A stretch of DNA of 64,000 nucleotides from Bdellovibrionales bacterium CG10_big_fil_rev_8_21_14_0_10_45_34 (GCA_002778785.1 PEZS01000010.1:62001-126000), one strand, 5' to 3'. Positions 1-64,000 are shown, numbered from the stretch's first letter. The notes: generated by a model not told the origin, from the sequence alone. A program made the numbers and translations.

Positions 1-236
<236 letters not shown>

Positions 237-364
237 AACTCGAAAAAATAGGGTTCACATAGGGCCATCGATAGAGGCTGCCTCGGATATGCCAAATAGC
301 CTTGAGTTTTTCCAGATGCTCGATGGCCGAAAATCCCCTACAGTGAGCGTAAGAGAAGGTGAGA

Positions 365-2548
365 TTGGAAGCCAAAGAGACAAGAAAGCGTAAAAGAGAA
401 ATATTTATTGCGGTGACAGCCGCCATCGTATTTGTGGCGCTCACCTGGGTCGAGTTTCGACTTGCTAACATCAGCCAGCAGCTGCCATTTGTTCACTCCG
501 TCTTTTTCTTCGGCCTCGTTAACTTTAATATCATCCTTCTGCTTTTTCTTCTATTTCTCATCTTTCGAAACGTTGTAAAGGTTTTTGTGGAGACCCCTGG
601 GCAGCTCATTGGGGCCACCATCAAGGGTAAGCTCGTCGTAGCATTCTTGGCTTTTAGTATTATTCCGACGCTCCTGATGTTTTCAATCTCGGTCTTTTAT
701 ATAAATAGCAGTTTTGACAAATGGTTTAGCGTCAAAATGGCGGGAGTTTTAAAAGATTCGTTAGAAGTGACGAACTCCTATTACCTTCAGGCCAAAAGAC
801 GTAACTACCATTTTGCTCATCGAGTAGCAAACGATGTGCGCTCTAAGGGCAATACTTCTATTCGCAAATTGCTAGAGTACTCAAAAAAGCAATATAGCTT
901 GGATGCAGTGGAGTTTTATCCAGATCTCTTGAAAAACCGAATGGTGAGCGTTTCAGAAGAGCAGAATATAGGCGAGGTTCCCAATGTTAGCCTAGAGTTT
1001 CTCGAAAAGGGGATTTCCGAAAAAATTGAAGCCTCAACGATCCATCACTTTGGTGAAGGCAACTTAGTGCGGGTGATCGTGCCCGTCTTAAGCGGAGGGG
1101 CCATCGTTGTTTCAAGCTTTGTACCCCTGTCTTTAATTACCAAAATGGATGACGTAGCGGCAGCTTATGAAGAGCTGAGGAACGTTAACCCGCTGGAGTA
1201 CCCGCTTAAATCCATTTACACGATAGTTCTTGTGCTGATGACGTTGGTCATTGTTTTTGCGGCGACTTGGTTGGGCTTTCATTTAGCCCGCCAACTTTCG
1301 ACCCCGCTCGAGAAGCTTGCCAAAGCGGCCAGGCAAATCTCTCGCGGCAAGTACTCCCCTGTCGACTTGGAGTCAGGAAGTCTAGAAATTAATCAGCTTG
1401 TTGAAAGCTTTAACACAATGACTGTGGACCTAAAGGAAACTCTCGCGACGCTCGATGAGCATTCCCGTTATATGGGAGTCATTCTTCGAAACGTCAGCGC
1501 AGGAGTCGTTTCTGTAAATCGTAATGGTCAGATTAGCACGATAAACCGGCACGCAAGTCAGCTGCTAAAAATTGAGGCAGAAAAATTTATTGGCAAAGAA
1601 ATTCGCGAGTTTTTAAGCGGCGAACACCTTTCTACGTTTGAAAGCGTTATTAACACACTTAAGACTCACCGAATACCTAACCTACAAAAAGAAATTCAGC
1701 TGACGATTGATGGTGGCACGAGTTTCTTTCAGGTGACGGCTAGTCTTCTGCTCGATGAGCAAGGTAAGGACTTGGGGTTTGTTTTCTTGTTTGATGATAT
1801 GACGATGATGGTGAACGCCCAAAGAGCTGCCGCATGGCGAGAGGTGGCTCGGCGGATTGCTCACGAGATCAAAAATCCTCTGACTCCCATTAAACTCTCC
1901 GCACAGCGGTTAGAAAAGAAGTTTGCCGACGACATCACTGATCCCGCCTTCAAACAATGCATTGCTACGATTATCGACCAGGTAGACGACCTGAAAAACT
2001 TAGTTAACGAATTCAATAGTTTTGCACGTCTACCCCAATCAAAACCCACACCAGGTGATCTCAACAAAGTGTTGAGCCAAGTCGGCATTCTTTATAAGAC
2101 GGCTCATAAAGACATTGAGTTTCGGCTTAAATTTGATGAAAAGTTGCCGATTTTTTCTTTTGACGCTGATCAAATGAAAAGGATTGTCGGTAATCTACTA
2201 GAAAATTCAGTGGCAGCATGTTCAGAAGAGTGCGAAATCCCCTATATAGAAATTTCGACCCACTACGACCCCAGTCTCGCATTGGTTCGCATTGAGGTCG
2301 TAGATAATGGGTGCGGCATGACCGCGACCGTGAGAGAAAGAGTCTTTGAACCCTACTTTAGCACCAAAAAGACGGGGACGGGGTTAGGCTTGGCCATAGT
2401 TAAAAGAAACGTGGACGATCACAACGGCTTTATTCGGGCTTTTTCGAACTCGCCTCAAGGTACAAAGTTTGTTATTGAGATTCCTGTTAGAGACTTGAGA
2501 TCTAGCGTGTTTGTTCAGGGCCGAACTGAAGGAGACCCGAATGCATAG
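365..2548 (+). CDS. ntrY: Membrane sensor histidine kinase NtrY
   Basis: Sensor kinase of an NtrY/NtrX two-component system, about 727 residues. Visible order: two hydrophobic segments (about residues 12-70), a third (about 87-112), an extracytoplasmic sensor region, a fourth segment (about 283-305), HAMP, PAS (about 375-470), then HisKA with the H-box AHEIKNPLTP and phospho-accepting His near residue 500. The HATPase domain follows, with NLLENS, DNGCGM and GTGLGLAIVKR. The first start in the open frame is GTG at 359. TTG at 365 fits better because an AAGGTGA ribosome site lies at 356-362. The gene overlaps ntrX by 8 bases, so translation is probably coupled. The signal sensed cannot be read from sequence; nitrogen or redox state is the usual suggestion for the family. 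Confidence 0.9.
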   Translation: MEAKETRKRKREIFIAVTAAIVFVALTWVEFRLANISQQLPFVHSVFFFGLVNFNIILLLFLLFLIFRNVVKVFVETPGQLIGATIKGKLVVAFLAFSIIPTLLMFSISVFYINSSFDKWFSVKMAGVLKDSLEVTNSYYLQAKRRNYHFAHRVANDVRSKGNTSIRKLLEYSKKQYSLDAVEFYPDLLKNRMVSVSEEQNIGEVPNVSLEFLEKGISEKIEASTIHHFGEGNLVRVIVPVLSGGAIVVSSFVPLSLITKMDDVAAAYEELRNVNPLEYPLKSIYTIVLVLMTLVIVFAATWLGFHLARQLSTPLEKLAKAARQISRGKYSPVDLESGSLEINQLVESFNTMTVDLKETLATLDEHSRYMGVILRNVSAGVVSVNRNGQISTINRHASQLLKIEAEKFIGKEIREFLSGEHLSTFESVINTLKTHRIPNLQKEIQLTIDGGTSFFQVTASLLLDEQGKDLGFVFLFDDMTMMVNAQRAAAWREVARRIAHEIKNPLTPIKLSAQRLEKKFADDITDPAFKQCIATIIDQVDDLKNLVNEFNSFARLPQSKPTPGDLNKVLSQVGILYKTAHKDIEFRLKFDEKLPIFSFDADQMKRIVGNLLENSVAACSEECEIPYIEISTHYDPSLALVRIEVVDNGCGMTATVRERVFEPYFSTKKTGTGLGLAIVKRNVDDHNGFIRAFSNSPQGTKFVIEIPVRDLRSSVFVQGRTEGDPNA

Positions 2549-3950
2549 TGAGAAGAACAGAATAATGATTGTCGACGATGAGGACGCGATACTTTCGGTG
2601 CTCGCAGACCATTTGCTTGACGAGGGATTTGAAGTCGCAAAGGCAACAAATGGCGAAGAGGCTTTGCAGCTGGCAAAAGGGTTTCATCCCCAAGTGGTGC
2701 TTCTAGATATTTGGATGCCAGGTCGCCTTGATGGAATTCAGGTTTTGGGAAGACTCAAGTCTTCGCACCCCAATCTGGAATGCATCATGATGTCGGGCCA
2801 TGGAACTATCGAAACGGCAGTTCGTGCTACTAAAATGGGAGCCTGGGATTTCGTTGAGAAACCGATTTCGATAGAGCGCATTCTTATTTTAGTTTCTAAC
2901 ATTCTAAATTATCAAAAAGAGCGTGACGAAAAGGTTTCGTTGCTTGGACGCCTTAGGCAAAGCGTCGCAATAGTTGGTGAGAGTCGATTTACTATTGAAC
3001 TTAAGGCCAAATTAGCTCAATTGGCGCCCACCCGGAACCCTGTATGCTTAGTCGGTGAAATGGGAAGCGGAAAGCGCTTGGTTGCCCAAAACCTTCATTA
3101 TCTCGGAGATCGAGCGTCTCAAGCCTATGTAGAAATGCCTGTGCAGTCTGTGCCGACTGAGCTTCAAACAATTGAGCTGTTCGGAGCAGACAGAGGAGCT
3201 GTGGTCGGTTTGCAGAGCGTGAGAAAGGGGCTAGTTGAACTGGCCCATAAGGGCACACTCTATATAGAAGACTTCGATCAGCTCTCTGAGGTCGCGCTTC
3301 AAATGCTTGCCGACTACGCAAAGACTTCGACATTTCAAAAGGTTGGTGCCACGGAGAGGCAGGGAGTCGATACAAGAATAGTCGTCAGCACCTCGCTTTC
3401 TCGCGAGGAATTACAACAAAAGCTTCACGAGCACTGGGTGAACATAGAGCCACTCTTGGTCAACTCTGTGCATTTGCTACCTTTAAGAAAGAGGCCAGAA
3501 GATATTGCCAGCCTTGTTATGCACTTTTCCGATGCCTTTGCAAAATCGAGTTCATTCGGGCTCAAAACATTTGACCAGCCAGCGATGGAGAAATTGCGCG
3601 GCTATGGATGGCCAGGAAACATACTAGAACTACGCAATTTCATTGAAAGGCTTTACATCTTGATCCCTGGCGACGAAATGAAAGTGGAAGATTTAGAACT
3701 CGCTGGATTAAAAGACGATCAAGATATTAACCCACTCAACGCTGCTTTTAAGGCAGCAAATTTCAAGTTGGCGCGAGCCCAGTTCGAACGTGAGTATATA
3801 CAAAGAAAGCTTCTTGAGAACTCTGGGAACGTCAGTAGAACGGCCGAACTGATAGGACTTGAGAGAAGTCACCTGCACAGAAAAATAAAGGCATATGGTA
3901 TTGAGGCCAAGCTCGATAGAGAAGGCGATAGAGCACCAAATGCACCTTAA
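2541..3950 (+). CDS. ntrX: NtrX-like response regulator with degenerate sigma54 AAA+ domain
   Basis: 469-residue partner regulator of NtrY. It has a receiver domain with acidic pocket VDDED and phospho-acceptor Asp56 in LLDIWMPG, an AAA+ domain, and a C-terminal Fis-type helix-turn-helix (around NVSRTAELIGLERSHLHRK). The ATG at 2541 is chosen over an upstream TTG because AAGGAG lies 6 bases before it. The AAA+ domain is unusual. Walker A is kept (GEMGSGK). The GAFTGA sigma54-contact loop reads GAVVGL, Walker B reads LYIEDF instead of a DE pair, and the usual arginine-finger segment is replaced by LQQKLHEHWVN. It is therefore probably not a classic sigma54 activator and may regulate by DNA binding alone. 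Confidence 0.88.
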   Translation: MHSEKNRIMIVDDEDAILSVLADHLLDEGFEVAKATNGEEALQLAKGFHPQVVLLDIWMPGRLDGIQVLGRLKSSHPNLECIMMSGHGTIETAVRATKMGAWDFVEKPISIERILILVSNILNYQKERDEKVSLLGRLRQSVAIVGESRFTIELKAKLAQLAPTRNPVCLVGEMGSGKRLVAQNLHYLGDRASQAYVEMPVQSVPTELQTIELFGADRGAVVGLQSVRKGLVELAHKGTLYIEDFDQLSEVALQMLADYAKTSTFQKVGATERQGVDTRIVVSTSLSREELQQKLHEHWVNIEPLLVNSVHLLPLRKRPEDIASLVMHFSDAFAKSSSFGLKTFDQPAMEKLRGYGWPGNILELRNFIERLYILIPGDEMKVEDLELAGLKDDQDINPLNAAFKAANFKLARAQFEREYIQRKLLENSGNVSRTAELIGLERSHLHRKIKAYGIEAKLDREGDRAPNAP

Positions 3951-4005
3951 CGGGAGATAACGAACGGCACCGAATAAACAAGGTCAATGATTGCGAGGAT
4001 ACCAA

Positions 4006-5799
4006 GTGCTTTGGACTCAGTCTTACATTTACACTTTAAAAGAAGCACCTCAAGATGCTGAGATTGTGAGCCATAAGCTCCTGACTCGCGCGGGGTTTAT
4101 CAAAAAAGTCGCGCCTGGAATATACACATTGGCTCCGTTAGCTGTTAGAGCAATTCGAAACATCGAAGCAATTGTTCGCGAAGAGTTGACGGCGATCGGG
4201 TATGACGAAGTTTTTATGCCTATGGTGCAGCCAGCGGAGCTTTGGCAAGAGACGAATCGTTGGTCGGAAATGGGCGATCTTTTGCTAAAGTTCAAGAACA
4301 GAAATGGTCACAGCTTTTGTCTTGGCGGTACACACGAAGAAGTTATTACAGATTTAATAAGAAAAGATATTCAGAGTTATCGAAACCTACCTGTTCATCT
4401 CTTTCAGATTCAAACAAAATACCGTGATGAAATTCGGCCTCGTTTTGGTTTGATGAGGGGGCGAGAGTTCATAATGAAGGACGCCTACAGTTTTCACGCA
4501 GATGAAAAGGGAGCCATCGGTGCGTATGAAAAAATGTACGGAGCCTATCAAAAGATCTTCGATCGTTTAGGCCTGGAATATCGAATCGTTAGCGCAGACG
4601 CGGGCTCTATTGGCGGCAGTCGCACGCATGAATTTCAACTCCTTGCGGATGCTGGTGAAGATCAAATTATGGTGTCTGATCAGGTAGATTTTGCCGCCAA
4701 CGTTGAGATTGCTCCGCTTCTAAGGAGTCACCGTGAAGGCGCTATTGGTGAAGACGTTATTAACAGCGAAGCAAAATCGTGGCTCAGTGAAAACGCCAAT
4801 AAAAAACCTGAGAAATTTTCAACGCCAGGACTGCGAACTATAGAGGAGTTAGCGCGGTCCCTTAATTTGATGCCCAAAGATTTAATAAAAACTCTTTTTG
4901 TTAAAGGCCCCAGCGAAAAGTTTGCCTGCATCTTGTTGAGGGGGGATCACGAACTCAATTTGATTAAGCTTAAATCGCAACTAAATTGGCAAGAAGATCC
5001 TCAGCTCGCAACGGCCGAAGAAGTGAAAGCTTTGAGCGGCGCATTGCCGGGCAGTTGTGGCCCCGTCGGCTTGAATATATCTGTTTATGCGGACTATTCG
5101 GTAGAGCCGATGAACGACTACGTGGTTGGGGCCAATGAAGATGACTACCACCTAAAGAGTGTTAGTCACTTGCGAGGCGATTTTGCCGTCGCCGAATTTC
5201 TTGATTTAAGGAATGCTGTCGATGGCGATATATGCCCTTCTGGCGGCAGTTACAAATCTCTTCGAGGCATCGAAGTCGGACACGTATTTTATTTAGGAAC
5301 CAAGTACTCAAAAGCCATGAATGCAGTCTTTTTGTCTAAAGAAGGTCAATCTCATCCTCTTGAAATGGGTTGTTACGGCATTGGGGTGACACGCACTTTG
5401 CAAGCAAGTGTCGAGCAAAACTTTGATGCCGACGGGATTTTGTGGCCCTTCCCTGTGGCGCCCTACAAACTGCACGTTTGTTTGCTCGATCCCTCTGATG
5501 AGGAACTTCGAAGATGGACACTCGAGTCTGTTTCAAAAATTGAAGCTCAAGGGTTCACCGTACTTGTCGACGACAGAGACGAGCGACCCGGAGTCAAATT
5601 CAAAGATGCCGACCTAATAGGGATGCCGCTCAGGCTCACTGTGGGTAAAAAAGGATTTACCAATGGCGAAGTAGAGCTCGTAGACCGGGTCACCAAAACC
5701 AAGACAATTTTGAAAATTGATGAAGCTGTTGAATCTGTTCTCGGAGAACTCGAAGACCTTAAACAAAATCCTCGTAGAGGTCGCACGAAACGAGTTTAG
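4006..5799 (+). CDS. proS: Prolyl-tRNA synthetase (bacterial type with editing insertion)
   Basis: Class II aminoacyl-tRNA synthetase charging tRNA-Pro, 597 residues. The N-terminus TLKEAPQDAEIVSHKLL and the class II motif 2 region (RDEIRPRFGLMRGREFIMKD) are typical. The YbaK-like editing domain inserted between motifs 2 and 3 is present, with IKTLFVKG holding the lysine used by the family to edit Ala-tRNA-Pro. Motif 3 (GCYGIGVTR) and the C-terminal anticodon-binding domain follow. GTG at 4006 is chosen because GAGG lies 7 bases upstream and the protein then starts as its family does. It lies between ntrX and pyrF, all on one strand. Confidence 0.95.
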   Translation: MLWTQSYIYTLKEAPQDAEIVSHKLLTRAGFIKKVAPGIYTLAPLAVRAIRNIEAIVREELTAIGYDEVFMPMVQPAELWQETNRWSEMGDLLLKFKNRNGHSFCLGGTHEEVITDLIRKDIQSYRNLPVHLFQIQTKYRDEIRPRFGLMRGREFIMKDAYSFHADEKGAIGAYEKMYGAYQKIFDRLGLEYRIVSADAGSIGGSRTHEFQLLADAGEDQIMVSDQVDFAANVEIAPLLRSHREGAIGEDVINSEAKSWLSENANKKPEKFSTPGLRTIEELARSLNLMPKDLIKTLFVKGPSEKFACILLRGDHELNLIKLKSQLNWQEDPQLATAEEVKALSGALPGSCGPVGLNISVYADYSVEPMNDYVVGANEDDYHLKSVSHLRGDFAVAEFLDLRNAVDGDICPSGGSYKSLRGIEVGHVFYLGTKYSKAMNAVFLSKEGQSHPLEMGCYGIGVTRTLQASVEQNFDADGILWPFPVAPYKLHVCLLDPSDEELRRWTLESVSKIEAQGFTVLVDDRDERPGVKFKDADLIGMPLRLTVGKKGFTNGEVELVDRVTKTKTILKIDEAVESVLGELEDLKQNPRRGRTKRV

Positions 5800-5877
5800 G
5801 TCGATCGATAACTTTTTAGATGCGGGAAGTTTCTTTTGCCGGTATCTAAATTTTTACGAGAAATTGAAGGGATGGTA

Positions 5878-6648
5878 GTGAGTACCTTTAGTGAACTGAA
5901 GAATCCTATTGTTTTAGCACTCGACGTGTCAGAGGTTGGGCTGGCGCAGAGGCTGTTCCAGCAGCTCGCAGATTCTGTTGGGTGTGTAAAGATCGGACCT
6001 CGTCTTTTAATGACACTCGAAAAAGAGCTTATTAAAGATTGGGCGACTCAAGTGCCCTTATTTTTCGACTGCAAGTATTTCGATATTCCTTCGACAACCG
6101 TAGAGTCGGTACGAGCAGCTTTTGAGGCTGGGGCGACGTGGGTGACAGTGCATGCTGCAAACAATGAGATGACGCTTGAGGCGCTAAATACACTCGAGAA
6201 AGAAATCCAAGTTTCAAAACCATTTGCAAAAATTCTTGGCGTAACCGTTTTGACAAGTTTTTCAGAAAAGGACCTCCACGACACGGGGATTCGAGCGGGC
6301 GTGGGCGAGCAAGTTTCTGCATTGTCGCGGCGCTGGCTTCATTTTGGCCTCTCCGGTTTAGTCTGCTCGGCCCATGAAGTTAAGAGCATTAAGTCCCTGA
6401 GTAGAGATGCGTTTCTCGTAACACCTGGTATCCGCTGGGTCGGCAGTGCTGGCGATCAATCGCGTGGAAACTCTGCACGTTCCACACCACGCACGAGTTC
6501 GAGCGGAGGTAGCGATCAGCGTCGCACAAGCACTCCACTTGAAGCTTTGAAAAATGGATCTGACGCATTGGTGATTGGTCGGGCAATTATCGAAGCCAGT
6601 GAGCCCACCGAGACGCTTCGTGAGATTTTGGCTAGCTTGGATAATTGA
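5878..6648 (+). CDS. pyrF: Orotidine 5'-phosphate decarboxylase with loop insertion
   Basis: Decarboxylates OMP to UMP in pyrimidine synthesis. Start GTG 5878 follows GAAGG by 7 bases and gives 256 residues; ATG 5872 and an earlier TTG are also in frame. Catalytic residues are visible: ALDV, KIG (Lys38) and the D-x-K-x-x-D array in FDCKYFDIP (Asp64, Lys66, Asp69). The C-terminal phosphate site is odd. After VTPGIR the family normally has one DQxR-V-x-TP loop. Here residues 193-220 hold two, DQSRGNSARSTP and DQRRTSTP, separated by a serine-rich stretch, an insertion of about 20 residues. GRAIIEA closes the site. No frameshift is needed, so the gene is probably active. Confidence 0.9.
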   Translation: MSTFSELKNPIVLALDVSEVGLAQRLFQQLADSVGCVKIGPRLLMTLEKELIKDWATQVPLFFDCKYFDIPSTTVESVRAAFEAGATWVTVHAANNEMTLEALNTLEKEIQVSKPFAKILGVTVLTSFSEKDLHDTGIRAGVGEQVSALSRRWLHFGLSGLVCSAHEVKSIKSLSRDAFLVTPGIRWVGSAGDQSRGNSARSTPRTSSSGGSDQRRTSTPLEALKNGSDALVIGRAIIEASEPTETLREILASLDN

Positions 6649-6697
6649 GCCTTACAGGGTAAATGAGCCTTTAGGATAAATGAGCCTACAAATTAAA
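6646..6697 (+). repeat. Three tandem 17-18 bp repeats after pyrF
   Basis: Starting exactly at the pyrF stop codon, a unit beginning TGAGCCT and ending in AAA occurs three times in a row: 6646-6663, 6664-6680 and 6681-6697. The second is the cleanest copy (TGAGCCTTTAGGATAAA). Each unit begins with TGA, so the stop codon is repeated. No function is evident; slippage duplication of the gene end is the simplest reading. Confidence 0.7.
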
Positions 6698-6721
6698 GAC
6701 TAGGACTGGACAACCAAACTT

Positions 6722-7705
6722 ATGAATGGACGAGCAAAAAGAAACAGATCAGAAAAAAACACCCAGCGGCCAGAGCGAGCTTCGAAAAAGGATAGCTTAA
6801 GACCCGCTAAGCCCGGTAGAGGTGCAAACGGTAAACGCTCTCACGCCGCGGGTTTTGCTCAAGGCCAAGGCTCACTGAAAAGCCCGGGTAGGGGGCCAGC
6901 CTCGAAAGAATTTGGTGCAAAAGAATCTTCCCGAGGCTCACGAGGACGTTCGGGCCTTCTGGCGCAACATGATCGCATTGCCGTGGGCTGGCATGCCTCG
7001 CTTGAGGCCGTGAAGGCACATCCTGATTGGGTGCAAGCTGTTTACGTAACGGGAGCTCAGTTTCATGAGCCGCAGTTTGTAAGGGCGTTTAAGGACGCCC
7101 TAGGGGTACGTTTTGGCGAGGTCGTCAAGCAGGTTCAAGAGACGGTGCTTTCACAATTGGCATCAAGACATCAGAACATTGCCGTTGGGCTTGGTCGGCG
7201 TCCGGAGATTTCTATGACGGAGCTTGAAGGTTTCGAGTCTGCCGTTTTATTAGCGCTCGATGAAATTGAAGATCCGCAAAATTTAGGAGCCATACTTCGA
7301 ACAGCGTGGCTTTTGGGAGCGACGGCGCTGATTATTCCTTCGCACCGTAGTGTGGAATTAACTCCAGTCGTGCACAAAGTGGCCTCCGGCGGAACGGAAC
7401 ACGTTCCCGTGATAACTGTCCAGTCGCTGTTAGCTTTTGTCCAACAAATGAGAGAAGCCGGGTACTGGATTCTCGGACTTGAAGGAGATTCCAAAACAGA
7501 GCTTTGGCAAATGGATCTACCTCGTAAAGTTATTTGGGTTGTCGGATCAGAAAGTAGCGGTATGAGAAAGCCGGTAGCAAAGGCCTGCGACGAGCTCGTC
7601 AAGATCCCACAGAAGGTTGGGCACCACAGTTTAAACGCCTCAGTCGCTTGTGCCGTAGCGCTGGCAGAAACCCAGAGACAGCACCGAGTTAAGCTGAGTA
7701 TTTAA
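6722..7705 (+). CDS. rlmB: TrmH-family (SPOUT) 2'-O-ribose rRNA methyltransferase, RlmB-like
   Basis: 327 residues. The C-terminal 160 residues form a SPOUT domain with its three motifs: DEIEDPQNLGAILRTA, VVGSESSGM and the SAM-knot segment HHSLNASVACAVAL. This family uses SAM to methylate a ribose in 23S rRNA or a tRNA; RlmB (G2251 of 23S rRNA) is the best match by order of parts. The substrate-binding region around residues 90-160 is present. Residues 1 to about 80 are a low-complexity tail rich in Arg, Lys, Gly and Ser, likely disordered and RNA-binding. No good ribosome site is seen before ATG 6722. It could also be a tRNA methyltransferase of the same family. Confidence 0.85.
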   Translation: MNGRAKRNRSEKNTQRPERASKKDSLRPAKPGRGANGKRSHAAGFAQGQGSLKSPGRGPASKEFGAKESSRGSRGRSGLLAQHDRIAVGWHASLEAVKAHPDWVQAVYVTGAQFHEPQFVRAFKDALGVRFGEVVKQVQETVLSQLASRHQNIAVGLGRRPEISMTELEGFESAVLLALDEIEDPQNLGAILRTAWLLGATALIIPSHRSVELTPVVHKVASGGTEHVPVITVQSLLAFVQQMREAGYWILGLEGDSKTELWQMDLPRKVIWVVGSESSGMRKPVAKACDELVKIPQKVGHHSLNASVACAVALAETQRQHRVKLSI

Positions 7706-7738
7706 TTTTGCGCGGCAATTGGCTCTGTGGTGAATTCG

Positions 7739-7767
7739 TTGACTCTGTGCTGGACTCCAAGTAGAAA
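7739..7767 (+). promoter_or_regulatory. Predicted sigma70-type promoter of the tRNA-tuf operon
   Basis: TTGACT (7739-7744) and TAGAAA (7762-7767) are separated by 17 bases, ending 27 bases before the first tRNA. Spacing is ideal and the -35 box is near consensus. It would drive tRNA-Thr, Tyr, Gly, Thr and tuf as one transcript. Motif-based only. Confidence 0.55.
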
Positions 7768-7794
7768 ATCGAACTTCGGTCTAAAGAGATAAAT

Positions 7795-7870
7795 GCTGGC
7801 TTAGCTCAATTGGCAGAGCAGCTGATTTGTAATCAGCAGGTTGCGGGTTCGAGTCCCATAGCCAGCTCCA
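7795..7870 (+). tRNA. tRNA-Thr (anticodon TGT)
   Basis: A full cloverleaf can be drawn. The acceptor stem GCTGGCT pairs with AGCCAGC, the anticodon loop is TTTGTAA, and the T-loop is GGTTCGAGTCC. The CCA tail is encoded (7868-7870). First member of the tRNA-tuf operon. Confidence 0.96.
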
Positions 7871-7879
7871 TTTTTTTCT

Positions 7880-7965
<86 letters not shown>

Positions 7966-8021
7966 CTTCGTCCTGAAAGTGTGTTTTAAAATTTAAAACC
8001 ATCGACTCAGATGCTATTTTC

Positions 8022-8213
8022 CGAAATGCCTACCTTCCCATCCTGGTCAGCTGACGGCATTTCGTGGTTTTGCAATGGATATCTCTGAAAGATTTCTTTC
8101 CATATTGCTGCGTTTTCTTTCAGGGAATGACTGTTCAGCCATCCTGGCTTCACTGACGTCATTCCCTAGTTTGAAACGCCTGTCCTCCCATCCTGGTCGG
8201 ATGACGCCATTTC
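8022..8213 (+). repeat. Three related hairpin elements in the tRNA-Tyr to tRNA-Gly spacer
   Basis: The 401-base spacer between the Tyr and Gly tRNAs (7966-8366) carries no convincing gene. It has three elements sharing CCATCCTGG, then TGACG about five to eight bases later, then CATT. Element 1 (8022-8064) has perfect 9-bp arms CGAAATGCC and GGCATTTCG. Element 2 (8122-8167) has perfect 10-bp arms AGGGAATGAC and GTCATTCCCT. Element 3 (8173-8213) has poor arms. Arms differ in sequence between elements 1 and 2 but still pair, while the loop is conserved, which points to selected RNA structure. A further hairpin (GCAAT...ATTGC, about 8073-8110) lies between elements 1 and 2. Confidence 0.75.
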
Positions 8214-8366
8214 GCAATCTGCAAAGCTCGGGAATGTGCCACTTTGCTTCAATTTTTATCAGTGTTGCACCTATCCATAAAAATGATGCTTAAAGGAATT
8301 TCTAATTTACCAAGGAATAACTGTTGTATGCGTTTGATTTCGCGATTAACATGGGTCGCTTCGTGG

Positions 8367-8442
8367 GCGGGAGTAGCTCAATTGGTAGAGCATCAGCCTT
8401 CCAAGCTGAGGGTTGCGGGTTCGAGCCTCGTCTCCCGCTCCA
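8367..8442 (+). tRNA. tRNA-Gly (anticodon TCC)
   Basis: The acceptor stem GCGGGAG pairs with CTCCCGC, the anticodon loop is CTTCCAA, the T-loop is GGTTCGAGCC, and CCA is encoded at 8440-8442. Third tRNA of the tuf operon. Confidence 0.96.
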
Positions 8443-8464
8443 ATTTTGGTGCTCCAAATTTTGG

Positions 8465-8539
8465 GCCCACGTAGCTCAGGGGTAGAGCACACCCTTGGTA
8501 AGGGTGAGGTCACGGGTTCAAATCTCGTCGTGGGCTCCA
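8465..8539 (+). tRNA. tRNA-Thr (anticodon GGT)
   Basis: The acceptor stem GCCCACG pairs with CGTGGGC, the anticodon loop is TTGGTAA, the T-loop is GGTTCAAATC, and CCA is encoded. It is the last tRNA before tuf, which starts 155 bases later. Confidence 0.96.
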
Positions 8540-8694
8540 GCTTAAAATTTAGTGGCCCAAGATGGAAGCCCGGGATTGAAATTGGTTAGTTAGTACAATT
8601 AAAAATGTGCATAAGAATTGAAGCGCATTCTGAACTTTGAAGTGAGAAAGAATGCCTGAGTAAAATAGGAACGTAGACTTAGGAGGACAAGGAA

Positions 8695-9885
8695 ATGGCA
8701 AAAGAGAAATTTGATCGAAGCTTACCCCATTGTAACATAGGTACAATCGGACACGTGGATCATGGTAAGACAACGCTAACTGCAGCAATCACAAAGGTGC
8801 TTGCAGAGGCTGGTGGTGCAACTGCGATGGCGTACGATCAGATTGACAAGGCACCAGAAGAAAAAGCTCGTGGAATTACGATTTCAACTTCGCACGTTGA
8901 ATACAGAACTAAAAATCGCCACTATGCTCACGTCGATTGCCCGGGTCACGCTGACTACGTTAAAAACATGATTACTGGTGCTGCGCAGATGGACGGCGGA
9001 ATTCTGGTTGTTTCTGCGGCCGATGGTCCAATGCCTCAAACTCGCGAGCACATTCTTTTGGCTCGTCAGGTTGGTGTTCCTGCCATTTGTGTTTTTATGA
9101 ATAAAGTCGACATGGTCGACGACGCTGAACTTTTGGATCTTGTTGAGTTAGAGGTTCGCGAACTTCTTAGCAAATACGAATTCCCAGGCGACGACATTCC
9201 CATCATCCGTGGTTCAGCCTTAAAGGCACTTGAAGGCGACAGTTCAGAAATTGGCTCTGCTTCAATATTGAAATTGATGGAAGCTGTAGATGCTTATATC
9301 CCCCAGCCGGCTCGTGCGACGGATAAGCCCTTCCTTATGCCAATTGAAGATGTTTTCTCTATTCAGGGTCGAGGAACAGTGGTAACCGGACGTGTTGAGC
9401 GTGGTATTATCAAAGTTAACTCAGAAGTAGAAATTGTCGGCCTAAGACCAACTACTAAAACGACAGTTACTGGCGTTGAGATGTTCCGTAAACTTCTTGA
9501 TCAAGGTGAGGCTGGCGACAACGTGGGTTGTCTACTTCGTGGAACTAAGAAAGAAGATGTTGAGCGCGGACAAGTATTAGCTCAACCCGGCACAATCACA
9601 CCGCACAAGAGGTTTAAGGCAGAAGCCTATATTCTTACAAAAGAAGAGGGTGGGCGGCACACGCCATTTTTTAATGGTTACCGGCCTCAGTTTTACTTCA
9701 GAACAACAGACGTCACAGGCGTTGTAACTTTAAAGCAGGGAACTGAGATGGTTATGCCTGGTGACAGAACCGAGATGGATGTTGAGTTGATTGCTCCAAT
9801 TGCTATGGAAAAAGAGCTACGATTCGCAATCCGCGAAGGTGGAAGAACTGTTGGAGCAGGTGTTGTTACTGAGATTATCGAGTAA
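8695..9885 (+). CDS. tuf: Translation elongation factor Tu
   Basis: EF-Tu delivers aminoacyl-tRNA to the ribosome as a GTP complex. It is 396 residues, normal for the family. G1 GHVDHGKT, G2 region ARGITI, G3 DCPGH, G4 NKVD and G5 SALKAL are all intact, and the two beta-barrel domains follow. A strong ribosome site (AGGAGGACAAGG) precedes ATG 8695. The gene sits at the end of a four-tRNA operon, like E. coli tufB, and not in the str operon further on (rpsL-rpsG-fusA), where no tuf is found. Whether a second tuf exists cannot be told from this window. Confidence 0.98.
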
Positions 9886-9906
9886 TTTTTGACAGATATT
9901 TTTCTG

Positions 9907-9936
9907 AAAAAGGGCTTCCAGTGTGGAGGCCCTTTT
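9907..9936 (+). terminator. Intrinsic terminator after tuf
   Basis: GGGCTTCC and GGAGGCCC form an 8-bp stem with one G-U pair around the loop AGTGT. A-rich sequence precedes it and TTTT follows. It lies 21 bases after the tuf stop and before tRNA-Trp. Confidence 0.8.
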
Positions 9937-9953
9937 GTGCGTAAAGCCTTTTT

Positions 9954-10030
9954 AGGGCAGTAGCTCCAATTGGTAGAGCAACGGACTCCAAATCCGTTTG
10001 TTGTGGGTTCGAATCCCTCCTGCCCTGCCA
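9954..10030 (+). tRNA. tRNA-Trp (anticodon CCA)
   Basis: The acceptor stem AGGGCAG pairs with CTGCCCT, the anticodon loop is CTCCAAA, the T-loop is GGTTCGAATCC, and CCA is encoded. A tRNA-Trp between tuf and secE is common in bacteria. The rpmG (L33) gene often found here is absent: secE starts 16 bases later. Confidence 0.96.
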
Positions 10031-10046
10031 AATTATAGAGGATGGT

Positions 10047-10427
10047 ATGGAAGAGAATAATCAGAAAGCGATAACCATAAGTTTGGCTCTTTTCTCAATT
10101 ATGGTGGCGTACACAGTGTTTTCGTTGCTTCAAACAGCTGCCGGAACATTTGGCGTCGTAGCAAGATGGCTCTCGAATGACTTCGTGCGCCATGGCATTC
10201 CAGTGGTTGCGGGTTTGAGCATGTTCGCGGGGCTATATCTCCGCAAGGGCTTTCAAACATGGGCAGAAGAAGTTGTTGTTGAGGTGAAAAAGGTAGTTTG
10301 GCCGTCGCGAAGAGACACTGTGGCTATGACGGTAGCAGTTTGTATCATGGTAATTATTTCAGGAGTCATTTTAGGTATTTTTGACTTTGTATCTGGGCAA
10401 TTTATCAACTATATGTTGTCGCTTTAG
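10047..10427 (+). CDS. secE: Preprotein translocase subunit SecE
   Basis: 126 residues, close to the three-helix form of E. coli (127) rather than the short one-helix form. Three hydrophobic segments lie at about residues 8-32, 45-65 and 92-118. The amphipathic helix motif VEVKKVVWPSRRDT, which clamps SecY, sits before the last segment. It forms the SecYEG channel with SecY (33.8 kb). GAGGA lies 4 bases before ATG 10047. nusG follows, as in most bacteria. Confidence 0.95.
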   Translation: MEENNQKAITISLALFSIMVAYTVFSLLQTAAGTFGVVARWLSNDFVRHGIPVVAGLSMFAGLYLRKGFQTWAEEVVVEVKKVVWPSRRDTVAMTVAVCIMVIISGVILGIFDFVSGQFINYMLSL

Positions 10428-10451
10428 CAAATTTTCTGAGGGCAGTATCTC

Positions 10452-10985
10452 GTGGAAAAGAAATGGTATATCGTCAACACTCTTTCTGGGTGTGAATCAA
10501 AAGCCAAGGCAGGCCTTGAAGAAAAAATCCGTCAAACTTCTATGGGCGATTTTTTCGGACAAATTCTAGTGCCTTCTGAGAATGTGGTTCAGCTCGTGAA
10601 GGGGCAGAAGAAGATGACGTCTCGGAAGTTCTTTCCGGGATACATTTTTGTCGAAATGTTTCTAAATGATGAAACGTGGCATATGGTGCGTTCCGTAAAT
10701 AAGGTGACGGGCTTCATTGGCGGAGATCGGACGCGTCCGACCCCAGTTCCTCCGCATGAAGTGGAACGAATTACTAAGCAGATGGAAGTTGGCGCTGAAC
10801 GACCACGCCCTAAGGTGAATTTCTCTGAGGGTGAAAACGTGAGAGTGATTGATGGACCTTTCAGCAACTTCAATGGAACGGTTGAAGAGCTTAATCTAGA
10901 AAAAGGAAAAGTTAAGGTGTTGGTTTCTATTTTTGGAAGACCTACGCCAGTTGAATTAGATTTCGTACAGGTTGAAAAAAGCTAG
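10452..10985 (+). CDS. nusG: Transcription elongation and antitermination factor NusG
   Basis: 177 residues with the N-terminal NGN domain (WYIVNTLSGCE, then KFFPGYIFVEM) that binds the RNA polymerase clamp, and a C-terminal KOW domain (GENVRVIDGPFSNFNGTVEE) that contacts Rho or ribosomal protein S10. Start GTG 10452 has GAGGG about 10 bases upstream. It is followed by the L11-L1 genes, the standard arrangement. Confidence 0.97.
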   Translation: MEKKWYIVNTLSGCESKAKAGLEEKIRQTSMGDFFGQILVPSENVVQLVKGQKKMTSRKFFPGYIFVEMFLNDETWHMVRSVNKVTGFIGGDRTRPTPVPPHEVERITKQMEVGAERPRPKVNFSEGENVRVIDGPFSNFNGTVEELNLEKGKVKVLVSIFGRPTPVELDFVQVEKS

Positions 10986-11039
10986 TTTAGTTTTTGAAGA
11001 CTTCGTCGGAATTATTGACCCATGAAATGAGGAGCGGGT

Positions 11040-11465
11040 ATGGCTAAAAAAGTAACGGGCTACATCAAGCTTCAGATACCGGCAGGGAAGGCAAATCCAG
11101 CGCCTCCCGTTGGACCGGCGCTCGGTCAGCATGGGGTAAACATTATGGAGTTCTGTAAGCAGTTCAATGCAAGAACCCAAAAGTCAGGAGACACCGTAAT
11201 CCCTGTGATTATTACGGTGTACCAGGACCGATCGTTTACCTTCGTGACAAAGACGCCTCCAGTATCTGTGCTGCTTAAACAGGAAATGAAGATACAGAGC
11301 GGATCTAAAATGCCTCAGAAGGACAAGATCGGTAAGGTTTCCAAAGCAATAATTAACAAGATTGCCGAAGTGAAAATGCCCGATCTCAATTGCCACACGG
11401 TAGAAGCAGCGGCTCGCCAAGTGGAAGGTACGGCCAAGTCTATGGGACTTGAAATCGCCGATTGA
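11040..11465 (+). CDS. rplK: Ribosomal protein L11
   Basis: 141 residues, the usual length. It binds 23S rRNA at the GTPase-associated centre and forms the base of the L7/L12 stalk. The N-terminal proline-rich [19 protein letters not shown], the site of factor and thiopeptide interaction, is fully conserved. GAGG lies 9 bases before ATG 11040. rplA follows 15 bases later. Confidence 0.98.
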
Positions 11466-11480
11466 GAAAAGGAGTAAGAA

Positions 11481-12185
11481 ATGCCTACAGGAAAAAGATA
11501 TAAAGCTGCTGTATCAACAATTGATCGGCAAAAAAAATATGACCCAGCTGATGGGTTGAAACTGGCTATCGAATCGGCGCTGGCCAAATTCGATGAGAGC
11601 ATCGATGTTGCGTTCAACTTGGGAGTTGACCCTAAGCAGTCAGACCAACAGGTTCGCGGAGCGGTTTCTCTTCCAAATGGCCTAGGGAAGACAGTGCGTG
11701 TGCTTGTGTTTGCCAAGGGTCCAAAAGAGAACGAAGCAAAAGAGGCGGGAGCTGATTTTGTTGGAGCCGACGATTTGATTGAAAAGATTCAAGGTGGTTG
11801 GCTGGATTTTGATAAAGTTATTTCAACGCCTGATATGATGGCGACTGTTTCTATGAAGGTAGCCAAAATACTTGGGCCCCGCGGACTCATGCCGAATCCT
11901 AAATTGGGCACCGTCACTTTTGACGTCGGTCAGGCCGTTTCAGCAGAAAAGAAGGGAAAACTTTCCTTCCGAGTAGATAAGTTTGGGAACCTTCATGCCA
12001 CAATCGGAAGAAAGACCATGGGATATGACAAGTTACATGCTAACTTCATGACTCTTCTTAATGCGGTTGTGAAAGCAAAGCCGAGCACCAGCAAGGGTAT
12101 TTACCTTCGTGGACTCACAGTGGCCTCCACTATGGGACCTGGTGTTCGATTGGATCCAAGTAAAGCTTCGGCTTTAGTTGGATAA
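11481..12185 (+). CDS. rplA: Ribosomal protein L1
   Basis: 234 residues, as in E. coli. It forms the mobile L1 stalk at the E site, and in many bacteria represses its own mRNA. Signature GPRGLMPNPKLGTVT is present, and the C-terminal TSKGIYLRGLTVASTMGPGV is typical. AAAGGAG lies shortly before ATG 11481. Between its stop and rplJ lies a 313-base region with a probable L10 leader. Confidence 0.98.
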   Translation: MPTGKRYKAAVSTIDRQKKYDPADGLKLAIESALAKFDESIDVAFNLGVDPKQSDQQVRGAVSLPNGLGKTVRVLVFAKGPKENEAKEAGADFVGADDLIEKIQGGWLDFDKVISTPDMMATVSMKVAKILGPRGLMPNPKLGTVTFDVGQAVSAEKKGKLSFRVDKFGNLHATIGRKTMGYDKLHANFMTLLNAVVKAKPSTSKGIYLRGLTVASTMGPGVRLDPSKASALVG

Positions 12186-12204
12186 AACTGGTAAAGGTAG
12201 TTTA

Positions 12205-12498
12205 TTGAAAATAGTTAAGAGCCATCTTAGAAGCTCGGCGGCCACAGAGCGAGGAGCAATCGCCCGAAAAGTGCGATCCGGTGCTTTTCAGGCAGAGAGC
12301 GATAAAGCAATTAAGGGCCTAGAGTTTTTAGTGGTGGACTCAAATAGAAATATCGCGGTCGGAGACAGAAGGTGCGTAGTGCTTAAGTACACCGGGGAGA
12401 GTATCTCTCAGGGTGTGGCCTTCCGAGACGGGCAGAAATCTTCAGATATCCTGAGGGTGGCCATGCCGACTCCGCGACTTTTAGAAAGGAGGAATTGA
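12205..12498 (+). CDS. Unexplained open frame between rplA and rplJ (doubtful gene)
   Basis: The frame is open without a stop from within the end of rplA to the base before rplJ. TTG 12205, 7 bases after AAGG, would give a 97-residue basic protein; an earlier TTG at 12178 overlaps rplA. I recognise no family. About 70% of its codons start with a purine, which mildly favours coding, but it ends by reading the rplJ ribosome site as AGG-AGG codons. It also overlaps what looks like the L10 leader RNA. It could be a true lineage-specific gene, a leader peptide, or a chance frame in a structured leader. I lean slightly to chance. Confidence 0.3.
   Translation: MKIVKSHLRSSAATERGAIARKVRSGAFQAESDKAIKGLEFLVVDSNRNIAVGDRRCVVLKYTGESISQGVAFRDGQKSSDILRVAMPTPRLLERRN
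12340..12420 (+). promoter_or_regulatory. Probable L10 leader (autoregulatory mRNA element of rplJ-rplL)
   Basis: In many bacteria the mRNA between rplA and rplJ binds the L10(L12) complex through a kink-turn. As I recall the motif, it contains AGACnGnAGGUG, a hairpin, then CUUAAUA-CACC and a G-rich strand. Here GGAGACAGAAGGTGC (12361-12375) is followed by CTTAAGTACACCGGGGAGAG (12382-12401) in the right order, with GGTG able to pair with CACC. The boundaries given are approximate, and only the core motif is seen directly. Confidence 0.5.
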
Positions 12499-13023
12499 TT
12501 GAACAAAGCCGAAAAAACAGAACAAATCAGCGGCTTGTCCGAGAAGTTCTCCAAGGCTAAAGCGGCATTCCTTATTGATTTTAAAGGAATGAACGTCGAG
12601 CAGGTCACAAATCTTCGTAAGAAGTTGCGATCTGTAGATTCTGAAATGAAGGTTGTTCGTAATACGCTTGCAAGGCTAGCGCTCAACGACCATCCGGGAA
12701 TCAAAACAGCCTTAGAGGATTCTTTTGTTGGCACAAATGCAGTGGTCTTTGCTTATGGCGAAGCCAATGAGCCCGCAAAAACTCTCGCTGACTTTGCAAG
12801 CGACGTTGAGCACTTGCAACTTAAGTCGGGTTACATGGACGGAGCTAAGCTGACAGGTGAAGGCGTTAAGCAATTAGCGGCACTTCCAGGCAAAGATGTT
12901 CTGCGTGCACAATTGCTTGGGCTGTTTCAAGCTCCATCGCAAAAGTTTGTACGACAGTTGGCATCTGCTCCAGAGAGCTTTGCTCGATTGTTGGCAGCGT
13001 ATCGAGACTCCAAAGGAGCTTGA
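12499..13023 (+). CDS. rplJ: Ribosomal protein L10
   Basis: 174 residues. It anchors L7/L12 dimers to the ribosome. The N-terminal RNA-binding region ([22 protein letters not shown]) and the C-terminal helix that carries L7/L12 are visible. The start is TTG 12499 with a very strong AAAGGAGG ribosome site, a rare start codon for this gene. rplL follows after an 87-base gap. Confidence 0.96.
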
Positions 13024-13110
13024 GATCGTGGGCAAATGGTCTTTGCTGAAACAAAGGCCAATGAAGTTTAAAGAAGAAGTTTGTTAGTTAATTTAAATCG
13101 GAGGATAAAA

Positions 13111-13485
13111 ATGTCTCTTAACCAAGAACAAGTCGTTGATTACCTTTCAAGTATGCCAGTTATCGAACTTGCTAATTTGATCAAAACTCTAGAAGAAAAG
13201 TGGGGCGTGAGTGCAGCGGCTCCTGTAGCTGTGGCCGCAGCTGGTGGCGCAGTCGGTGCACCTGTTGAAGAAAAGACAGAGTTCAATGTTGTTCTAGCAG
13301 ATGCTGGAGCCAACAAGATCAATGTTATTAAAGAAGTTCGCGCTCTTACTGGACTCGGCCTAAAGGAAGCAAAAGATCTTGTGGAAGCTGCTCCTAAGGC
13401 TGTTAAAGAAGGAGTCGCTAAGGACGAAGCTGAAAAGATCAAAAAAGCTCTTGAAGCTGCTGGAGCTAAAGTCGAAATCAAGTAG
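13111..13485 (+). CDS. rplL: Ribosomal protein L7/L12
   Basis: 124 residues. The flexible stalk protein recruits translation GTPases. It has an N-terminal dimerisation helix, an Ala/Gly/Pro-rich hinge (around [17 protein letters not shown]), and the globular C-terminal domain with the factor-contact helix [20 protein letters not shown] 13111 is taken because GGAGG lies just before it; the open frame extends ten codons upstream from a TTG without such support. Confidence 0.98.
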
Positions 13486-13516
13486 GCTGTGCTCGAATTA
13501 TAAGCCTGGTTAGAAA

Positions 13517-13546
13517 GGGGATCTTAGAGGTCCCCAATTTAATTTT
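13517..13546 (+). terminator. Attenuator-like hairpin between rplL and rpoB
   Basis: GGGGATCT and AGGTCCCC form an 8-bp stem (one G-U pair) with a TAG loop, followed by AATTTAATTTT. It sits at the place of the known partial terminator in the E. coli rplL-rpoB gap, and probably lowers rpoBC transcription relative to the stalk proteins. Confidence 0.7.
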
Positions 13547-13568
13547 CATGACATTTTAAGGAGAGTGA

Positions 13569-16500
13569 ATGTCGACCCCTCTGACCGCCTCGAATCTTCG
13601 TTTTCGCCAAAACTTCGCTAAAAACAAGCAAGTGTTAAGCATTCCTAACCTCATAGAGCTGCAAAAGCGCTCTTATGAAGAGTTTCTTCAAAAGGATGTA
13701 GATCCAGACCGTAGATCCGATCTGGGGCTGCAAGGCGTTTTTAAATCGGTATTTCCGATATCTAATTTCAACGGGACCTGCAGCTTAGAGTTTGTAGGCT
13801 ACGTGCTAGAGCCGCCCAAGTATGATGTTGATGAATGTCGCCAAAGAGGAATGACTTTCGCCGCTCCTATTAAAGTGACCCTTCGACTCATCGTATTTGA
13901 CGTTGATGAACATACAGAAGCAAAAAGCATTCGCGATGTAAAAGAGCAAGAGATCTATCTCGGAGAAATTCCTCTTATGACGACCAATGGTTCGTTCATA
14001 ATCAATGGAACTGAGCGGGTTGTCGTTAGTCAACTTCATCGCTCGCCGGGGGTCTTCTTTGATCACGATCAAGGTAAAACCCACGCAGGCGGAAAGCTAC
14101 TCTATGCAGCCAGAGTGATTCCTTACCGAGGTTCTTGGTTGGATCTTGAATTTGACCAAAAAGATCTTTTACACGTTAGAATCGATCGAAGGCGTAAATT
14201 TCCGGCGACAATTCTCCTCAAATCGCTAGGTTACTCTGCGGAGCAGCTGCTTGAGTACTTTTACGATTTGGACAAAGTAACCTTAGAAAAGAACGGAAAA
14301 GTTCGCCGCGAACTTTTTATCGAAAGAATGGTAGGGCAGAAGGCCCTAGCAGATATAGTAGATCCGGCTAGCGGCGAAGTTATCGTAAAGCAGGGTCGAC
14401 GTATCACCCGTGCTGTAGTTAAGAAGATTCAGAGTATTGATCTAAAAGAGATCGAGATTACCGAAGCAGATCTTGTTGGTAAAGTCACCGGCAGCGCCGT
14501 AATCGACAAAAAAACAGGCGAAGTGATCGCTGAGGCCAATGAAGATATCACACTTGATATGATCGAGAAGATCAGGCTCTCTGGGATCAAAGAACTTAGA
14601 GTTATCTTTTTTGATGGCTTGGCCGTTGGACCGTACCTCAGGAACACTCTGCTTGTTGATAAAGTAAACAACAAAGAAGAATCATTGGTTGAAATTTATA
14701 AGCGCCTTCGTCCAGGCGAGCCGCCAACTCCCGAGGCTGCGCAGGAATACTTTCGGCGCTTATTCTTTGATCCTGAAACCTATGACCTTAGCGAAGTAGG
14801 TAGGCTTAAAATTAATCATCGCTTTGGTATAACGCTAGAAGAGTGTCCTCTCACTCACAGGACTCTGACAGAGAAAGATATTCTCAGTGTTGTTAAGACG
14901 CTTATTGACCTTAAAAACGGTCGGGGACAAGTCGATGATATCGATCATTTGGGTAACAGGCGAATTCGAAGCGTCGGCGAGCTTTTAGAAAACCAATACC
15001 GCATAGGTTTGGTGCGAATGGAGCGAGCGATTCGCGAGAGAATGAGCATACAAGATATCGAAACGATGATGCCACATGATCTTGTGAACGCGAAGCCCGT
15101 CAACGCCGTTGTGAAAGAGTTTTTCGGATCCAGTCAGCTTTCACAGTTTATGGACCAAACGAATCCTCTTTCAGAAATCACCCACAAAAGACGTCTTTCA
15201 GCTTTGGGACCGGGTGGATTGACCAGAGATAGAGCGGGCTTTGAGGTTCGTGACGTACATCCAACTCACTACGGTCGTATCTGTCCGATTGAAACTCCAG
15301 AAGGTCCGAACATTGGTTTGATTGCGTCACTAGCGACTTATGCGCGCATTAACCAGTACGGTTTTATCGAGACGCCTTATCGCCGAGTTGAGAACGGATC
15401 AGTATCCCGGGACATTAACTATTTGTCGGCTCTAGAAGAGCAAGGCCACGTTATTGCGCAAGCCGAGAAAGTTGACCAGTTTGAAGATGCGGACTCCGCC
15501 GATGTATTTAACGTTCGAGTGGACGGAGAATATGAAACTGTTGAGAAGAATCGCGTAACTCTCATGGACGTTTCTCCAAGTCAGCTAGTATCTATTGCGG
15601 CTTCTTTGATTCCGTTTCTTGAGCACGATGACGCTAACCGAGCCTTGATGGGTTCAAACATGCAACGCCAGGCGGTGCCTCTTTTGAGAAACCGAGCTCC
15701 TCTGGTTGGTACCGGCGTTGAGCGACTTGTAGCCAGAGATTCTGGTACGAGCGTCGTGGCCTCCCACGATGGTATCGTCGAAGAACTAGATGCTGCTCGT
15801 ATTGTCGTGCGAAGATTTGCAAAAGGTGGTGGTCTAGGGGCTAACGTTGATATTTACAATTTAACCAAATATCAGCGAACTAATCAGAATACTTGTTTTA
15901 ATCAAAAGCCAATAGTCAGGCACAATGATGTTGTCAAAGCGGGCGATATCATCGCTGACGGGCCGGCTACGGAGCTCGGCGAATTGGCGCTAGGTCAAAA
16001 CGTGCTTGTCGCCTTTATGCCTTGGATGGGCTATAACTTCGAAGACTCTATTTTGATATCTGAAAAGTTGATTAAAGAAGACACATTTACCTCTATACAC
16101 ATTGAAGAATTTGAATGTATTGCTCGAGATACGAAGCTAGGTAAAGAAGAGATCTCTCGTGATATTGCTAATGTCGGCGAAGAGGCTCTTAAAGATCTCG
16201 ATTCCAGCGGTATTGTAAGAATCGGTGCCGAGGTAAAACCTGGCGACATTCTTGTTGGTAAAGTGACACCAAAAGGCGAGACGCAACTTTCTCCAGAAGA
16301 AAAACTTTTAAGAGCTATCTTTGGAGAAAAGGCAGGCGATGTGAGAGACACTTCACTTCGTGTTCCGTCGGGCGTTTATGGAACCATTATAGATGCGCAG
16401 GTTTATAGCCGAGAAGGTCCGGGCAAAGACGAACGTTTGAAAGCAATTATCGAGAGCAAAAAGAAGAAGCTCGAGAAAGACTTTGCTGTCGAACAAAACG

Positions 16501-17714
16501 TTATAAAAAACAACGCTCTTGATAAACTTAAGGAAATTCTGGTCGGGAAAAATACGACTGGTATACTTTTAAGTGAAGACGGGACCGAGAAACTTCTCAG
16601 TAAAGGGCAGGCGATTACTGGCGAGGACTTAGAAGCTGTACCATTTGAGCTTTTAAGTTATGTACCGTTAGAGCCTGACCTAGAATACCAAGTTACCCGC
16701 ATTGCCGAGGGCGCTCGCAATCAATTAGAAGCCATACGCATGGTATTTAACGAAAAGATTGAGCGTCTCAATAAGGGTGACGAGTTACCTCCGGGTGTTA
16801 TCAAGATGGTGAAAGTTTATATCGCCATTAAGAGAAAGCTTCAGGTCGGAGATAAGTTTGCAGGACGCCACGGAAACAAGGGCGTGATCTCAAAGATTAT
16901 GGCCGAGGAGGATATGCCATATTTAGCGGACGGCACGCCCGTGGATATGGTACTAAACCCCCTAGGTGTTCCTTCTCGAATGAACATCGGTCAGATTTTG
17001 GAAACCCATCTAGGCTGGGCGGCACGTCACCTTGGCAAGCAAATCGAAGAATATTTAAAAGCGAATGATTTTACTCAGGCTAAGCAGACATTGAAGTCGA
17101 TCTTTGATGACTCAGACTTGCAGGGTAAGATTTCCGAGATGGATGCTGAGAGCTTTAAAAGGTTTAAGACATCCATCAAAGACGGAGTACATCTGGCAAC
17201 CCCTGTTTTTGACGGGGCAGAAGAAGCAGAGATAAAGGGGCTTCTTGAAAAAGCTGGGCTTCCAAAGCGCGGACAGACAATTCTCTTTGACGGAAGAACA
17301 GGGGAGACGTTTGAAAACCCTGTTACAGTTGGAGTGATGTACATGTTGAAACTTCACCACTTGGTGGAAGAAAAAATTCATGCGCGATCGATTGGACCTT
17401 ACTCGCTTGTTTCTCAGCAGCCTCTGGGTGGTAAAGCTCAGTTCGGTGGTCAGAGATTGGGAGAGATGGAAGTTTGGGCCATCGAAGCCTATGGTGCGGC
17501 TTATTCACTTCAAGAATTCCTCACCGTCAAATCAGATGACGTTGCAGGTAGAACGAGAATGTATGAGAGCATCGTAAGGGGTGATTATGTATTAGAGCCA
17601 GGACTGCCGGAGTCGTTTAACGTTCTAGTAAAAGAACTCCAAAGCTTGGCGCTGAATGTGGAGATGATTGAGTCAGATATTCTGACTGAAGCTCCGCGGA
17701 TGCTTGAGCAGTAG
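13569..17714 (+). CDS. rpoB: RNA polymerase beta subunit
   Basis: 1381 residues, slightly longer than the E. coli protein (1342). The rifampicin-pocket segment is plain at [19 protein letters not shown] and [12 protein letters not shown], with Thr where E. coli has Asn519. Conserved catalytic-face blocks include [47 protein letters not shown] and [18 protein letters not shown]. The C-terminal anchor that meets beta-prime is present. Start ATG 13569 follows AAGGAGAG. It is cotranscribed with rpoC, 94 bases downstream. Confidence 0.99.
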
Positions 17715-17808
17715 CGGTATAAAGGGCCTTGATCATTTGTGGTTAAGGCCTTCAGTAAGTGTGCTTAGCGTTTTTAAAAGGAATTGAGTACGAAATAGGA
17801 GATTTAAG

Positions 17809-20800
17809 TTGAAAGACCTTCTTAATTTTTTTGATAAGCCAAAGGATCCTCTAGCGTTTAATTCGGTAAGGATTTCCTTGGCTTCACCTGAAATGATCAG
17901 AAAATGGTCGCACGGCGAAGTGAAGAAGCCTGAGACAATCAATTATCGGACGTTTAAACCTGAGCGTGATGGTTTGTTTTGTGCAAAGATTTTTGGGCCA
18001 ATTAAAGACTACGAGTGTCTTTGCGGCAAATACAAGAGAATGAAATATCGTGGTGTTGTTTGTGAAAAGTGCGGAGTAGAGGTAACGCAGTCAAAAGTTC
18101 GCCGAGAGCGCATGGGCCATATTGAGCTAGCAACACCTGTAGCTCACATTTGGTTTTTGAGATCGCTACCGAGCAGAATTGGTAACCTTCTCAATCTCAC
18201 TTTGAAAGACGTAGAGAGAATTCTCTACTGTGAGGCTTACGTCGTAGTTGATCCAGTAGAAACGGCTCTTCAAGAGGGGCAGGTTCTGACTGAAGAGGCG
18301 TACGAACAAGCGCTCAGCGAATATGGTCCGAACTTCAAATCAGAAATGGGCGGAGACGCGATCAGAGAACTACTCAGAAAAGTGGATCCAGAATACCTTT
18401 CGCGTAAGCTTCGTTTAGAGATTAAACAAACTAATTCGGAAGCCCAGATTAAAAAACTGACAAAGCGACTGAAAGTCGTCGAGGCATTTAGAAATTCGAT
18501 CAACAAGCCCGAGTGGATGATGCTTGATGTGATTCCCGTCATCCCACCTGACTTGCGACCACTTGTGCCTTTGGACGGCGGACGATTTGCGACCTCCGAT
18601 CTTAACGATCTTTATCGACGCGTAATTAACCGAAATAACCGTTTAAAGAAGCTCCAAGAGCTAAGTGCTCCAAGTATCATTATTCGAAACGAAAAGCGTA
18701 TGCTTCAGGAGTCGGTGGATGCTCTTTTTGATAATGGACGAAGGGGTAAAACGTTTACCGGTCCAAATAAACGTCCGCTACGCTCTTTGAGTGATATGCT
18801 GAAGGGCAAACATGGGCGCTTTAGACAGAACCTTCTTGGTAAGCGTGTGGACTACTCTGGTCGTTCGGTTATTGTCGTAGGGCCTACATTAAAGCTCCAT
18901 CAGTGCGGACTTCCTAAGAAAATGGCACTCGAACTCTTTAAGCCTTTTGTTTACAATAAATTAGAAGAAAAGGGTTTTGCCTCAACCATCAAGTTCGCGA
19001 AGAAAATGGTGGAGATGGAAGAAGTAGAAGTTTGGGACATTCTCTCTGAAGTGGTAAAAGAGCACCCTGTTCTACTTAACCGAGCGCCAACTCTTCATAG
19101 ACTCGGAATTCAAGCCTTTGAACCGGTGCTACTAGAAGGTAAAGCTATTCAGCTACATCCTCTTGTGTGTCAGGCATTCAACGCGGATTTCGACGGTGAC
19201 CAGATGGCGGTTCACGTACCTCTTTCGATTGAGGCTCAAGTAGAAGCGCGCGTTCTGATGATGTCTACAAACAACATCTTGAGCCCGGCAAATGGAAGGC
19301 CAATTATCAATCCGAGCCAAGACATTGTTTTGGGCATATACTGGATGACTCGTATTCGCCCGGGCGCTCTTGGGACTAATAAGAAATTTTCTAATACAGA
19401 CGAAATCATATACGCCTATGAAAATGGGCATGTTGATCTTCAGGCAGCAGTTAAATGCAGAATAAAGGGAAAGGTCTACGACACATCTGTTGGGCGAGCT
19501 TTGCTTTCAGATATTGTTCCTGATGATGTTCCTTATGATCATGTCAATCAGGTCATGACAAAGAAGCAGATCGCTAATCTTGTGGACATTTCATTCCGAC
19601 TTGCTGGAGCAAAGGCGACTGTGCTTCTTGCTGATAAAATCATGCAGCTTGGTTTCCGTTATTCAACTAAAGCGGGGATATCCATTTGCATCGATGACAT
19701 GGTGATACCTGATACCAAAGCGACAATGATTTCAAAGACAGAGACTCAGGTTAAAGAGTTTCAGAGACAATACGATGAAGGTCTTCTTACCGACGGTGAA
19801 AGATATAACCGTGTTGTGGACTTATGGGCACAGACGGGTGATCGAGTCGCCAAAGAAATGATGTCGAGAATCGAAAAGCAAACCTTCGAAGTGGCTGGCA
19901 AAAAAGAAGAAGGCCCGAGCTTTAACTCCATTTTTATCATGGCTGACTCTGGGGCCCGGGGTTCTGCCGCTCAGATCAGACAGCTCGCTGGTATGCGAGG
20001 ATTGATGGCAAAACCGTCTGGGGAGATTATAGAGGCTCCGATTACTGCTAACTTTCGAGAGGGACTGTCAGTTCTTCAGTACTTCACCTCGACTCACGGA
20101 GCACGAAAAGGTCTTGCGGATACGGCTTTGAAAACGGCTAACTCGGGATACCTTACAAGAAGACTTGTGGACGTTGCTCAAGACAGTATTGTTATTGAGA
20201 CTGACTGCGGGACATCAGAGGGAATGAAGATATCTGCTCTACTTGAGGGCGGCGAAATTATCCAGCCGTTGGGCGACAGAATTCTTGGTCGCGTGGCTCT
20301 ACAGGAAGTTCTCGACCCTGTAACCAACGATGTTATCGTTAATGCAAATCAAGAGATCCGAGAAGATCACGTAAGCCGGATTGAAGAAACTGGAATCGAA
20401 GAGGTAGAGATTCGATCAGTTCTTACTTGTAATACTCGCGGCGGAGTCTGCATTTATTGTTATGGCCGTGATTTGGCCAGAGGAAACATGGTCAATCTTG
20501 GTGAGGCTGTGGGTATTATTGCTGCACAGTCGATCGGAGAGCCTGGCACTCAGTTGACAATGAGAACATTCCACCTTGGTGGTACGGCGACCCGAGCTGT
20601 TGAGCAGTCCGTCCATGAGGCCCGCCACGAAGGTACTGTAAAATTCAAAGACATCCATGCTGTTGATAACAAAGATGGCAAGCTAACCGTTATGAATAGA
20701 AGCGGCGAAATAGTTGTGATTGATGTCTCTGGCCGAGAAAGGGATCGTTTCAAGATTGTCTATGGAGCGATGATAAATGTTCGAGAGGGCGACACCGTTC

Positions 20801-21936
20801 AGCGTGGTACTGTCATTGCAGAATGGGATCCGTATGCGAATCCGATCATTTCTGAAGTGTCGGGTCGTATCAACTTCAAGGACATCGAAGAAGGTATCAC
20901 AATGGTTGAGCAGGTGGATCCCGTATCTGGATTCTCAACTCGCGTGATCACGGAAAGTAAAGATAGCGAAATTAAACCGACCGTATATTTAACAGATGCG
21001 GACGGGAACGAAATGAAGCTTCCGGGTCGAGATATTCCAGTTCGTTATATCATACCAGTTGGAGCTCAGTTGCTTGTAGCAGAAGGACAGGAGATCCACG
21101 CCGGAGAAGTTCTTGCAAAAATTCAGCGAGAGACAAGTAAAACAAGGGATATCACTGGAGGTCTTCCTAGGGTTGCTGAGTTATTTGAAGCTCGAAAGCC
21201 GAAGGAAGCAGCGATTATTACTGAAGACGACGGCTATGTGAGCTTTGGTAAAGACTTAAAGGGCAAACAGAGAGTTATTGTGACTCCAGAGATAGGTGAG
21301 TCCAAAGAGTATTTGATTCCAAAAGGCAAGCATATTGCTGTAAGAGAAGGCGAATTTGTAAGAGCTGGTGAGGCTCTTATGGATGGACCAATTAACCCGC
21401 ACGACATATTAAAGGTGCGTGGGGATGCGGCATTGGCAGCATATCTTGTTAACGAAGTTCAAGAGGTTTACCGACTTCAGGGTGTGTCAATTAACGACAA
21501 ACATATCGAGATAATCGTTCGGCAAATGCTCCGCCGCGTGAAAATTCTTGATGCGGGCGACACAAGGTTCTTAGTGGGTGAGCAGGTTGAACGGTACGAG
21601 TTTGAGCAAGAGAACATTAAAGTGAAAAGAGAGGGAGGCGAAGAGGCTAAAGCTGACCCCCTCCTTCTTGGTATCACCAAGGCGTCTCTTAGCACTGACA
21701 GCTGGATTTCAGCGGCCTCGTTCCAGGAAACCACAAAAGTGCTTACAGAAGCTGCTATTCAGTCGCGAACTGACGGACTTAAGGGGCTTAAAGAAAGTAT
21801 TATTATGGGAAGGCTTGTTCCTGCGGGTACGGGGCTTCCGGCCTACAAGAAGTGGCCAGTTATTGTTGCCGACGGGGAGGACTACCCTCTTCCGATGGCT
21901 AAAAGAAATGAAGGATTACCTATTCATCACGGCTAA
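17809..21936 (+). CDS. rpoC: RNA polymerase beta-prime subunit
   Basis: 1375 residues. It carries the catalytic Mg-binding NADFDGD motif. The N-terminal zinc site ([20 protein letters not shown]) and the second zinc site ([13 protein letters not shown]) both keep all four cysteines. The bridge and trigger regions ([35 protein letters not shown]) are intact. Start TTG 17809 is preceded by AGGAG. A short hairpin CCCGT-TCTTG-ACGGG (21937-21951) follows the stop without a T run, so read-through into rpsL is likely. Confidence 0.99.
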
Positions 21937-22002
21937 CCCGTTCTTGACGGGAGCCCAATGAGGGTTTAGATTTTCGGACTTTATTGAAGGCAGAGGAGAG
22001 AT

Positions 22003-22377
22003 ATGCCAACTATTAACCAGTTGATTCGAAGCGAGCGCAAAGTTCAGAAGAATCGGACAAAATCACCGGCTCTGACAAGATGTCCTCAAAGGCGCGGTGT
22101 TTGCACTCGCGTTTATACGACGACACCAAAGAAGCCAAACTCCGCTTTGAGAAAAGTTGCGAGGGTGCGATTGTCAAATGGGTACGAGGTGACTTCTTAC
22201 ATTCCTGGTATCGGACATAACCTTCAGGAGCACAGTGTGGTCTTGATACGTGGAGGAAGGGTCAAAGATCTTCCCGGAGTTCGGTATCACATTGTTCGGG
22301 GTGTATTAGATACCCAAGGTGTCAATAATAGGATGAATAGCCGCTCCAAGTACGGAACAAAAAAACCGAAGAAATAG
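22003..22377 (+). CDS. rpsL: Ribosomal protein S12
   Basis: 124 residues, standard. It is a decoding-centre protein. [13 protein letters not shown] and [13 protein letters not shown] hold the two lysines whose mutation gives streptomycin resistance elsewhere; both are wild type here. GAGGAGAG precedes ATG 22003. First gene of the str cluster rpsL-rpsG-fusA. Confidence 0.99.
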
Positions 22378-22416
22378 TATTAGCGTTTAGGTTTGTTGAG
22401 ATAGGAAAGAAAGAAT

Positions 22417-22890
22417 ATGTCGAGAAGAAAAGGTAATTACAAAAGAGAAGTGATTGCAGACCCGCTTTATGACGATGTTGTAATGGCTAAGTTCATCAAC
22501 ACAGTCATGATAGATGGCAAGAAGAGTCTAGCTCAGACGATTCTTTATTCGGCTCTTGATGAGCTTAAAAACAAGGTGCCGGGTGAGCCGCCGATGACGG
22601 TGTTTAAAAAGGCTGTGGAAAATGTGAAGCCAGCGCTTGAGGTTCGATCCAGGCGAGTTGGCGGAGCGACTTATCAGGTGCCTGTCGACGTGAGACCAAG
22701 TCGCAGACTCACTCTTGCGATGAGGTGGCTTGTTTTAAATGCACGAGCTCGGGGCGAGAAAACTATGGCACTGCGTTTAGCTTCAGAGTTAGCCGATGCG
22801 TATAACAGCAGGGGTAACTCCATTAAGAAGCGCGAAGACGTACACAAAATGGCTGAATCGAATAAGGCGTTTGCTCACTACATGTGGTAG
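22417..22890 (+). CDS. rpsG: Ribosomal protein S7
   Basis: 157 residues. It nucleates 30S head assembly by binding 16S rRNA. Typical blocks are [31 protein letters not shown] and [25 protein letters not shown] precedes ATG 22417. fusA begins 20 bases after its stop. Confidence 0.99.
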
Positions 22891-22909
22891 ATGAGAAACG
22901 ACATCTTAG

Positions 22910-25027
22910 ATGTCTGCCAAAGATTGCAAAAAACTCGAAGAACTTAATTACACAAGAAATATAGGCATAATGGCTCATGTCGACGCTGGTAAGACAACGA
23001 CGACAGAGCGTATGCTTTATTACACCGGTAAAACCCATCGAATCGGCGAGGTAGACGCCGGTGCCGCGACGATGGATTGGATGATCCAGGAGCAAGAGCG
23101 CGGCATTACCATCACCGCTGCCGCAACAACTTGCTATTGGAAAAAACACCAAATTAATATTATCGATACGCCCGGGCACGTCGATTTCACGATTGAAGTT
23201 GAACGAAGTTTGCGTGTTCTTGATGGGGCCGTGGCTGTTTTTGATGCCGTTAACGGAGTAGAGCCTCAGTCAGAAACGGTCTGGCGGCAGGCGAATAAAT
23301 ATCGTGTGCCCCGCATTGCATTTATCAACAAGATGGACCGCATTGGCGCCAATTTTGAGGCATCAGTGCAGTCGATAATTTCAAAGCTAGGAGCACACGC
23401 GCTGCCTATTCAGTGGCCCGTCGGTGCAGAAGATCAGTTTCGCGGGTATGTTGATTTGATCACAATGAAGAAGCACTTGTGGGCATCTGATTTGCCTGAC
23501 TCCGATATCATCGTTGAAGACCTCATTGGCGACAACGAGTTTCAAGAGAAACGCAATTGTCTTGTAGAAAAGGTTGCTGAAAATGACGACCAACTTCTAG
23601 ATAAATATTTGGGGGGCGAAGAGATATCTGAGGCCGAATTAAAGACGGCACTTCGTAATGTCACGCTTTCTCAAAAAATCTTTCCTGTACTTTGTGGATC
23701 TGCTTATAAAAACAAGGGAGTTCGGGCTGTGCTCGATGCTGTCATTGACTATTTGCCAAGTCCACTCGATGTTCCGCCGATAGTGGGTAAACTTGTTGTC
23801 GATGGCGAACTCACAGATAAAGAGGTTGCTGTAAAAACGGACTTCGAAGAAGAGACCGCCGCGCTAGCATTCAAGATAGCAATGGATCAATTTATTGGCG
23901 GACTTACATTTGTTCGAGTTTATAGCGGCACGATAGAGGTAGGGCAGACGCTCATGAATGCCAGGCTATCGAAGCGGGAACGGGTTCAAAAGATTGTTCG
24001 CCTACATGCAAATTCTCGTGAAGAATTAAAGGAGCTACGGGCTGGCGATATCGGCGCTCTCGTGGGTCTTAAGCTTGTTGGAACGGGCGATACTTTGTGT
24101 GATCAGAAGAGGGTATTGGCTCTTGAGAAAATACACTTTCCTGACCCGGTGATTGCTGTGGCTATTGAACCCAAATCTTCTTCCGATCAGGCTAAGCTAA
24201 CGCAAGCCCTAGAGAGATTGTGTCAAGAGGATCCCTCGCTAAAAACGGGGACGGACTTAGAAACTGGTCAACTTCTCATCTCCGGAATGGGTGAGCTCCA
24301 TCTTGAAATTATAGTTGATCGTCTCGAAAGAGAGTACAAAACTAAAGTTAACCGAGGAAAACCCCAGGTTTCTTACCGCGAATCCATTTCGACCGAGGCA
24401 ACTGCAGAGGGCAAATTCGAGCGAGTTATCTCGGGCGAAGCCCAGTTTGGCTACTGCCAGTTAAGAGTCTATCCCCAGGCGCAAGGTGCGGGTTTTAAAT
24501 TCTCATCAAAGGTAGACCAAAAATCGATTCCCGCCGAGTTTATCCATTCTATCGAAGTGGGAGCCCGTGAAGCCTCTGAAACTGGAGTACTTGCTGGCTA
24601 TCAGGTTCTCGATTTGGGTGTAGAGCTGCTCGATACAAAATACGATCAAGTGAGTTCGACCCAGGTGGCCTACAAGATTGCGGCATCGATTGCTGTTCGC
24701 GAAGCGATGAAGCAGGCGAAACCTCAGCTTCTTGAGCCAATTGTAGCTATTGAGATAACTACGCCCGAGGGATTTATGGGTGCTGTGATTGGCGACTTAA
24801 ATGGCCGTCGTGGGCGTGTAGAATCAATGGCTCCAAAGGGCGACGTGCAGGTAATTCAGGGGGAGGTTCCGGTGGCAGGGCTCTTTGGTTATGCTACTGA
24901 CCTGAGATCTTTGACCCAGGGTAGGGCTACTTGCAGCTCAGAAATGAGCCGTTTTGACGTCGTTCCTCCTCGCATAGAAGCAGAAATTCTTTCTCGACTA
25001 GGGCGAAAGAGGCCAGAGGGGCACTAG
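22910..25027 (+). CDS. fusA: Elongation factor G
   Basis: 705-residue translocation GTPase. G motifs are intact: AHVDAGKTT, the switch I/II area [13 protein letters not shown] and DTPGHVDF, and NKMDR. Domain II-V blocks such as [12 protein letters not shown] and [12 protein letters not shown] are present. The protein is more diverged than its neighbours in domains IV-V: the usual GDVIGDLNSRRG reads [12 protein letters not shown]. The ribosome site is weak, so translation may depend on coupling to rpsG. tuf, the usual next gene, is not here. A ribosome-recycling paralogue would look similar, but the position in the str cluster favours the main EF-G. Confidence 0.93.
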
Positions 25028-25092
25028 TATGGGCACCCTAGTCAGGCTTCGGAATGACAGATAAGATCAAGAACAAAAATAATCTTTCACCT

Positions 25093-25122
25093 TTGACAAC
25101 AAAGAGATTTCTGTAGCATACT
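25093..25122 (+). promoter_or_regulatory. Predicted sigma70-type promoter of the S10 operon
   Basis: A perfect TTGACA (25093-25098) and CATACT (25117-25122) are 18 bases apart, in the 239-base gap between fusA and rpsJ. It would give a leader of about 135 bases before rpsJ, long enough for a regulatory structure, though I could not identify one. Confidence 0.6.
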
Positions 25123-25266
25123 CCCGGCCTTGTGCTTGAGAATTTCGGTTTTCTGCGCAGATTCCCTATTATTGATTTTCAAAAAAGGTCGAGCATTGGG
25201 AGAGCTGTGTTCGTGCTTAGATGTTCTGAGGCGAACCCGTAGAGTTAATTGGAGTTGGGTGAAATT

Positions 25267-25581
25267 ATGCAAAGCCAGCGAATTCGAATCAGATTGAAAG
25301 CCTTCGATCACAAACTTCTCGATCTTTCTACTAAAGAGATTGTCGAGACTGCACGAAGAACGGGAGCGCGCGTTGCCGGGCCGATTCCACTACCTACACG
25401 AATCAACCGATACACGGTTTTGCGTTCTCCGCACGTTGATAAAAAATCGCGTGAACAGTTTGAAATTCGAACACATAAAAGAATGTTAGATATACTCGAG
25501 CCGACACAACAAACTGTGGATCAGTTGATGAAGCTGGATCTGTCAGCAGGTGTCGACGTAGAAATTAAATTAGGTAGCTAA
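25267..25581 (+). CDS. rpsJ: Ribosomal protein S10
   Basis: 104 residues. A 30S head protein, and as NusE also an antitermination partner of NusB and NusG. The signature [26 protein letters not shown] is present in parts. ATG 25267 is taken as start (GGTGA just upstream); the open frame begins six codons earlier at a TTG. First gene of the S10 operon. Confidence 0.97.
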
Positions 25582-25615
25582 TTGTAAATGCAATTTGGAA
25601 TTTTGGAGATAGAGA

Positions 25616-26308
25616 ATGAGCGAACAAAATGAGGAAGTAACCACCGACTCGGATCCTACCGGAGCCGCTGAGTCTGCCGGACTCAAGCTCCCTGGGCTTT
25701 TTGCTACGAAAGTAGGAATGACAACGGTCTACACTGAAAATGGCGACAGTGTGCCTGTCACTGTTTTGAAAGTGGGCGACTGGCGAGTCACTCAGGTTAT
25801 TAAATCCGCAGATAGAGGCTACTCAGCCATTCAAATCGGCAGCGGGATAAAAAAGGCAAAAAATGCGTCTAAAGCTGAAACCAAGGCCTTCGGTGCTGCG
25901 GGATTTGAAAGTGGTGCCCAAAAAGTTGGCGAGATTCGCGTAGAGTCCGATCTTGAAGCGTCCGTTGGTCAGGCAGTTGATATCCATAGCTTCACAAAGG
26001 GTGACAAAGTAAAAGTCACCGGCAAATCCAAGGGTTGCGGTTTTTCTGGTGTTGTGAAGCGGTACAAGTTTGCTGGCGGTCCAGCATCTCACGGTTCACA
26101 TTTTCATCGTCAGCCCGGATCAAGCGGAAACAGAACTTGGCCAGGTCGTGTTTTGCCCGGAAAACGTTTTCCAGGTCAGTACGGCAACAAGAATATTACA
26201 GTTCGCGGCCTTAAGGTTATTGAAATTCTTCCTGAGGAAAGTGTGATTTTAGTAAAAGGCTCTGTGCCTGGCGCTATGAACACATTGCTTCGGGTTGAAA
26301 AGATTTAG
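25616..26308 (+). CDS. rplC: Ribosomal protein L3 with acidic N-terminal extension
   Basis: 230 residues; E. coli L3 has 209. The L3 fold begins near residue 26 at LPGLFATKVGMTTVY, where most L3 proteins begin within a few residues of Met1. The first 25 residues are Glu/Asp/Ser/Thr-rich with no hydrophobic core. The long loop that reaches the peptidyl-transferase centre is visible (GPASHGSHFHRQPGSSGNR). ATG 25616 has GGAG 8 bases upstream and no better internal start is obvious, so the extension is probably real. Confidence 0.96.
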   Translation: MSEQNEEVTTDSDPTGAAESAGLKLPGLFATKVGMTTVYTENGDSVPVTVLKVGDWRVTQVIKSADRGYSAIQIGSGIKKAKNASKAETKAFGAAGFESGAQKVGEIRVESDLEASVGQAVDIHSFTKGDKVKVTGKSKGCGFSGVVKRYKFAGGPASHGSHFHRQPGSSGNRTWPGRVLPGKRFPGQYGNKNITVRGLKVIEILPEESVILVKGSVPGAMNTLLRVEKI

Positions 26309-26323
26309 TGGAGTAACGGACAC

Positions 26324-26941
26324 ATGGCAAAAGCTAAAGTTTATTCTTGGGATAAAAGTGAAGTTGGGTCGGTTGAGCTCAATGATGCTATCTATGGTGC
26401 ACCTGTTCGTAAGGACATTCTCCACGAAGTTGTTAGGTGGCAGTTAGCTAGTCGTCGTCAAGGGACTCACAAGGTAAAGACGCGGGCATTTGTAAGCGGC
26501 GGTGGTAAAAAACCATTTAAGCAAAAGGGTACGGGTAATGCCCGTCAAGGTTCCACGAGATCGCCCCTTAATCCTGGCGGCGCAGTTCTTTTTGGGCCTC
26601 AACCACGCGATTATTCTTATGTTCTTCCGAAGAAAGTCAAAAAAATTGGGCTTCGCTCCGCTCTTTCTTATTTAAATGGTGAAGGTCGGCTTTACGTAGT
26701 CGACAGTATTCAGAGCAACGGCAAGACTAGCGAGTTCAACAGCAAGCTCAAAGGCTTTGGGTTAGTTAAGGCTGTCGTTGTAGATAAAGCAGAGGAGGCA
26801 ATGGTTAAGCGTGCAAGTCGCAACCTGAAAGCCTACAGATATCTAAGTGTTGAAGGGCTAAATGTTTACGATCTTTTAAAATACGATGCTGTTGTTATCA
26901 ACAAGCAGAGCTTAGATAAGATCGAAGAGAGATTGGGATAA
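26324..26941 (+). CDS. rplD: Ribosomal protein L4
   Basis: 205 residues. It lines the exit tunnel, and in E. coli represses the S10 operon. Tunnel-loop residues GGGKKPFKQKGTGNARQGS and the block FGPQPRDYSYVLPKKVKK are conserved. It starts 15 bases after rplC at ATG 26324. Confidence 0.98.
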   Translation: MAKAKVYSWDKSEVGSVELNDAIYGAPVRKDILHEVVRWQLASRRQGTHKVKTRAFVSGGGKKPFKQKGTGNARQGSTRSPLNPGGAVLFGPQPRDYSYVLPKKVKKIGLRSALSYLNGEGRLYVVDSIQSNGKTSEFNSKLKGFGLVKAVVVDKAEEAMVKRASRNLKAYRYLSVEGLNVYDLLKYDAVVINKQSLDKIEERLG

Positions 26942-26945
26942 AGAT

Positions 26946-27230
26946 ATGTACGAGTTGATCAAGAGACCAATTGTAACTGAGAAAAATACAATTCATCAGG
27001 CAGCTGGCGTGTACGCGTTTGAAGTTGAGTCGTCTGCAGATAAGCTGCAGATCAAAACGGCGGTAGAAAAGGCGTTCAACGTAAAAGTCAGCTCTGTCCG
27101 TACACTAGTATGTCGTGATCGAGCGCGAAAGCGAGCCACGTTAAAGAATGCGGGCCGTGCTCGCTATTGGAAGAAGGCTCTTGTGCAACTCAAACCCGGA
27201 CATAAAATCTCTATTTTTGAGGGAGCATAG
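26946..27230 (+). CDS. rplW: Ribosomal protein L23
   Basis: 94 residues. It sits at the tunnel exit and docks trigger factor and SRP. The N-terminal [11 protein letters not shown] block and the C-terminal [13 protein letters not shown] are typical. It starts 4 bases after the rplD stop, so translation is coupled. Confidence 0.97.
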
Positions 27231-27232
27231 GA

Positions 27233-28051
27233 ATGGCAATCAAAGTTTATAGACCATACACATCTAGCCGGCGCCACATGACCGGACATTCCTTTGAGGA
27301 AATCACAAAAAGTTTTCCCGAAAAGTCACTCTTGCAGCCACTTCCCAGAAAAGGTGCAAGAAATAACCACGGACAGATCACTATACGAAGCCAAGGTGGT
27401 GGTCATAAACGTAAGTATCGTTTAGTGGATTTTAAGAGAACAAAACTGGAAGTGCCTGCGAAGGTTGCGGCGATCGAATATGATCCCAATAGGTCCGCTC
27501 GTATTGCTCTTCTGTTTTATGCAGACGGTGAGAAGGCTTATATACTGGCACCAGTAGGACTTAATGTCGGCGATCAAATAGTCTCTAGCGACACAGCGGA
27601 TATTAAGCCGGGCAACAGTCTCAGCTTAAAGGCCATTCCAGTGGGTACGCAAATTCATAACATTGAGTTAAGGCCTGGTAAGGGAGCTCAATTGGTAAGG
27701 GGCGCGGGGACAGCTGCTTCTTTAGTTGCAAGAGAAAATGAGTATTGCCTGGTAAAGCTTCCTTCCGGTGAAGTAAGAAAAGTTTTGAGTGTATGTAGGG
27801 CAACCATTGGTCAGGTTGGTAACACTGATAATGAGAACATTGAGCTTGGTAAAGCGGGCAGGAATCGCTGGAGAGGCAAAAGGCCTAAAGTTCGCGGTAT
27901 GGCTATGAACCCGATTGATCACCCACTTGGTGGTGGTGAGGGTCGTGGTAAAGGGCATCACCCGGTTACGCCTTGGGGTCAACCGAGCAAGGGATATAAA
28001 ACTCGAAATATCAAGCGCACTAACAGCATGATTGTTAAGCGTAGAAAGTAA
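27233..28051 (+). CDS. rplB: Ribosomal protein L2
   Basis: 272 residues, one of the most conserved 50S proteins, near the peptidyl-transferase centre. [20 protein letters not shown] is seen as [19 protein letters not shown], and the C-terminal [18 protein letters not shown] holds the histidine implicated in peptidyl transfer. It starts 2 bases after rplW with AGG just before ATG. Confidence 0.99.
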
Positions 28052-28062
28052 GGAGTTAGAGA

Positions 28063-28341
28063 GTGGCAAGGTCGATTAAAAAAGGACCCTTTATTGATGA
28101 TCACCTTCTTAAGAAGGTTGTGGCAGGACGTGGCGATAAGAAAGTCATCAAAACTTGGTCTCGCCGGTCAACGGTAATTCCCGACATGGTCGGAGTTACT
28201 CTTGCTGTTCACAACGGGAAGAAGTTTGTTCCAGTTTATGTGACTGAAAATATGATTGGGCACAAGTTGGGCGAGTTTGCTCCGACAAGAACATTTCATG
28301 GGCACGCAGAAAAGAAATCTGCGGCTCCTGTTAAGAAGTGA
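28063..28341 (+). CDS. rpsS: Ribosomal protein S19
   Basis: 92 residues. A 30S head protein next to S13. [18 protein letters not shown] and the block [16 protein letters not shown] are diagnostic. Start GTG 28063 follows AAGGAGTTAGAG. rplV begins 14 bases after its stop. Confidence 0.98.
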
Positions 28342-28355
28342 TTGAGGATCGAAAG

Positions 28356-28688
28356 ATGGAAGTGAAAGCAAAACTAAGATTTGCACGTGTTGGGGCACAA
28401 AAGGCGAGACTAGTTGCGGATCTGGTCCGTAACAAGAACGTCAATGATGCGCTGAAAATTTTGGCAACAACGCATAAAAAGTCCGCAGTTATGGTTAAGA
28501 AGTTGATTGAGTCGGCGGTTGCAAACGCAGTTCAGGGGCAAACTGTAGATCCTGATAGTTTGTTTGTGAAATCGATATCTGTAGATGCTGGTCCAGTCAT
28601 GAAGCGATACGTACCAAAGGCACAAGGTAGAGCTTCAGAAGTGAGAAAGAAGACAAGCCACATCAATTTGATTTTGGACGAGAGGTAA
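28356..28688 (+). CDS. rplV: Ribosomal protein L22
   Basis: 110 residues, the E. coli length. It lines the exit tunnel beside L4. [18 protein letters not shown] and the tail APKAQGRAS-type block ([18 protein letters not shown]) are typical. ATG 28356 has GAGG 8 bases upstream; the open frame extends six codons further back without support. Confidence 0.97.
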
Positions 28689-28690
28689 GA

Positions 28691-29356
28691 GTGGGACAAA
28701 AAGTCAATCCGGTAGGATTTCGTTTAGGTGTAATAAGAACTTGGGACTCTCGATGGTTCTCTAAGGGGCGAGTTTACGCTCAGAATCTTCACGAAGATTT
28801 CAGATTGAGATCGTTTGTGAAAAAGCACCTCCGAAATGCGGGTGTCGGCAAAATTGAACTGGAGCGAGCGGCAAACAAGGTTAAAGTCATTATTTCGACA
28901 GCTCGACCTGGAGTAGTTATTGGTAAGAAAGGGGCTGGAATTGACGCCTTGAGAGCTGAAGTTCAAAAGCTAACCCCAAATGAAGTTTTCTTAAATATTC
29001 AGGAAGTTAGAAAGCCAGATACAGATGCTCAGCTCGCAGCCGAGAGTTTGGCAATGCAGCTTGAAAAGCGTGTTTCGTGGAGAAGAGCTCTTAAAAAGGC
29101 CATTCAAGCGGCAATTCGCGGAGGCGTTCGAGGAGTTAAGATTCGAGTGAGTGGGCGTCTAGATGGTGCAGAGATCGCTCGTTCGGAGTGGTACACAGAG
29201 AAGAGCGTTCCACTTCACACCTTGCGGGCGGATATCGATTATGGAACCGCAGAAGCGTTAACAACGTACGGACTTATAGGAATTAAGGTGTGGATCTATA
29301 AAGGCGATATTATGTCGGCTAAGGAGATCGAGGAGGCGCAACGTGTTAAGTCCTAA
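28691..29356 (+). CDS. rpsC: Ribosomal protein S3
   Basis: 221 residues. It forms part of the mRNA entry site and helicase activity. [18 protein letters not shown] and the KH motif [13 protein letters not shown] are clear; the C-terminal [17 protein letters not shown] is conserved. Start GTG 28691 follows the rplV stop by two bases. Its last 14 bases overlap rplP. Confidence 0.98.
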
Positions 29357-29747
29357 GAAGGTCAAATACCGTAAACAGCACCGGCCAAGTGGCGATGGTT
29401 TGGCTTATCGTGGAAGCAACGTAGCTTTTGGAGATTTTGCCCTGCAAGCCTCTGAAGCCGGCTGGATTTCAGCTCGGCAAATCGAGGCTAGTCGTATTGC
29501 AATCTCCAGATATGTTAAGCGTGGTGGAAAAATTTGGATTCGGATTTTTCCGGATCGATCGATTACTAAGAAGGCTGCTGAGACACGAATGGGAAGCGGT
29601 AAGGGAAATCCAGAGTACTGGGTTGCCCCGGTTTTACCAGGCAGAGTCCTCTTTGAAATGAACGGCGTTACTAGAGAGCAGGCAGCTGAGGCGTTTCGCC
29701 TAGCGGGTCACAAGCTTCCTATTAAGACAAGGTTTTTGGCGAGGTAA
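29343..29747 (+). CDS. rplP: Ribosomal protein L16
   Basis: 134 residues, near E. coli (136). It binds near the A-site t[27 protein letters not shown]-type block ([16 protein letters not shown]) and the end [10 protein letters not shown] are diagnostic. GTG 29343 lies inside the end of rpsC, with GGAGG shortly upstream. Confidence 0.98.
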
Positions 29748-29752
29748 TTTAT

Positions 29753-29944
29753 ATGAAGTTTTCAGAAGTACAGACTTTGTCTGCAGAAGAGATTAAAAAG
29801 AAACTTGAAGAAACTCGAGAAAGTTTTTTTCACGCGCGCATGAAGAACTCCATGGGACAGTTGGGTAACCCGATGGAAGTGCGTTTTTTACGAAAAGATA
29901 TTGCTAGGCTAAAAACGGCATTAGTACAAAAGCTTTCGAGATAA
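29753..29944 (+). CDS. rpmC: Ribosomal protein L29
   Basis: 63 residues. A helical hairpin at the tunnel exit near L23. LSAEEIKKKLEETRESFFHARMK, read in parts, and the end DIARLKTALVQK are typical. It starts 5 bases after rplP. Confidence 0.96.
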   Translation: MKFSEVQTLSAEEIKKKLEETRESFFHARMKNSMGQLGNPMEVRFLRKDIARLKTALVQKLSR

Positions 29945-29963
29945 GTTTAGGTAGGTAAAAAAT

Positions 29964-30263
29964 ATGGTAAAGCAAGCGAAGACGGAAGAATCGACGAAAT
30001 CAAGGGCAGCAAGGCAGGAAGTTGTTGGTGAAGTTGTCAGCGACAAAATGAATAAAACGATCTCAGTAGTTGTGTTTCGTCAGGTGAAGCACGCTAAGTA
30101 TGGCAAATATATGCGCCGAAGATCTGAGTTCAAAGCCCATGACGAGCAGAACGAAGCTAAAGTTGGTGACAAAGTTTTGATCGTTGAAGCGCGACCTTTG
30201 AGTAAAACGAAGCGATGGCGACTAAAAACCATTCTTGAAAAAGCTGTGACTGAAGGAAACTAA
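29964..30263 (+). CDS. rpsQ: Ribosomal protein S17 with N-terminal tail
   Basis: 99 residues; E. coli S17 has 84. The OB-fold core begins near residue 19 at [17 protein letters not shown] and contains [17 protein letters not shown] and [10 protein letters not shown]. The first 18 residues are a Lys/Ser/Ala-rich tail. It binds helix 11 of 16S rRNA. ATG 29964 follows GTAGGTAAAAA. Confidence 0.97.
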
Positions 30264-30267
30264 GACG

Positions 30268-30636
30268 ATGATACAGATGCAAACACGATTAAAAGTGGCA
30301 GACAACTCGGGAGCGAAGGAAGTGATGTGCGTCAAGGTTCTAGGTGGATCTAAGAGACGCTACGCCTCGATTGGGGATATCATCATCGTTTCTGTTAAGG
30401 ATGCGCTTCCGAATTCGAAGGTTAAAAAGGGCGACGTAGCTAAGGCGGTAGTGGTAAGGTCGATTCAAAAAGTAAGACGGCCCGACGGAAGTTACATCCG
30501 TTTTGACGACAACAGCGCAGTATTGATCAAAGGCGATAAAGAGCCAATTGGAACTCGTATTTTTGGGCCCGTTGCAAGAGAGCTAAGAGCAAAACAGTTC
30601 ATTAAGATTGTTTCGCTAGCTCCTGAAGTAATTTGA
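30268..30636 (+). CDS. rplN: Ribosomal protein L14
   Basis: 122 residues, standard. It sits at the subunit interface near helix 95. [19 protein letters not shown] and the end [16 protein letters not shown] are diagnostic. The next gene is rplE; the usual rplX (L24) between them is missing, since only 11 bases separate the two. Confidence 0.98.
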
Positions 30637-30647
30637 GGAGTATCAAG

Positions 30648-31187
30648 GTGAACCGTTTAGAGGAAAAGTATCGAACAGATGTTATCGGAGAGCTTTCAAG
30701 GCAATTCTCTTTTAAGAATCCTATGCAAGTTCCTCGCTTAAATAAGATCGTCGTAAATGTCTGTGTTGGTGAAGCTACTCAAAATTCAAAGCTCATCAAT
30801 ACAACTGTTGAGGAAATTGCTAAGATTACTGGTCAAAAACCAGTAGTCACAAAGGCAAAACAGGCGATTTCGAATTTTAAATTGAGAAAAGGTATGCCCA
30901 TTGGTTGTTGTGTAACTCTTCGAAACGAACGTATGTGGGCGTTTATGGATAGATTGGTCTCGGTAGCCTTGCCTCGTGTGCGCGACTTTAAAGGGCTTCC
31001 CCCAAAAGGCTTTGATGGGCGTGGCAATTACAACATGGGACTTAAAGAACAGATCGTGTTTCCGGAAATTGACTATGACAAAGTTGATAGCGTTCGCGGA
31101 ATGAATATTACTTTTGGAACATCGGCAAAAACGGATGAAGAAGGCCGGGCCCTTTTGTCGGCTTTAGGTATGCCGTTTAGGAAGTAG
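30648..31187 (+). CDS. rplE: Ribosomal protein L5
   Basis: 179 residues, the same as E. coli. It binds 5S rRNA in the central protuberance. [36 protein letters not shown] and the end [15 protein letters not shown] are typical. GTG 30648 is chosen because GAGGAG lies 7 bases before it; the frame stays open to a TTG at 30633. rpsN, normally next, is absent. Confidence 0.97.
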
Positions 31188-31195
31188 GAGAGAGT

Positions 31196-31585
31196 ATGGA
31201 TACGATAAGTGAATTTTTAACAAGAGTCAGAAATGCTCAGGCAGCCGGGCACCCAAAGGTTGATATTCCCAGCTCGAATATGAGGTCGTCTATCGCTCAT
31301 ATACTAAAGGCTGAAGGATTTATTAGAGACTTCAAGGTTGCGAAGGATGGACGACAGGGCATGATGAGGGTTTATTTGAAGTTCGCAGCCTCCGGGCGTC
31401 CCGTCATCAACAGTCTAAAAAGAGTGAGTCGTCCTGGCCGCCGTGTGTATGTGAAATCAGACGAGATTCCAAAGGTTCAGTCAGGATTTGGTGTTACTGT
31501 TTTAAGCACAAATAAAGGGCTGGTAACGGGAGCTCAAGCGGAAAAAGAAAAGCTGGGCGGAGAGCTGCTGTTTAAGGTTTATTAA
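31196..31585 (+). CDS. rpsH: Ribosomal protein S8
   Basis: 129 residues. It binds the central domain of 16S rRNA, and in E. coli is the spc operon repressor acting on the L5 mRNA. ISEFLTRVRNAQAAGHPKVDIP, visible in parts, RPGRRVYVK and GFGVTVLSTNKG are diagnostic. It starts 8 bases after rplE. Confidence 0.98.
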   Translation: MDTISEFLTRVRNAQAAGHPKVDIPSSNMRSSIAHILKAEGFIRDFKVAKDGRQGMMRVYLKFAASGRPVINSLKRVSRPGRRVYVKSDEIPKVQSGFGVTVLSTNKGLVTGAQAEKEKLGGELLFKVY

Positions 31586-31614
31586 TTGAGTCGATAGAAC
31601 GACGGAGTATGGTT

Positions 31615-32157
31615 ATGTCTCGTATTGGTAAGTTAGCTGTGACATTCGACAAAAGTATTCAGGTGAATGTGTCGCCCGAGAATGAAGTAGTCATAAAGGG
31701 TGCGAAGTTCAACAAGACAATTCCGATGAAAAGAAATGTGAAGGCTGTTGTTGATGGTAACCAGATCGTATTACAGAGGATCGATGACTCTAAGGAGTCA
31801 AAGTCTTTGCATGGTGCGTATCGTACATTGGTCTACAATGCGATTGTCGGCGCCACTCAGGGGTTCACAAGAACTCTTGAACTTGTAGGCGTAGGTTATA
31901 GAGCTGGAGTTAAAGGCAAGATGCTTGAGTTAACTCTGGGTTACAGTCATCCAATTGAATATCCGATTCCACAAGGCATTGAGATTAAAGTCGAAAAACA
32001 GACTTCAGTTACTGTGTCAGGGCCTGATAAGGAACTTGTAGGACAGGTTGCCGCAAAGATCAGGAGTTTTAGAGAGCCTGAGCCCTTTCTTGGAAAAGGT
32101 GTTAAATATTCTGATGAAGTGATTCGAAGGAAAGCAGGAAAGGCGGCAGGTAAGTGA
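31615..32157 (+). CDS. rplF: Ribosomal protein L6
   Basis: 180 residues. It lies near the sarcin-ricin loop. MSRIGKLAV and the C-terminal GPDKELVGQVAAKIRSFREP and KGVKYSDEVIRRKAGK are typical. ATG 31615 is chosen over ATG 31609 because GGAG is 7 bases from the former and 1 from the latter. Confidence 0.97.
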   Translation: MSRIGKLAVTFDKSIQVNVSPENEVVIKGAKFNKTIPMKRNVKAVVDGNQIVLQRIDDSKESKSLHGAYRTLVYNAIVGATQGFTRTLELVGVGYRAGVKGKMLELTLGYSHPIEYPIPQGIEIKVEKQTSVTVSGPDKELVGQVAAKIRSFREPEPFLGKGVKYSDEVIRRKAGKAAGK

Positions 32158-32164
32158 GGAAAAT

Positions 32165-32539
32165 ATGCGAGTAACGTTTAAAAAGAGAACAAGTGTAAAA
32201 GAGACTTCTAGATTAAAGAAGCGCTTAAGAATTCGCAAGAAAGTTACCGGTACAGCTGAGAGGCCCCGACTAACAATCTTTAGGAGTACAACTCAGTTAA
32301 CCACGCAGTTGATCGACGACACTGCCGGAAAGACGCTTGCTGCAGCTTCGACATCTAAGTTGGCTGGCGTTAAGAGCAAGAAGAATAAAGAAGCAGCTCG
32401 AGAACTTGGTAAAACCATCGCAAAACTTGCTGTGGGCAAGAATATTAAAGCTGTGGTGTTTGATAGAAGTGGGCTACTTTATCATGGAAAAGTTAAAGAA
32501 TTCGCAGAATCGGCTCGCGAATCTGGACTAGAGTTTTAG
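32165..32539 (+). CDS. rplR: Ribosomal protein L18
   Basis: 124 residues. It binds 5S rRNA with L5. [20 protein letters not shown], seen in parts, and the end [28 protein letters not shown] are typical. It starts 7 bases after rplF with GAGGAAAAT before ATG 32165. Confidence 0.97.
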
Positions 32540-32552
32540 TAGGGTACAAATT

Positions 32553-33020
32553 ATGACTGAAAATATGCAGGATTTTGAAGAGAGAGTGGTTTCGATCAAA
32601 CGTGTTGCTAAGGTGGTAAAGGGTGGACGACGATTTTCGTTTTCAGCTCTAGTCGTCGTTGGTAACGGCACCGGCCGAGTGGGTTTTGGCCTTGGAAAGG
32701 CGGGGGAAGTTCCAGCCGCAATTTCGAAGGCGGGCCGAAGCGCAAAGAAGAACTTTAAGGATGTTAAGATAGAGAACGGCACCATTCCTCATGAAATAAT
32801 TGGTTTTTTCGGCTCTGCGAAAGTTGTCATGATGCCGGCGGCTCCAGGCACTGGAGTCATTGCGGGTGGAGCTATCCGTGCAATTCTTGAAGCGGTAGGA
32901 GTCAGAAATATTCTTACGAAGTGTGTTGGAACCACAAATCCGCACAACGCCGTAAGAGCTACTATGAATGGTTTGTTGAGACTTCAAACTGCTGAAGATA
33001 TCAAATCTGATAGGGCATAG
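32553..33020 (+). CDS. rpsE: Ribosomal protein S5
   Basis: 155 residues. It affects decoding accuracy. The S5 double-stranded RNA-binding domain ([19 protein letters not shown]) and the C-terminal [19 protein letters not shown] are diagnostic. A 122-base structured gap follows before rpmD, which is unusual in this tightly packed operon. Confidence 0.98.
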
Positions 33021-33142
33021 TTCTTAAGACATCAGCTTAGCTCCTTTTCTTTGAAAAGTAGCGAGGCCGAAAAAAATAAACCATCGTGGCCTCCAAACGT
33101 TGTTTGAGGCTGAAGAAATGGATGTTGTGAAAGGAGTTTTTC
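33021..33142 (+). promoter_or_regulatory. Structured gap between rpsE and rpmD with mutually exclusive pairings
   Basis: CTTTTC-TTT-GAAAAG (33044-33058) forms one hairpin. Downstream, GGCCTC (33088-33093) can pair with GAGGCC (33063-33068). Alternatively, GCCT(C)CAAAC (33089-33098) can fold with GTTTGAGGC (33102-33110) as a 9-bp hairpin with one bulged C and a GTT loop. The two choices exclude one another. No open frame or promoter is evident. Role unknown; the L30-L15-SecY section could be under separate control. Confidence 0.45.
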
Positions 33143-33331
33143 GTGGCAAAAAAATTTGAAGTGACCCTTAAGAAGAGTCTTATTGGCGCCACCAAAACAC
33201 AGTTGCGAACAGCAGAGGCTTTAAACCTAAGAAAAATTGGTCAAAAGGTGGTTTTGGGCGACAATCCAGCTAACCGCGGTCAAGTTTTAAAACTTCAACA
33301 CCTTCTATCCGTAGAAGTTATAAAGGCTTAA
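33143..33331 (+). CDS. rpmD: Ribosomal protein L30
   Basis: 62 residues. A small two-helix, three-strand 50S protein. VTLKKSLIGATKTQLRTAEAL, seen in parts, LRKIGQKVVLGDNPANRGQV and the valine-rich end are typical. Start GTG 33143 has AAGGAG 6 bases upstream. Confidence 0.95.
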   Translation: MAKKFEVTLKKSLIGATKTQLRTAEALNLRKIGQKVVLGDNPANRGQVLKLQHLLSVEVIKA

Positions 33332-33379
33332 GCTGATTTTGTTTTTTCTAGAACTGTATTAATGATTTAGGGAGTATTT

Positions 33380-33814
33380 ATGAGTTTGCTCAGCGAATTG
33401 AAACCGAATGCCGGTTCACGAGGTAGAGAAAAACGTCGAGGAAGAGGTGATGGTTCGGGCCTTGGCGGAACAAGTGGTCGAGGGCACAAGGGTCAGAAAG
33501 CTCGGTCGGGCGGAAAAGTTCGGCGTGGATTTGAAGGTGGGCAAATGCCACTTTACCGCCGTCTTCCAAAGTTTGGCTTTAAGAACATCTTTAGGCAGGC
33601 TTACGATATCATCAATCTTGACCAGCTTAATCAGTTTGACGGAAAAGTAGAACTTGTAGATTTCACTCAGAAAGGGCTTGTTCAAGCTAGCTCTCGAGTG
33701 AAGATATTGGGTCGCGGTGAAGTTACAAAAAAACTCGAAGTTAGGGCTCACGCCTTTAGTGATTCCGCAAAACAAAAAATTGAAGCAGCTGGTGGAAAGA
33801 TCGAGGTAATCTAG
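33380..33814 (+). CDS. rplO: Ribosomal protein L15
   Basis: 144 residues, the E. coli length. The basic glycine-rich N-terminus ([20 protein letters not shown]) that threads into 23S r[21 protein letters not shown] and the C-terminal [17 protein letters not shown] are diagnostic. secY starts one base after its stop. Confidence 0.98.
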
Positions 33815-33815
33815 A

Positions 33816-35126
33816 GTGTCGGCGGTACAGGGGTTGGTTGGCAACGCAGAACTACGTAAGCGAATCCTCTTAACAATAGCGCTCATCTTGGTTTATCGCA
33901 TTGGCGTCCACGTTCCCACTCCGGGTGTGGACGGTGCTGTGATGACTGCCTTTATGAACTCTAAGGGCGGACTCTTCAATTTATTCAACACATTTACGGG
34001 TGGTGCTCTAGAAAGATTCAGTGTTTTTGCCCTAGGAATCATGCCCTATATTTCGGCCTCCATTATTTTTCAATTGCTGACGGCCGTTGTTCCCTATTTG
34101 GAGGCATTGAAAAAAGAGGGGGCTCAAGGGCAGAAAAAAATCAATCAGTACACTCGTTATGCCACAGTGGCTCTTTCAGTTATTCAGGGATTTGGTATTA
34201 GCTCTTGGTTGAAGTCAGAGAATTTTAACGGTGTTCCTCTTGTACAGTCTGTATTTGTTGGGCCAATTCCTTTTGAAGTGATGACGATAATCACACTTAC
34301 CGCCGGCACTTGTTTCATCATGTGGTTGGGTGAGCAGATATCGGAAAAGGGCATTGGTGACGGAGCAAGTCTCATCATTTTTGCGGGTATCGCCGCAGGT
34401 GTCCCAAGCGGCTTCACTATGTCAATCAGTTTAATCACTAGCAACCAGATGTCAGTGATTACAGGTCTTGGGCTGTTGCTCTTTATGATACTGACAATAG
34501 CAGCGATCGTTTATTTAGAGACGGGCCAACGTAGAATACCTATTCAGCATTCTCAGCGAGGCGTGGGTAGGATGAGTGGGCAATCGAGTCATTTGCCCCT
34601 AAAATTGAATCTTTCTGGAGTGATTCCTCCTATCTTTGCAAGCAGCTTGCTACTTTTTCCTGCGACTATTACTCAGTTTGTTAGGGTGCCTTGGTTACAA
34701 TCAATTCAAGAGTCTCTGAATCCTTCAGGAACCCTTTATAATATCGTGTTCATAGCTTTGATTGTGTTCTTTTGCTTCTTTTACACCGAGATCGTCTTTA
34801 ACCCCACTGAGGTTTCGGACAATCTCAAAAAGTACGGTGGGTTTGTGCCCGGAGTTCGCGCGGGTAAGAGCACCGCCGACTACATTCAAAAGGTATTAGA
34901 TCGCTTGAGTGTTGCCGGGGCGGCTTATCTAAGTGCTGTATGTATTTTACCAACGCTACTCATCCAAAGTATCGGAGTTCCGTTCTACTTTGGTGGTACA
35001 AGTCTGCTGATTTTGGTAGGCGTTGCTATTAACACCTCAGCAAAACTTCAGGCCTACACCTACACTCAGAAATACGATGGTTTTGTTCGTGGCGCAAAGG
35101 TTCGTTCGCGTAGGGTTCAGTTTTGA
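33816..35126 (+). CDS. secY: Preprotein translocase channel subunit SecY
   Basis: 436 residues with about ten membrane segments. It forms the protein-conducting channel with SecE (10.0 kb). Conserved cytoplasmic loops used by SecA and ribosomes are visible, for example GQRRIPIQHSQRG, and GGFVPGVRAGKSTADYI near the end. ALGIMPYISASIIFQLL is the typical plug-adjacent block. Start GTG 33816. The stop overlaps the TTG start of adk. Confidence 0.98.
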   Translation: MSAVQGLVGNAELRKRILLTIALILVYRIGVHVPTPGVDGAVMTAFMNSKGGLFNLFNTFTGGALERFSVFALGIMPYISASIIFQLLTAVVPYLEALKKEGAQGQKKINQYTRYATVALSVIQGFGISSWLKSENFNGVPLVQSVFVGPIPFEVMTIITLTAGTCFIMWLGEQISEKGIGDGASLIIFAGIAAGVPSGFTMSISLITSNQMSVITGLGLLLFMILTIAAIVYLETGQRRIPIQHSQRGVGRMSGQSSHLPLKLNLSGVIPPIFASSLLLFPATITQFVRVPWLQSIQESLNPSGTLYNIVFIALIVFFCFFYTEIVFNPTEVSDNLKKYGGFVPGVRAGKSTADYIQKVLDRLSVAGAAYLSAVCILPTLLIQSIGVPFYFGGTSLLILVGVAINTSAKLQAYTYTQKYDGFVRGAKVRSRRVQF

Positions 35127-35764
35127 ACCTTATTTTCTTTGGTCCTCCAGGAGCTGGAAAAGGTACTCAGGCTTCACTGCTGGCTGAATCCGGCGATTAC
35201 AATCATATCTCAACAGGAGAGCTTTTTAGGCAGTCCATCTCTCAAGATACTGAGCTTGGGCGTGAAGCTAAGGCGTATCTGGATAAGGGAGAGCTAGTTC
35301 CAGACGAGATTACAATTGGCTTGGTGAGGAATCTACTCATCGATATGGCAGGAAAGAGCTGGATACTCGACGGATTTCCTCGCACGATTCCTCAAGCTGA
35401 GGCTTTAGATCGTCTAATGGAAGATCTAAATATCCGTTCTCCTCGCGCAGTTTTTTTTGAAGTTCCAAAGAGCGTCCTCATAAAAAGATTGACAGGGCGG
35501 CGTGGATGCCCCAGCTGTGGTGCGCTCTACAACGTCTATTTCTCGCCTCCTAAAGTAGAAGGCTTGTGCGATCGCTGCGGATCTGCTCTCAGTCAAAGAA
35601 AAGACGACAGTGAAGATGTTATCGGTGCGAGGCTTCGTGAATATGATAAGAAAACGGCTCCATTGAAAGACTACTTTGAAACAAAAAACAGGATTATTTT
35701 GGTGAATGCTGATGGGCCAAAAGACGTGGTGAGGGAAGAGCTGGGCAAAGCCTTGGATAGCTGA
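35123..35764 (+). CDS. adk: Adenylate kinase (zinc-finger LID type)
   Basis: 213 residues. It converts ATP and AMP to two ADP. The P-loop GPPGAGKGT, the AMP-binding DGFPRTIPQAEAL and the LID domain are visible. The LID has a C4 zinc site (CPSC about 20 residues before CDRC), as in long Gram-positive-type enzymes, not the cysteine-free E. coli form. TTG 35123 overlaps the secY stop. map and infA, which often follow adk, are absent, and rpmJ comes next. Confidence 0.97.
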   Translation: MNLIFFGPPGAGKGTQASLLAESGDYNHISTGELFRQSISQDTELGREAKAYLDKGELVPDEITIGLVRNLLIDMAGKSWILDGFPRTIPQAEALDRLMEDLNIRSPRAVFFEVPKSVLIKRLTGRRGCPSCGALYNVYFSPPKVEGLCDRCGSALSQRKDDSEDVIGARLREYDKKTAPLKDYFETKNRIILVNADGPKDVVREELGKALDS

Positions 35765-35881
35765 TTTTGAAAGGTGTTTGCCAGCAAGAATAATAGAAAA
35801 ACAGTGTTGAAAAATATGGACAGTCCCTTTGGCAAGTGATAAGTTCGGCGGTCTGTCGTTTTCAAAAATAAGGGTAAATAT

Positions 35882-35995
35882 ATGAAAGTGCGCGCATCTG
35901 TGAAGAAGGTTTGTAACAAATGCAAGGTGATCAAGCGAAAGGGCGTTATTCGAGTTATTTGCGAAAATCCCAAGCACAAACAAAGACAAGGTTAA
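35882..35995 (+). CDS. rpmJ: Ribosomal protein L36 (zinc type)
   Basis: 37 residues, too short for most gene callers. The zinc ligands are in CNKC and, further on, a single Cys and a His ([12 protein letters not shown]). This is the C+ form. [11 protein letters not shown] is diagnostic. It starts the S13-S11-S4-RpoA-L17 block after a 117-base gap from adk. Confidence 0.96.
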
Positions 35996-36013
35996 AGAAG
36001 GTAGAGGGTAAAA

Positions 36014-36388
36014 ATGGCTCGTATTGCAGGTGTAGATTTACCAAGAAATAAGAGGACGCAAGTTGCTCTTACCTATATTTACGGAATCGGAAATGCTACG
36101 GCGAAAGTAATCTGTGAAAAAGTGGGTATTCCTTCTGATCAAAGAACGGAAGCTATCACTGATGGACAGATTGCTCAGATTCGTGAATTTCTTGAGAAGG
36201 AGCATCCAGTAGAAGGAGATCTTCGAAGAAATGTTTCAATGGCAATTAAGCGATTAATGGATCTTGGATGTTTCCGAGGGATTCGGCATCGTAAAGGCTT
36301 GCCCGTGCGAGGTCAAAGAACACGCACCAATTCACGGACTCGTAAAGGACCTAGAAGAACTGTTGCGAATAAAAAGAAAGCCGTCTAA
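36014..36388 (+). CDS. rpsM: Ribosomal protein S13
   Basis: 124 residues. It bridges the 30S head to the 50S and P-site t[27 protein letters not shown] and the basic end [20 protein letters not shown], seen in parts, are diagnostic. It lies 18 bases after rpmJ. Confidence 0.98.
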
Positions 36389-36410
36389 GGCGTAGAGAAG
36401 GGTTTAGTAT

Positions 36411-36800
36411 ATGGCTACGGGTAAGGCCCCTGCAAAGAAGAAAACAAAAAAGAATGTGCCCACCGGGAGATGTTTTATCCAGGCTGGTTTTGGCAATACA
36501 ATTATAACGTTCACTGATCCTGGTGGTAATGCAGTTGCATGGTCAAGTGCTGGTCACATGGCATTTAAAGGTAGCCGTAAAGGAACTCCCTTTGCAGCTC
36601 AGGTCGCCGCGGAGGATGCGGGAAAAAAAGCTATGGAGAACGGTGTTCGATCAGTGGTTGTTTTTGTTAAAGGCCCCGGCGCTGGGCGGGAATCGGCAGT
36701 ACGCGCGCTGGCATCTATGGGCCTCAGAATTATGTCGATCAAAGATGTGACCCCAATTCCTCACAACGGTTGCAGACCACCAAAAAGACGTAGGGTATAG
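36411..36800 (+). CDS. rpsK: Ribosomal protein S11
   Basis: 129 residues. A platform protein near the E-site m[22 protein letters not shown]-type block and the end [16 protein letters not shown] are diagnostic. ATG 36411. Confidence 0.98.
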
Positions 36801-36811
36801 GAGATTATAGC

Positions 36812-37438
36812 GTGTCGAAGTGCTCAACTAATGTTTGCAAAATATGTCGTCGAGAAAATCAGAAGTTATTCTTTAAAGCGGATCGTTGTTACACAGATAA
36901 ATGTTCTTTTGAACGAAGACCATATCCACCAGGGCAACATGGTCAATCACGTCTGAAGTTCAGTGAGTATGCACTCCAATTGCGTGAAAAGCAGAAGGTG
37001 CGTCGTTATTACGGGATTCATGAAAAGCAATTTCGACGTTATTTTAAAGATGCAGATCGCAATAAGGGTGAGACGGGTTTTAATTTACTTCAGCGTTTAG
37101 AGATCCGTCTTGATAATGTGATTTACCTGTTGGGTTTAGCTGCGAGTCGAAAAGAGGCTAGACACTTGATCACTCACAAACATTACACAGTAAATGGTCA
37201 GAGAGTGAATAAGCCTGAGCTTGCAGTAGAAGTCGGAGATGTCGTTCAAGTTCGAGAAAAAAGCCGACAAATTACTAAGATCATGGCGGCTATGGAGTCT
37301 TCACAAAAGAGAGAAATGCCAGCGTGGCTTTCTGCTGATCATGCCTCTTTCAAAGGTGAGATTAAAGATCTTCCTAAGAGAGAAGAGATACCTGTTTCTG
37401 TAGAAGAAAACATGATCGTTGAGTACTACTCAAGATAA
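36812..37438 (+). CDS. rpsD: Ribosomal protein S4 (zinc type, short N-terminus)
   Basis: 208 residues. It nucleates 30S assembly, and in E. coli represses the alpha operon. The zinc-binding cysteines are present (CKICRR, then ADRCYTDKCSFERR), followed by YPPGQHG. The S4 RNA-binding domain reads RLDNVIYLLGLAASRKEARH. The usual bacterial start MARYTGP is replaced by MSKCSTN. Start GTG 36812 follows AGGAG. Confidence 0.97.
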   Translation: MSKCSTNVCKICRRENQKLFFKADRCYTDKCSFERRPYPPGQHGQSRLKFSEYALQLREKQKVRRYYGIHEKQFRRYFKDADRNKGETGFNLLQRLEIRLDNVIYLLGLAASRKEARHLITHKHYTVNGQRVNKPELAVEVGDVVQVREKSRQITKIMAAMESSQKREMPAWLSADHASFKGEIKDLPKREEIPVSVEENMIVEYYSR

Positions 37439-37584
37439 CGGTCGTTTGCGTATAAGGTTTATTGAAGTCAGACACGACGAGCTGCCAGATTTTCGAAATG
37501 AACTTACTGAGGTATTTGCTCGATAAGAGTTAAGATTAGAGACGATTAAGAATACTATTCTTAGATAAATAATTGGGAGAAGGC

Positions 37585-38610
37585 ATGCAAGAGCACTATT
37601 ACAAATTTTGGAGAGACCTCATTAAACCAAAGGGCTTCGAAGTTGAGAGAGAGAGCTTGCGTTCGGATTACGGCAAGTTTGTGATTCGACCGCTCGAAAG
37701 AGGCTATGGTGTTACAATAGGTAACTCTGTAAGGAGAGTCTTAGTCAGTTCTATGATGGGATCGGCCGTATCTGCTGTTCGCATCGAGGGCGTCTTGCAC
37801 GAGTTTGGATCTATTCCAGATATCATGGAAGACGTTGCAGACATCATATTAAACCTAAAAGAAGTTCGATTTAAACAGTACGATGCTGAACCGAAGACAC
37901 TAAAAATCGAAAAAGTGGGCGAGGGCGTTGTTACTGCTGCAGATATTCAATGTACAGATAAGATTGAAGTTCTAAACGACGATCAGCACATTTGCACTCT
38001 CGGTCCAAATGGAAAGTTTAAGGCAGAAGTTACAGTCACCTTCGGCAGAGGGTATGTTTCTTCTGAGAGTCATGGTAGCGAGTTACCTGTGGGTTTTATC
38101 TCAGTCGATAGTCTTTACAGCCCAATTCGACGAGTGAACTATAGCGTTTCAAATGCTCGCGTTGGACAGCGAACAGACTACGATGCTTTGACTTTGGAAA
38201 TTTGGACAGACGGCTCGATTCGCCCGGAAGAATCTTTGGCGTTAGGCTCTAAAATTATTAAAGAGCAGCTTCAGATTTTCATCAACTTCGACGAAGCTAC
38301 TGAGCCTACGACGGTAGAACCCGTTCGCATTCAGCCGCAGTTTAATGAAAACCTCTTCAGATCAGTCGATGACCTGGAGCTTTCTGTTCGAAGCGCAAAC
38401 TGCCTTAAAAATGCTAATATTCGATTCATCGGAGAATTAGTAACAAAGTCAGAAGCAGAAATGTTGAAGACGAAGAATTTTGGTCGAAAGTCGTTGAACG
38501 AGATTAAAGACATTCTCGTGCAGATGGGTTTGGGCCTTGGTATGAAGATTGAAGGATGGCCGCCTCCAGGGTGGGATCCCAATGCAACGACAATTAATAA
38601 CCCTCAGTAG
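37585..38610 (+). CDS. rpoA: RNA polymerase alpha subunit
   Basis: 341 residues. The N-terminal domain assembles polymerase ([21 protein letters not shown], visible in parts, and [15 protein letters not shown]). The C-terminal domain, which binds UP elements and activators, has [20 protein letters not shown]-type residues and ends after [15 protein letters not shown] 37585 is chosen because GGGAGAAGG lies just before it. A 146-base gap precedes it. Confidence 0.98.
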
Positions 38611-38630
38611 ATTAAGGGTGGAGTGAAACG

Positions 38631-39215
38631 ATGAGGCATAAGTCACAAGCAAGTCACTTTGGCAGAAGACCGGGACCAAGAAAAGCCCTTGTAAGGGGTT
38701 TGGTTGGTGCTTTGGTTGAAAACGGTAGAATACAAACAACCGTCGCAAAGGCAAAAGAACTCAGAAGACATGCAGAGCGAGCGGTTACCCTTGGTAAAAG
38801 AGGTGGTTTGCATGCGAGACGACTTTTACTAGCTAGATATCCGAATAAAGCTATTGTTGAAAGAATTGTCGGCGACTTGGCAAATCGTTTTGCTGACAGA
38901 GCTGGCGGATACACTCGTATTATAAAAATTGGCAAGCGTGCGGGCGATGCTGCTGAAATGGCAATTATTGAGTGGGTCGATCACAAATTAGCGGCCATCG
39001 TGTCAGGTGGCGAGCAGCCAGCTGCAAACAAAAAGGTAGTCGCCCCTGAGAACAAAGATGAGACAAAGACAAAAGTCGCTGCCAAAAGAGCAAAAGTAGC
39101 TAAAAAGAAAGCGAAAAAGCAAGCAGCAATGAAGTCTAAAAAGAAACCCGTAGCTAAAAAAGCGGCCAAAAAGCCAGCGAAAAAAGCGGGTAAAAAAGCG
39201 GCTAAGAAGAAGTAA
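38631..39215 (+). CDS. rplQ: Ribosomal protein L17 with long lysine-alanine tail
   Basis: 194 residues, against about 127 in E. coli. The L17 core is residues 1 to about 118 (MRHKSQASHFGRRPGPRKAL, then TTVAKAKELRRHAER and GYTRIIKIGKRAGDAAEMA). Residues about 119-194 form a histone-H1-like tail of repeated KKA, KKP and AKK units, ending AGKKAAKKK. Core base use matches the neighbours and no frameshift is evident, so the tail is encoded. Such tails bind nucleic acids nonspecifically. It closes the alpha operon. Confidence 0.96.
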   Translation: MRHKSQASHFGRRPGPRKALVRGLVGALVENGRIQTTVAKAKELRRHAERAVTLGKRGGLHARRLLLARYPNKAIVERIVGDLANRFADRAGGYTRIIKIGKRAGDAAEMAIIEWVDHKLAAIVSGGEQPAANKKVVAPENKDETKTKVAAKRAKVAKKKAKKQAAMKSKKKPVAKKAAKKPAKKAGKKAAKKK

Positions 39216-39237
39216 GAGGCGAACTCAAGCCTCTTAC
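39212..39237 (+). terminator. Hairpin at the end of the alpha operon
   Basis: GTAAGAGGC (39212-39220) and GCCTCTTAC (39229-39237) form a perfect 9-bp stem that includes the rplQ stop codon. No T run follows, so it may be an mRNA end stabiliser or a weak terminator, not a classic intrinsic one. Confidence 0.5.
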
Positions 39238-39261
39238 TGAGATGCCAGGCAGAACGACACG

Positions 39262-39825
39262 TTGAAACGCACTATTCAATTCAAGATCCTAGCCTTCATT
39301 TGCCTTTTACTCTGCGCGGGTACTTGGCTTTGGCTCGACAAAAAAATGCAAAAACTGCAAGAGAAAACCGCTACAGGTTTCGTGGTCAGTGAATCCCAGC
39401 TACCAGATTTGAAAATTCCGGCACTCAATACAGAAAGCGATTTTGCACTCACAATAGACAACTCTTCGACAATTGTATTTAACTTTTGGGCGAGCTGGTG
39501 CGCTCCTTGTTTAGAGGAGTTGCCGGCTCTTTTAAAAGCTGTAGAACAACAAAATCAAACCAAAGGATCTGACCGTCAAACTCGGCTGGTACTTGTTAAT
39601 GTAGATGACGACGCAGCTATGGGCCAAAGAATCTTAGCTCGTTTTGATACTGAAAAGCCTTGGTTGATATCTGGCAGGGATCGAGAGAAACAATTAGCGA
39701 AAATTTTTGGTACATCACAGTTGCCCGAGACGTATATATTTAAATCGCCGGATTGGAAGCTAAAGCAAAAAATCGCGGGGTCTGTTGCTTGGGAAAATGA
39801 GCCATTCTATACCATGTTGGAGTGA
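39262..39825 (+). CDS. Membrane-anchored thioredoxin-like protein (TlpA/ResA type)
   Basis: 187 residues. One hydrophobic segment near the N-terminus (about residues 8-25) would anchor it in the inner membrane, with the thioredoxin domain in the periplasm. The active site is FNFWASWCAPCLEELP (a CAPC motif), and the cis-proline region is SQLPETYIF. Such proteins reduce disulfides, often for cytochrome c maturation or protein repair; the partner is not visible here. Start TTG 39262 has no strong ribosome site. Confidence 0.85.
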   Translation: MKRTIQFKILAFICLLLCAGTWLWLDKKMQKLQEKTATGFVVSESQLPDLKIPALNTESDFALTIDNSSTIVFNFWASWCAPCLEELPALLKAVEQQNQTKGSDRQTRLVLVNVDDDAAMGQRILARFDTEKPWLISGRDREKQLAKIFGTSQLPETYIFKSPDWKLKQKIAGSVAWENEPFYTMLE

Positions 39826-39912
39826 GTTTTTCGTGACGAGAACCGCAATGAAAGTGCATTGCGATATGAAGCATTTGCAAATAATGTGTACTTGAATGGT
39901 GGGTCCCTTTAA

Positions 39913-41298
39913 ATGCATGCGATAGTGCTCTCAGGCGGCAGTGGAACAAGACTATGGCCAGTATCTAGATCTAGCTTTCCTAAGCAGTTCAACGAGCTTT
40001 TAGATGAAAGTCTTTTGGCCAAAACTATTAAACGCCTTAGAAACTTTGAATCAGTCTCGATAGTGACATCTCTTCAATTTAAGACTTTGACGGAACGAAC
40101 TGTTTTAGAGATACAGCCGAAGATTAAGCACATTCTTTTTGAGCCCACGGCTCGCAATACTGCGCCGGCAATTGCTTGGATAGTATCCGAACTTTTGAAG
40201 ACTTTAGACCCCGAGCAAGTTGTAGGCGTCTTCCCAGCGGATCATTTAATAGAAAATGAGAATCAGTTTAAGCAGAGCCTCGAAATCGCGCTTGAGACAG
40301 CGAGACAGGGGCAAATCGTAACTCTTGGCTTACAACCTACCTACCCGTCGACGGGTTACGGTTATATAGAGATCTCCGGTAATAATAAGGGGGACGCTAG
40401 CCTTAAACCATTACCGAGTGTTTTTTCTACTAAGGGTTTTCACGAAAAACCAAACTTAGAAAAGGCAAATGAGTTTTTAAATTCTGGTAGTCACTACTGG
40501 AACGCGGGAATTTTTTTCTTTCAGCTGGGTAGAATCCGCGAGGAATTCTTGAAGCATTTGCCGAAAATATGGCAGGCAGTTTCCGAATCTGCCGATTTGA
40601 ACCCAAGCCCACTGGCAAAGATCTATGAAGGCCTTGAGTCTATCAGCTTTGATCACGGCATTATGGAAAAGGCAGATCGACAAAGCTGCGTTGTTTGTGA
40701 CATTGGCTGGAGTGACGTAGGTTCGTGGGATGAGCTCAGTCGGCTAACCCCTGATAAGGGCGTCAAAGTCGAATCGCAGGCGGAGAACAATTTTGTTTTT
40801 GGCTCGCCAGGTAAGATTTACGCCCTTCTTGGCGTAAAGGATGTTATTCTTGTGGACACTGAAGATGCTCTGATGGTCTCAAGAAGGGGTATGTCCCAAC
40901 AAGTCAGGGATATAGTTAAAAAAGTCGAAAGCACCAAGCCAAGTCTTTTAAAGGAACATCGATTTGAAATCAGACCCTGGGGGCGATTCGAGATTCTCAG
41001 AGATTCCGATCAATTCAAGTCGAAGATTATTCAGCTCGACGGCGGAAAAAAATTTTCTTATCAGTCCCATCAGCACAGGTCTGAGCACTGGGTTATCGTT
41101 AAAGGAATTGCAAAGGTTCTCATAGACGAAAAAGAGTTCACCGTTAAAGAAGGCGAATCTATCTATGTTCCTAAGGGCGCCAAACACCGTATGAGCAATC
41201 CAGGCAAAGAGCCTCTAGAGTTTATCGAAGTCCAAGTAGGGGATTATTTTGGAGAAGACGATATAATTCGGTTTCAAGACGACTACGGTCGATCGTAG
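39913..41298 (+). CDS. manC: Mannose-1-phosphate guanylyltransferase / mannose-6-phosphate isomerase
   Basis: 461 residues, typical for the bifunctional type II enzyme making GDP-mannose for surface polysaccharide. The N-terminal nucleotidyltransferase has LSGGSGTRLWPVSRSSFPKQ, the acceptor region PADHL, and HEKPNLEKA. The C-terminal cupin isomerase domain has RPWGRFEIL, QSHQHRSEHWVIVKG and a closing EVQVGDYFGEDDIIRFQDDYGR, read in parts. No other sugar-nucleotide genes lie beside it. Start ATG 39913. Confidence 0.95.
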   Translation: MHAIVLSGGSGTRLWPVSRSSFPKQFNELLDESLLAKTIKRLRNFESVSIVTSLQFKTLTERTVLEIQPKIKHILFEPTARNTAPAIAWIVSELLKTLDPEQVVGVFPADHLIENENQFKQSLEIALETARQGQIVTLGLQPTYPSTGYGYIEISGNNKGDASLKPLPSVFSTKGFHEKPNLEKANEFLNSGSHYWNAGIFFFQLGRIREEFLKHLPKIWQAVSESADLNPSPLAKIYEGLESISFDHGIMEKADRQSCVVCDIGWSDVGSWDELSRLTPDKGVKVESQAENNFVFGSPGKIYALLGVKDVILVDTEDALMVSRRGMSQQVRDIVKKVESTKPSLLKEHRFEIRPWGRFEILRDSDQFKSKIIQLDGGKKFSYQSHQHRSEHWVIVKGIAKVLIDEKEFTVKEGESIYVPKGAKHRMSNPGKEPLEFIEVQVGDYFGEDDIIRFQDDYGRS

Positions 41299-41338
41299 CT
41301 CGAGCATATGGCGATTCTAAATAAGTCGTTATCAGCGA

Positions 41339-41367
41339 TTGAACTTCAGGCCGATTTTAGATATCTA
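41339..41367 (+). promoter_or_regulatory. Possible promoter of tRNA-Arg
   Basis: TTGAAC (41339-41344) and TATCTA (41362-41367) are 17 bases apart, 45 bases before the tRNA. The boxes are moderate matches to sigma70 sites. Confidence 0.35.
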
Positions 41368-41412
41368 TTACCTCTCATACGATTAGCTACCTTTACGCTA
41401 ACCTTTACGAAT

Positions 41413-41489
<77 letters not shown>

Positions 41490-41532
41490 TTTTTGGTTTC
41501 ATAGCCAAATGGACTAATGTTACTGAGTAATC

Positions 41533-42108
41533 ATGAGATTAATTCTGGCGAGTACATCTAAGTATAGGGCAGTCCAGTTAAGAGATGCTGGCTATGAGTT
41601 CGTAGCGGTGTCCCCCGAAGCCGACGAAAAAACCATTGCGGAGGACCCAAGTTATTTGCTGACAGCTCAGTGGCGAGCGCGACTGAAAGCTCTCTCTGTG
41701 GCGGTAAAATATCCCGACGACATCATAGTCGGTTCGGATCAACTCGTTCATTTCAACTCTAGGATTCTCGGCAAACCCGGAACTCGCGAACGAGCAATCG
41801 AACAACTAACAAGTCTGTCTTCAAAAACTCACCAACTTGCCACGGCACTTACATTGGTCTACCGAGGAGACCTCTTCGAACTGGTTGTTGTCGCACATAT
41901 GAAAATGAAAAGTCTCACCCCCGACGAAATCGCTCAGTATATTGATCGCGACAATCCCATCGATTGTGCCGGTGCTTATAAATTTGAAGAGCAAGGATCA
42001 AAACTTTTTGAATCAGTAGAGTGTGAAGACATGTCGTCGATTCAGGGGCTTCCTTTAAACGGGCTTTCTACGCTATTGACATTGATCAAGGACAAGTTTG
42101 GCTTATAG
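41533..42108 (+). CDS. Maf-family nucleotide pyrophosphatase (YceF-like)
   Basis: 191 residues. Maf proteins hydrolyse non-canonical or modified nucleoside triphosphates. ILASTSKYR is the nucleotide-binding start, DEKT the next conserved block, VGSDQL holds the catalytic aspartate, and GKPGT follows. The SDQ and CAGAYKFEEQG forms resemble the YceF subgroup, which acts on m7GTP, more than YhdE (dTTP/UTP). Start ATG 41533. Confidence 0.88.
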   Translation: MRLILASTSKYRAVQLRDAGYEFVAVSPEADEKTIAEDPSYLLTAQWRARLKALSVAVKYPDDIIVGSDQLVHFNSRILGKPGTRERAIEQLTSLSSKTHQLATALTLVYRGDLFELVVVAHMKMKSLTPDEIAQYIDRDNPIDCAGAYKFEEQGSKLFESVECEDMSSIQGLPLNGLSTLLTLIKDKFGL

Positions 42109-42110
42109 AA

Positions 42111-42190
42111 TCTGTCGAGTAACGGTAATTGGTTCTCAATCTAGAAATCGCGGCGATTTATTCTGTCCAGTACCGGTAATTGGTTCTGAT
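42111..42190 (+). repeat. Direct repeat duplicating the 3' end of the VWA lipoprotein gene
   Basis: About 29 bases recur at a 51-base offset (42111-42139 and 42162-42190), sharing CGGTAATTGGTTCT. The right copy encodes, on the minus strand, the last residues of the lipoprotein (RTNYRYWTE). The left copy, just past the stop, would read RTNYRYSTDS. 51 bases is 17 codons, so this looks like an in-frame terminal duplication or a shortened gene end. Confidence 0.6.
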
Positions 42191-43249
42191 TTCCGTTCCG
42201 CGGGCTGGCGGGGCTGCGAAGTATAAAACTTGTCCACTCACTCCCCATGGAATGTCTTGAGGAGGATCAAGCGTCAACGAAAAGGAATGCTCGACCGGTC
42301 TATGCCTTAACATAAAGGAAGTGCCCCTATCAACCATGTGGTCTCCGACTTCCGACAATATCTGGCCGTAATCTTCGCTACAAATGGAGCCACTTAGCCC
42401 CCCAGTAAGATCAATTAGTTTATTCACTTCAGATCCGAAGGACGAAACAAAGCCACCGCTCTGCTGCGACTCAAGGCAATCCGAGTCCTCGGGTTTTACG
42501 ATAATGCCGTAGGCATACAGGCTTTTCGCTCTTCCCCAAAGTTGATTGAACTCATTAAGTAATGTTTCAGCTGTGGTTCCTTTGCCATCAACTTCTGGTG
42601 ACTCGCGGAAATCTTCATCTTCATCGGTCAGAAACAAGAGAGCTAAATCGGCATCGTCTCTAAAGAAATCCGAATTTTGGCTTTTAGCCTTAGCGATTGC
42701 CATCGAAACGGCGGTGATAGGACGTTCGTAATCGGAAGGGCAAAGACTTGGCGGGCGTTCGTATTCTGGGAAGTAACACTCGATAGATTCCGGCCGACTC
42801 ACCAGTTCGAGAAACTGAGCGTTGGCGCGGGGTGTCTGTCGGTCGATAATTCGCAAGTTTGTAGAGTCTGTTGCTAGCAAATCGCCCTTAAGTCCCAAAG
42901 CTCGATTGCTCACGTCTGTCGTCGTCATAGCAATGCGCCAGTCAAGCAGAGTGAGCGTATCTAAAAGGTTTTGAATTTTACCGCCCATCTCGGCCTGCTC
43001 TTTTACCATTGAAATGGAGTTGTCATTGATGACCAAGATATCCATTTTGTTCCCGCCGTTCTTTTGGTAAAAAACATCGTCGGAGAACGCAGACGGGCGC
43101 TCAGCAAAAGTAACCGGCTTGCTACAAGATGCGAGAACAAAAACGCCAAAGAAAATGAGGAGTTTGTTGGCCGTTTTAGATGAGTGCCAGCGAACTACTA
43201 GTGCGCAGGTAATGCCCATCAATATTAATAAGTAGTGCCCTAAGAACAT
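42158..43249 (-). CDS. Lipoprotein with von Willebrand factor A-like domain
   Basis: 363 residues. The N-terminus has two hydrophobic stretches; the second (LLIFFGVFVLASCSKP) has a lipobox with Cys near residue 42, so the true start may lie downstream of ATG 43249, which has no clear ribosome site. The VWA metal site DxSxS reads NDNSIS. Later blocks MTTTDVSN and LLFLTDEDEDF match the paralogue at 46.4-47.6 kb. It is probably an outer-membrane or periplasmic protein. Function unknown; VWA domains usually mediate metal-dependent binding. Confidence 0.75.
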   Translation of the reverse strand: MFLGHYLLILMGITCALVVRWHSSKTANKLLIFFGVFVLASCSKPVTFAERPSAFSDDVFYQKNGGNKMDILVINDNSISMVKEQAEMGGKIQNLLDTLTLLDWRIAMTTTDVSNRALGLKGDLLATDSTNLRIIDRQTPRANAQFLELVSRPESIECYFPEYERPPSLCPSDYERPITAVSMAIAKAKSQNSDFFRDDADLALLFLTDEDEDFRESPEVDGKGTTAETLLNEFNQLWGRAKSLYAYGIIVKPEDSDCLESQQSGGFVSSFGSEVNKLIDLTGGLSGSICSEDYGQILSEVGDHMVDRGTSFMLRHRPVEHSFSLTLDPPQDIPWGVSGQVLYFAAPPARGTEIRTNYRYWTE

Positions 43250-43612
43250 GCTTACTTTACGGCCTAAGCCCAGAGTAGATTGAGGGCTATCTCAGATTAG
43301 TATCAAAGAGGCTAGACGATAGTTTTGCAAGATTTGCCAAATCAAAAAATGTGCAAAAATAGCGTCGAATCCATTTACAAAAAGTAAGATTTTCGCCGTT
43401 TCTGTTGTTTGTCGCGGACAAATAGTGCCGTTTGACGAACGGTTTGCCGATGATTTCTGAAACAGCGGATTTTTGATTAAAGTACTCCCGATGAAAAGAA
43501 AACACCTGTTTTGCAGCTGCGAGGTAAAGAAGGTAATCTCAAGCTGATACATGAAATAAGTAGGAGCAATAACTGGTTCGTGTGCTCCCGTAACCGATTG
43601 TCGAGGGCGTAG
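43250..43612. other. 363-base gap without a recognised feature
   Basis: This lies between the minus-strand VWA lipoprotein gene and the minus-strand MBL hydrolase gene. Short minus-strand frames of 72 and 86 codons exist but have no ribosome site or recognisable protein character. It presumably carries the lipoprotein gene promoter, though no convincing boxes were found. Confidence 0.4.
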
Positions 43613-44533
43613 TTAAGCTCGTTTATTCGTCTCGCTCTCAAGTACTGCCACATGCTTCAGTTTGAAATCTTCTCCTGCACGTTCCACGAGAGCCACATCA
43701 ACTTTTGGGTCATGTTCAAAGAACAAATAGGCCCCAATGTCCGCAGCTTCGCCCAGCAGTTTGCGTTTTTCTTCGATGATCGTGAGCGGCTCTAAATCAT
43801 AGCCCATGATAAAGGGAAGCCTTACGTGAGAACTTGTCGGCACAACATCTCCGCAATAGAAAAGATTCTTATTGGGGCCGCGAACTTGAATCACCTGGTG
43901 AGCCTTTGTGTGGCCGTTGCTGACCCACGAAAAAATTCCAGGCAAAATTTCTTTGTTCCCATCGACAAACTTAACTACTCCGGCGTCAATGAGAGGTTGA
44001 AAATTCGCGCTAAAGTAAGAGGCCTTCTCTCTCACGTTAGGGTTTTGAGCCGTCTTTAGATTTTCTGATTGCACGTAGTAGGCGGCATTTTCAAATGTTG
44101 GTATGAGCTTGTTCCCGTCCCACTTCGTGGCGCCGCCGGCGTGGTCAAAATGGAGGTGAGTCAGTATGACATCGGTGATATCCGAGGTGGAGTAGCCAAG
44201 TTTCGCAAGAGATTTAGTCAAAGTGGGGCGCGAGCTCCCTTTTGGACTCATTCCATAAATGTCTGAAAATTTGCTACCTAGCCGTTCGCCATACTTTTCT
44301 GTAAAGTCCCCGCCGTTTCCGGTGTCGACGAGGATCTTTCGATTCTCCGAAACCAACAACAGGCCTCGTGCTTCTAGAGTGATTCTGTTGAGCTCGTCAG
44401 GCGGGTTCGTTCTCTCCCATAATACGCGGGGTACGGTTCCAAACATGGCACCACCATCAAGGCCGAAATCACCCGTAGGAACGGCAAAAGCCTTGTAAGG
44501 GCCGACTTCAAGTTGAATCTTCTCGATTTGCAT
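43613..44533 (-). CDS. Metallo-beta-lactamase-fold hydrolase
   Basis: 306 residues from ATG 44533, preceded by CGGAG at 8 bases; a GTG nine bases earlier is also in frame. The metal site HLHFDHAGG and later single histidines (NGHTKAHQ, EHDP) plus GDVVP make a complete two-metal centre. The overall layout resembles quorum-quenching lactonase and related MBL hydrolases (AiiA/YtnP type), but the substrate cannot be assigned. No signal peptide is seen, so it is probably cytoplasmic. It is divergent from folE. Confidence 0.82.
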   Translation of the reverse strand: MQIEKIQLEVGPYKAFAVPTGDFGLDGGAMFGTVPRVLWERTNPPDELNRITLEARGLLLVSENRKILVDTGNGGDFTEKYGERLGSKFSDIYGMSPKGSSRPTLTKSLAKLGYSTSDITDVILTHLHFDHAGGATKWDGNKLIPTFENAAYYVQSENLKTAQNPNVREKASYFSANFQPLIDAGVVKFVDGNKEILPGIFSWVSNGHTKAHQVIQVRGPNKNLFYCGDVVPTSSHVRLPFIMGYDLEPLTIIEEKRKLLGEAADIGAYLFFEHDPKVDVALVERAGEDFKLKHVAVLESETNKRA

Positions 44534-44583
44534 TATTGGCACTCCGTGGTAAGCCTTCGTTTACAGTTTAGGAGGAAGGGGCT

Positions 44584-45267
44584 ATGAGTCAAGCTAGTCA
44601 AGATTTCGATGAAGATCGCGTGGTTAAGGAGCTTAAATTTTCGCCCGAATCCGTGCTTGAGCATGTGCGTCCTCATCCGGTACTCAGTAACAAATTAACG
44701 TCTGAGCAGAAGATCGAGAAGATAGCCAAGTCGTTCGCAGAGATTCTCGAGACCTTGGGTCTCGACTTAAATAATGAAAGCATCAAAAAGACGCCCCAAC
44801 GAGTGGCGAAGATGTACGTGAACGAGGTGTTTGCCGGGCTAAAAAGTGATGCGTTCCCTAAGATCACGGTCATTGAAAACGAAATGGCTTATGACCAAAT
44901 GGTTCTTATCGACAACATTTCTATTCTCTCTTGCTGTGAGCATCATTTTGCAACAATAGATGGCAAGGCACGAGTGGCCTACATTCCAAACAAGCGAGTG
45001 ATTGGTTTGTCTAAAATCAATCGCATTGCAGATTTCTTTTCTAGGCGACCACAAGTTCAAGAGCGGCTTACAAAGCAAATTGCAGACTCTCTTTGCTATA
45101 TACTTGATACCAAAGATGTTGCTGTGTCGATTACAGCGAAACATTATTGCGTGGCCAGCCGAGGTGTTCAAGATGAGGCCAGCCTAACCACTACTTGTGA
45201 TTTGCGTGGTTCATTCAAACATGATGCGAGAACGAGATCTGAATTTGTCAGCCACGGTTCAAAATAA
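44584..45267 (+). CDS. folE: GTP cyclohydrolase I (type IA)
   Basis: 227 residues. It opens GTP to dihydroneopterin triphosphate, the first folate step. Zinc and catalytic residues are visible in SCCEHHF and HYCVASRGVQD; TPQRVAKMYVNEVFAGL precedes them. The first 40 residues are a non-conserved extension. AGGAGG precedes ATG 44584. hemB starts at the base after its stop, so the two are coupled. Confidence 0.96.
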   Translation: MSQASQDFDEDRVVKELKFSPESVLEHVRPHPVLSNKLTSEQKIEKIAKSFAEILETLGLDLNNESIKKTPQRVAKMYVNEVFAGLKSDAFPKITVIENEMAYDQMVLIDNISILSCCEHHFATIDGKARVAYIPNKRVIGLSKINRIADFFSRRPQVQERLTKQIADSLCYILDTKDVAVSITAKHYCVASRGVQDEASLTTTCDLRGSFKHDARTRSEFVSHGSK

Positions 45268-46269
45268 ATGGATATGAAACAACGACCGAGGAGAAATCGG
45301 CGAACCCAGGCCATACGAGATCTATGCCAAGAGTCTCGTATATCAGAGCGGGGACTTATTTGGCCCACGTTTTTGTTAGAAGCGCCTAACGCTAACGAGT
45401 CGATTGCATCTATGCCAGGGCAAAGGCGGATGGGTATAGATACGCTGAGTGGTGAAATCGAAAAGCTTTTACCGCTAGGTCTTAGAGGCGTTTGTGTATT
45501 TGCTTGTGTAGACGATACGAAAAAGGATTCTCGAGGTTCGTTCGCTTTAGATGACGATCACTTTTACTTGAGTGGTCTACGAAAGCTCAAGCAACGATTC
45601 GGAGAGAACTTAGTTGTAATGACGGATCTGGCTCTTGATCCGTACTCAAGCGATGGGCACGACGGTTTGGTGCAAAATGGCGAAGTCGTCAACGACGAGA
45701 CGGTGAATCTTCTCTCTCAGATGGCCGTGTTACAAGCAGATACAGGAGCGGATTGGATTGGTCCGTCTGACATGATGGATGGAAGGGTTGGCGCTGTACG
45801 AGGCGCGCTAGATAAGGCGGGATACACTAACACCGCGATTATTTCCTACTCAGCAAAGTATGCGAGTGCATTCTACGGCCCGTTTAGAGAAGCGCTAGAT
45901 TCTGCTCCGCGAAGTGGAGACAAAAAAACCTACCAAATGAACCCCGCAAACCGCGCTGAGGCATTGAGAGAGGTTCTTCTTGATATCGACGAAGGGGCTG
46001 ACATCGTAATGGTGAAGCCCGCTCTTAGTTACCTCGATGTGATTCGAGATCTATCACAGGCCACGACGGTGCCGCTAGCCGCCTACAACGTAAGTGGTGA
46101 GTACTCGATGATTAAAGCCGCAGCAGAAAAAGGCTGGATCGATGAAGGTGCTGCCGCAAAAGAAACAGTTCTCTCGCTTTTTAGAGCTGGCGCCCAAATC
46201 ATACTCAGCTATTGGACTCCCTTCCTCCTCAAAAGTACGGAGTCACTTGTCTTAGAATCCGGTGCGTGA
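45268..46269 (+). CDS. hemB: Delta-aminolevulinic acid dehydratase (porphobilinogen synthase)
   Basis: 333 residues. It joins two 5-aminolevulinates to porphobilinogen in haem synthesis. The Schiff-base lysines lie in SYSAKYAS and MVKPALSYLD. The metal-binding loop reads TDLALDPYSSDGHDG, with aspartates where zinc-type enzymes have cysteines, so it belongs to the group lacking active-site zinc and probably uses Mg. PSDMMDGRVGAVR is diagnostic. Coupled to folE with no gap. Confidence 0.97.
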   Translation: MDMKQRPRRNRRTQAIRDLCQESRISERGLIWPTFLLEAPNANESIASMPGQRRMGIDTLSGEIEKLLPLGLRGVCVFACVDDTKKDSRGSFALDDDHFYLSGLRKLKQRFGENLVVMTDLALDPYSSDGHDGLVQNGEVVNDETVNLLSQMAVLQADTGADWIGPSDMMDGRVGAVRGALDKAGYTNTAIISYSAKYASAFYGPFREALDSAPRSGDKKTYQMNPANRAEALREVLLDIDEGADIVMVKPALSYLDVIRDLSQATTVPLAAYNVSGEYSMIKAAAEKGWIDEGAAAKETVLSLFRAGAQIILSYWTPFLLKSTESLVLESGA

Positions 46270-46353
46270 TGGTTCAGGCGAGAAGATTTGGAGCGGCAAA
46301 AGAAGAGTCTTTGCTAAATGAAATCCGTCTGTCCCGATTTACCCGCTGAAGTT

Positions 46354-47589
46354 TTACGCACCGGTGTTGGCCAGGCATTTGTATTTGACGTTTATCGGAG
46401 CGGGAGAAGCTGGCGGATCTTCGAAAACGATTTCGAGGCTGCCCGGCGAATAGGTGTGAGGTGTGTACTCTGACTCATTGACGAACTCCACGGTCGGTGG
46501 CTCTTCAGCTTTAGGTAGACATTTCAGAGGAATCTTAATGGTTGTTTTAGCAACGACGTTCGCAATATCTATAAAGTTGTAAGAAAAATCGGGTGCGCAT
46601 ATCGAAGTCACTGTACCACCTGTTGCGTAAGCAAGTTGAGCATAGATGTCGCCATAGAAACCAGAAACTGCGAGTCCCAATTGTTGATCGGAAAACCTTT
46701 CTTGCCCATAGCAGCTGTTTGGATCTGCTTTGTCTGTATGAAATTTTGGATCACTAAAAGACCTTTTTTGGGGGATCTCATTTATTGGTACTATTGGCGG
46801 AATGACAATCGCATGAGCTGTAAATGGTCTACTGCCATATTTCGATTTGACGGCCGCGATGAGATCTTGCGGAAAATCTTTGCCTTGCTCGAGTGGGTAA
46901 GCGCCATTGGCATAGTTGGGGTTGCCACCTTGAGAGCGTTCATCCTCGTCAGAAAGTATGATGACTGAAAAATCAGCCTCGCCTCGTATCCAGCTATCTT
47001 CATTGCGGGCGAGCGCTTTGATAGCGGCGTAAATGCCCCTTTCATCTCCGCGAGTGTCAGAAGCAGAATTTGGCGATGTGAAGCCGGGAAGCTCTTCAAG
47101 TTTCACCGTTTGGTAAAATATTGCCTCCTTATTTGCATCTGAAGGCCTTAATATTTTTCTACCTAGCCCTTCGAACGTCATCAGTTGGCCGCCTTTAATA
47201 AAGGCGTTGTTCAGAGCAGGGCCAGAGGGTTCACCAGCGTCGGTGGTAGTCATCACGATCTGCCAGTCAGTACCTTTGCTATCGAGATGACTTATAAAGG
47301 AGCCAAATTTCTCACCCATTTTAAGGTGTGAGTTCGCCATCGAGCCCGAGTTGTCGATAATAATGAGAATATCCTTTTTTCGGGCAGGTGCTTGAATGGT
47401 GTGAAAATCGTTAAAATTGTTATACCCCTGCACCGTCACACACCCGTTGGCAGCTACACAGGCTGGGAGAGTACCTGCGCTGGTATCCTGTGCTTTTTCA
47501 AAGTTCACAGGAGAGCACCCTGCGATACCAAAGCCAATCGCTGCCGCTGCTAATGAAAAACTCGATCTGAGGGTCGTCTTCACATACAT
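46354..47589 (-). CDS. Lipoprotein with von Willebrand factor A domain
   Basis: 411 residues. Signal peptide and lipobox SLAAAAIGFGIAGCSP give a lipidated Cys near residue 25. The MIDAS motif is classical (IIIDNSGSM), followed by WQIVMTTTDAGE and VIILSDEDERS. Several cysteines in the last third may form disulfides. GGGAG lies 5 bases before ATG 47589. It is clearly a paralogue of the protein at 42.2-43.2 kb, though MIDAS and length differ. Cellular role unknown; likely periplasmic or surface adhesion or sensing. Confidence 0.8.
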   Translation of the reverse strand: MYVKTTLRSSFSLAAAAIGFGIAGCSPVNFEKAQDTSAGTLPACVAANGCVTVQGYNNFNDFHTIQAPARKKDILIIIDNSGSMANSHLKMGEKFGSFISHLDSKGTDWQIVMTTTDAGEPSGPALNNAFIKGGQLMTFEGLGRKILRPSDANKEAIFYQTVKLEELPGFTSPNSASDTRGDERGIYAAIKALARNEDSWIRGEADFSVIILSDEDERSQGGNPNYANGAYPLEQGKDFPQDLIAAVKSKYGSRPFTAHAIVIPPIVPINEIPQKRSFSDPKFHTDKADPNSCYGQERFSDQQLGLAVSGFYGDIYAQLAYATGGTVTSICAPDFSYNFIDIANVVAKTTIKIPLKCLPKAEEPPTVEFVNESEYTPHTYSPGSLEIVFEDPPASPAPINVKYKCLANTGA

Positions 47590-47764
47590 CTCCCGCTTAC
47601 AAGCACATCTCTCTGCCTATGGGGTTCCAAGATTTGTACCATTTCGATACAAGGGCTAAGCTGTTAATACTACTACGGTTGTTGGGGTCGCTCGCCCTGT
47701 CAGAGGCTAGACAGTCTTGAGGAGGTCTTTGACGAAGTGACAAATTTTGGCCTAGATTGTGTAA

Positions 47765-48256
47765 ATGGTTCAAGAAAGCAAAGATTCTCATTCAAAAAAA
47801 GCATCTCCCGGATATTCACCTGAAACAACCAAGGCGAAGATCCCCCTTTGGATAGTTTTGACATTCTCTCTGTCGGCGATCGCTCTAGGCGCCATGCTGA
47901 CCTGGAATTCTTCAAAGGACGTACTGCCGTTTGTGACAGACTCAGATGAAAAAAGCCGGATTGAATCACTTTGGAATCGCGATTTGTACCAGTTGATGGC
48001 AATGGATCAACTTCCTAAGGCCGAATGGGCCCTAATCAAAGAAACGAAATGGCGGTTTCTTGCTGACGATCTTAAGGCGCGACTGACCGGCCTCAACTTG
48101 AACATTCCAAACAACTCTGAAGGCAAATACCATCTCGAAATAGACATTGATCGCTGGACCGACGAAAAAAGCGTTGGCTACTTCATTGAGTATCGCTTAG
48201 TGAATGAAGAAACAGGCAACGTAGATTGGGAGCTCGGTCGCACCCTCATCTTGTAA
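47765..48256 (+). CDS. Single-pass membrane protein of unknown function
   Basis: 163 residues, no family recognised. The N-terminal 25 residues are charged and cytoplasmic, followed by one membrane segment (about 27-48, IPLWIVLTFSLSAIALGAML). The remaining 110 residues are soluble and would face the periplasm. The C-terminal part (YHLEIDIDRWTDEKSVGYF) suggests a small beta-rich domain. Start ATG 47765. It stands between the divergent VWA gene and convergent htpX. Confidence 0.65.
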   Translation: MVQESKDSHSKKASPGYSPETTKAKIPLWIVLTFSLSAIALGAMLTWNSSKDVLPFVTDSDEKSRIESLWNRDLYQLMAMDQLPKAEWALIKETKWRFLADDLKARLTGLNLNIPNNSEGKYHLEIDIDRWTDEKSVGYFIEYRLVNEETGNVDWELGRTLIL

Positions 48257-48260
48257 ACAG

Positions 48261-48475
48261 CCTTACCAAAGTTATTTGCCACTTTCCTTGTAACTTCAGA
48301 CACGGACTCCTGTCCTCGCCGGCGTCGCAGCTAACGCGTGCGAACGCTTCACGCTCGCCGGAGGTCTGAGGTTAAAAGAAAAGTGGCAAACAACTTTGAG
48401 TGGCGGTAAGGACAGGAGTCCGTGTCGGAGTTTAAAGGAAACTCTGCAAACAACTTTGAGCGGCAGGGTGGACAC
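48261..48475. repeat. Nested inverted and direct repeats between convergent genes
   Basis: A perfect 18-bp inverted repeat joins 48299-48316 and 48409-48426 (arm ACACGGACTCCTGTCC within it). Outside it, a second theme (AAACAACTTTGAG, with GTTAAAAG or GTTTAAAG before it) occurs as direct copies at about 48370-48410 and 48428-48470, and inverted at about 48263-48296. Together they make a large imperfect stem-loop. It lies where the membrane-protein gene and htpX converge, and could end transcription from both sides or be a remnant of a small mobile repeat. Confidence 0.7.
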
Positions 48476-48498
48476 CACTCACTGAACTCCTTCAAAAA

Positions 48499-49380
48499 TT
48501 ACACGCGAGCTCTTTCTAGTTTCTCAATTCGAAGTTTGAGAGATGGGTGTGTCGAAAAAAGGTGAAGCCATCCCTTCGGCTGTGAATTGATTTTGAAGGC
48601 CTGCATTGCTTGCGCCGCCTCACCCTCGTCGTAGGGTTCAAATCGACTCTGTAAAGCCTTAAGAGCTGCAACCATTTTATCTTTACCCGCGTACTTGGCA
48701 CCACCGCTATCGGCTCGAAACTCTCTTGTGCGCGAATAATACGCAGTCACCATGGAACCAAGAATTGTAAATGCTATATCAAGCACAAGAACTGCAACTA
48801 TATGAACAATTCCTCTTATTTCGTCTCGAACAAACTGGGCCGCGAACCCCGCGATGATTCTTGAAAGAAAAAGGACAAAGGAGTTAACGACGCCCTGTAT
48901 GAGTGTCATCGTCACCATATCACCATTTGCTATGTGAGCAATTTCATGACCGAGAACACCCTCAACCTCATTCTTGTTCATTGATCTGAGTAACCCGGAC
49001 GACACTGCTACGAGAGAATTATTTTTTGAAGGTCCGGTAGCGAATGCATTCATTTCGGGACTGTCGTAAATACCAACCTCTGGCATTTTATTAAGTCCCG
49101 CGCGACGAGCTAAACCGTGAACTGTTTCAACCAACTCTTTTTGTGCGGGGTCTCGCACCAACGGATCGATCAATTTCACTTTCATCGACCATTTGGCGAT
49201 AGTTTTTGAAAGAAGAAGTGAAATAAAAGCACCGCCGAATCCCCAGAGCGCACAAAAGGCGATCATCCCCGGAAACTGCGGCATGCGATGAAGGCCAAAT
49301 ACACTAGAAATTACAGAGATCGTAACGATAACTAAAAGGTTGACCACCAAAAACAAAAAAACTCGTTTGGCTATTGCCAT
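48499..49380 (-). CDS. htpX: Membrane zinc metalloprotease HtpX
   Basis: 293 residues. It degrades damaged inner-membrane proteins. Two N-terminal membrane segments, the zinc motif GHEIAHIANGD, two more segments and the third ligand in REFRADSGGAKY match the family. ATG 49380 is chosen over a start 16 codons upstream because AGGAGA precedes it at the right distance. Confidence 0.96.
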   Translation of the reverse strand: MAIAKRVFLFLVVNLLVIVTISVISSVFGLHRMPQFPGMIAFCALWGFGGAFISLLLSKTIAKWSMKVKLIDPLVRDPAQKELVETVHGLARRAGLNKMPEVGIYDSPEMNAFATGPSKNNSLVAVSSGLLRSMNKNEVEGVLGHEIAHIANGDMVTMTLIQGVVNSFVLFLSRIIAGFAAQFVRDEIRGIVHIVAVLVLDIAFTILGSMVTAYYSRTREFRADSGGAKYAGKDKMVAALKALQSRFEPYDEGEAAQAMQAFKINSQPKGWLHLFSTHPSLKLRIEKLERARV

Positions 49381-49455
49381 GTTTGTTCTCCTAAAACCTA
49401 GTAAGTTAAAACCAGGGTTCTCCAGCAAGCATCTTGTTGCCTAGTACAAAGAACA

Positions 49456-51279
49456 CTAGTAATTCCAAACTTCAATATGGGTAGGGGGATAAACTGTGTC
49501 AATAGGGACGTTACCGTAAGCATCGAGCGGAGTTAAGCTTGCGTTAGCCCATCGTGACAAGCTTTCTGCTTCTGTTTGGTTTTCGGGTGTGGGTATTGTG
49601 TTGAGCCCTAGCTCTGACCAATTCACCTTTACCTCATAATGTCTTACGCAATCCCCTGTGAGATTCGCCCCATACATCGAAAAGGTACCGCACTTGTAAG
49701 TGTCATTTAAGCGCCCCTTTGGGTTCCAAATCCGTAATGATAAAATGAAATGTCTTTCGTTTTTCTTGGCCAGCCAACTCCAACCAAAAAACTTTTGTTC
49801 CTTACTAAGGAGTGGAAAACGAATTCCCGCGCGTGAGAAAACGTATCTTGCCACCAAAGAGCGGTCTGCCTTTTCGTCATCCCGCAAGGGTATTGCCCAC
49901 GACAAAATTCCAGAGGTAATGTCGAAACCGTAAACCTGACTAATACCACAATGAGAACCTTTTTTCAGCTCAACTATACGAATGTGTTTGTTTGGGTGCT
50001 CAGTCAGTTTTTTCTTTAGAGCCGCCGTATTGACGGAGGTCTTCACTGCCGGGTCATCTTTTGCGGCGATGACTGTGGTTGGTATGATGACGTCATTCGA
50101 TTTGTTGATAAAGTTGCTGATTCTCCAGTAGTCGTTGAGATTCGAGAATCGATCGTTTTGAAATGGTCGGGGTAATGTGGGCCACCGCCTTTGAATTTCC
50201 GGAAAGAAATGGGTTTCAAATAATCCAGCAAAAATCTGAGTCCAAGGTCTATTCGTGTATTCAATAGGAATGCCCAACTTTGTTTCGATCGTCTTTTTGA
50301 GCGGTTCCCAAAAGGCCCATCGAATAATTTTGCTCGAAGTATCAAATTTCTCAACGGTGGATTGAAGATCGATCGCGGGGCATGCCACTGTAACAGAATC
50401 GATAGAGGGAGTGCTGGCTCGCCGAATGTCGTAGCTCGCATAGAGGCTCGCAAAGAGTGATGAGTGGCCCCCAAGGCTGATACCAAGTAAATGAATTGAT
50501 GATATGGTATCTCGTAGTTCTGACCCACTCTTAAGGTATTCAGCGAATTGGTAGACTTCTAATCCTTCTTCAAAACCTCCAAACATAACTCTCTTGTTTT
50601 CTTCGGCGAACTCGGCGCCAGTGGATGATGCTAAAACAAGAACATTGAAGGGAGTCATATCAAAAAGTTGCATGAGCAACGAAGACGTGGCGGAGCTTTC
50701 GACATCGCAATTGAGTCCGCATATGACTAGCAAGAATGGGCGCTTTGCTCGTCCTGGTTTTAAGGCAAGCGCCCCTCGCACCTTTAAACCATTAGAGTAA
50801 GTGACCTTTACTGGTGTGATGAGTGAATTTTTTTGAAATTCGTATTTAGCGTAGGCCAGTTCAATGAGACTCTTTTTCGCACCTTGGGTGAAGGGGTATC
50901 GATGTAAATGGCTGTCACACTTTTCGAGCCATTTCTGGATCCAACCTGTGCGCTCGGATTCGCTGAGACCCGTTACCAAAGACGCGACTCTTAAGTCATA
51001 AATATTACATCCAGGCGGACGAAATAGAACCGGTGCGCCAGAAGGGCGGTATGTCAGGGCAACTCTTAACCAGGCTTCGGGCCCCAAGTTTTTATTAATC
51101 CAAGAAACGAGAGTTTGCGGCTCTTTGTGATTCCAGCGATCAATTTGAATTCGTGAATCTCTTTTAAGAAGCTCGAAAAGCGAAGTCTCTCTTCTGTTCA
51201 ACTCTTGAGCCTCAGAAAGATTGAGAAATGTGTGGGTGACAAGAATAAAGATAATAAAAAACAAAACTTTCGAGCGCAT
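49456..51279 (-). CDS. Exported alpha/beta hydrolase
   Basis: 607 residues with a signal peptide (VLFFIIFILVTHTFLNLSEA, residues about 5-24). The hydrolase core lies in the middle: a beta strand leading to VICGLNCDVESS, the nucleophile elbow GISLGGHSS (Ser), acid loop AAKDDPAV (Asp) and GSHCG (His). The order resembles YheT-like or FrsA-like esterases. A further region of about 140 residues after the hydrolase core is unlike anything I recognise. Probably periplasmic or secreted esterase, amidase or lipase; substrate unknown. Confidence 0.72.
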   Translation of the reverse strand: MRSKVLFFIIFILVTHTFLNLSEAQELNRRETSLFELLKRDSRIQIDRWNHKEPQTLVSWINKNLGPEAWLRVALTYRPSGAPVLFRPPGCNIYDLRVASLVTGLSESERTGWIQKWLEKCDSHLHRYPFTQGAKKSLIELAYAKYEFQKNSLITPVKVTYSNGLKVRGALALKPGRAKRPFLLVICGLNCDVESSATSSLLMQLFDMTPFNVLVLASSTGAEFAEENKRVMFGGFEEGLEVYQFAEYLKSGSELRDTISSIHLLGISLGGHSSLFASLYASYDIRRASTPSIDSVTVACPAIDLQSTVEKFDTSSKIIRWAFWEPLKKTIETKLGIPIEYTNRPWTQIFAGLFETHFFPEIQRRWPTLPRPFQNDRFSNLNDYWRISNFINKSNDVIIPTTVIAAKDDPAVKTSVNTAALKKKLTEHPNKHIRIVELKKGSHCGISQVYGFDITSGILSWAIPLRDDEKADRSLVARYVFSRAGIRFPLLSKEQKFFGWSWLAKKNERHFILSLRIWNPKGRLNDTYKCGTFSMYGANLTGDCVRHYEVKVNWSELGLNTIPTPENQTEAESLSRWANASLTPLDAYGNVPIDTVYPPTHIEVWNY

Positions 51280-51639
51280 AAGCCTCTATTGTAAGCTCTG
51301 AAACTCATTCTGCGAAGTCATTCGATAGGAGGCATGAATTTTTGACAACGGACTGTCTCTGTTTGGGTGCGAAGCCTGGACTGTAGAGTTGTCGGGGGCA
51401 GGAACTAGGAGCTTTAATAGTGGAGAATCTGAGTGAAGGCATTCTGAGGCAAACGAAAGTTCGGCTGCCCCCTGCCTTTGGCGTAGAGAGCCGTCGAAAG
51501 GTAGAAAAGTAAACAGATTCATCTCCACTTTTTTGAAAAAGTTGATCCAACTATCGAAAAGAATCGCGGACGAAAGGCGGGATTATAGCTCCCTGGAAAC
51601 AACTATTCGCCCAAACGAAGGACTGGTTTTTTTGGGAAA

Positions 51640-51719
<80 letters not shown>

Positions 51720-51921
51720 CCAAGGTTGAGTTTGAGAAAACACACTTTCTGGAATCCTTTGCTGGCAACACTTTCGTGAGCTTAAAGTGTGCTTCCTACA
51801 CCAGATTCTAAAAAGTTAAGTGTTTAAAACTCAGGGCTCAGCGAACTTAAGAAAGTGAAAATGAGTTGTCAATGCAACAGTTTGCACAAACTAACGCACA
51901 AAGCAAATTCGCAAAAACCAA

Positions 51922-51951
51922 TTGATTTCATCGTTTAAAGATCACTACGAT
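51922..51951 (+). promoter_or_regulatory. Predicted promoter of the porin gene
   Basis: TTGATT (51922-51927) and TACGAT (51946-51951) are 18 bases apart. Transcription from here would give a leader of about 85 bases. Confidence 0.45.
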
Positions 51952-51962
51952 ACGAGACGAAG

Positions 51963-52016
51963 GCAACTCTTAAAGAGTTAGGTAACGTCGTGTAGGGTCC
52001 ATAGGCGAGATCCTAC
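51963..52016 (+). promoter_or_regulatory. Two hairpins in the 5' leader of the porin mRNA
   Basis: AACTCTT-A-AAGAGTT (about 51964-51978) and GTAGGGTC...GATCCTAC (about 51992-52015, one G-U pair) fold in series between the promoter and the AAGGAG ribosome site. Such hairpins often protect abundant outer-membrane-protein mRNAs, which is an inference here. Confidence 0.5.
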
Positions 52017-52044
52017 CTGTGAAGGAAACAACAAGGAGTAAACA

Positions 52045-53388
52045 ATGAAAAGACTACTGCCAGTGATTGCTGGGACAATGCTTGCGAGCACTTTCGCAAG
52101 TGCCCAGGAAACCGAGTTCAAATGGAACGCGGAAATGCGAACTCGTTATTTCAGTGACGAGAACAGAGATCTCAACAGCGTAAAAGACAACCAAAACTTA
52201 ATTCGTCAAAGAAACAAGTTGGGTGTGTCGTTTATGAAGGGTGAAGACCTTAGCGGTCATATCACAATTCTTAACAACATCGGTTGGGGAAACCATGCTA
52301 CCGCTACTAACGCAGGTACTCCACAGCAAAATGACCCTAACAACACAGCGATGGTTCATGAAGCGTGGGGAGCTTGGAAGGTCAACGAAAATCTATCTTG
52401 GATGATGGGCCGAAGAGGCTTGGATGTAGCAGATCAAACTGTCGTATCTACAAACGAGTGGGAAGATGTTCCAACTGTGTTTGAAGGCGCAGGACTTATC
52501 TTTGACTATGACTTCGGAAAGATTGCTCTTGTCGGAGTTAAAGGTGCTGAGTTAGGTAACGGAGCTCCTAATCCAAACACTATTGGTGGTACTTCCACAG
52601 ACGCTGAAAGTGTGTACTATGGAATCATTTTTGATGCGAAGAATCTTCCAGACGCTTTGAAGATTGCAAGCTTGCATATCCTTCAGAAAAACACCGATAC
52701 AGGCGCAGCGGGCAACGCTAAAGAAAATCAAACTCGCTACGGAATCACTCTCGCGGGTGACGTAAGTGGTTTTGACTTCCGCGGCACTTACGCTGGGCAC
52801 ACTGGTAAGGTCACAGCTCCAGCATCAACGACTGACGTTGACAGAAACGCATCTATGTTTGACCTAGGTTTAGGTTACACAGCGGCTGAGTTTATGAATG
52901 CTCGTTTGGGTGTGACTTATCACCAAGATACAGGTGATGATTCTACAACTCCCAACACTAACGAAGGTTATGATTCTTTTCATTACTACAGACATGGCAA
53001 TGCCGGTATGATGGACTACCTACGTTGGGGTAACTTGACTTACTTTGACGTCGCTTTCAGCATTGAGCCTTGGGAAGGTGGAAAAGTTGGAGCTAACTAC
53101 CTAGTTTTCTCTAGAACCTCAGATAAGGGTGGTGTGTTCACTAACACAACAGCCGGAAACTCAACTTCAGCTGTTCAATCAACTACGCCAACTATTGCTA
53201 ACGGAAGCTTGAAGTCTGGTGAAAAAGCTCTTGGTACTGAGCTAGATCTTTACGTTTCTCATAACTACAATAACGGCATGGACATCACTGCTCGTTACGG
53301 TATGTTCACAGTTGGTGAAGCGATTAAGAATGGCGGAACTATCGAGAACGCTTCTCAGTTCATGCTAGAAGGAAAAATGTCATTCTAA
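52045..53388 (+). CDS. Outer-membrane beta-barrel protein (porin / alginate-export-like)
   Basis: 447 residues. Signal peptide ending in AQ-E (MKRLLPVIAGTMLASTFASA). The mature protein has alternating hydrophobic strands, many Asn/Asp/Gly turns and a final phenylalanine (EGKMSF), the outer-membrane insertion signal. The pattern (EFKWNAEMRTRYFSDENRD, later GRRGLDVADQ) resembles the alginate-export/AlgE-like barrels common in Bdellovibrio-type bacteria. Promoter, structured leader, strong ribosome site (AAGGAG) and strong terminator suggest high expression. The solute is unknown. Confidence 0.75.
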   Translation: MKRLLPVIAGTMLASTFASAQETEFKWNAEMRTRYFSDENRDLNSVKDNQNLIRQRNKLGVSFMKGEDLSGHITILNNIGWGNHATATNAGTPQQNDPNNTAMVHEAWGAWKVNENLSWMMGRRGLDVADQTVVSTNEWEDVPTVFEGAGLIFDYDFGKIALVGVKGAELGNGAPNPNTIGGTSTDAESVYYGIIFDAKNLPDALKIASLHILQKNTDTGAAGNAKENQTRYGITLAGDVSGFDFRGTYAGHTGKVTAPASTTDVDRNASMFDLGLGYTAAEFMNARLGVTYHQDTGDDSTTPNTNEGYDSFHYYRHGNAGMMDYLRWGNLTYFDVAFSIEPWEGGKVGANYLVFSRTSDKGGVFTNTTAGNSTSAVQSTTPTIANGSLKSGEKALGTELDLYVSHNYNNGMDITARYGMFTVGEAIKNGGTIENASQFMLEGKMSF

Positions 53389-53434
53389 TCTGGTTCATCC
53401 AGGTTTAAGGAACCTTAGGGTTCTGATGGCAAAT

Positions 53435-53465
53435 AAAAAAGGCTGGGTAACCCCCAGCCTTTTTT
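53435..53465 (+). terminator. Strong intrinsic terminator after the porin gene
   Basis: GGCTGGG and CCCAGCC form a perfect stem with a short loop. It is flanked by six A on the left and six T on the right, so it can also act on the opposite strand. Confidence 0.9.
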
Positions 53466-53588
53466 GTATTTAAAAGGTATCATCTGCTGCGTTCTCGCTT
53501 CAAAATCTCTTTTCGACGTAGGCAGGCTACGCCTTCATTCGATTTTGAAACTGCGGCCTTGCATCTGACATCTTTTAAATACAAAAAA
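53460..53588. repeat. Long imperfect inverted repeat next to the porin terminator
   Basis: Arms of about 60 bases: the left begins TTTTTTGTATTTAAAAGGT and the right ends CTTTTAAATACAAAAAA. Inside are CAAAATC / GATTTTG and the apex GTAG-GCAGG-CTAC. The whole can fold as one long hairpin. The right arm is repeated at 53690 in direct orientation, so this belongs to a repeat family. Confidence 0.75.
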
Positions 53589-53770
53589 GTCTCGTTGTTG
53601 CGGCGTAAAGAATTACGCCTCGTTCCTCTCGAAGTTGTGCTTGGCGCCCCGCTCGTAATCTAAAGCTTTCTTGGGATATGGGGTGATGAGCGGCCTTGCA
53701 TCTGACACCTTTTAAAAACAAAAAATTCTCGTTGTTGCGCGTGGAGGGCCACGCCTCACTCCTCTCATCC
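53553..53770. repeat. Two direct copies of a hairpin-bearing intergenic repeat
   Basis: GCGGCCTTGCATCTGACA, then CTTTTAAA, ACAAAAAA and TCTCGTTGTTGCG, occur at 53553-53603 and 53690-53739. Each copy continues into a small hairpin: GGCGTAA-AGAA-TTACGCC in the first, GCGTGG-AGGG-CCACGC in the second. Both are followed by CTCrnTCCTCTC. The stems differ in sequence but both pair. No gene is seen in 53466-54032. Confidence 0.7.
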
Positions 53771-54032
53771 TGTGCTTACTGTCCCACTTGCAACTCCGGT
53801 CTGTGGGATGATGTGTTGCCACTCGCAAATCAAGACCTTTTCGGCCTGCTGGATGGCTAGATGGGGTGGTTCAAGTTGATACGATTTTATGCCGATAAAG
53901 TGTTTGAAGACTGCTGTGCTCGATGTTTAAAATTGGGTGTTCGTCAAATGAAGTCAAAAGCTGGGAGTTCGTTCCAAGTCGAAGGTAAAGCCTGATGGAT
54001 TGACGTGGATTTTTCGCCTAGGAGAGAGTGCT

Positions 54033-54677
54033 TTGGATTTGTCGAAAGTTAAGACTGCAAAAAAAGTGCTTCATTTAGTCCGCCATCTAGTCGCTGCTAA
54101 CGAAGAGGTGCGCAGTGAAGTAGGGCGCAGTTTATCGCGGAGTAGAACCGCTATCTCCTTAACAAGCCTGCTTGTTTCCCTTTCGTTGGTCCTGTCGTCA
54201 GTAGCCAGCGCAGGCAAACCCAAAATCCAGATTAAGCCGGAGTTGCAAGAGAAGGTCGAAGTGATTTTGACGTCCTCTGTGGTTCTGCACGACCAAATGG
54301 TAAAGCAGGATGATGGTTCCGTTTCTCAAACAGTCGCTAGCCTTATAGTCGAATTAGAAAGAGCAATTTCTTTGGTGTCCAAGAAAAGAAAGAGAGCAGT
54401 GGCATCTCAGAACATTCACTCTGTTCAACATCTGGACTATGTTCTAGTCGAAAGCCGCCGTGCTTTGAAGCAGTCCCTTGCGGCCGATTTTGATAGTCGG
54501 CAAAAACATTTGCAGGAGTATTTTAAGCAGGTGGTTTCTCTTGCAAAGTCTTACCACGTGAAGAACTCCTACAAGCTGTATTTTTGCCCCACAGACAGAT
54601 CGGTTTGGATTCAAAAGAAGGGGTCAGCAAAAAACCCTTTCTCGCCGGGCAGTCAGTGCGGGATTCTAGTTAATTAG
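54033..54677 (+). CDS. Exported DUF3347-like protein
   Basis: 214 residues from TTG 54033, which has AGGAGAG 6 bases upstream; an in-frame ATG-like start at 54000 lacks support. After a charged leader of about 38 residues comes a signal or anchor segment (TSLLVSLSLVLSSVASA). The rest is helical and ends YFCPTDRSVWIQ, KNPF, then CG. This layout (CPM..W..q...NPY...CG) is that of DUF3347, found in periplasmic copper-related proteins. Here CPM reads CPT, so metal binding may be altered. It lies 1 base before the next gene. Confidence 0.55.
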   Translation: MDLSKVKTAKKVLHLVRHLVAANEEVRSEVGRSLSRSRTAISLTSLLVSLSLVLSSVASAGKPKIQIKPELQEKVEVILTSSVVLHDQMVKQDDGSVSQTVASLIVELERAISLVSKKRKRAVASQNIHSVQHLDYVLVESRRALKQSLAADFDSRQKHLQEYFKQVVSLAKSYHVKNSYKLYFCPTDRSVWIQKKGSAKNPFSPGSQCGILVN

Positions 54678-54678
54678 C

Positions 54679-55272
54679 GTGTCACGCCCTCTATTTGTCA
54701 TGACTATTCTTACCCTCTCTGTGGGATTCTTTTATTACAAGTATCCTCCCCATACATTATGCGATACCCAGTTCGCTGTTTTTCAAGGTGAAATGGCAGG
54801 TTTTCTTTACGCCGATCCCCAGAGGCCGTATCTCACTGAAATCGACTTTAGGCGCTCCCAAAAAAAATGCGAGGAGCTAAAGAACACCGGTGGATGCCTC
54901 GAGTTCTTCCAAGGTCTTGGACGAATGACCCAAAGCCTACCAAGCTTAGGTTCTAAGTGCCTGGAAGAGCGAGAAAAGCTGTCGGGTCCACAGAAAGCTT
55001 ACTTCGAAGCCATTAAAATGATTGTACAGATGGCCTGGGGAGATACCCCGCCACGTTCGACTTATGAAAGAATCGGAAACCTCGATTCTCACACACTCAG
55101 TCTCTTTTGTAAGCTTCGCAGGCAATCTGAGATGTACTTTGCCGAAGGATCCTATGATCAGCTGCGAGAGAGCCTCTTGCAATCGCTCAAAGGGGCTCAA
55201 GAGCTTGGCCGTGAGGAAGTCTGGCGTCGCTCTTTGCTTTCCGTTCCCTGCGATAGCTTGCTAGGTTATTAG
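54679..55272 (+). CDS. Small exported cysteine-rich protein of unknown function
   Basis: 197 residues, start GTG 54679, one base after the stop of the DUF3347-like gene, so the two are one operon. An N-terminal hydrophobic stretch (LFVMTILTLSVGFFYY) would export or anchor it. It has seven cysteines, consistent with periplasmic disulfides, and a predicted all-helical body. I recognise no family. Confidence 0.6.
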   Translation: MSRPLFVMTILTLSVGFFYYKYPPHTLCDTQFAVFQGEMAGFLYADPQRPYLTEIDFRRSQKKCEELKNTGGCLEFFQGLGRMTQSLPSLGSKCLEEREKLSGPQKAYFEAIKMIVQMAWGDTPPRSTYERIGNLDSHTLSLFCKLRRQSEMYFAEGSYDQLRESLLQSLKGAQELGREEVWRRSLLSVPCDSLLGY

Positions 55273-55390
55273 CTCAATAAATGTCTAGCCTAAGCGCTCG
55301 GCACGCACTTGCACTTTAAGGCGAGACCTGATTTTGCAAAATCGTATCAGAATGACGCATCGAAGCAGTCAAAGTCCCGGGCGAACGAGT

Positions 55391-55476
55391 ACCTGTCAAA
55401 ATCGCCGGTTAATTACAAATATAAGCGGTCTGAGTTACTGGCAAATTAGGGCAGGTCACAATCGTTGGTTAGTTGC
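55391..55476 (+). repeat. Pair of imperfect 22-bp direct repeats
   Basis: GTCAAAATCGCCGGTTAATT (from 55395) and GTCACAATCGTTGGTTAGTT (from 55455) lie 60 bases apart, 17 of 22 bases alike. Terminal repeats of some transposons have this look, but no transposase fragment was found, so this is only a possible remnant. The rest of 55273-55540 shows nothing. Confidence 0.35.
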
Positions 55477-55540
55477 TGTGTCTTTGTTCCAACATGCGAG
55501 TCTCTAAATCGCGACTATATCCGCAGCAAACGAAGGGGAA

Positions 55541-55720
55541 GTGCCGGCGTTTTCGCGTTCCTCTAACCAATGTGAACTGAACAAGGGGCAGGGCTTTGTT
55601 TGTCTGGCCCATTCTTTGAAGTACCCGGTAGTTGAACGCAAACTGGGAGACAATGAAGTCTCTTTAATCAAGATTCACGGACTGATTCGCAACCAACACC
55701 TAGAAAAGGGGTTTAAATGA
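55541..55720 (+). CDS. Small hypothetical protein, coupled to the tetrapeptide-repeat gene
   Basis: 59 residues from GTG 55541, with AAGGGG just before the start. The stop overlaps the next ATG (ATGA), a standard coupling arrangement. It contains KGQGFVCLAHSLKYPVVERK and ends LEKGFK. No family recognised. The coupling is the main support for its being real. Confidence 0.5.
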   Translation: MPAFSRSSNQCELNKGQGFVCLAHSLKYPVVERKLGDNEVSLIKIHGLIRNQHLEKGFK

Positions 55721-56247
55721 AAGCAAGTCAGCCAAAGTTTTCAAAAGCCAGTTTGAAAGAAGAGAATCGTCACGAACTAAAGGGCGACAGTCACCTAGAT
55801 GCCGATCAAGATGTTTATCGAAATTTGTGTGAAGCGATTCATAAACGCGCTTACAAAAATGTTCATCGACATTCTTACCAAAAAACTCGTCAAGGCGCTC
55901 GCCACGATATCCATCAAAATTATTGTCAAGACTCACACCGAGAGATCCAAACAAACACCGAGCTAGATTTTTGTTTCGATAGAAATTGGTCGTTGATTAT
56001 ATCTGAAGTTCTAAGATCTCGATTAGTTGAGTTCGGCTTAAACCCTGACTCTTGGCAAGTTGTCCTTTTTGAAGGTTCTCATTCGCTGGGTAGTGGTACC
56101 CCGTGTTTTGAAGCCTTGTCTTTTGGGGCCATGGTGGTCGATCGTGACAACCAAGAGGTCGCACTGCAAGGCATATTTAGAAGGCCTTCTAAGCTGACGG
56201 AAGTACGGGATATCGACTGGGTTGAGCTGGGGTGGTTGGCAGCATAA
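55717..56247 (+). CDS. Hypothetical protein with tetrapeptide repeats
   Basis: 176 residues, no family recognised and no signal peptide. Residues 24-75 are 13 units of four residues with His, Tyr, Arg or Cys third and mostly Arg, Lys or Gln fourth (such as AIHK, NVHR, DIHQ); the pattern fades out into flanking residues about 12-83. The DNA has a matching 12-bp period (55786-55941). The last 95 residues look like a compact alpha/beta domain (WSLIISEVLRSRLVEFGLNP onward) ending in WVELGWLAA. The antisense strand across the repeats is also open (55700-55954), a side effect of the period. Confidence 0.6.
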   Translation: MKASQPKFSKASLKEENRHELKGDSHLDADQDVYRNLCEAIHKRAYKNVHRHSYQKTRQGARHDIHQNYCQDSHREIQTNTELDFCFDRNWSLIISEVLRSRLVEFGLNPDSWQVVLFEGSHSLGSGTPCFEALSFGAMVVDRDNQEVALQGIFRRPSKLTEVRDIDWVELGWLAA

Positions 56248-56291
56248 AAGCTGCCAGTGTTCGTAGGCTTCAGATTTAACTATGCGTTAGG

Positions 56292-56549
56292 CTAGGCTTT
56301 AGCTGTCTTTTTGGCGGATTTCTTTTTAGAAGGACTAGCTTTCTTTTCCAATAGCTTCACATTTGAATAGTCGATGAAGCCCTCAGTTTTTGAAACACCA
56401 TCTTTAGCACTGTGCTTTGTTTGCACACGTACACCTTGAACGCGCACTCTCAATTTTAAATGGTCCACTTCTAAAACGGAGCCTTTTTTACCTTTATCAG
56501 AACCGGCAATAACTTCTACCTGCGAGCCTTTGGTTACCTTGAGTTTCAT
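56292..56549 (-). CDS. rplX: Ribosomal protein L24, relocated and shortened
   Basis: 85 residues. The KOW motif region VTKGSQVEVIAGSDKGKKGS and VQGVRVQTKHS followed by FIDYSNVKLLEKK identify L24, an early 50S assembly protein. L24 is normally between rplN and rplE; that slot is empty at 30.6 kb. The C-terminal part after SNV is replaced by a Lys/Ala/Ser tail, so it is shorter than the about 104 residues of E. coli L24. AAGGAAG precedes ATG 56549. It follows rpmB by 11 bases. Confidence 0.88.
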   Translation of the reverse strand: MKLKVTKGSQVEVIAGSDKGKKGSVLEVDHLKLRVRVQGVRVQTKHSAKDGVSKTEGFIDYSNVKLLEKKASPSKKKSAKKTAKA

Positions 56550-56560
56550 TGATTACTTCC

Positions 56561-56848
56561 TTATTTCTTGGCTTTTAGTCGTCGTTGAATTCTCTTTTTA
56601 GTCTCGAGGGCTTTAAGCGACAGCGATTTGTCTTCTTGCTTGAGAATAAATTTATCAAAGCCGCCCACGTGCTCCATAGACCTGATAGAAGAGGCTGCTA
56701 CCTTAAAACGAATGAGTTCGTCTAAGGCCTCGCTATAGACCCTTTTGTATTGCACGTTCGGAAAGCTTCGTGATTTTGTTTTGATGTTTGAATGGCTCAC
56801 AAGGTTTGATACGACGGGACCCTTGCCGGTTAGTTCACATCTTGCCAT
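56561..56848 (-). CDS. rpmB: Ribosomal protein L28
   Basis: 95 residues; E. coli has 78. MARCELTGKGPVVSNLVSHS, then KTKSRSFPNVQYKR, are diagnostic. Only one cysteine is present, so it is not the four-cysteine zinc form. The C-terminus is extended and basic (LETKKRIQRRLKAKK). GGAGGT precedes ATG 56848. First gene of an L28-L24 operon, divergent from the S18 gene. Confidence 0.93.
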   Translation of the reverse strand: MARCELTGKGPVVSNLVSHSNIKTKSRSFPNVQYKRVYSEALDELIRFKVAASSIRSMEHVGGFDKFILKQEDKSLSLKALETKKRIQRRLKAKK

Positions 56849-57043
56849 TTGACAGACCTCCAGAGGTTCAAAAGGGTGCCTTTACCCGTGCACCATCGAA
56901 AAGCATAAAACGGGGACTTTTTTCTATAAAACCCCAGAAAACTTGAGCCGAGAGGTTATTAAAATTGTTGCTTGTTGGCAATCGCAAAATAGGTTAAAAG
57001 TACGTTCTTTTGTGTCTAGATAAGGTGAAATGAGAGGTTGTGA

Positions 57044-57310
57044 ATGAAAAAAGCACGTTTGAAGTACCGTCCGGAGTATCCCGCTGATTTTACGTTTGAT
57101 TACAAAGATCCGGTGACTTTATTCAGATTTCTTACAGAAGGTGGCAAAATTGTGCCTTCTCGAATTAGTAAGCTGAGCGCTTACCAGCAAAGAATGCTCA
57201 CTCGGGCAGTGAAAAAGGCCCGCAACGTGGCGTTGCTACCAAGTGGATCAGACGCGTTCGACGTGTTTGGTAGGCCGGAGCCAATATCTCCTAAGCCCAT
57301 GGAACTTTAG
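57044..57310 (+). CDS. rpsR: Ribosomal protein S18, cysteine-free form
   Basis: 88 residues. The core [49 protein letters not shown], visible in parts, is S18, which pairs with S6 on the 30S platform. It lacks the N-terminal cysteines of zinc-type S18 and has a short C-terminal tail. It is not beside rpsF or rplI, its normal neighbours. It may be the only S18 or a second copy; the window cannot say. Confidence 0.85.
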
Positions 57311-57399
57311 TTTTCGGTAACATCTAGCTTTGCGACTTCGGCAATTTTGGTCGAAGTTGCCACTGACTCGGACCAAGCCTAGAGAAAGTTTAGTTCGCA

Positions 57400-58221
57400 T
57401 TATATTTGCTTTTTCCAGCAATCTTTTGCAGCTGCCGAGATGAGAGTATTGAAAACTTCGGAGCGTTCTTCAGACTTTTTGATTTCTTCGTTGTCACATA
57501 TACAAGCGAAGGCCAACGCGGCCTTTCGTATTTCTGTTTGCATTATCTTTCGTGTTTGAGGGCCTGCCAACCTTGCCAATGTATTCAGAATATAAACGTA
57601 GGACACCTCGATGATTTGGGTGGTTTTATCGCTTTGGCTGGCAATGTTGTTGACCACAACACTGTTGGCCGTCGTAGTGTTGACCATAGTAAGGTTGTCT
57701 CTCAGAGCGAAATCTTCATTATCCTTATGTAATTTTGCTCTTAAAAACCAAGTTTCACCGACCTGGGTGGGCTTGTAATCAAGCACGTAATCCTGATTGC
57801 TTAAAACAGGAATCTTTTTGAAAATCCTTGCTCTGAAACTGCTGAAGTCTGGAAGAAAACCCAAATCGGCGGGCGCGTCGATATTATAGATGCTTTGATA
57901 AAGCTTAGGTGTGCTGAGAATGCGTTTTACTTTATCCATAGGCAAATCAACTTTGACCGCCTTAATTGCAAGCCCCAGGGTGTACTTTTCATTCTTGATT
58001 TGAATTTCTTCGGGTTTCACAAGAACACTTACTTGATTTTCGCTTTGATAGTGGATGTATTTTTTAGCAAATCGAGTGAAGGCCTCCTCTGTGAGAAGGC
58101 TACTTAGCTGGGTGTTCATCCACTGCGTGATTTGTTCTCTCGGTACCGCAGCCTGAGCAAACGAGCTCATTCCTAAAACGGACACGTATAGTGAGACCAT
58201 GACACGTGTTTTTGAAATCAA
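57400..58221 (-). CDS. Exported START/SRPBCC-like lipid-binding protein
   Basis: About 273 residues from TTG 58221, the best start outside the upstream gene (which ends at 58241); the frame itself opens at 58269. Signal peptide VMVSLYVSVLGMSSFAQAA. The body has the START-like layout: VKVDLPMDKVKRILSTPKLY, then LPDFSSFRARIFKKIPVLSNQDYVLDY and a long C-terminal helix (ARLAGPQTRKIMQTEIRKAA). START domains carry a single lipid or sterol in a cavity. Gene order suggests it handles the product of the two upstream enzymes in the periplasm; that is an inference. Confidence 0.6.
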   Translation of the reverse strand: MISKTRVMVSLYVSVLGMSSFAQAAVPREQITQWMNTQLSSLLTEEAFTRFAKKYIHYQSENQVSVLVKPEEIQIKNEKYTLGLAIKAVKVDLPMDKVKRILSTPKLYQSIYNIDAPADLGFLPDFSSFRARIFKKIPVLSNQDYVLDYKPTQVGETWFLRAKLHKDNEDFALRDNLTMVNTTTANSVVVNNIASQSDKTTQIIEVSYVYILNTLARLAGPQTRKIMQTEIRKAALAFACICDNEEIKKSEERSEVFNTLISAAAKDCWKKQI

Positions 58222-58240
58222 ACACTCAAGGAAAATCACT

Positions 58241-59521
58241 CTAAACTGTCGGAGCACCATATGATGCAAACTTTGTAGCCAACCTTGAAGACATCTCAGG
58301 GCTTATATCTAAGCCGTCGGCCATAGCTTCATGATTTGGCTTTTCATTCGCTCTCATAATTATCGGCGCCAATTGAGTTACGGCCTCTACTGCTTTATCA
58401 AGGTCTTTTTGAGAATGGGTTGCCATTACACTGCACCGAATGATGGAGTTCCCCCTTGGTACAGCTGGATAAAGAACTGGTGTTGTAAAAACACCTAACT
58501 TGAGCAGTTGTTGGCAGACGACCAGTGCTGTTTCGTCGTCTCCAATATAAATGGGAACAACACAGGTTTGGGTTCCCATTGTATTAAGCCCAATTTGATC
58601 GAAGCTCTGCTTTAGGTATGCGGCATTGGCTCGAACTCGTTCAACCAGCTGTGGCTCTGCCTTTAGAACCCTTAGAGCCTGAAGCGCAGCAGCTGCGCTC
58701 GCAGGTGCCAATGCGGCGGAAAACATAAAAGTGCGGGCTTTGTGACGCAACCATTCGATAACCTCTGAAGAAGCACAGATGAAGCCCCCTTGGCTAGCAA
58801 GAGATTTTGAGAATGTTCCCATGATGATGTCTGCAGGTAGGCCAAAGTTTGCTGCCGTACCCTTGCCTTTTGGACCTACAACGCCAAGCCCGTGAGCATC
58901 GTCGACGTAAGTCCTTGCATTGTACTTTTTGGCCAACTCATGAATCTTATTGTAGGGAGCTAGGCGGCCAGTCATGCTAAACACGCCATCCGTGATGATC
59001 AGCTTTCCCGCTTCAAGCGGTAGGGCTTGTAACTTTTCTTCTAAATCGGCCATGTTCAGGTGGTCGAACACGATGATTTTCGAGCGAGTCAGCTTGCATC
59101 CTTCAATGATACAAGCATGGTTCTCTGAGTCGCTGAGTATGTAATCATCTCGCCCAACGAAAGAAGAAATAGCACCTTCATTGGCCATATAGCCTGATGC
59201 GAAAACGAGAGCATCGTCGGTTCCATAAAACGACGCTAACTCCGACTCAAGTTCTTCATGAAGCGCGAGGTTTCCGTTGAGGAATCGAGAACCCGTGCAA
59301 CCCGTTCCCCAAGTTTGAAGTGCTTGGGTCGCTGCAGAAATCACTCTTGGATCGTGGGTAAGGCCCAGGTAGTTGTTGGATCCCATCATGACAAGTTCGG
59401 CACCTTGATAATGGATATTGTTTCCTTTGCTGCCGTCAATTCTTCTGAAGAACGGATAAAGATCCGCCTGTTTAAGAATTCGAACTAAGCCCAAGCCTTT
59501 TGTTTTTTCAAATAAATCCAT
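58241..59521 (-). CDS. Alpha-oxoamine synthase, probably serine palmitoyltransferase
   Basis: 426-residue PLP enzyme that condenses an amino acid with an acyl-CoA or acyl-ACP. NYLGLTHDP, GTGCTGSRFLNG, FASGYMANEG, DDAHGLGVVGPKG and the PLP lysine in GTFSKSLASQGGF are all present. Family members include KBL (glycine), BioF (alanine) and SPT (serine). The GSRFLNG and ASGYMANEG forms and the GNAT-type acyltransferase next door favour SPT, the first step of sphingolipid synthesis, but KBL-like activity cannot be excluded. ATG 59521 has GAGGA 9 bases upstream. Confidence 0.6.
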   Translation of the reverse strand: MDLFEKTKGLGLVRILKQADLYPFFRRIDGSKGNNIHYQGAELVMMGSNNYLGLTHDPRVISAATQALQTWGTGCTGSRFLNGNLALHEELESELASFYGTDDALVFASGYMANEGAISSFVGRDDYILSDSENHACIIEGCKLTRSKIIVFDHLNMADLEEKLQALPLEAGKLIITDGVFSMTGRLAPYNKIHELAKKYNARTYVDDAHGLGVVGPKGKGTAANFGLPADIIMGTFSKSLASQGGFICASSEVIEWLRHKARTFMFSAALAPASAAAALQALRVLKAEPQLVERVRANAAYLKQSFDQIGLNTMGTQTCVVPIYIGDDETALVVCQQLLKLGVFTTPVLYPAVPRGNSIIRCSVMATHSQKDLDKAVEAVTQLAPIIMRANEKPNHEAMADGLDISPEMSSRLATKFASYGAPTV

Positions 59522-59570
59522 ACAGGAGAGTCCTCGCAAAACTTCATGTTAGGGCCAATTGAGTTCAGAC

Positions 59571-60680
59571 TCAACTTGAAATTGGTTCTAGATTGGGTCC
59601 ACCTTTGTAGATTCGGTAGACCTTATTGTGCTTACCGCCCATAGCCTTTGAGAGTTCTTTCATTGGCCCATTATTAGAGAGAACCCAGCTTATTTCTGCG
59701 CTTATATATCCACACTCGTAACCTCGTAGGGCCATATCGCGTGTCAGTAAGCTTCCTATGCCGAGCCCGTGATGGCTTTTTAACACACCCAAGGCGTATC
59801 CTCGGGCCTCACTGATTTGATTTCTTTTCGTTAGAAAGTTCCAAAGAAGCCTTGGCCCTAATCCGCCGCGAGAAGTTTTTATCAGTCTGTTGTAGTTGGG
59901 AAGCATTATTAGACATCCCACTTCTTTGCCGTCCTTTATAGCAAAAGACACAACGCGAGGATCGACGAAAAATTTAAGTAGAGACACCATTTCATTGACT
60001 TGGTCTTGCAGGAATTCTTCAAAGCCCCAATTGTTAGATAGTGCGTCGTTAAAGATGCGAGCAATCCGATAAGCTTCAGCGCGCAGTTCTTTCTTATCGA
60101 GGCATCGAATGCTTACCCCGCTGCTCGTTGCAAGCTCTGAGTTTTCTCGAATGGCTTCAGAAGCGACTATCGAAGCGCCGTTTTCAACTTGATAGGTAAA
60201 TAGATCCATCGCCGGCCCTAAACCTGCAGATTTCAGTAGATGATCGTACTCTGGAGGATTGTACGACATTAAAAAGAACGGATCTCTATCAAAACCTTCA
60301 ACTAGTACCCCGACGTAAGGATCTTCAACGCGAAAATGAAAGGGACCCATCACCTCATATTCCGGAAAAGCTTTTCGCCCCGCATTTATAAGTGCCGCAC
60401 TGACGTCGGTGCGATCTGGCCGACACTCAAAGAATCCAAAATGGAGTCGCTCTAAACCATTTTTCTTGTGGATCTTAAATCCTATTCGGCCGAGCAGTCC
60501 CGTGTCGTCATAGGCGAAGAAAAGCTTCCTATTGTTTGAATCTAGATTGCCCAACATAGAGCGAACGTGAAGTTTGAGGGGATGAACATATTTCGGGTAG
60601 ACTTTTGGGTCATATATCGCTTTTGGTACATCGAGAAACTTCTTAAGCTCGCTTCGTCTTTTTACTTCGACGAGATTCAT
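59571..60680 (-). CDS. GNAT-fold acyltransferase, candidate bacterial ceramide synthase
   Basis: 369 residues. It opens NLVEVKRRSELKKFLDVP and has DPYVGVLVEGFDRDPFFL, SYNPPEYDHLL and a C-terminal GNAT signature LKSHHGLGIGSLLTRDMA, ending NKVYRIYKGG. This is the large soluble acyltransferase class that, as I recall, includes the bacterial ceramide synthase of Caulobacter. Those act on sphinganine and acyl-CoA. The 49-base gap to the SPT-like gene makes one operon. A GGGG-type ribosome site precedes ATG 60680. Function beyond acyl transfer is inference. Confidence 0.55.
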   Translation of the reverse strand: MNLVEVKRRSELKKFLDVPKAIYDPKVYPKYVHPLKLHVRSMLGNLDSNNRKLFFAYDDTGLLGRIGFKIHKKNGLERLHFGFFECRPDRTDVSAALINAGRKAFPEYEVMGPFHFRVEDPYVGVLVEGFDRDPFFLMSYNPPEYDHLLKSAGLGPAMDLFTYQVENGASIVASEAIRENSELATSSGVSIRCLDKKELRAEAYRIARIFNDALSNNWGFEEFLQDQVNEMVSLLKFFVDPRVVSFAIKDGKEVGCLIMLPNYNRLIKTSRGGLGPRLLWNFLTKRNQISEARGYALGVLKSHHGLGIGSLLTRDMALRGYECGYISAEISWVLSNNGPMKELSKAMGGKHNKVYRIYKGGPNLEPISS

Positions 60681-60906
60681 GATTCGACCCCTCTTCGCAC
60701 GTCATTTCGGTTAAGAGCTATGTACCAGTGCCATATACCGTTTGGCAATAGGCCCCCACCTATAGATATATAGTAATCGTCACAATATTCATCGCCACTA
60801 AATCGCATGGTAGTATCGACTGGCAAAAGCTAGCTCCACTTAATCCGGTAGATAATACATAACAGAGCTTTGCTCAAACAAAGATTTTATGCTTCTATAG
60901 TGGGTA

Positions 60907-61287
60907 ATGGATTTACGACATGTCAGGTTGCTCCGCGGAATTTTTGGCAAGCTTTTGTTGAAGAAGAATATTCAACTGCAGTTACTTGTGCCTATGGCTT
61001 TGACCATCGGTTGCATGGCCCCTTTGGAAATGAGCTACGGGTCCGAAGTTAAACCCAAGCTCTACTGGAAGTGTCAAAATAAACAAGCCGTAAGAACACT
61101 GCGAATAATACAGGATCAAGAAAGCAAGGAATGGGTCCTTTTTTACACGAAAGTCGGCAAGGATTCCGAAGTCGCCCGAGGCCGCTATTATGAATTTGTC
61201 CGAAATATATTTGAAAACGTCAAAGGTAACCTGATTGAAAGCGGATGGGATTGCAGGGATATAACAGGAGCCAGCATTATCAAGTGA
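60907..61287 (+). CDS. Small exported protein of unknown function
   Basis: 126 residues. A basic N-terminus, then a hydrophobic stretch ending AL-type (LLVPMALTIGCMAPLEMSYGS), suggests export; a Cys in the stretch could serve as a lipobox. The mature 80 residues (LYWKCQNKQAVRTLRIIQDQ onward) include two cysteines that could pair. No family recognised. Its stop overlaps the GTG of the next gene. Confidence 0.5.
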   Translation: MDLRHVRLLRGIFGKLLLKKNIQLQLLVPMALTIGCMAPLEMSYGSEVKPKLYWKCQNKQAVRTLRIIQDQESKEWVLFYTKVGKDSEVARGRYYEFVRNIFENVKGNLIESGWDCRDITGASIIK

Positions 61288-62120
61288 AGCCGTCTTCGCC
61301 AAGCAAAGTCGAGAGACTGACTGTAGCGACAGTGCAAATGACGTCCGTCCCAGACGTTGTAAAAAACCTCAAGCAGATAGAATATACTCTGGCAAAGCTT
61401 AAACGCGAAAGTGTCGACTTAGTATGCTTTCCGGAAGTTTGTCATCAAATCAGGGAATCGAAACAGGAACTTTTTGTTTTTGAAGAAGAGGACGTTTGGT
61501 TTACCCGCTTGAGCGAGTTGGCCCTCGAGGGAAAGTTTGCCATTCACCTTGGGTCCGTTGCTCTAAAGCAAGGCGATCAAACATTCAATTCGTCAGTATG
61601 GGTGACTGACGAAGGTAAGATCAGCTTTCCTTATCAAAAAATTCATCTTTTTGATTTAGATATTCCTGGGCAAATTACCCTCATGGAGTCTGACGTGTTT
61701 TCCCCCGGATCAACCCCGAGTACGACCGAGGTCAAGGGTTGGCACCTAGGGCTTTCCATTTGCTACGATTTACGGTTCTCGGAGCTGTATTCAAGGTATG
61801 CCGAAAAAGAAGTTGATTTAGTCATGATACCAAGCGCTTTTACAGTGCCAACTGGCGCTGCTCACTGGGATATCTTAGTAAGAGCAAGAGCCATTGAATC
61901 TCAATGCTTTGTAGTAGCTGCCGCTCAATGTGGAAAGCATCATGCGACTCGCGCTTCTTACGGCCATAGTCTAGTTGTTGATCCCTGGGGTGAAGTCATT
62001 TGGAGAGCCTCTCAAGATCAACCTGCAGTGGGAATCTTTTCTCTGGATAGCTCGAAGATTGCAGAAGTTCGAAAACGCCTACCTATGGCTAGGCACAGAC
62101 GGCTCAATTTTAGAAACTGA
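61284..62120 (+). CDS. Nitrilase-superfamily amidase, Nit1/Nit2-like
   Basis: 278 residues from GTG 61284, overlapping the upstream stop. The Glu-Lys-Cys triad is visible: CFPEVC (Glu), YQKIHLFDLDIPG (Lys) and LSICYDLRFSELY (Cys). The IHLFD and DLRFSELY forms match the Nit1 branch, which in other organisms deaminates deaminated glutathione as a metabolite-repair enzyme. A cytoplasmic location is likely. The residues upstream of GTG 61284 in the same frame are poorly supported. Confidence 0.85.
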   Translation: MKPSSPSKVERLTVATVQMTSVPDVVKNLKQIEYTLAKLKRESVDLVCFPEVCHQIRESKQELFVFEEEDVWFTRLSELALEGKFAIHLGSVALKQGDQTFNSSVWVTDEGKISFPYQKIHLFDLDIPGQITLMESDVFSPGSTPSTTEVKGWHLGLSICYDLRFSELYSRYAEKEVDLVMIPSAFTVPTGAAHWDILVRARAIESQCFVVAAAQCGKHHATRASYGHSLVVDPWGEVIWRASQDQPAVGIFSLDSSKIAEVRKRLPMARHRRLNFRN

Positions 62121-62138
62121 CCCTCCGATAAGATTAAC

Positions 62139-62558
62139 ATGAGAATGTACCTGATTTGTGTGTTAGTGACCACGCTGTCGCCGCTGATTTCGTACTCCCA
62201 GGAGGTGTTACCTATTGCTCCAGAGCGGGGTGATGGCTGGGATAACATGGCGCCCGTATTCTTTGCTTCTTCGACGGAAAAAGAACCCTCGCTACATGAC
62301 AACGAAAAGAAGGCAGAGGCAGTAGCTGGTGGCGATGAAAAACCATCCTCTGCAATAAAGAACCCACGTCAGGCCTTAAAGCAAGATTCGAAATCGAGGG
62401 CTCTTTCTTCTGTTAAAAACAAAAAGAACACGAAAAAATCGTCATCAAAAAAGCCATCAAAACTTCAAAAAAAATATGTAAAGAGTAAGCGCCTTGATAA
62501 GAAAAAAGAATCGCCTCGAGCTAGAAAGCCGGTTTCCAAGAAGGGGAGATCAAAATGA
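62139..62558 (+). CDS. Exported protein with lysine-rich tail
   Basis: 139 residues. Signal peptide MRMYLICVLVTTLSPLISYS. The middle is acidic and low in complexity. The last 55 residues are about half Lys/Arg with Ser and Pro (for example KNKKNTKKSSSKKPSKLQKK). Such tails bind nucleic acid or polyanions. No family recognised. A 4-base overlap (ATGA) couples it to the next gene. Confidence 0.55.
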   Translation: MRMYLICVLVTTLSPLISYSQEVLPIAPERGDGWDNMAPVFFASSTEKEPSLHDNEKKAEAVAGGDEKPSSAIKNPRQALKQDSKSRALSSVKNKKNTKKSSSKKPSKLQKKYVKSKRLDKKKESPRARKPVSKKGRSK

Positions 62559-62815
62559 AAACAGCATTCAGCTATTCTCGTTTTGTCACTTTGATGGTTC
62601 TGTTTCTCGGTATGTTGATAGTCTCGAGTTTACAAGCCGAAGAATTCCTCATAAAAGCGGAGCGGCATCCTGATGCACAGGAGAGAACATACTTGGGCGG
62701 GTCAGAAGAATCCGATCTTAAAGTTCAGGAAAGTCTCAAATCATCCGTCCGTCGTGAACCGTCATCTGAAGATGTACTAAAAGAAATCGAAGCCGAAGAA
62801 GCTCGTCGAAATTAA
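62555..62815 (+). CDS. Small exported protein
   Basis: 86 residues. Signal peptide VTLMVLFLGMLIVSSLQA, then a charged, probably disordered region (DVLKEIEAEEARRN at the end). GGGGAG precedes ATG 62555. It is translationally coupled to the lysine-rich exported protein. No family recognised. Confidence 0.55.
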   Translation: MKTAFSYSRFVTLMVLFLGMLIVSSLQAEEFLIKAERHPDAQERTYLGGSEESDLKVQESLKSSVRREPSSEDVLKEIEAEEARRN

Positions 62816-62988
62816 GCCGCGCGCACCTAAGCGCGTTACCTAACTGCTGCGATTTAGGCGCACAGAATCTCTAGATCCAGATACAGAGGACTCCTAGTAA
62901 TTTAGCAAAGCTCGATTCAGTTGAATGAGTGCCTGATCCGTTGTAGCGTCGTGTTAAACCATTAATTCCGTTTCGATAGGGGAAGATT

Positions 62989-64000
62989 GTGTCTACCGAA
63001 TCTGCAGATCAAAACATTCAACGTGAAGTTATGGAGGCTGATGTAGTCATCGTCGGTGGCGGTGCTGCCGGCTTGAGCGCTGCTATTAGCTTGATGGACC
63101 AAATTGCCGCACATAATGAACGGGTAAACTCTGGGAAGTCCAATGAGGCAGTGATTCAAGATCCCATGGTGATAGTGCTTGAAAAAGCCTCCGAAGTGGG
63201 AGCACACAGTTTTTCAGGGGCGGTACTTGATCCCTGTGCACTAAAAGAACTTATTCCGGATTATGTTGAGAAGGGTTGCCCGCTAGAAACACCCGTTTCA
63301 GAAGAAGCAGTCTACTATCTTGCAAAGAAAAAACACTTCAAGCTACCTGTTGTGCCCCCTCCTTTTAGAAATGAAGGAAATTTCACGATCTCTCTGTCGA
63401 AGTTCAATCGCTGGTTGGCTTCAATTGCAGAATCCAAAGGGGTAAATATATTTCCGGGATTTGTAGCAGTGGAGGCTCTCTACGATGAGCAAGACAATGT
63501 AATTGGTGTTCAGACTGGGGACAAAGGAAGAGATAAGGACGGCAAACCGAAAGAAAATTTTGAACCAGGCCTTATCATTAAGTCCAAAGTAACTATTTTT
63601 GCCGAGGGTACGCGGGGATCGCTTTTTAAGCATGTTGCTACGAGACTGAACCTCTATGAAGGCAAGAACCCTGATGTTTACGAAGAAGGTGTTAAAGAAA
63701 TCATTCAAATGCCCAAGGGCACGGTAAAGGCCGGGCAAGTGATTCATACGTTAGGTTTTCCACTAAGTAAATCCATTGGTGGAACTTTCATTTATACTCT
63801 ACCGGAGGATCGCATAGTTGTTGGGCTAGTCGGATATCTCGATACACGCGATCCGCTTTTTGACCCACATAAAGAACTTCAGCGACTCAAAACTCATCCG
63901 TTCATCTATAAGATGATTGAGGGTGGGCAAGTAGTCGCCTATGGCGGAAAAACTCTTCCTGCCGGGGGCTGGTATTCAATGCCTAGGCTTTATCATGGCG
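62989..64000 (+). CDS. Electron-transfer flavoprotein-ubiquinone oxidoreductase, 5' part
   Basis: 337 codons are in the window and no stop is reached. ETF-QO passes electrons from ETF (fatty-acid and amino-acid oxidation) to the quinone pool at the membrane. The FAD-binding DVVIVGGGAAGLSAAI, EKASEVGAHSFSGAVLDP, SLSKFNRWLA and IFAEGTRGSLFK, with GGWYSMPRLYHG at the end, match the family. The C-terminal iron-sulfur domain lies beyond the window. Start GTG 62989 follows GGGGAAG. Confidence 0.93.
   Translation, partial: MSTESADQNIQREVMEADVVIVGGGAAGLSAAISLMDQIAAHNERVNSGKSNEAVIQDPMVIVLEKASEVGAHSFSGAVLDPCALKELIPDYVEKGCPLETPVSEEAVYYLAKKKHFKLPVVPPPFRNEGNFTISLSKFNRWLASIAESKGVNIFPGFVAVEALYDEQDNVIGVQTGDKGRDKDGKPKENFEPGLIIKSKVTIFAEGTRGSLFKHVATRLNLYEGKNPDVYEEGVKEIIQMPKGTVKAGQVIHTLGFPLSKSIGGTFIYTLPEDRIVVGLVGYLDTRDPLFDPHKELQRLKTHPFIYKMIEGGQVVAYGGKTLPAGGWYSMPRLYHG

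Follow-up and report, generated by a model that had tools for sequence, protein, structure and literature searches.

The minus strand of the window, i.e., the whole 64,000-nucleotide stretch of DNA analysed here (Bdellovibrionales bacterium CG10_big_fil_rev_8_21_14_0_10_45_34; GCA_002778785.1, PEZS01000010.1:62001-126000), harbours a conserved array of three genes (57400-60680) coding for a homologue of bacterial ceramide synthase, a serine palmitoyltransferase (SPT) and a putatively exported protein of predicted START fold, all of them proteins of known kinds. That this one operon serves both to make and to move a sphingolipid, with cerR lost and the exported START protein carrying a ceramide-type lipid, is regarded as fairly probable, and the best reading of its history is that a ceramide-synthesis operon dispensed with CerR and acquired, in translational coupling, a START-like lipid carrier of the periplasm. 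In the proposed scheme, SPT would form 3-ketosphinganine from serine and a fatty acyl thioester within the cytoplasm, and the GNAT protein would N-acylate 3-ketosphinganine or its reduced form to (keto)ceramide. Canonical cerR being presumably lost, the ketone would be reduced by another enzyme or kept, and the helix-grip cavity of the START protein would take the ceramide-type lipid through the periplasm, with the outer membrane as its probable destination.

Organization and conservation of the gene array

Three closely spaced minus-strand genes had been proposed at this position in the initial annotation, and the open reading frames are indeed present, separated by gaps of 49 and approximately 1 bp. 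The first gene (59571-60680, minus strand) encodes a tandem-GNAT N-acyltransferase of 369 aa, CerS/YghO-like and a candidate ceramide synthase. It is followed by the gene of the PLP-dependent alpha-oxoamine synthase SPT (58241-59521, minus strand; frame open over 58241-59539, start ATG at 59521) and by that of the START-fold protein (57400-58239, minus strand; frame open over 57400-58269), for which GTG at 58239 or TTG at 58221 is the likely start. None of the terminator-like hairpins listed lies within the 49-bp gap between GNAT stop and SPT ATG (59522-59570). The GTG start of the START-like gene is located about 1 bp past the SPT stop, and in four relatives the corresponding start overlaps the SPT stop or lies 1 bp beyond it, which makes translational coupling of the START-like gene to SPT likely.

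The three genes occur in identical order and strand in genomes G004, G007, G012 and G018 (in the latter the START-like gene is truncated by the contig end), with identities to the window's proteins of 48-55 % (GNAT), 61-64 % (SPT) and 23-35 % (START-like); the array is therefore not a product of chance. Named copies of these loci (L103, L104, L106, L107) come from Bdellovibrionota and Bdellovibrionia MAGs and, for the arrangement of G141, from a record titled Oligoflexia. In G141, GNAT reads as two ORFs and the START-like gene resides on a separate contig, unlinked to SPT. The two overlapping ORFs of the G141 GNAT (L035, 4566-5733) reflect either a frameshift or faulty assembly of this low-coverage MAG. 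Divergent to the operon lie the genes of a nitrilase-superfamily protein and of a small secreted one (60907-62120), both kept at this position in four relatives. The nitrilase gene (61245-62120, plus strand; PF00795, E 1e-49) retains its place in G004, G007, G012 and G018 and is probably not a member of the operon.

Serine palmitoyltransferase

The product of the second gene matches PF00155 (E 5e-59), and its best NCBIfam model is that of SPT (NF047600, 458 bits). Since it scores under every NCBIfam cut-off, SPT's included (640 bits), one might consider a KBL- or BioF-type synthase and hence an operon of threonine or biotin metabolism. A canonical Bdellovibrionota SPT (locus L122) also remains under the NF047600 cut-off (482 vs 640 bits), so that this model looks too narrow to decide. 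The best PDB match is the SPT of Sphingobacterium multivorum (363 bits), as compared to at most 297 bits for BioF/KBL-type entries. In a tree comprising SPTs, KBL, BioF, HemA (ALAS) and other AOS proteins, the window's synthase groups with Bdellovibrionota SPTs in the SPT clade (support of 82/98 for the full set of rows and of 96/93 once long branches were removed), apart from KBL, BioF and ALAS, which upholds its original description as an enzyme of SPT type. The AU test rejected a forced grouping of the window's synthase clade with KBL marginally (p 0.04), which leaves the KBL/BioF interpretation some room.

Against that interpretation stand, besides the tree, the PLP motif GTFSKS, which is characteristic of SPT (PMC10196870), and the active-site residues. 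Compared to the Sphingobacterium SPT, for which roles of the residues contacting PLP or serine were taken from the same study, the window's protein retains the serine-site residues bearing on SPT identity (Asn52, Gly80, Ser81, Phe83, His138, Ser185, Thr241, Ser243 and Met271) as well as Tyr54, Asp210, His213 and Lys244; Gly80, Ser81 and Ser243 are replaced by Ser, Val and Gly, respectively, in E. coli KBL. As the CerS-like acyltransferase is moreover its partner phylum-wide, a role in threonine or biotin metabolism appears scarcely credible. Assignment of the gene as SPT is thus well supported by sequence comparison, and its substrates would be serine and a fatty acyl thioester.

Ceramide synthase-like N-acyltransferase

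The AlphaFold (AF2) model of the first protein is a tandem GNAT (VIA Z 18.5 to 7q3a), with N-myristoyltransferases also among its structural matches. Full-length similarity to E. coli YghO (26 % over 376 aa, E 1e-31) and an hhalign probability of 99.8 % against YghO/CerS relate it to the bacterial ceramide synthases, YghO being the counterpart of Caulobacter CC_1154 (CerS) (PMC9386255). In the GNAT tree, the root of which is uncertain, the window's protein belongs to a derived clade (100/100) on a long branch, sister to the canonical CerS group (94/75). The supposed resemblance to ceramide synthase hence persists in the homology over the full length and in the phylum-wide pairing with SPT, with the tree placing the protein apparently beside rather than within the canonical ceramide synthase clade. 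Assignment as a tandem-GNAT homologue of bacterial ceramide synthase is well supported, and the enzyme would accordingly be expected to N-acylate (keto)sphinganine.

The GNAT family is present in 163 of 368 genomes of the phylum (at 1e-10) and usually adjoins an SPT in the sampled loci. The canonical Bdellovibrionota operon, present in Bacteriovoracaceae-like and f14 genomes, has the order SPT-GNAT-CerR and in many cases a gene for a fatty-acid hydroxylase next to it. Six sampled loci of this type (L116, L117, L122, L123, L124, L130) have GNAT followed by a CerR-like epimerase gene (PF01370), the product of which yields an hhalign probability of 99.8 % against the E. coli protein encoded at the cerR position. 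GNAT and CerR (both at 1e-40) occur together in 113 genomes, which are not independent, so that a Fisher value represents no clean probability. The window's proteins are homologous to those of the canonical operon (SPT 43-47 %, GNAT 28-32 %) and share the adjacency of the two genes. The arrangements differ in that CerR follows GNAT in the canonical operon, whereas in the window's clade GNAT precedes SPT and the START-like gene follows it.

The hydroxylase genes (PF04116) near SPT-GNAT-CerR in many Bacteriovoracaceae-like genomes (e.g., L122 4137-4844, L123 5143-5757, L116 3230-3817 and L121 4836-5429 near ceramide loci) may serve hydroxylation of the ceramide acyl chain. No such hydroxylase was found in the window's genome, and among the six genomes with the START-like gene it was detected solely in G018.

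Protein of predicted START fold

The third protein yielded no significant match to Pfam (no family at E 0.1), NCBIfam or, by phmmer and family profile, PDB sequences. Lacking a match to the START profile, it is filed here under the START fold rather than the Pfam START sequence family. Its AF2 model (pLDDT 79.9, pTM 0.76) displays the order helix-strand-strand-helix-helix-five strands-long helix, which is the START order, and Foldseek retrieved START domains with E values down to 8e-6. The START domain of human CERT was matched with VIA Z 15.4 (rmsd 4.1 over 197 residues, 13 % identity), followed by the Xanthomonas START protein 3qsz (14.8), STARD4 (14.6) and STARD5 (14.3). The proposed START fold is thereby borne out at the level of a predicted helix-grip structure. 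The ceramide-bound START domain of CERT is one of the leading structural matches, yet its first rank was rejected as evidence for the ligand and is suggestive only, since the scores of CERT, STARD4, STARD5 and the Xanthomonas protein tie within about 1 Z unit.

The N-terminus is signal-like (ISKTRVMVSLYVSVLGMSSFAQA followed by AVP, with the cleavage site placed between them by inspection), and a hydrophobic N-terminal stretch was recognized by hydropathy in all six members of the family. The secretion claimed in the initial annotation is retained on these grounds as a prediction, i.e., the protein is probably exported. For Caulobacter, the cytoplasm has been shown to be the site of action of both SPT and CerS (PMC11087976). 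Being presumably exported and encoded on the same transcript as the enzymes, the product of which must reach the periplasm, the START-fold protein would be well placed to carry that product onward and is considered a candidate carrier of the operon's lipid.

Among the 368 phylum genomes, the START-like family co-occurs exclusively with this SPT subclade: it was found in the six genomes possessing the latter, plus one marginal match. That match, in G312 (4e-4; weak and partial), was not counted, as it concerns a secreted protein encoded on a contig other than that of the G312 GNAT. In five of the six family genomes the START-like gene is located directly 3' of SPT, overlapping it or within about 1 bp. 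One could argue that the gene is functionally unrelated to its neighbours, binding some other hydrophobic ligand or lipids of prey or host, and is linked to them by shared descent. The unlinked gene in G141 and the fast evolution of the START-like sequence (23-35 % identity) agree with this notion, and conservation of the nitrilase and other neighbouring genes in the same genomes indicates that some of the synteny is inherited. However, the START-like gene accompanies the SPT subclade in all six genomes, even where unlinked, is elsewhere among the 368 represented by a single marginal match, and appears tightly coupled to SPT wherever linked. An unrelated function is accordingly judged very unlikely.

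Absence of a detectable CerR ortholog

No CerR ortholog was found in the six START-type genomes, where best matches were mostly partial and reached 67-84 bits; in the window's genome, the best match is partial with 67.6 bits, and none was obtained at 1e-40. For comparison, CerR orthologs in four control genomes scored 225-512 bits and paralogs there 98-114 bits. Four genomes of a sister lineage (L105, L108, L109, L127) likewise have no detectable ortholog (best 75-116 bits, approximately at paralog level). The statement that no CerR ortholog was found refers to these ten genomes (six START-type and four sister), in which all candidates were scored. Loss of CerR as a unique trait of the START clade was rejected, as 20 other GNAT-positive genomes, some of them incomplete, likewise yielded no CerR at 1e-40 in a search that scored about five candidates per genome. 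The failure to find a CerR ortholog in the six genomes counts against a complete known ceramide pathway (SPT, CerS and CerR) in them, and with CerR not detectable in the window's genome the product may be ceramide, ketoceramide or another lipid. Reduction of the ketone may fall to an unlinked, non-homologous enzyme or may not take place.

In the four sister genomes, and in these alone, an unusual zinc alcohol dehydrogenase (PF08240/PF00107; approximately 410 aa) with an N-terminal extension is encoded between GNAT and SPT (L105 5964-7205, L108 8036-9295, L109 1237-2469, L127 4973-6214) and represents a candidate non-homologous replacement of CerR, acting as ketosphinganine or ketoceramide reductase. 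The SPT-zinc alcohol dehydrogenase-GNAT loci contain the closest relatives of the window's SPT (55-62 %) and GNAT (41-48 %) and share with it the missing CerR ortholog. They differ from it in having the dehydrogenase beside SPT and no START-like gene, the window's operon showing the reverse. A dehydrogenase of this type was rejected as reductase of the window's genome: the best match there, about 70 kb from the operon, is a generic ADH (26-28 % over partial length) and not an ortholog.

Rather than acting as a long-range carrier, the START-like protein could expose membrane-bound ketoceramide to an enzyme of the periplasm, either a reductase or one acting on the head group, or extract it for that enzyme, and thereby help to offset the loss of CerR. 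Such a role would fit the restriction of the START-like family to genomes without a detected CerR ortholog, and also the periplasmic location of CerR in Caulobacter (PMC11087976), by which an exported partner at the reduction step would be rightly placed. Yet a START-like protein is no necessary consequence of losing CerR, given that the CerR-less sister lineage has the zinc alcohol dehydrogenase and none of the former, nor is any reductase candidate linked to the operon; a presenting function is hence viewed as rather unlikely.

Failure to find CerR would also be compatible with SPT and GNAT making a different, unreduced aminolipid (e.g., an N-acyl aminoketone, or a 1-deoxy type derived from alanine or glycine) that is then handled by the START-like protein. 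SPT and GNAT of the subclade diverged together from the canonical forms, and alanine and glycine are also used, albeit inefficiently, by the S. multivorum SPT (PMC10196870). Retention of the serine-contacting residues speaks against this possibility, which is considered unlikely.

Relation to known systems

The cluster of Caulobacter and E. coli B (aasR-cerR-acpR-spt plus cerS/yghO) likewise combines SPT with an N-acyltransferase of the CerS/YghO family, but cerS is located in a separate operon, whereas spt and GNAT share one operon in the window. In addition, the window's operon is without acpR and aasR, has no detected cerR and contains the exported START-like gene. The cerS gene has been stated to reside always in an operon other than that of the de novo genes (PMC11324152), a rule from which the window's operon departs. 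By description, the SPT of the Bacteriovorax stolpii/Bacteroidota type belongs to the same SPT subgroup (PMC9386255), and B. stolpii produces a sphingophosphonolipid (PMC6148460); the window's SPT differs in forming a separate subclade in genomes without detectable CerR. The order of acylation and reduction is debated, and both the CerR-less lineage and its sister with an unrelated dehydrogenase bear on this question.

How bacterial sphingolipids travel from the inner to the outer membrane has been described as not known, with Lpt-like parts being proposed for Caulobacter (PMC11324152). The latter, LptC2/F2/G2 together with a flippase, resemble the present case as proposed sphingolipid export parts encoded in a ceramide gene cluster; they constitute Lpt-bridge or ABC-type machinery, in contrast to the soluble START-fold carrier candidate of the window. 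The operon thus supplies a small and specific candidate for a sphingolipid carrier with the predicted fold of the eukaryotic ceramide-transfer domain. Compared to human CERT (STARD11), the fold is predicted to be the same, whereas the window's protein is bacterial, apparently exported and devoid of CERT's other parts. That it amounts to a bacterial counterpart of CERT, i.e., a soluble exported START protein, translationally coupled with SPT and ceramide synthase, that would shuttle (keto)ceramide through the periplasm in a CerR-less pathway, is a proposal made tentatively and with less than even confidence. In the open-access literature searched, neither a START-type periplasmic carrier of bacterial ceramide nor the combination of SPT, CerS-like GNAT and START in one operon of a single, CerR-less Bdellovibrionota lineage was found.

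Further observations

Downstream of the operon in G007, genes for an MMPL transporter, a YceI-like protein, an FAD enzyme and a type III polyketide synthase are located on the opposite strand (L032, 7534-12717) and possibly constitute another lipid pathway. In the ribosomal spc operon of the window (30268-31585), the L14 gene is directly followed by that of L5 and the latter by that of S8, with neither L24 nor S14 genes in between. An L24-like gene is located beside that of L28 (56292-56549), near the sphingolipid operon.
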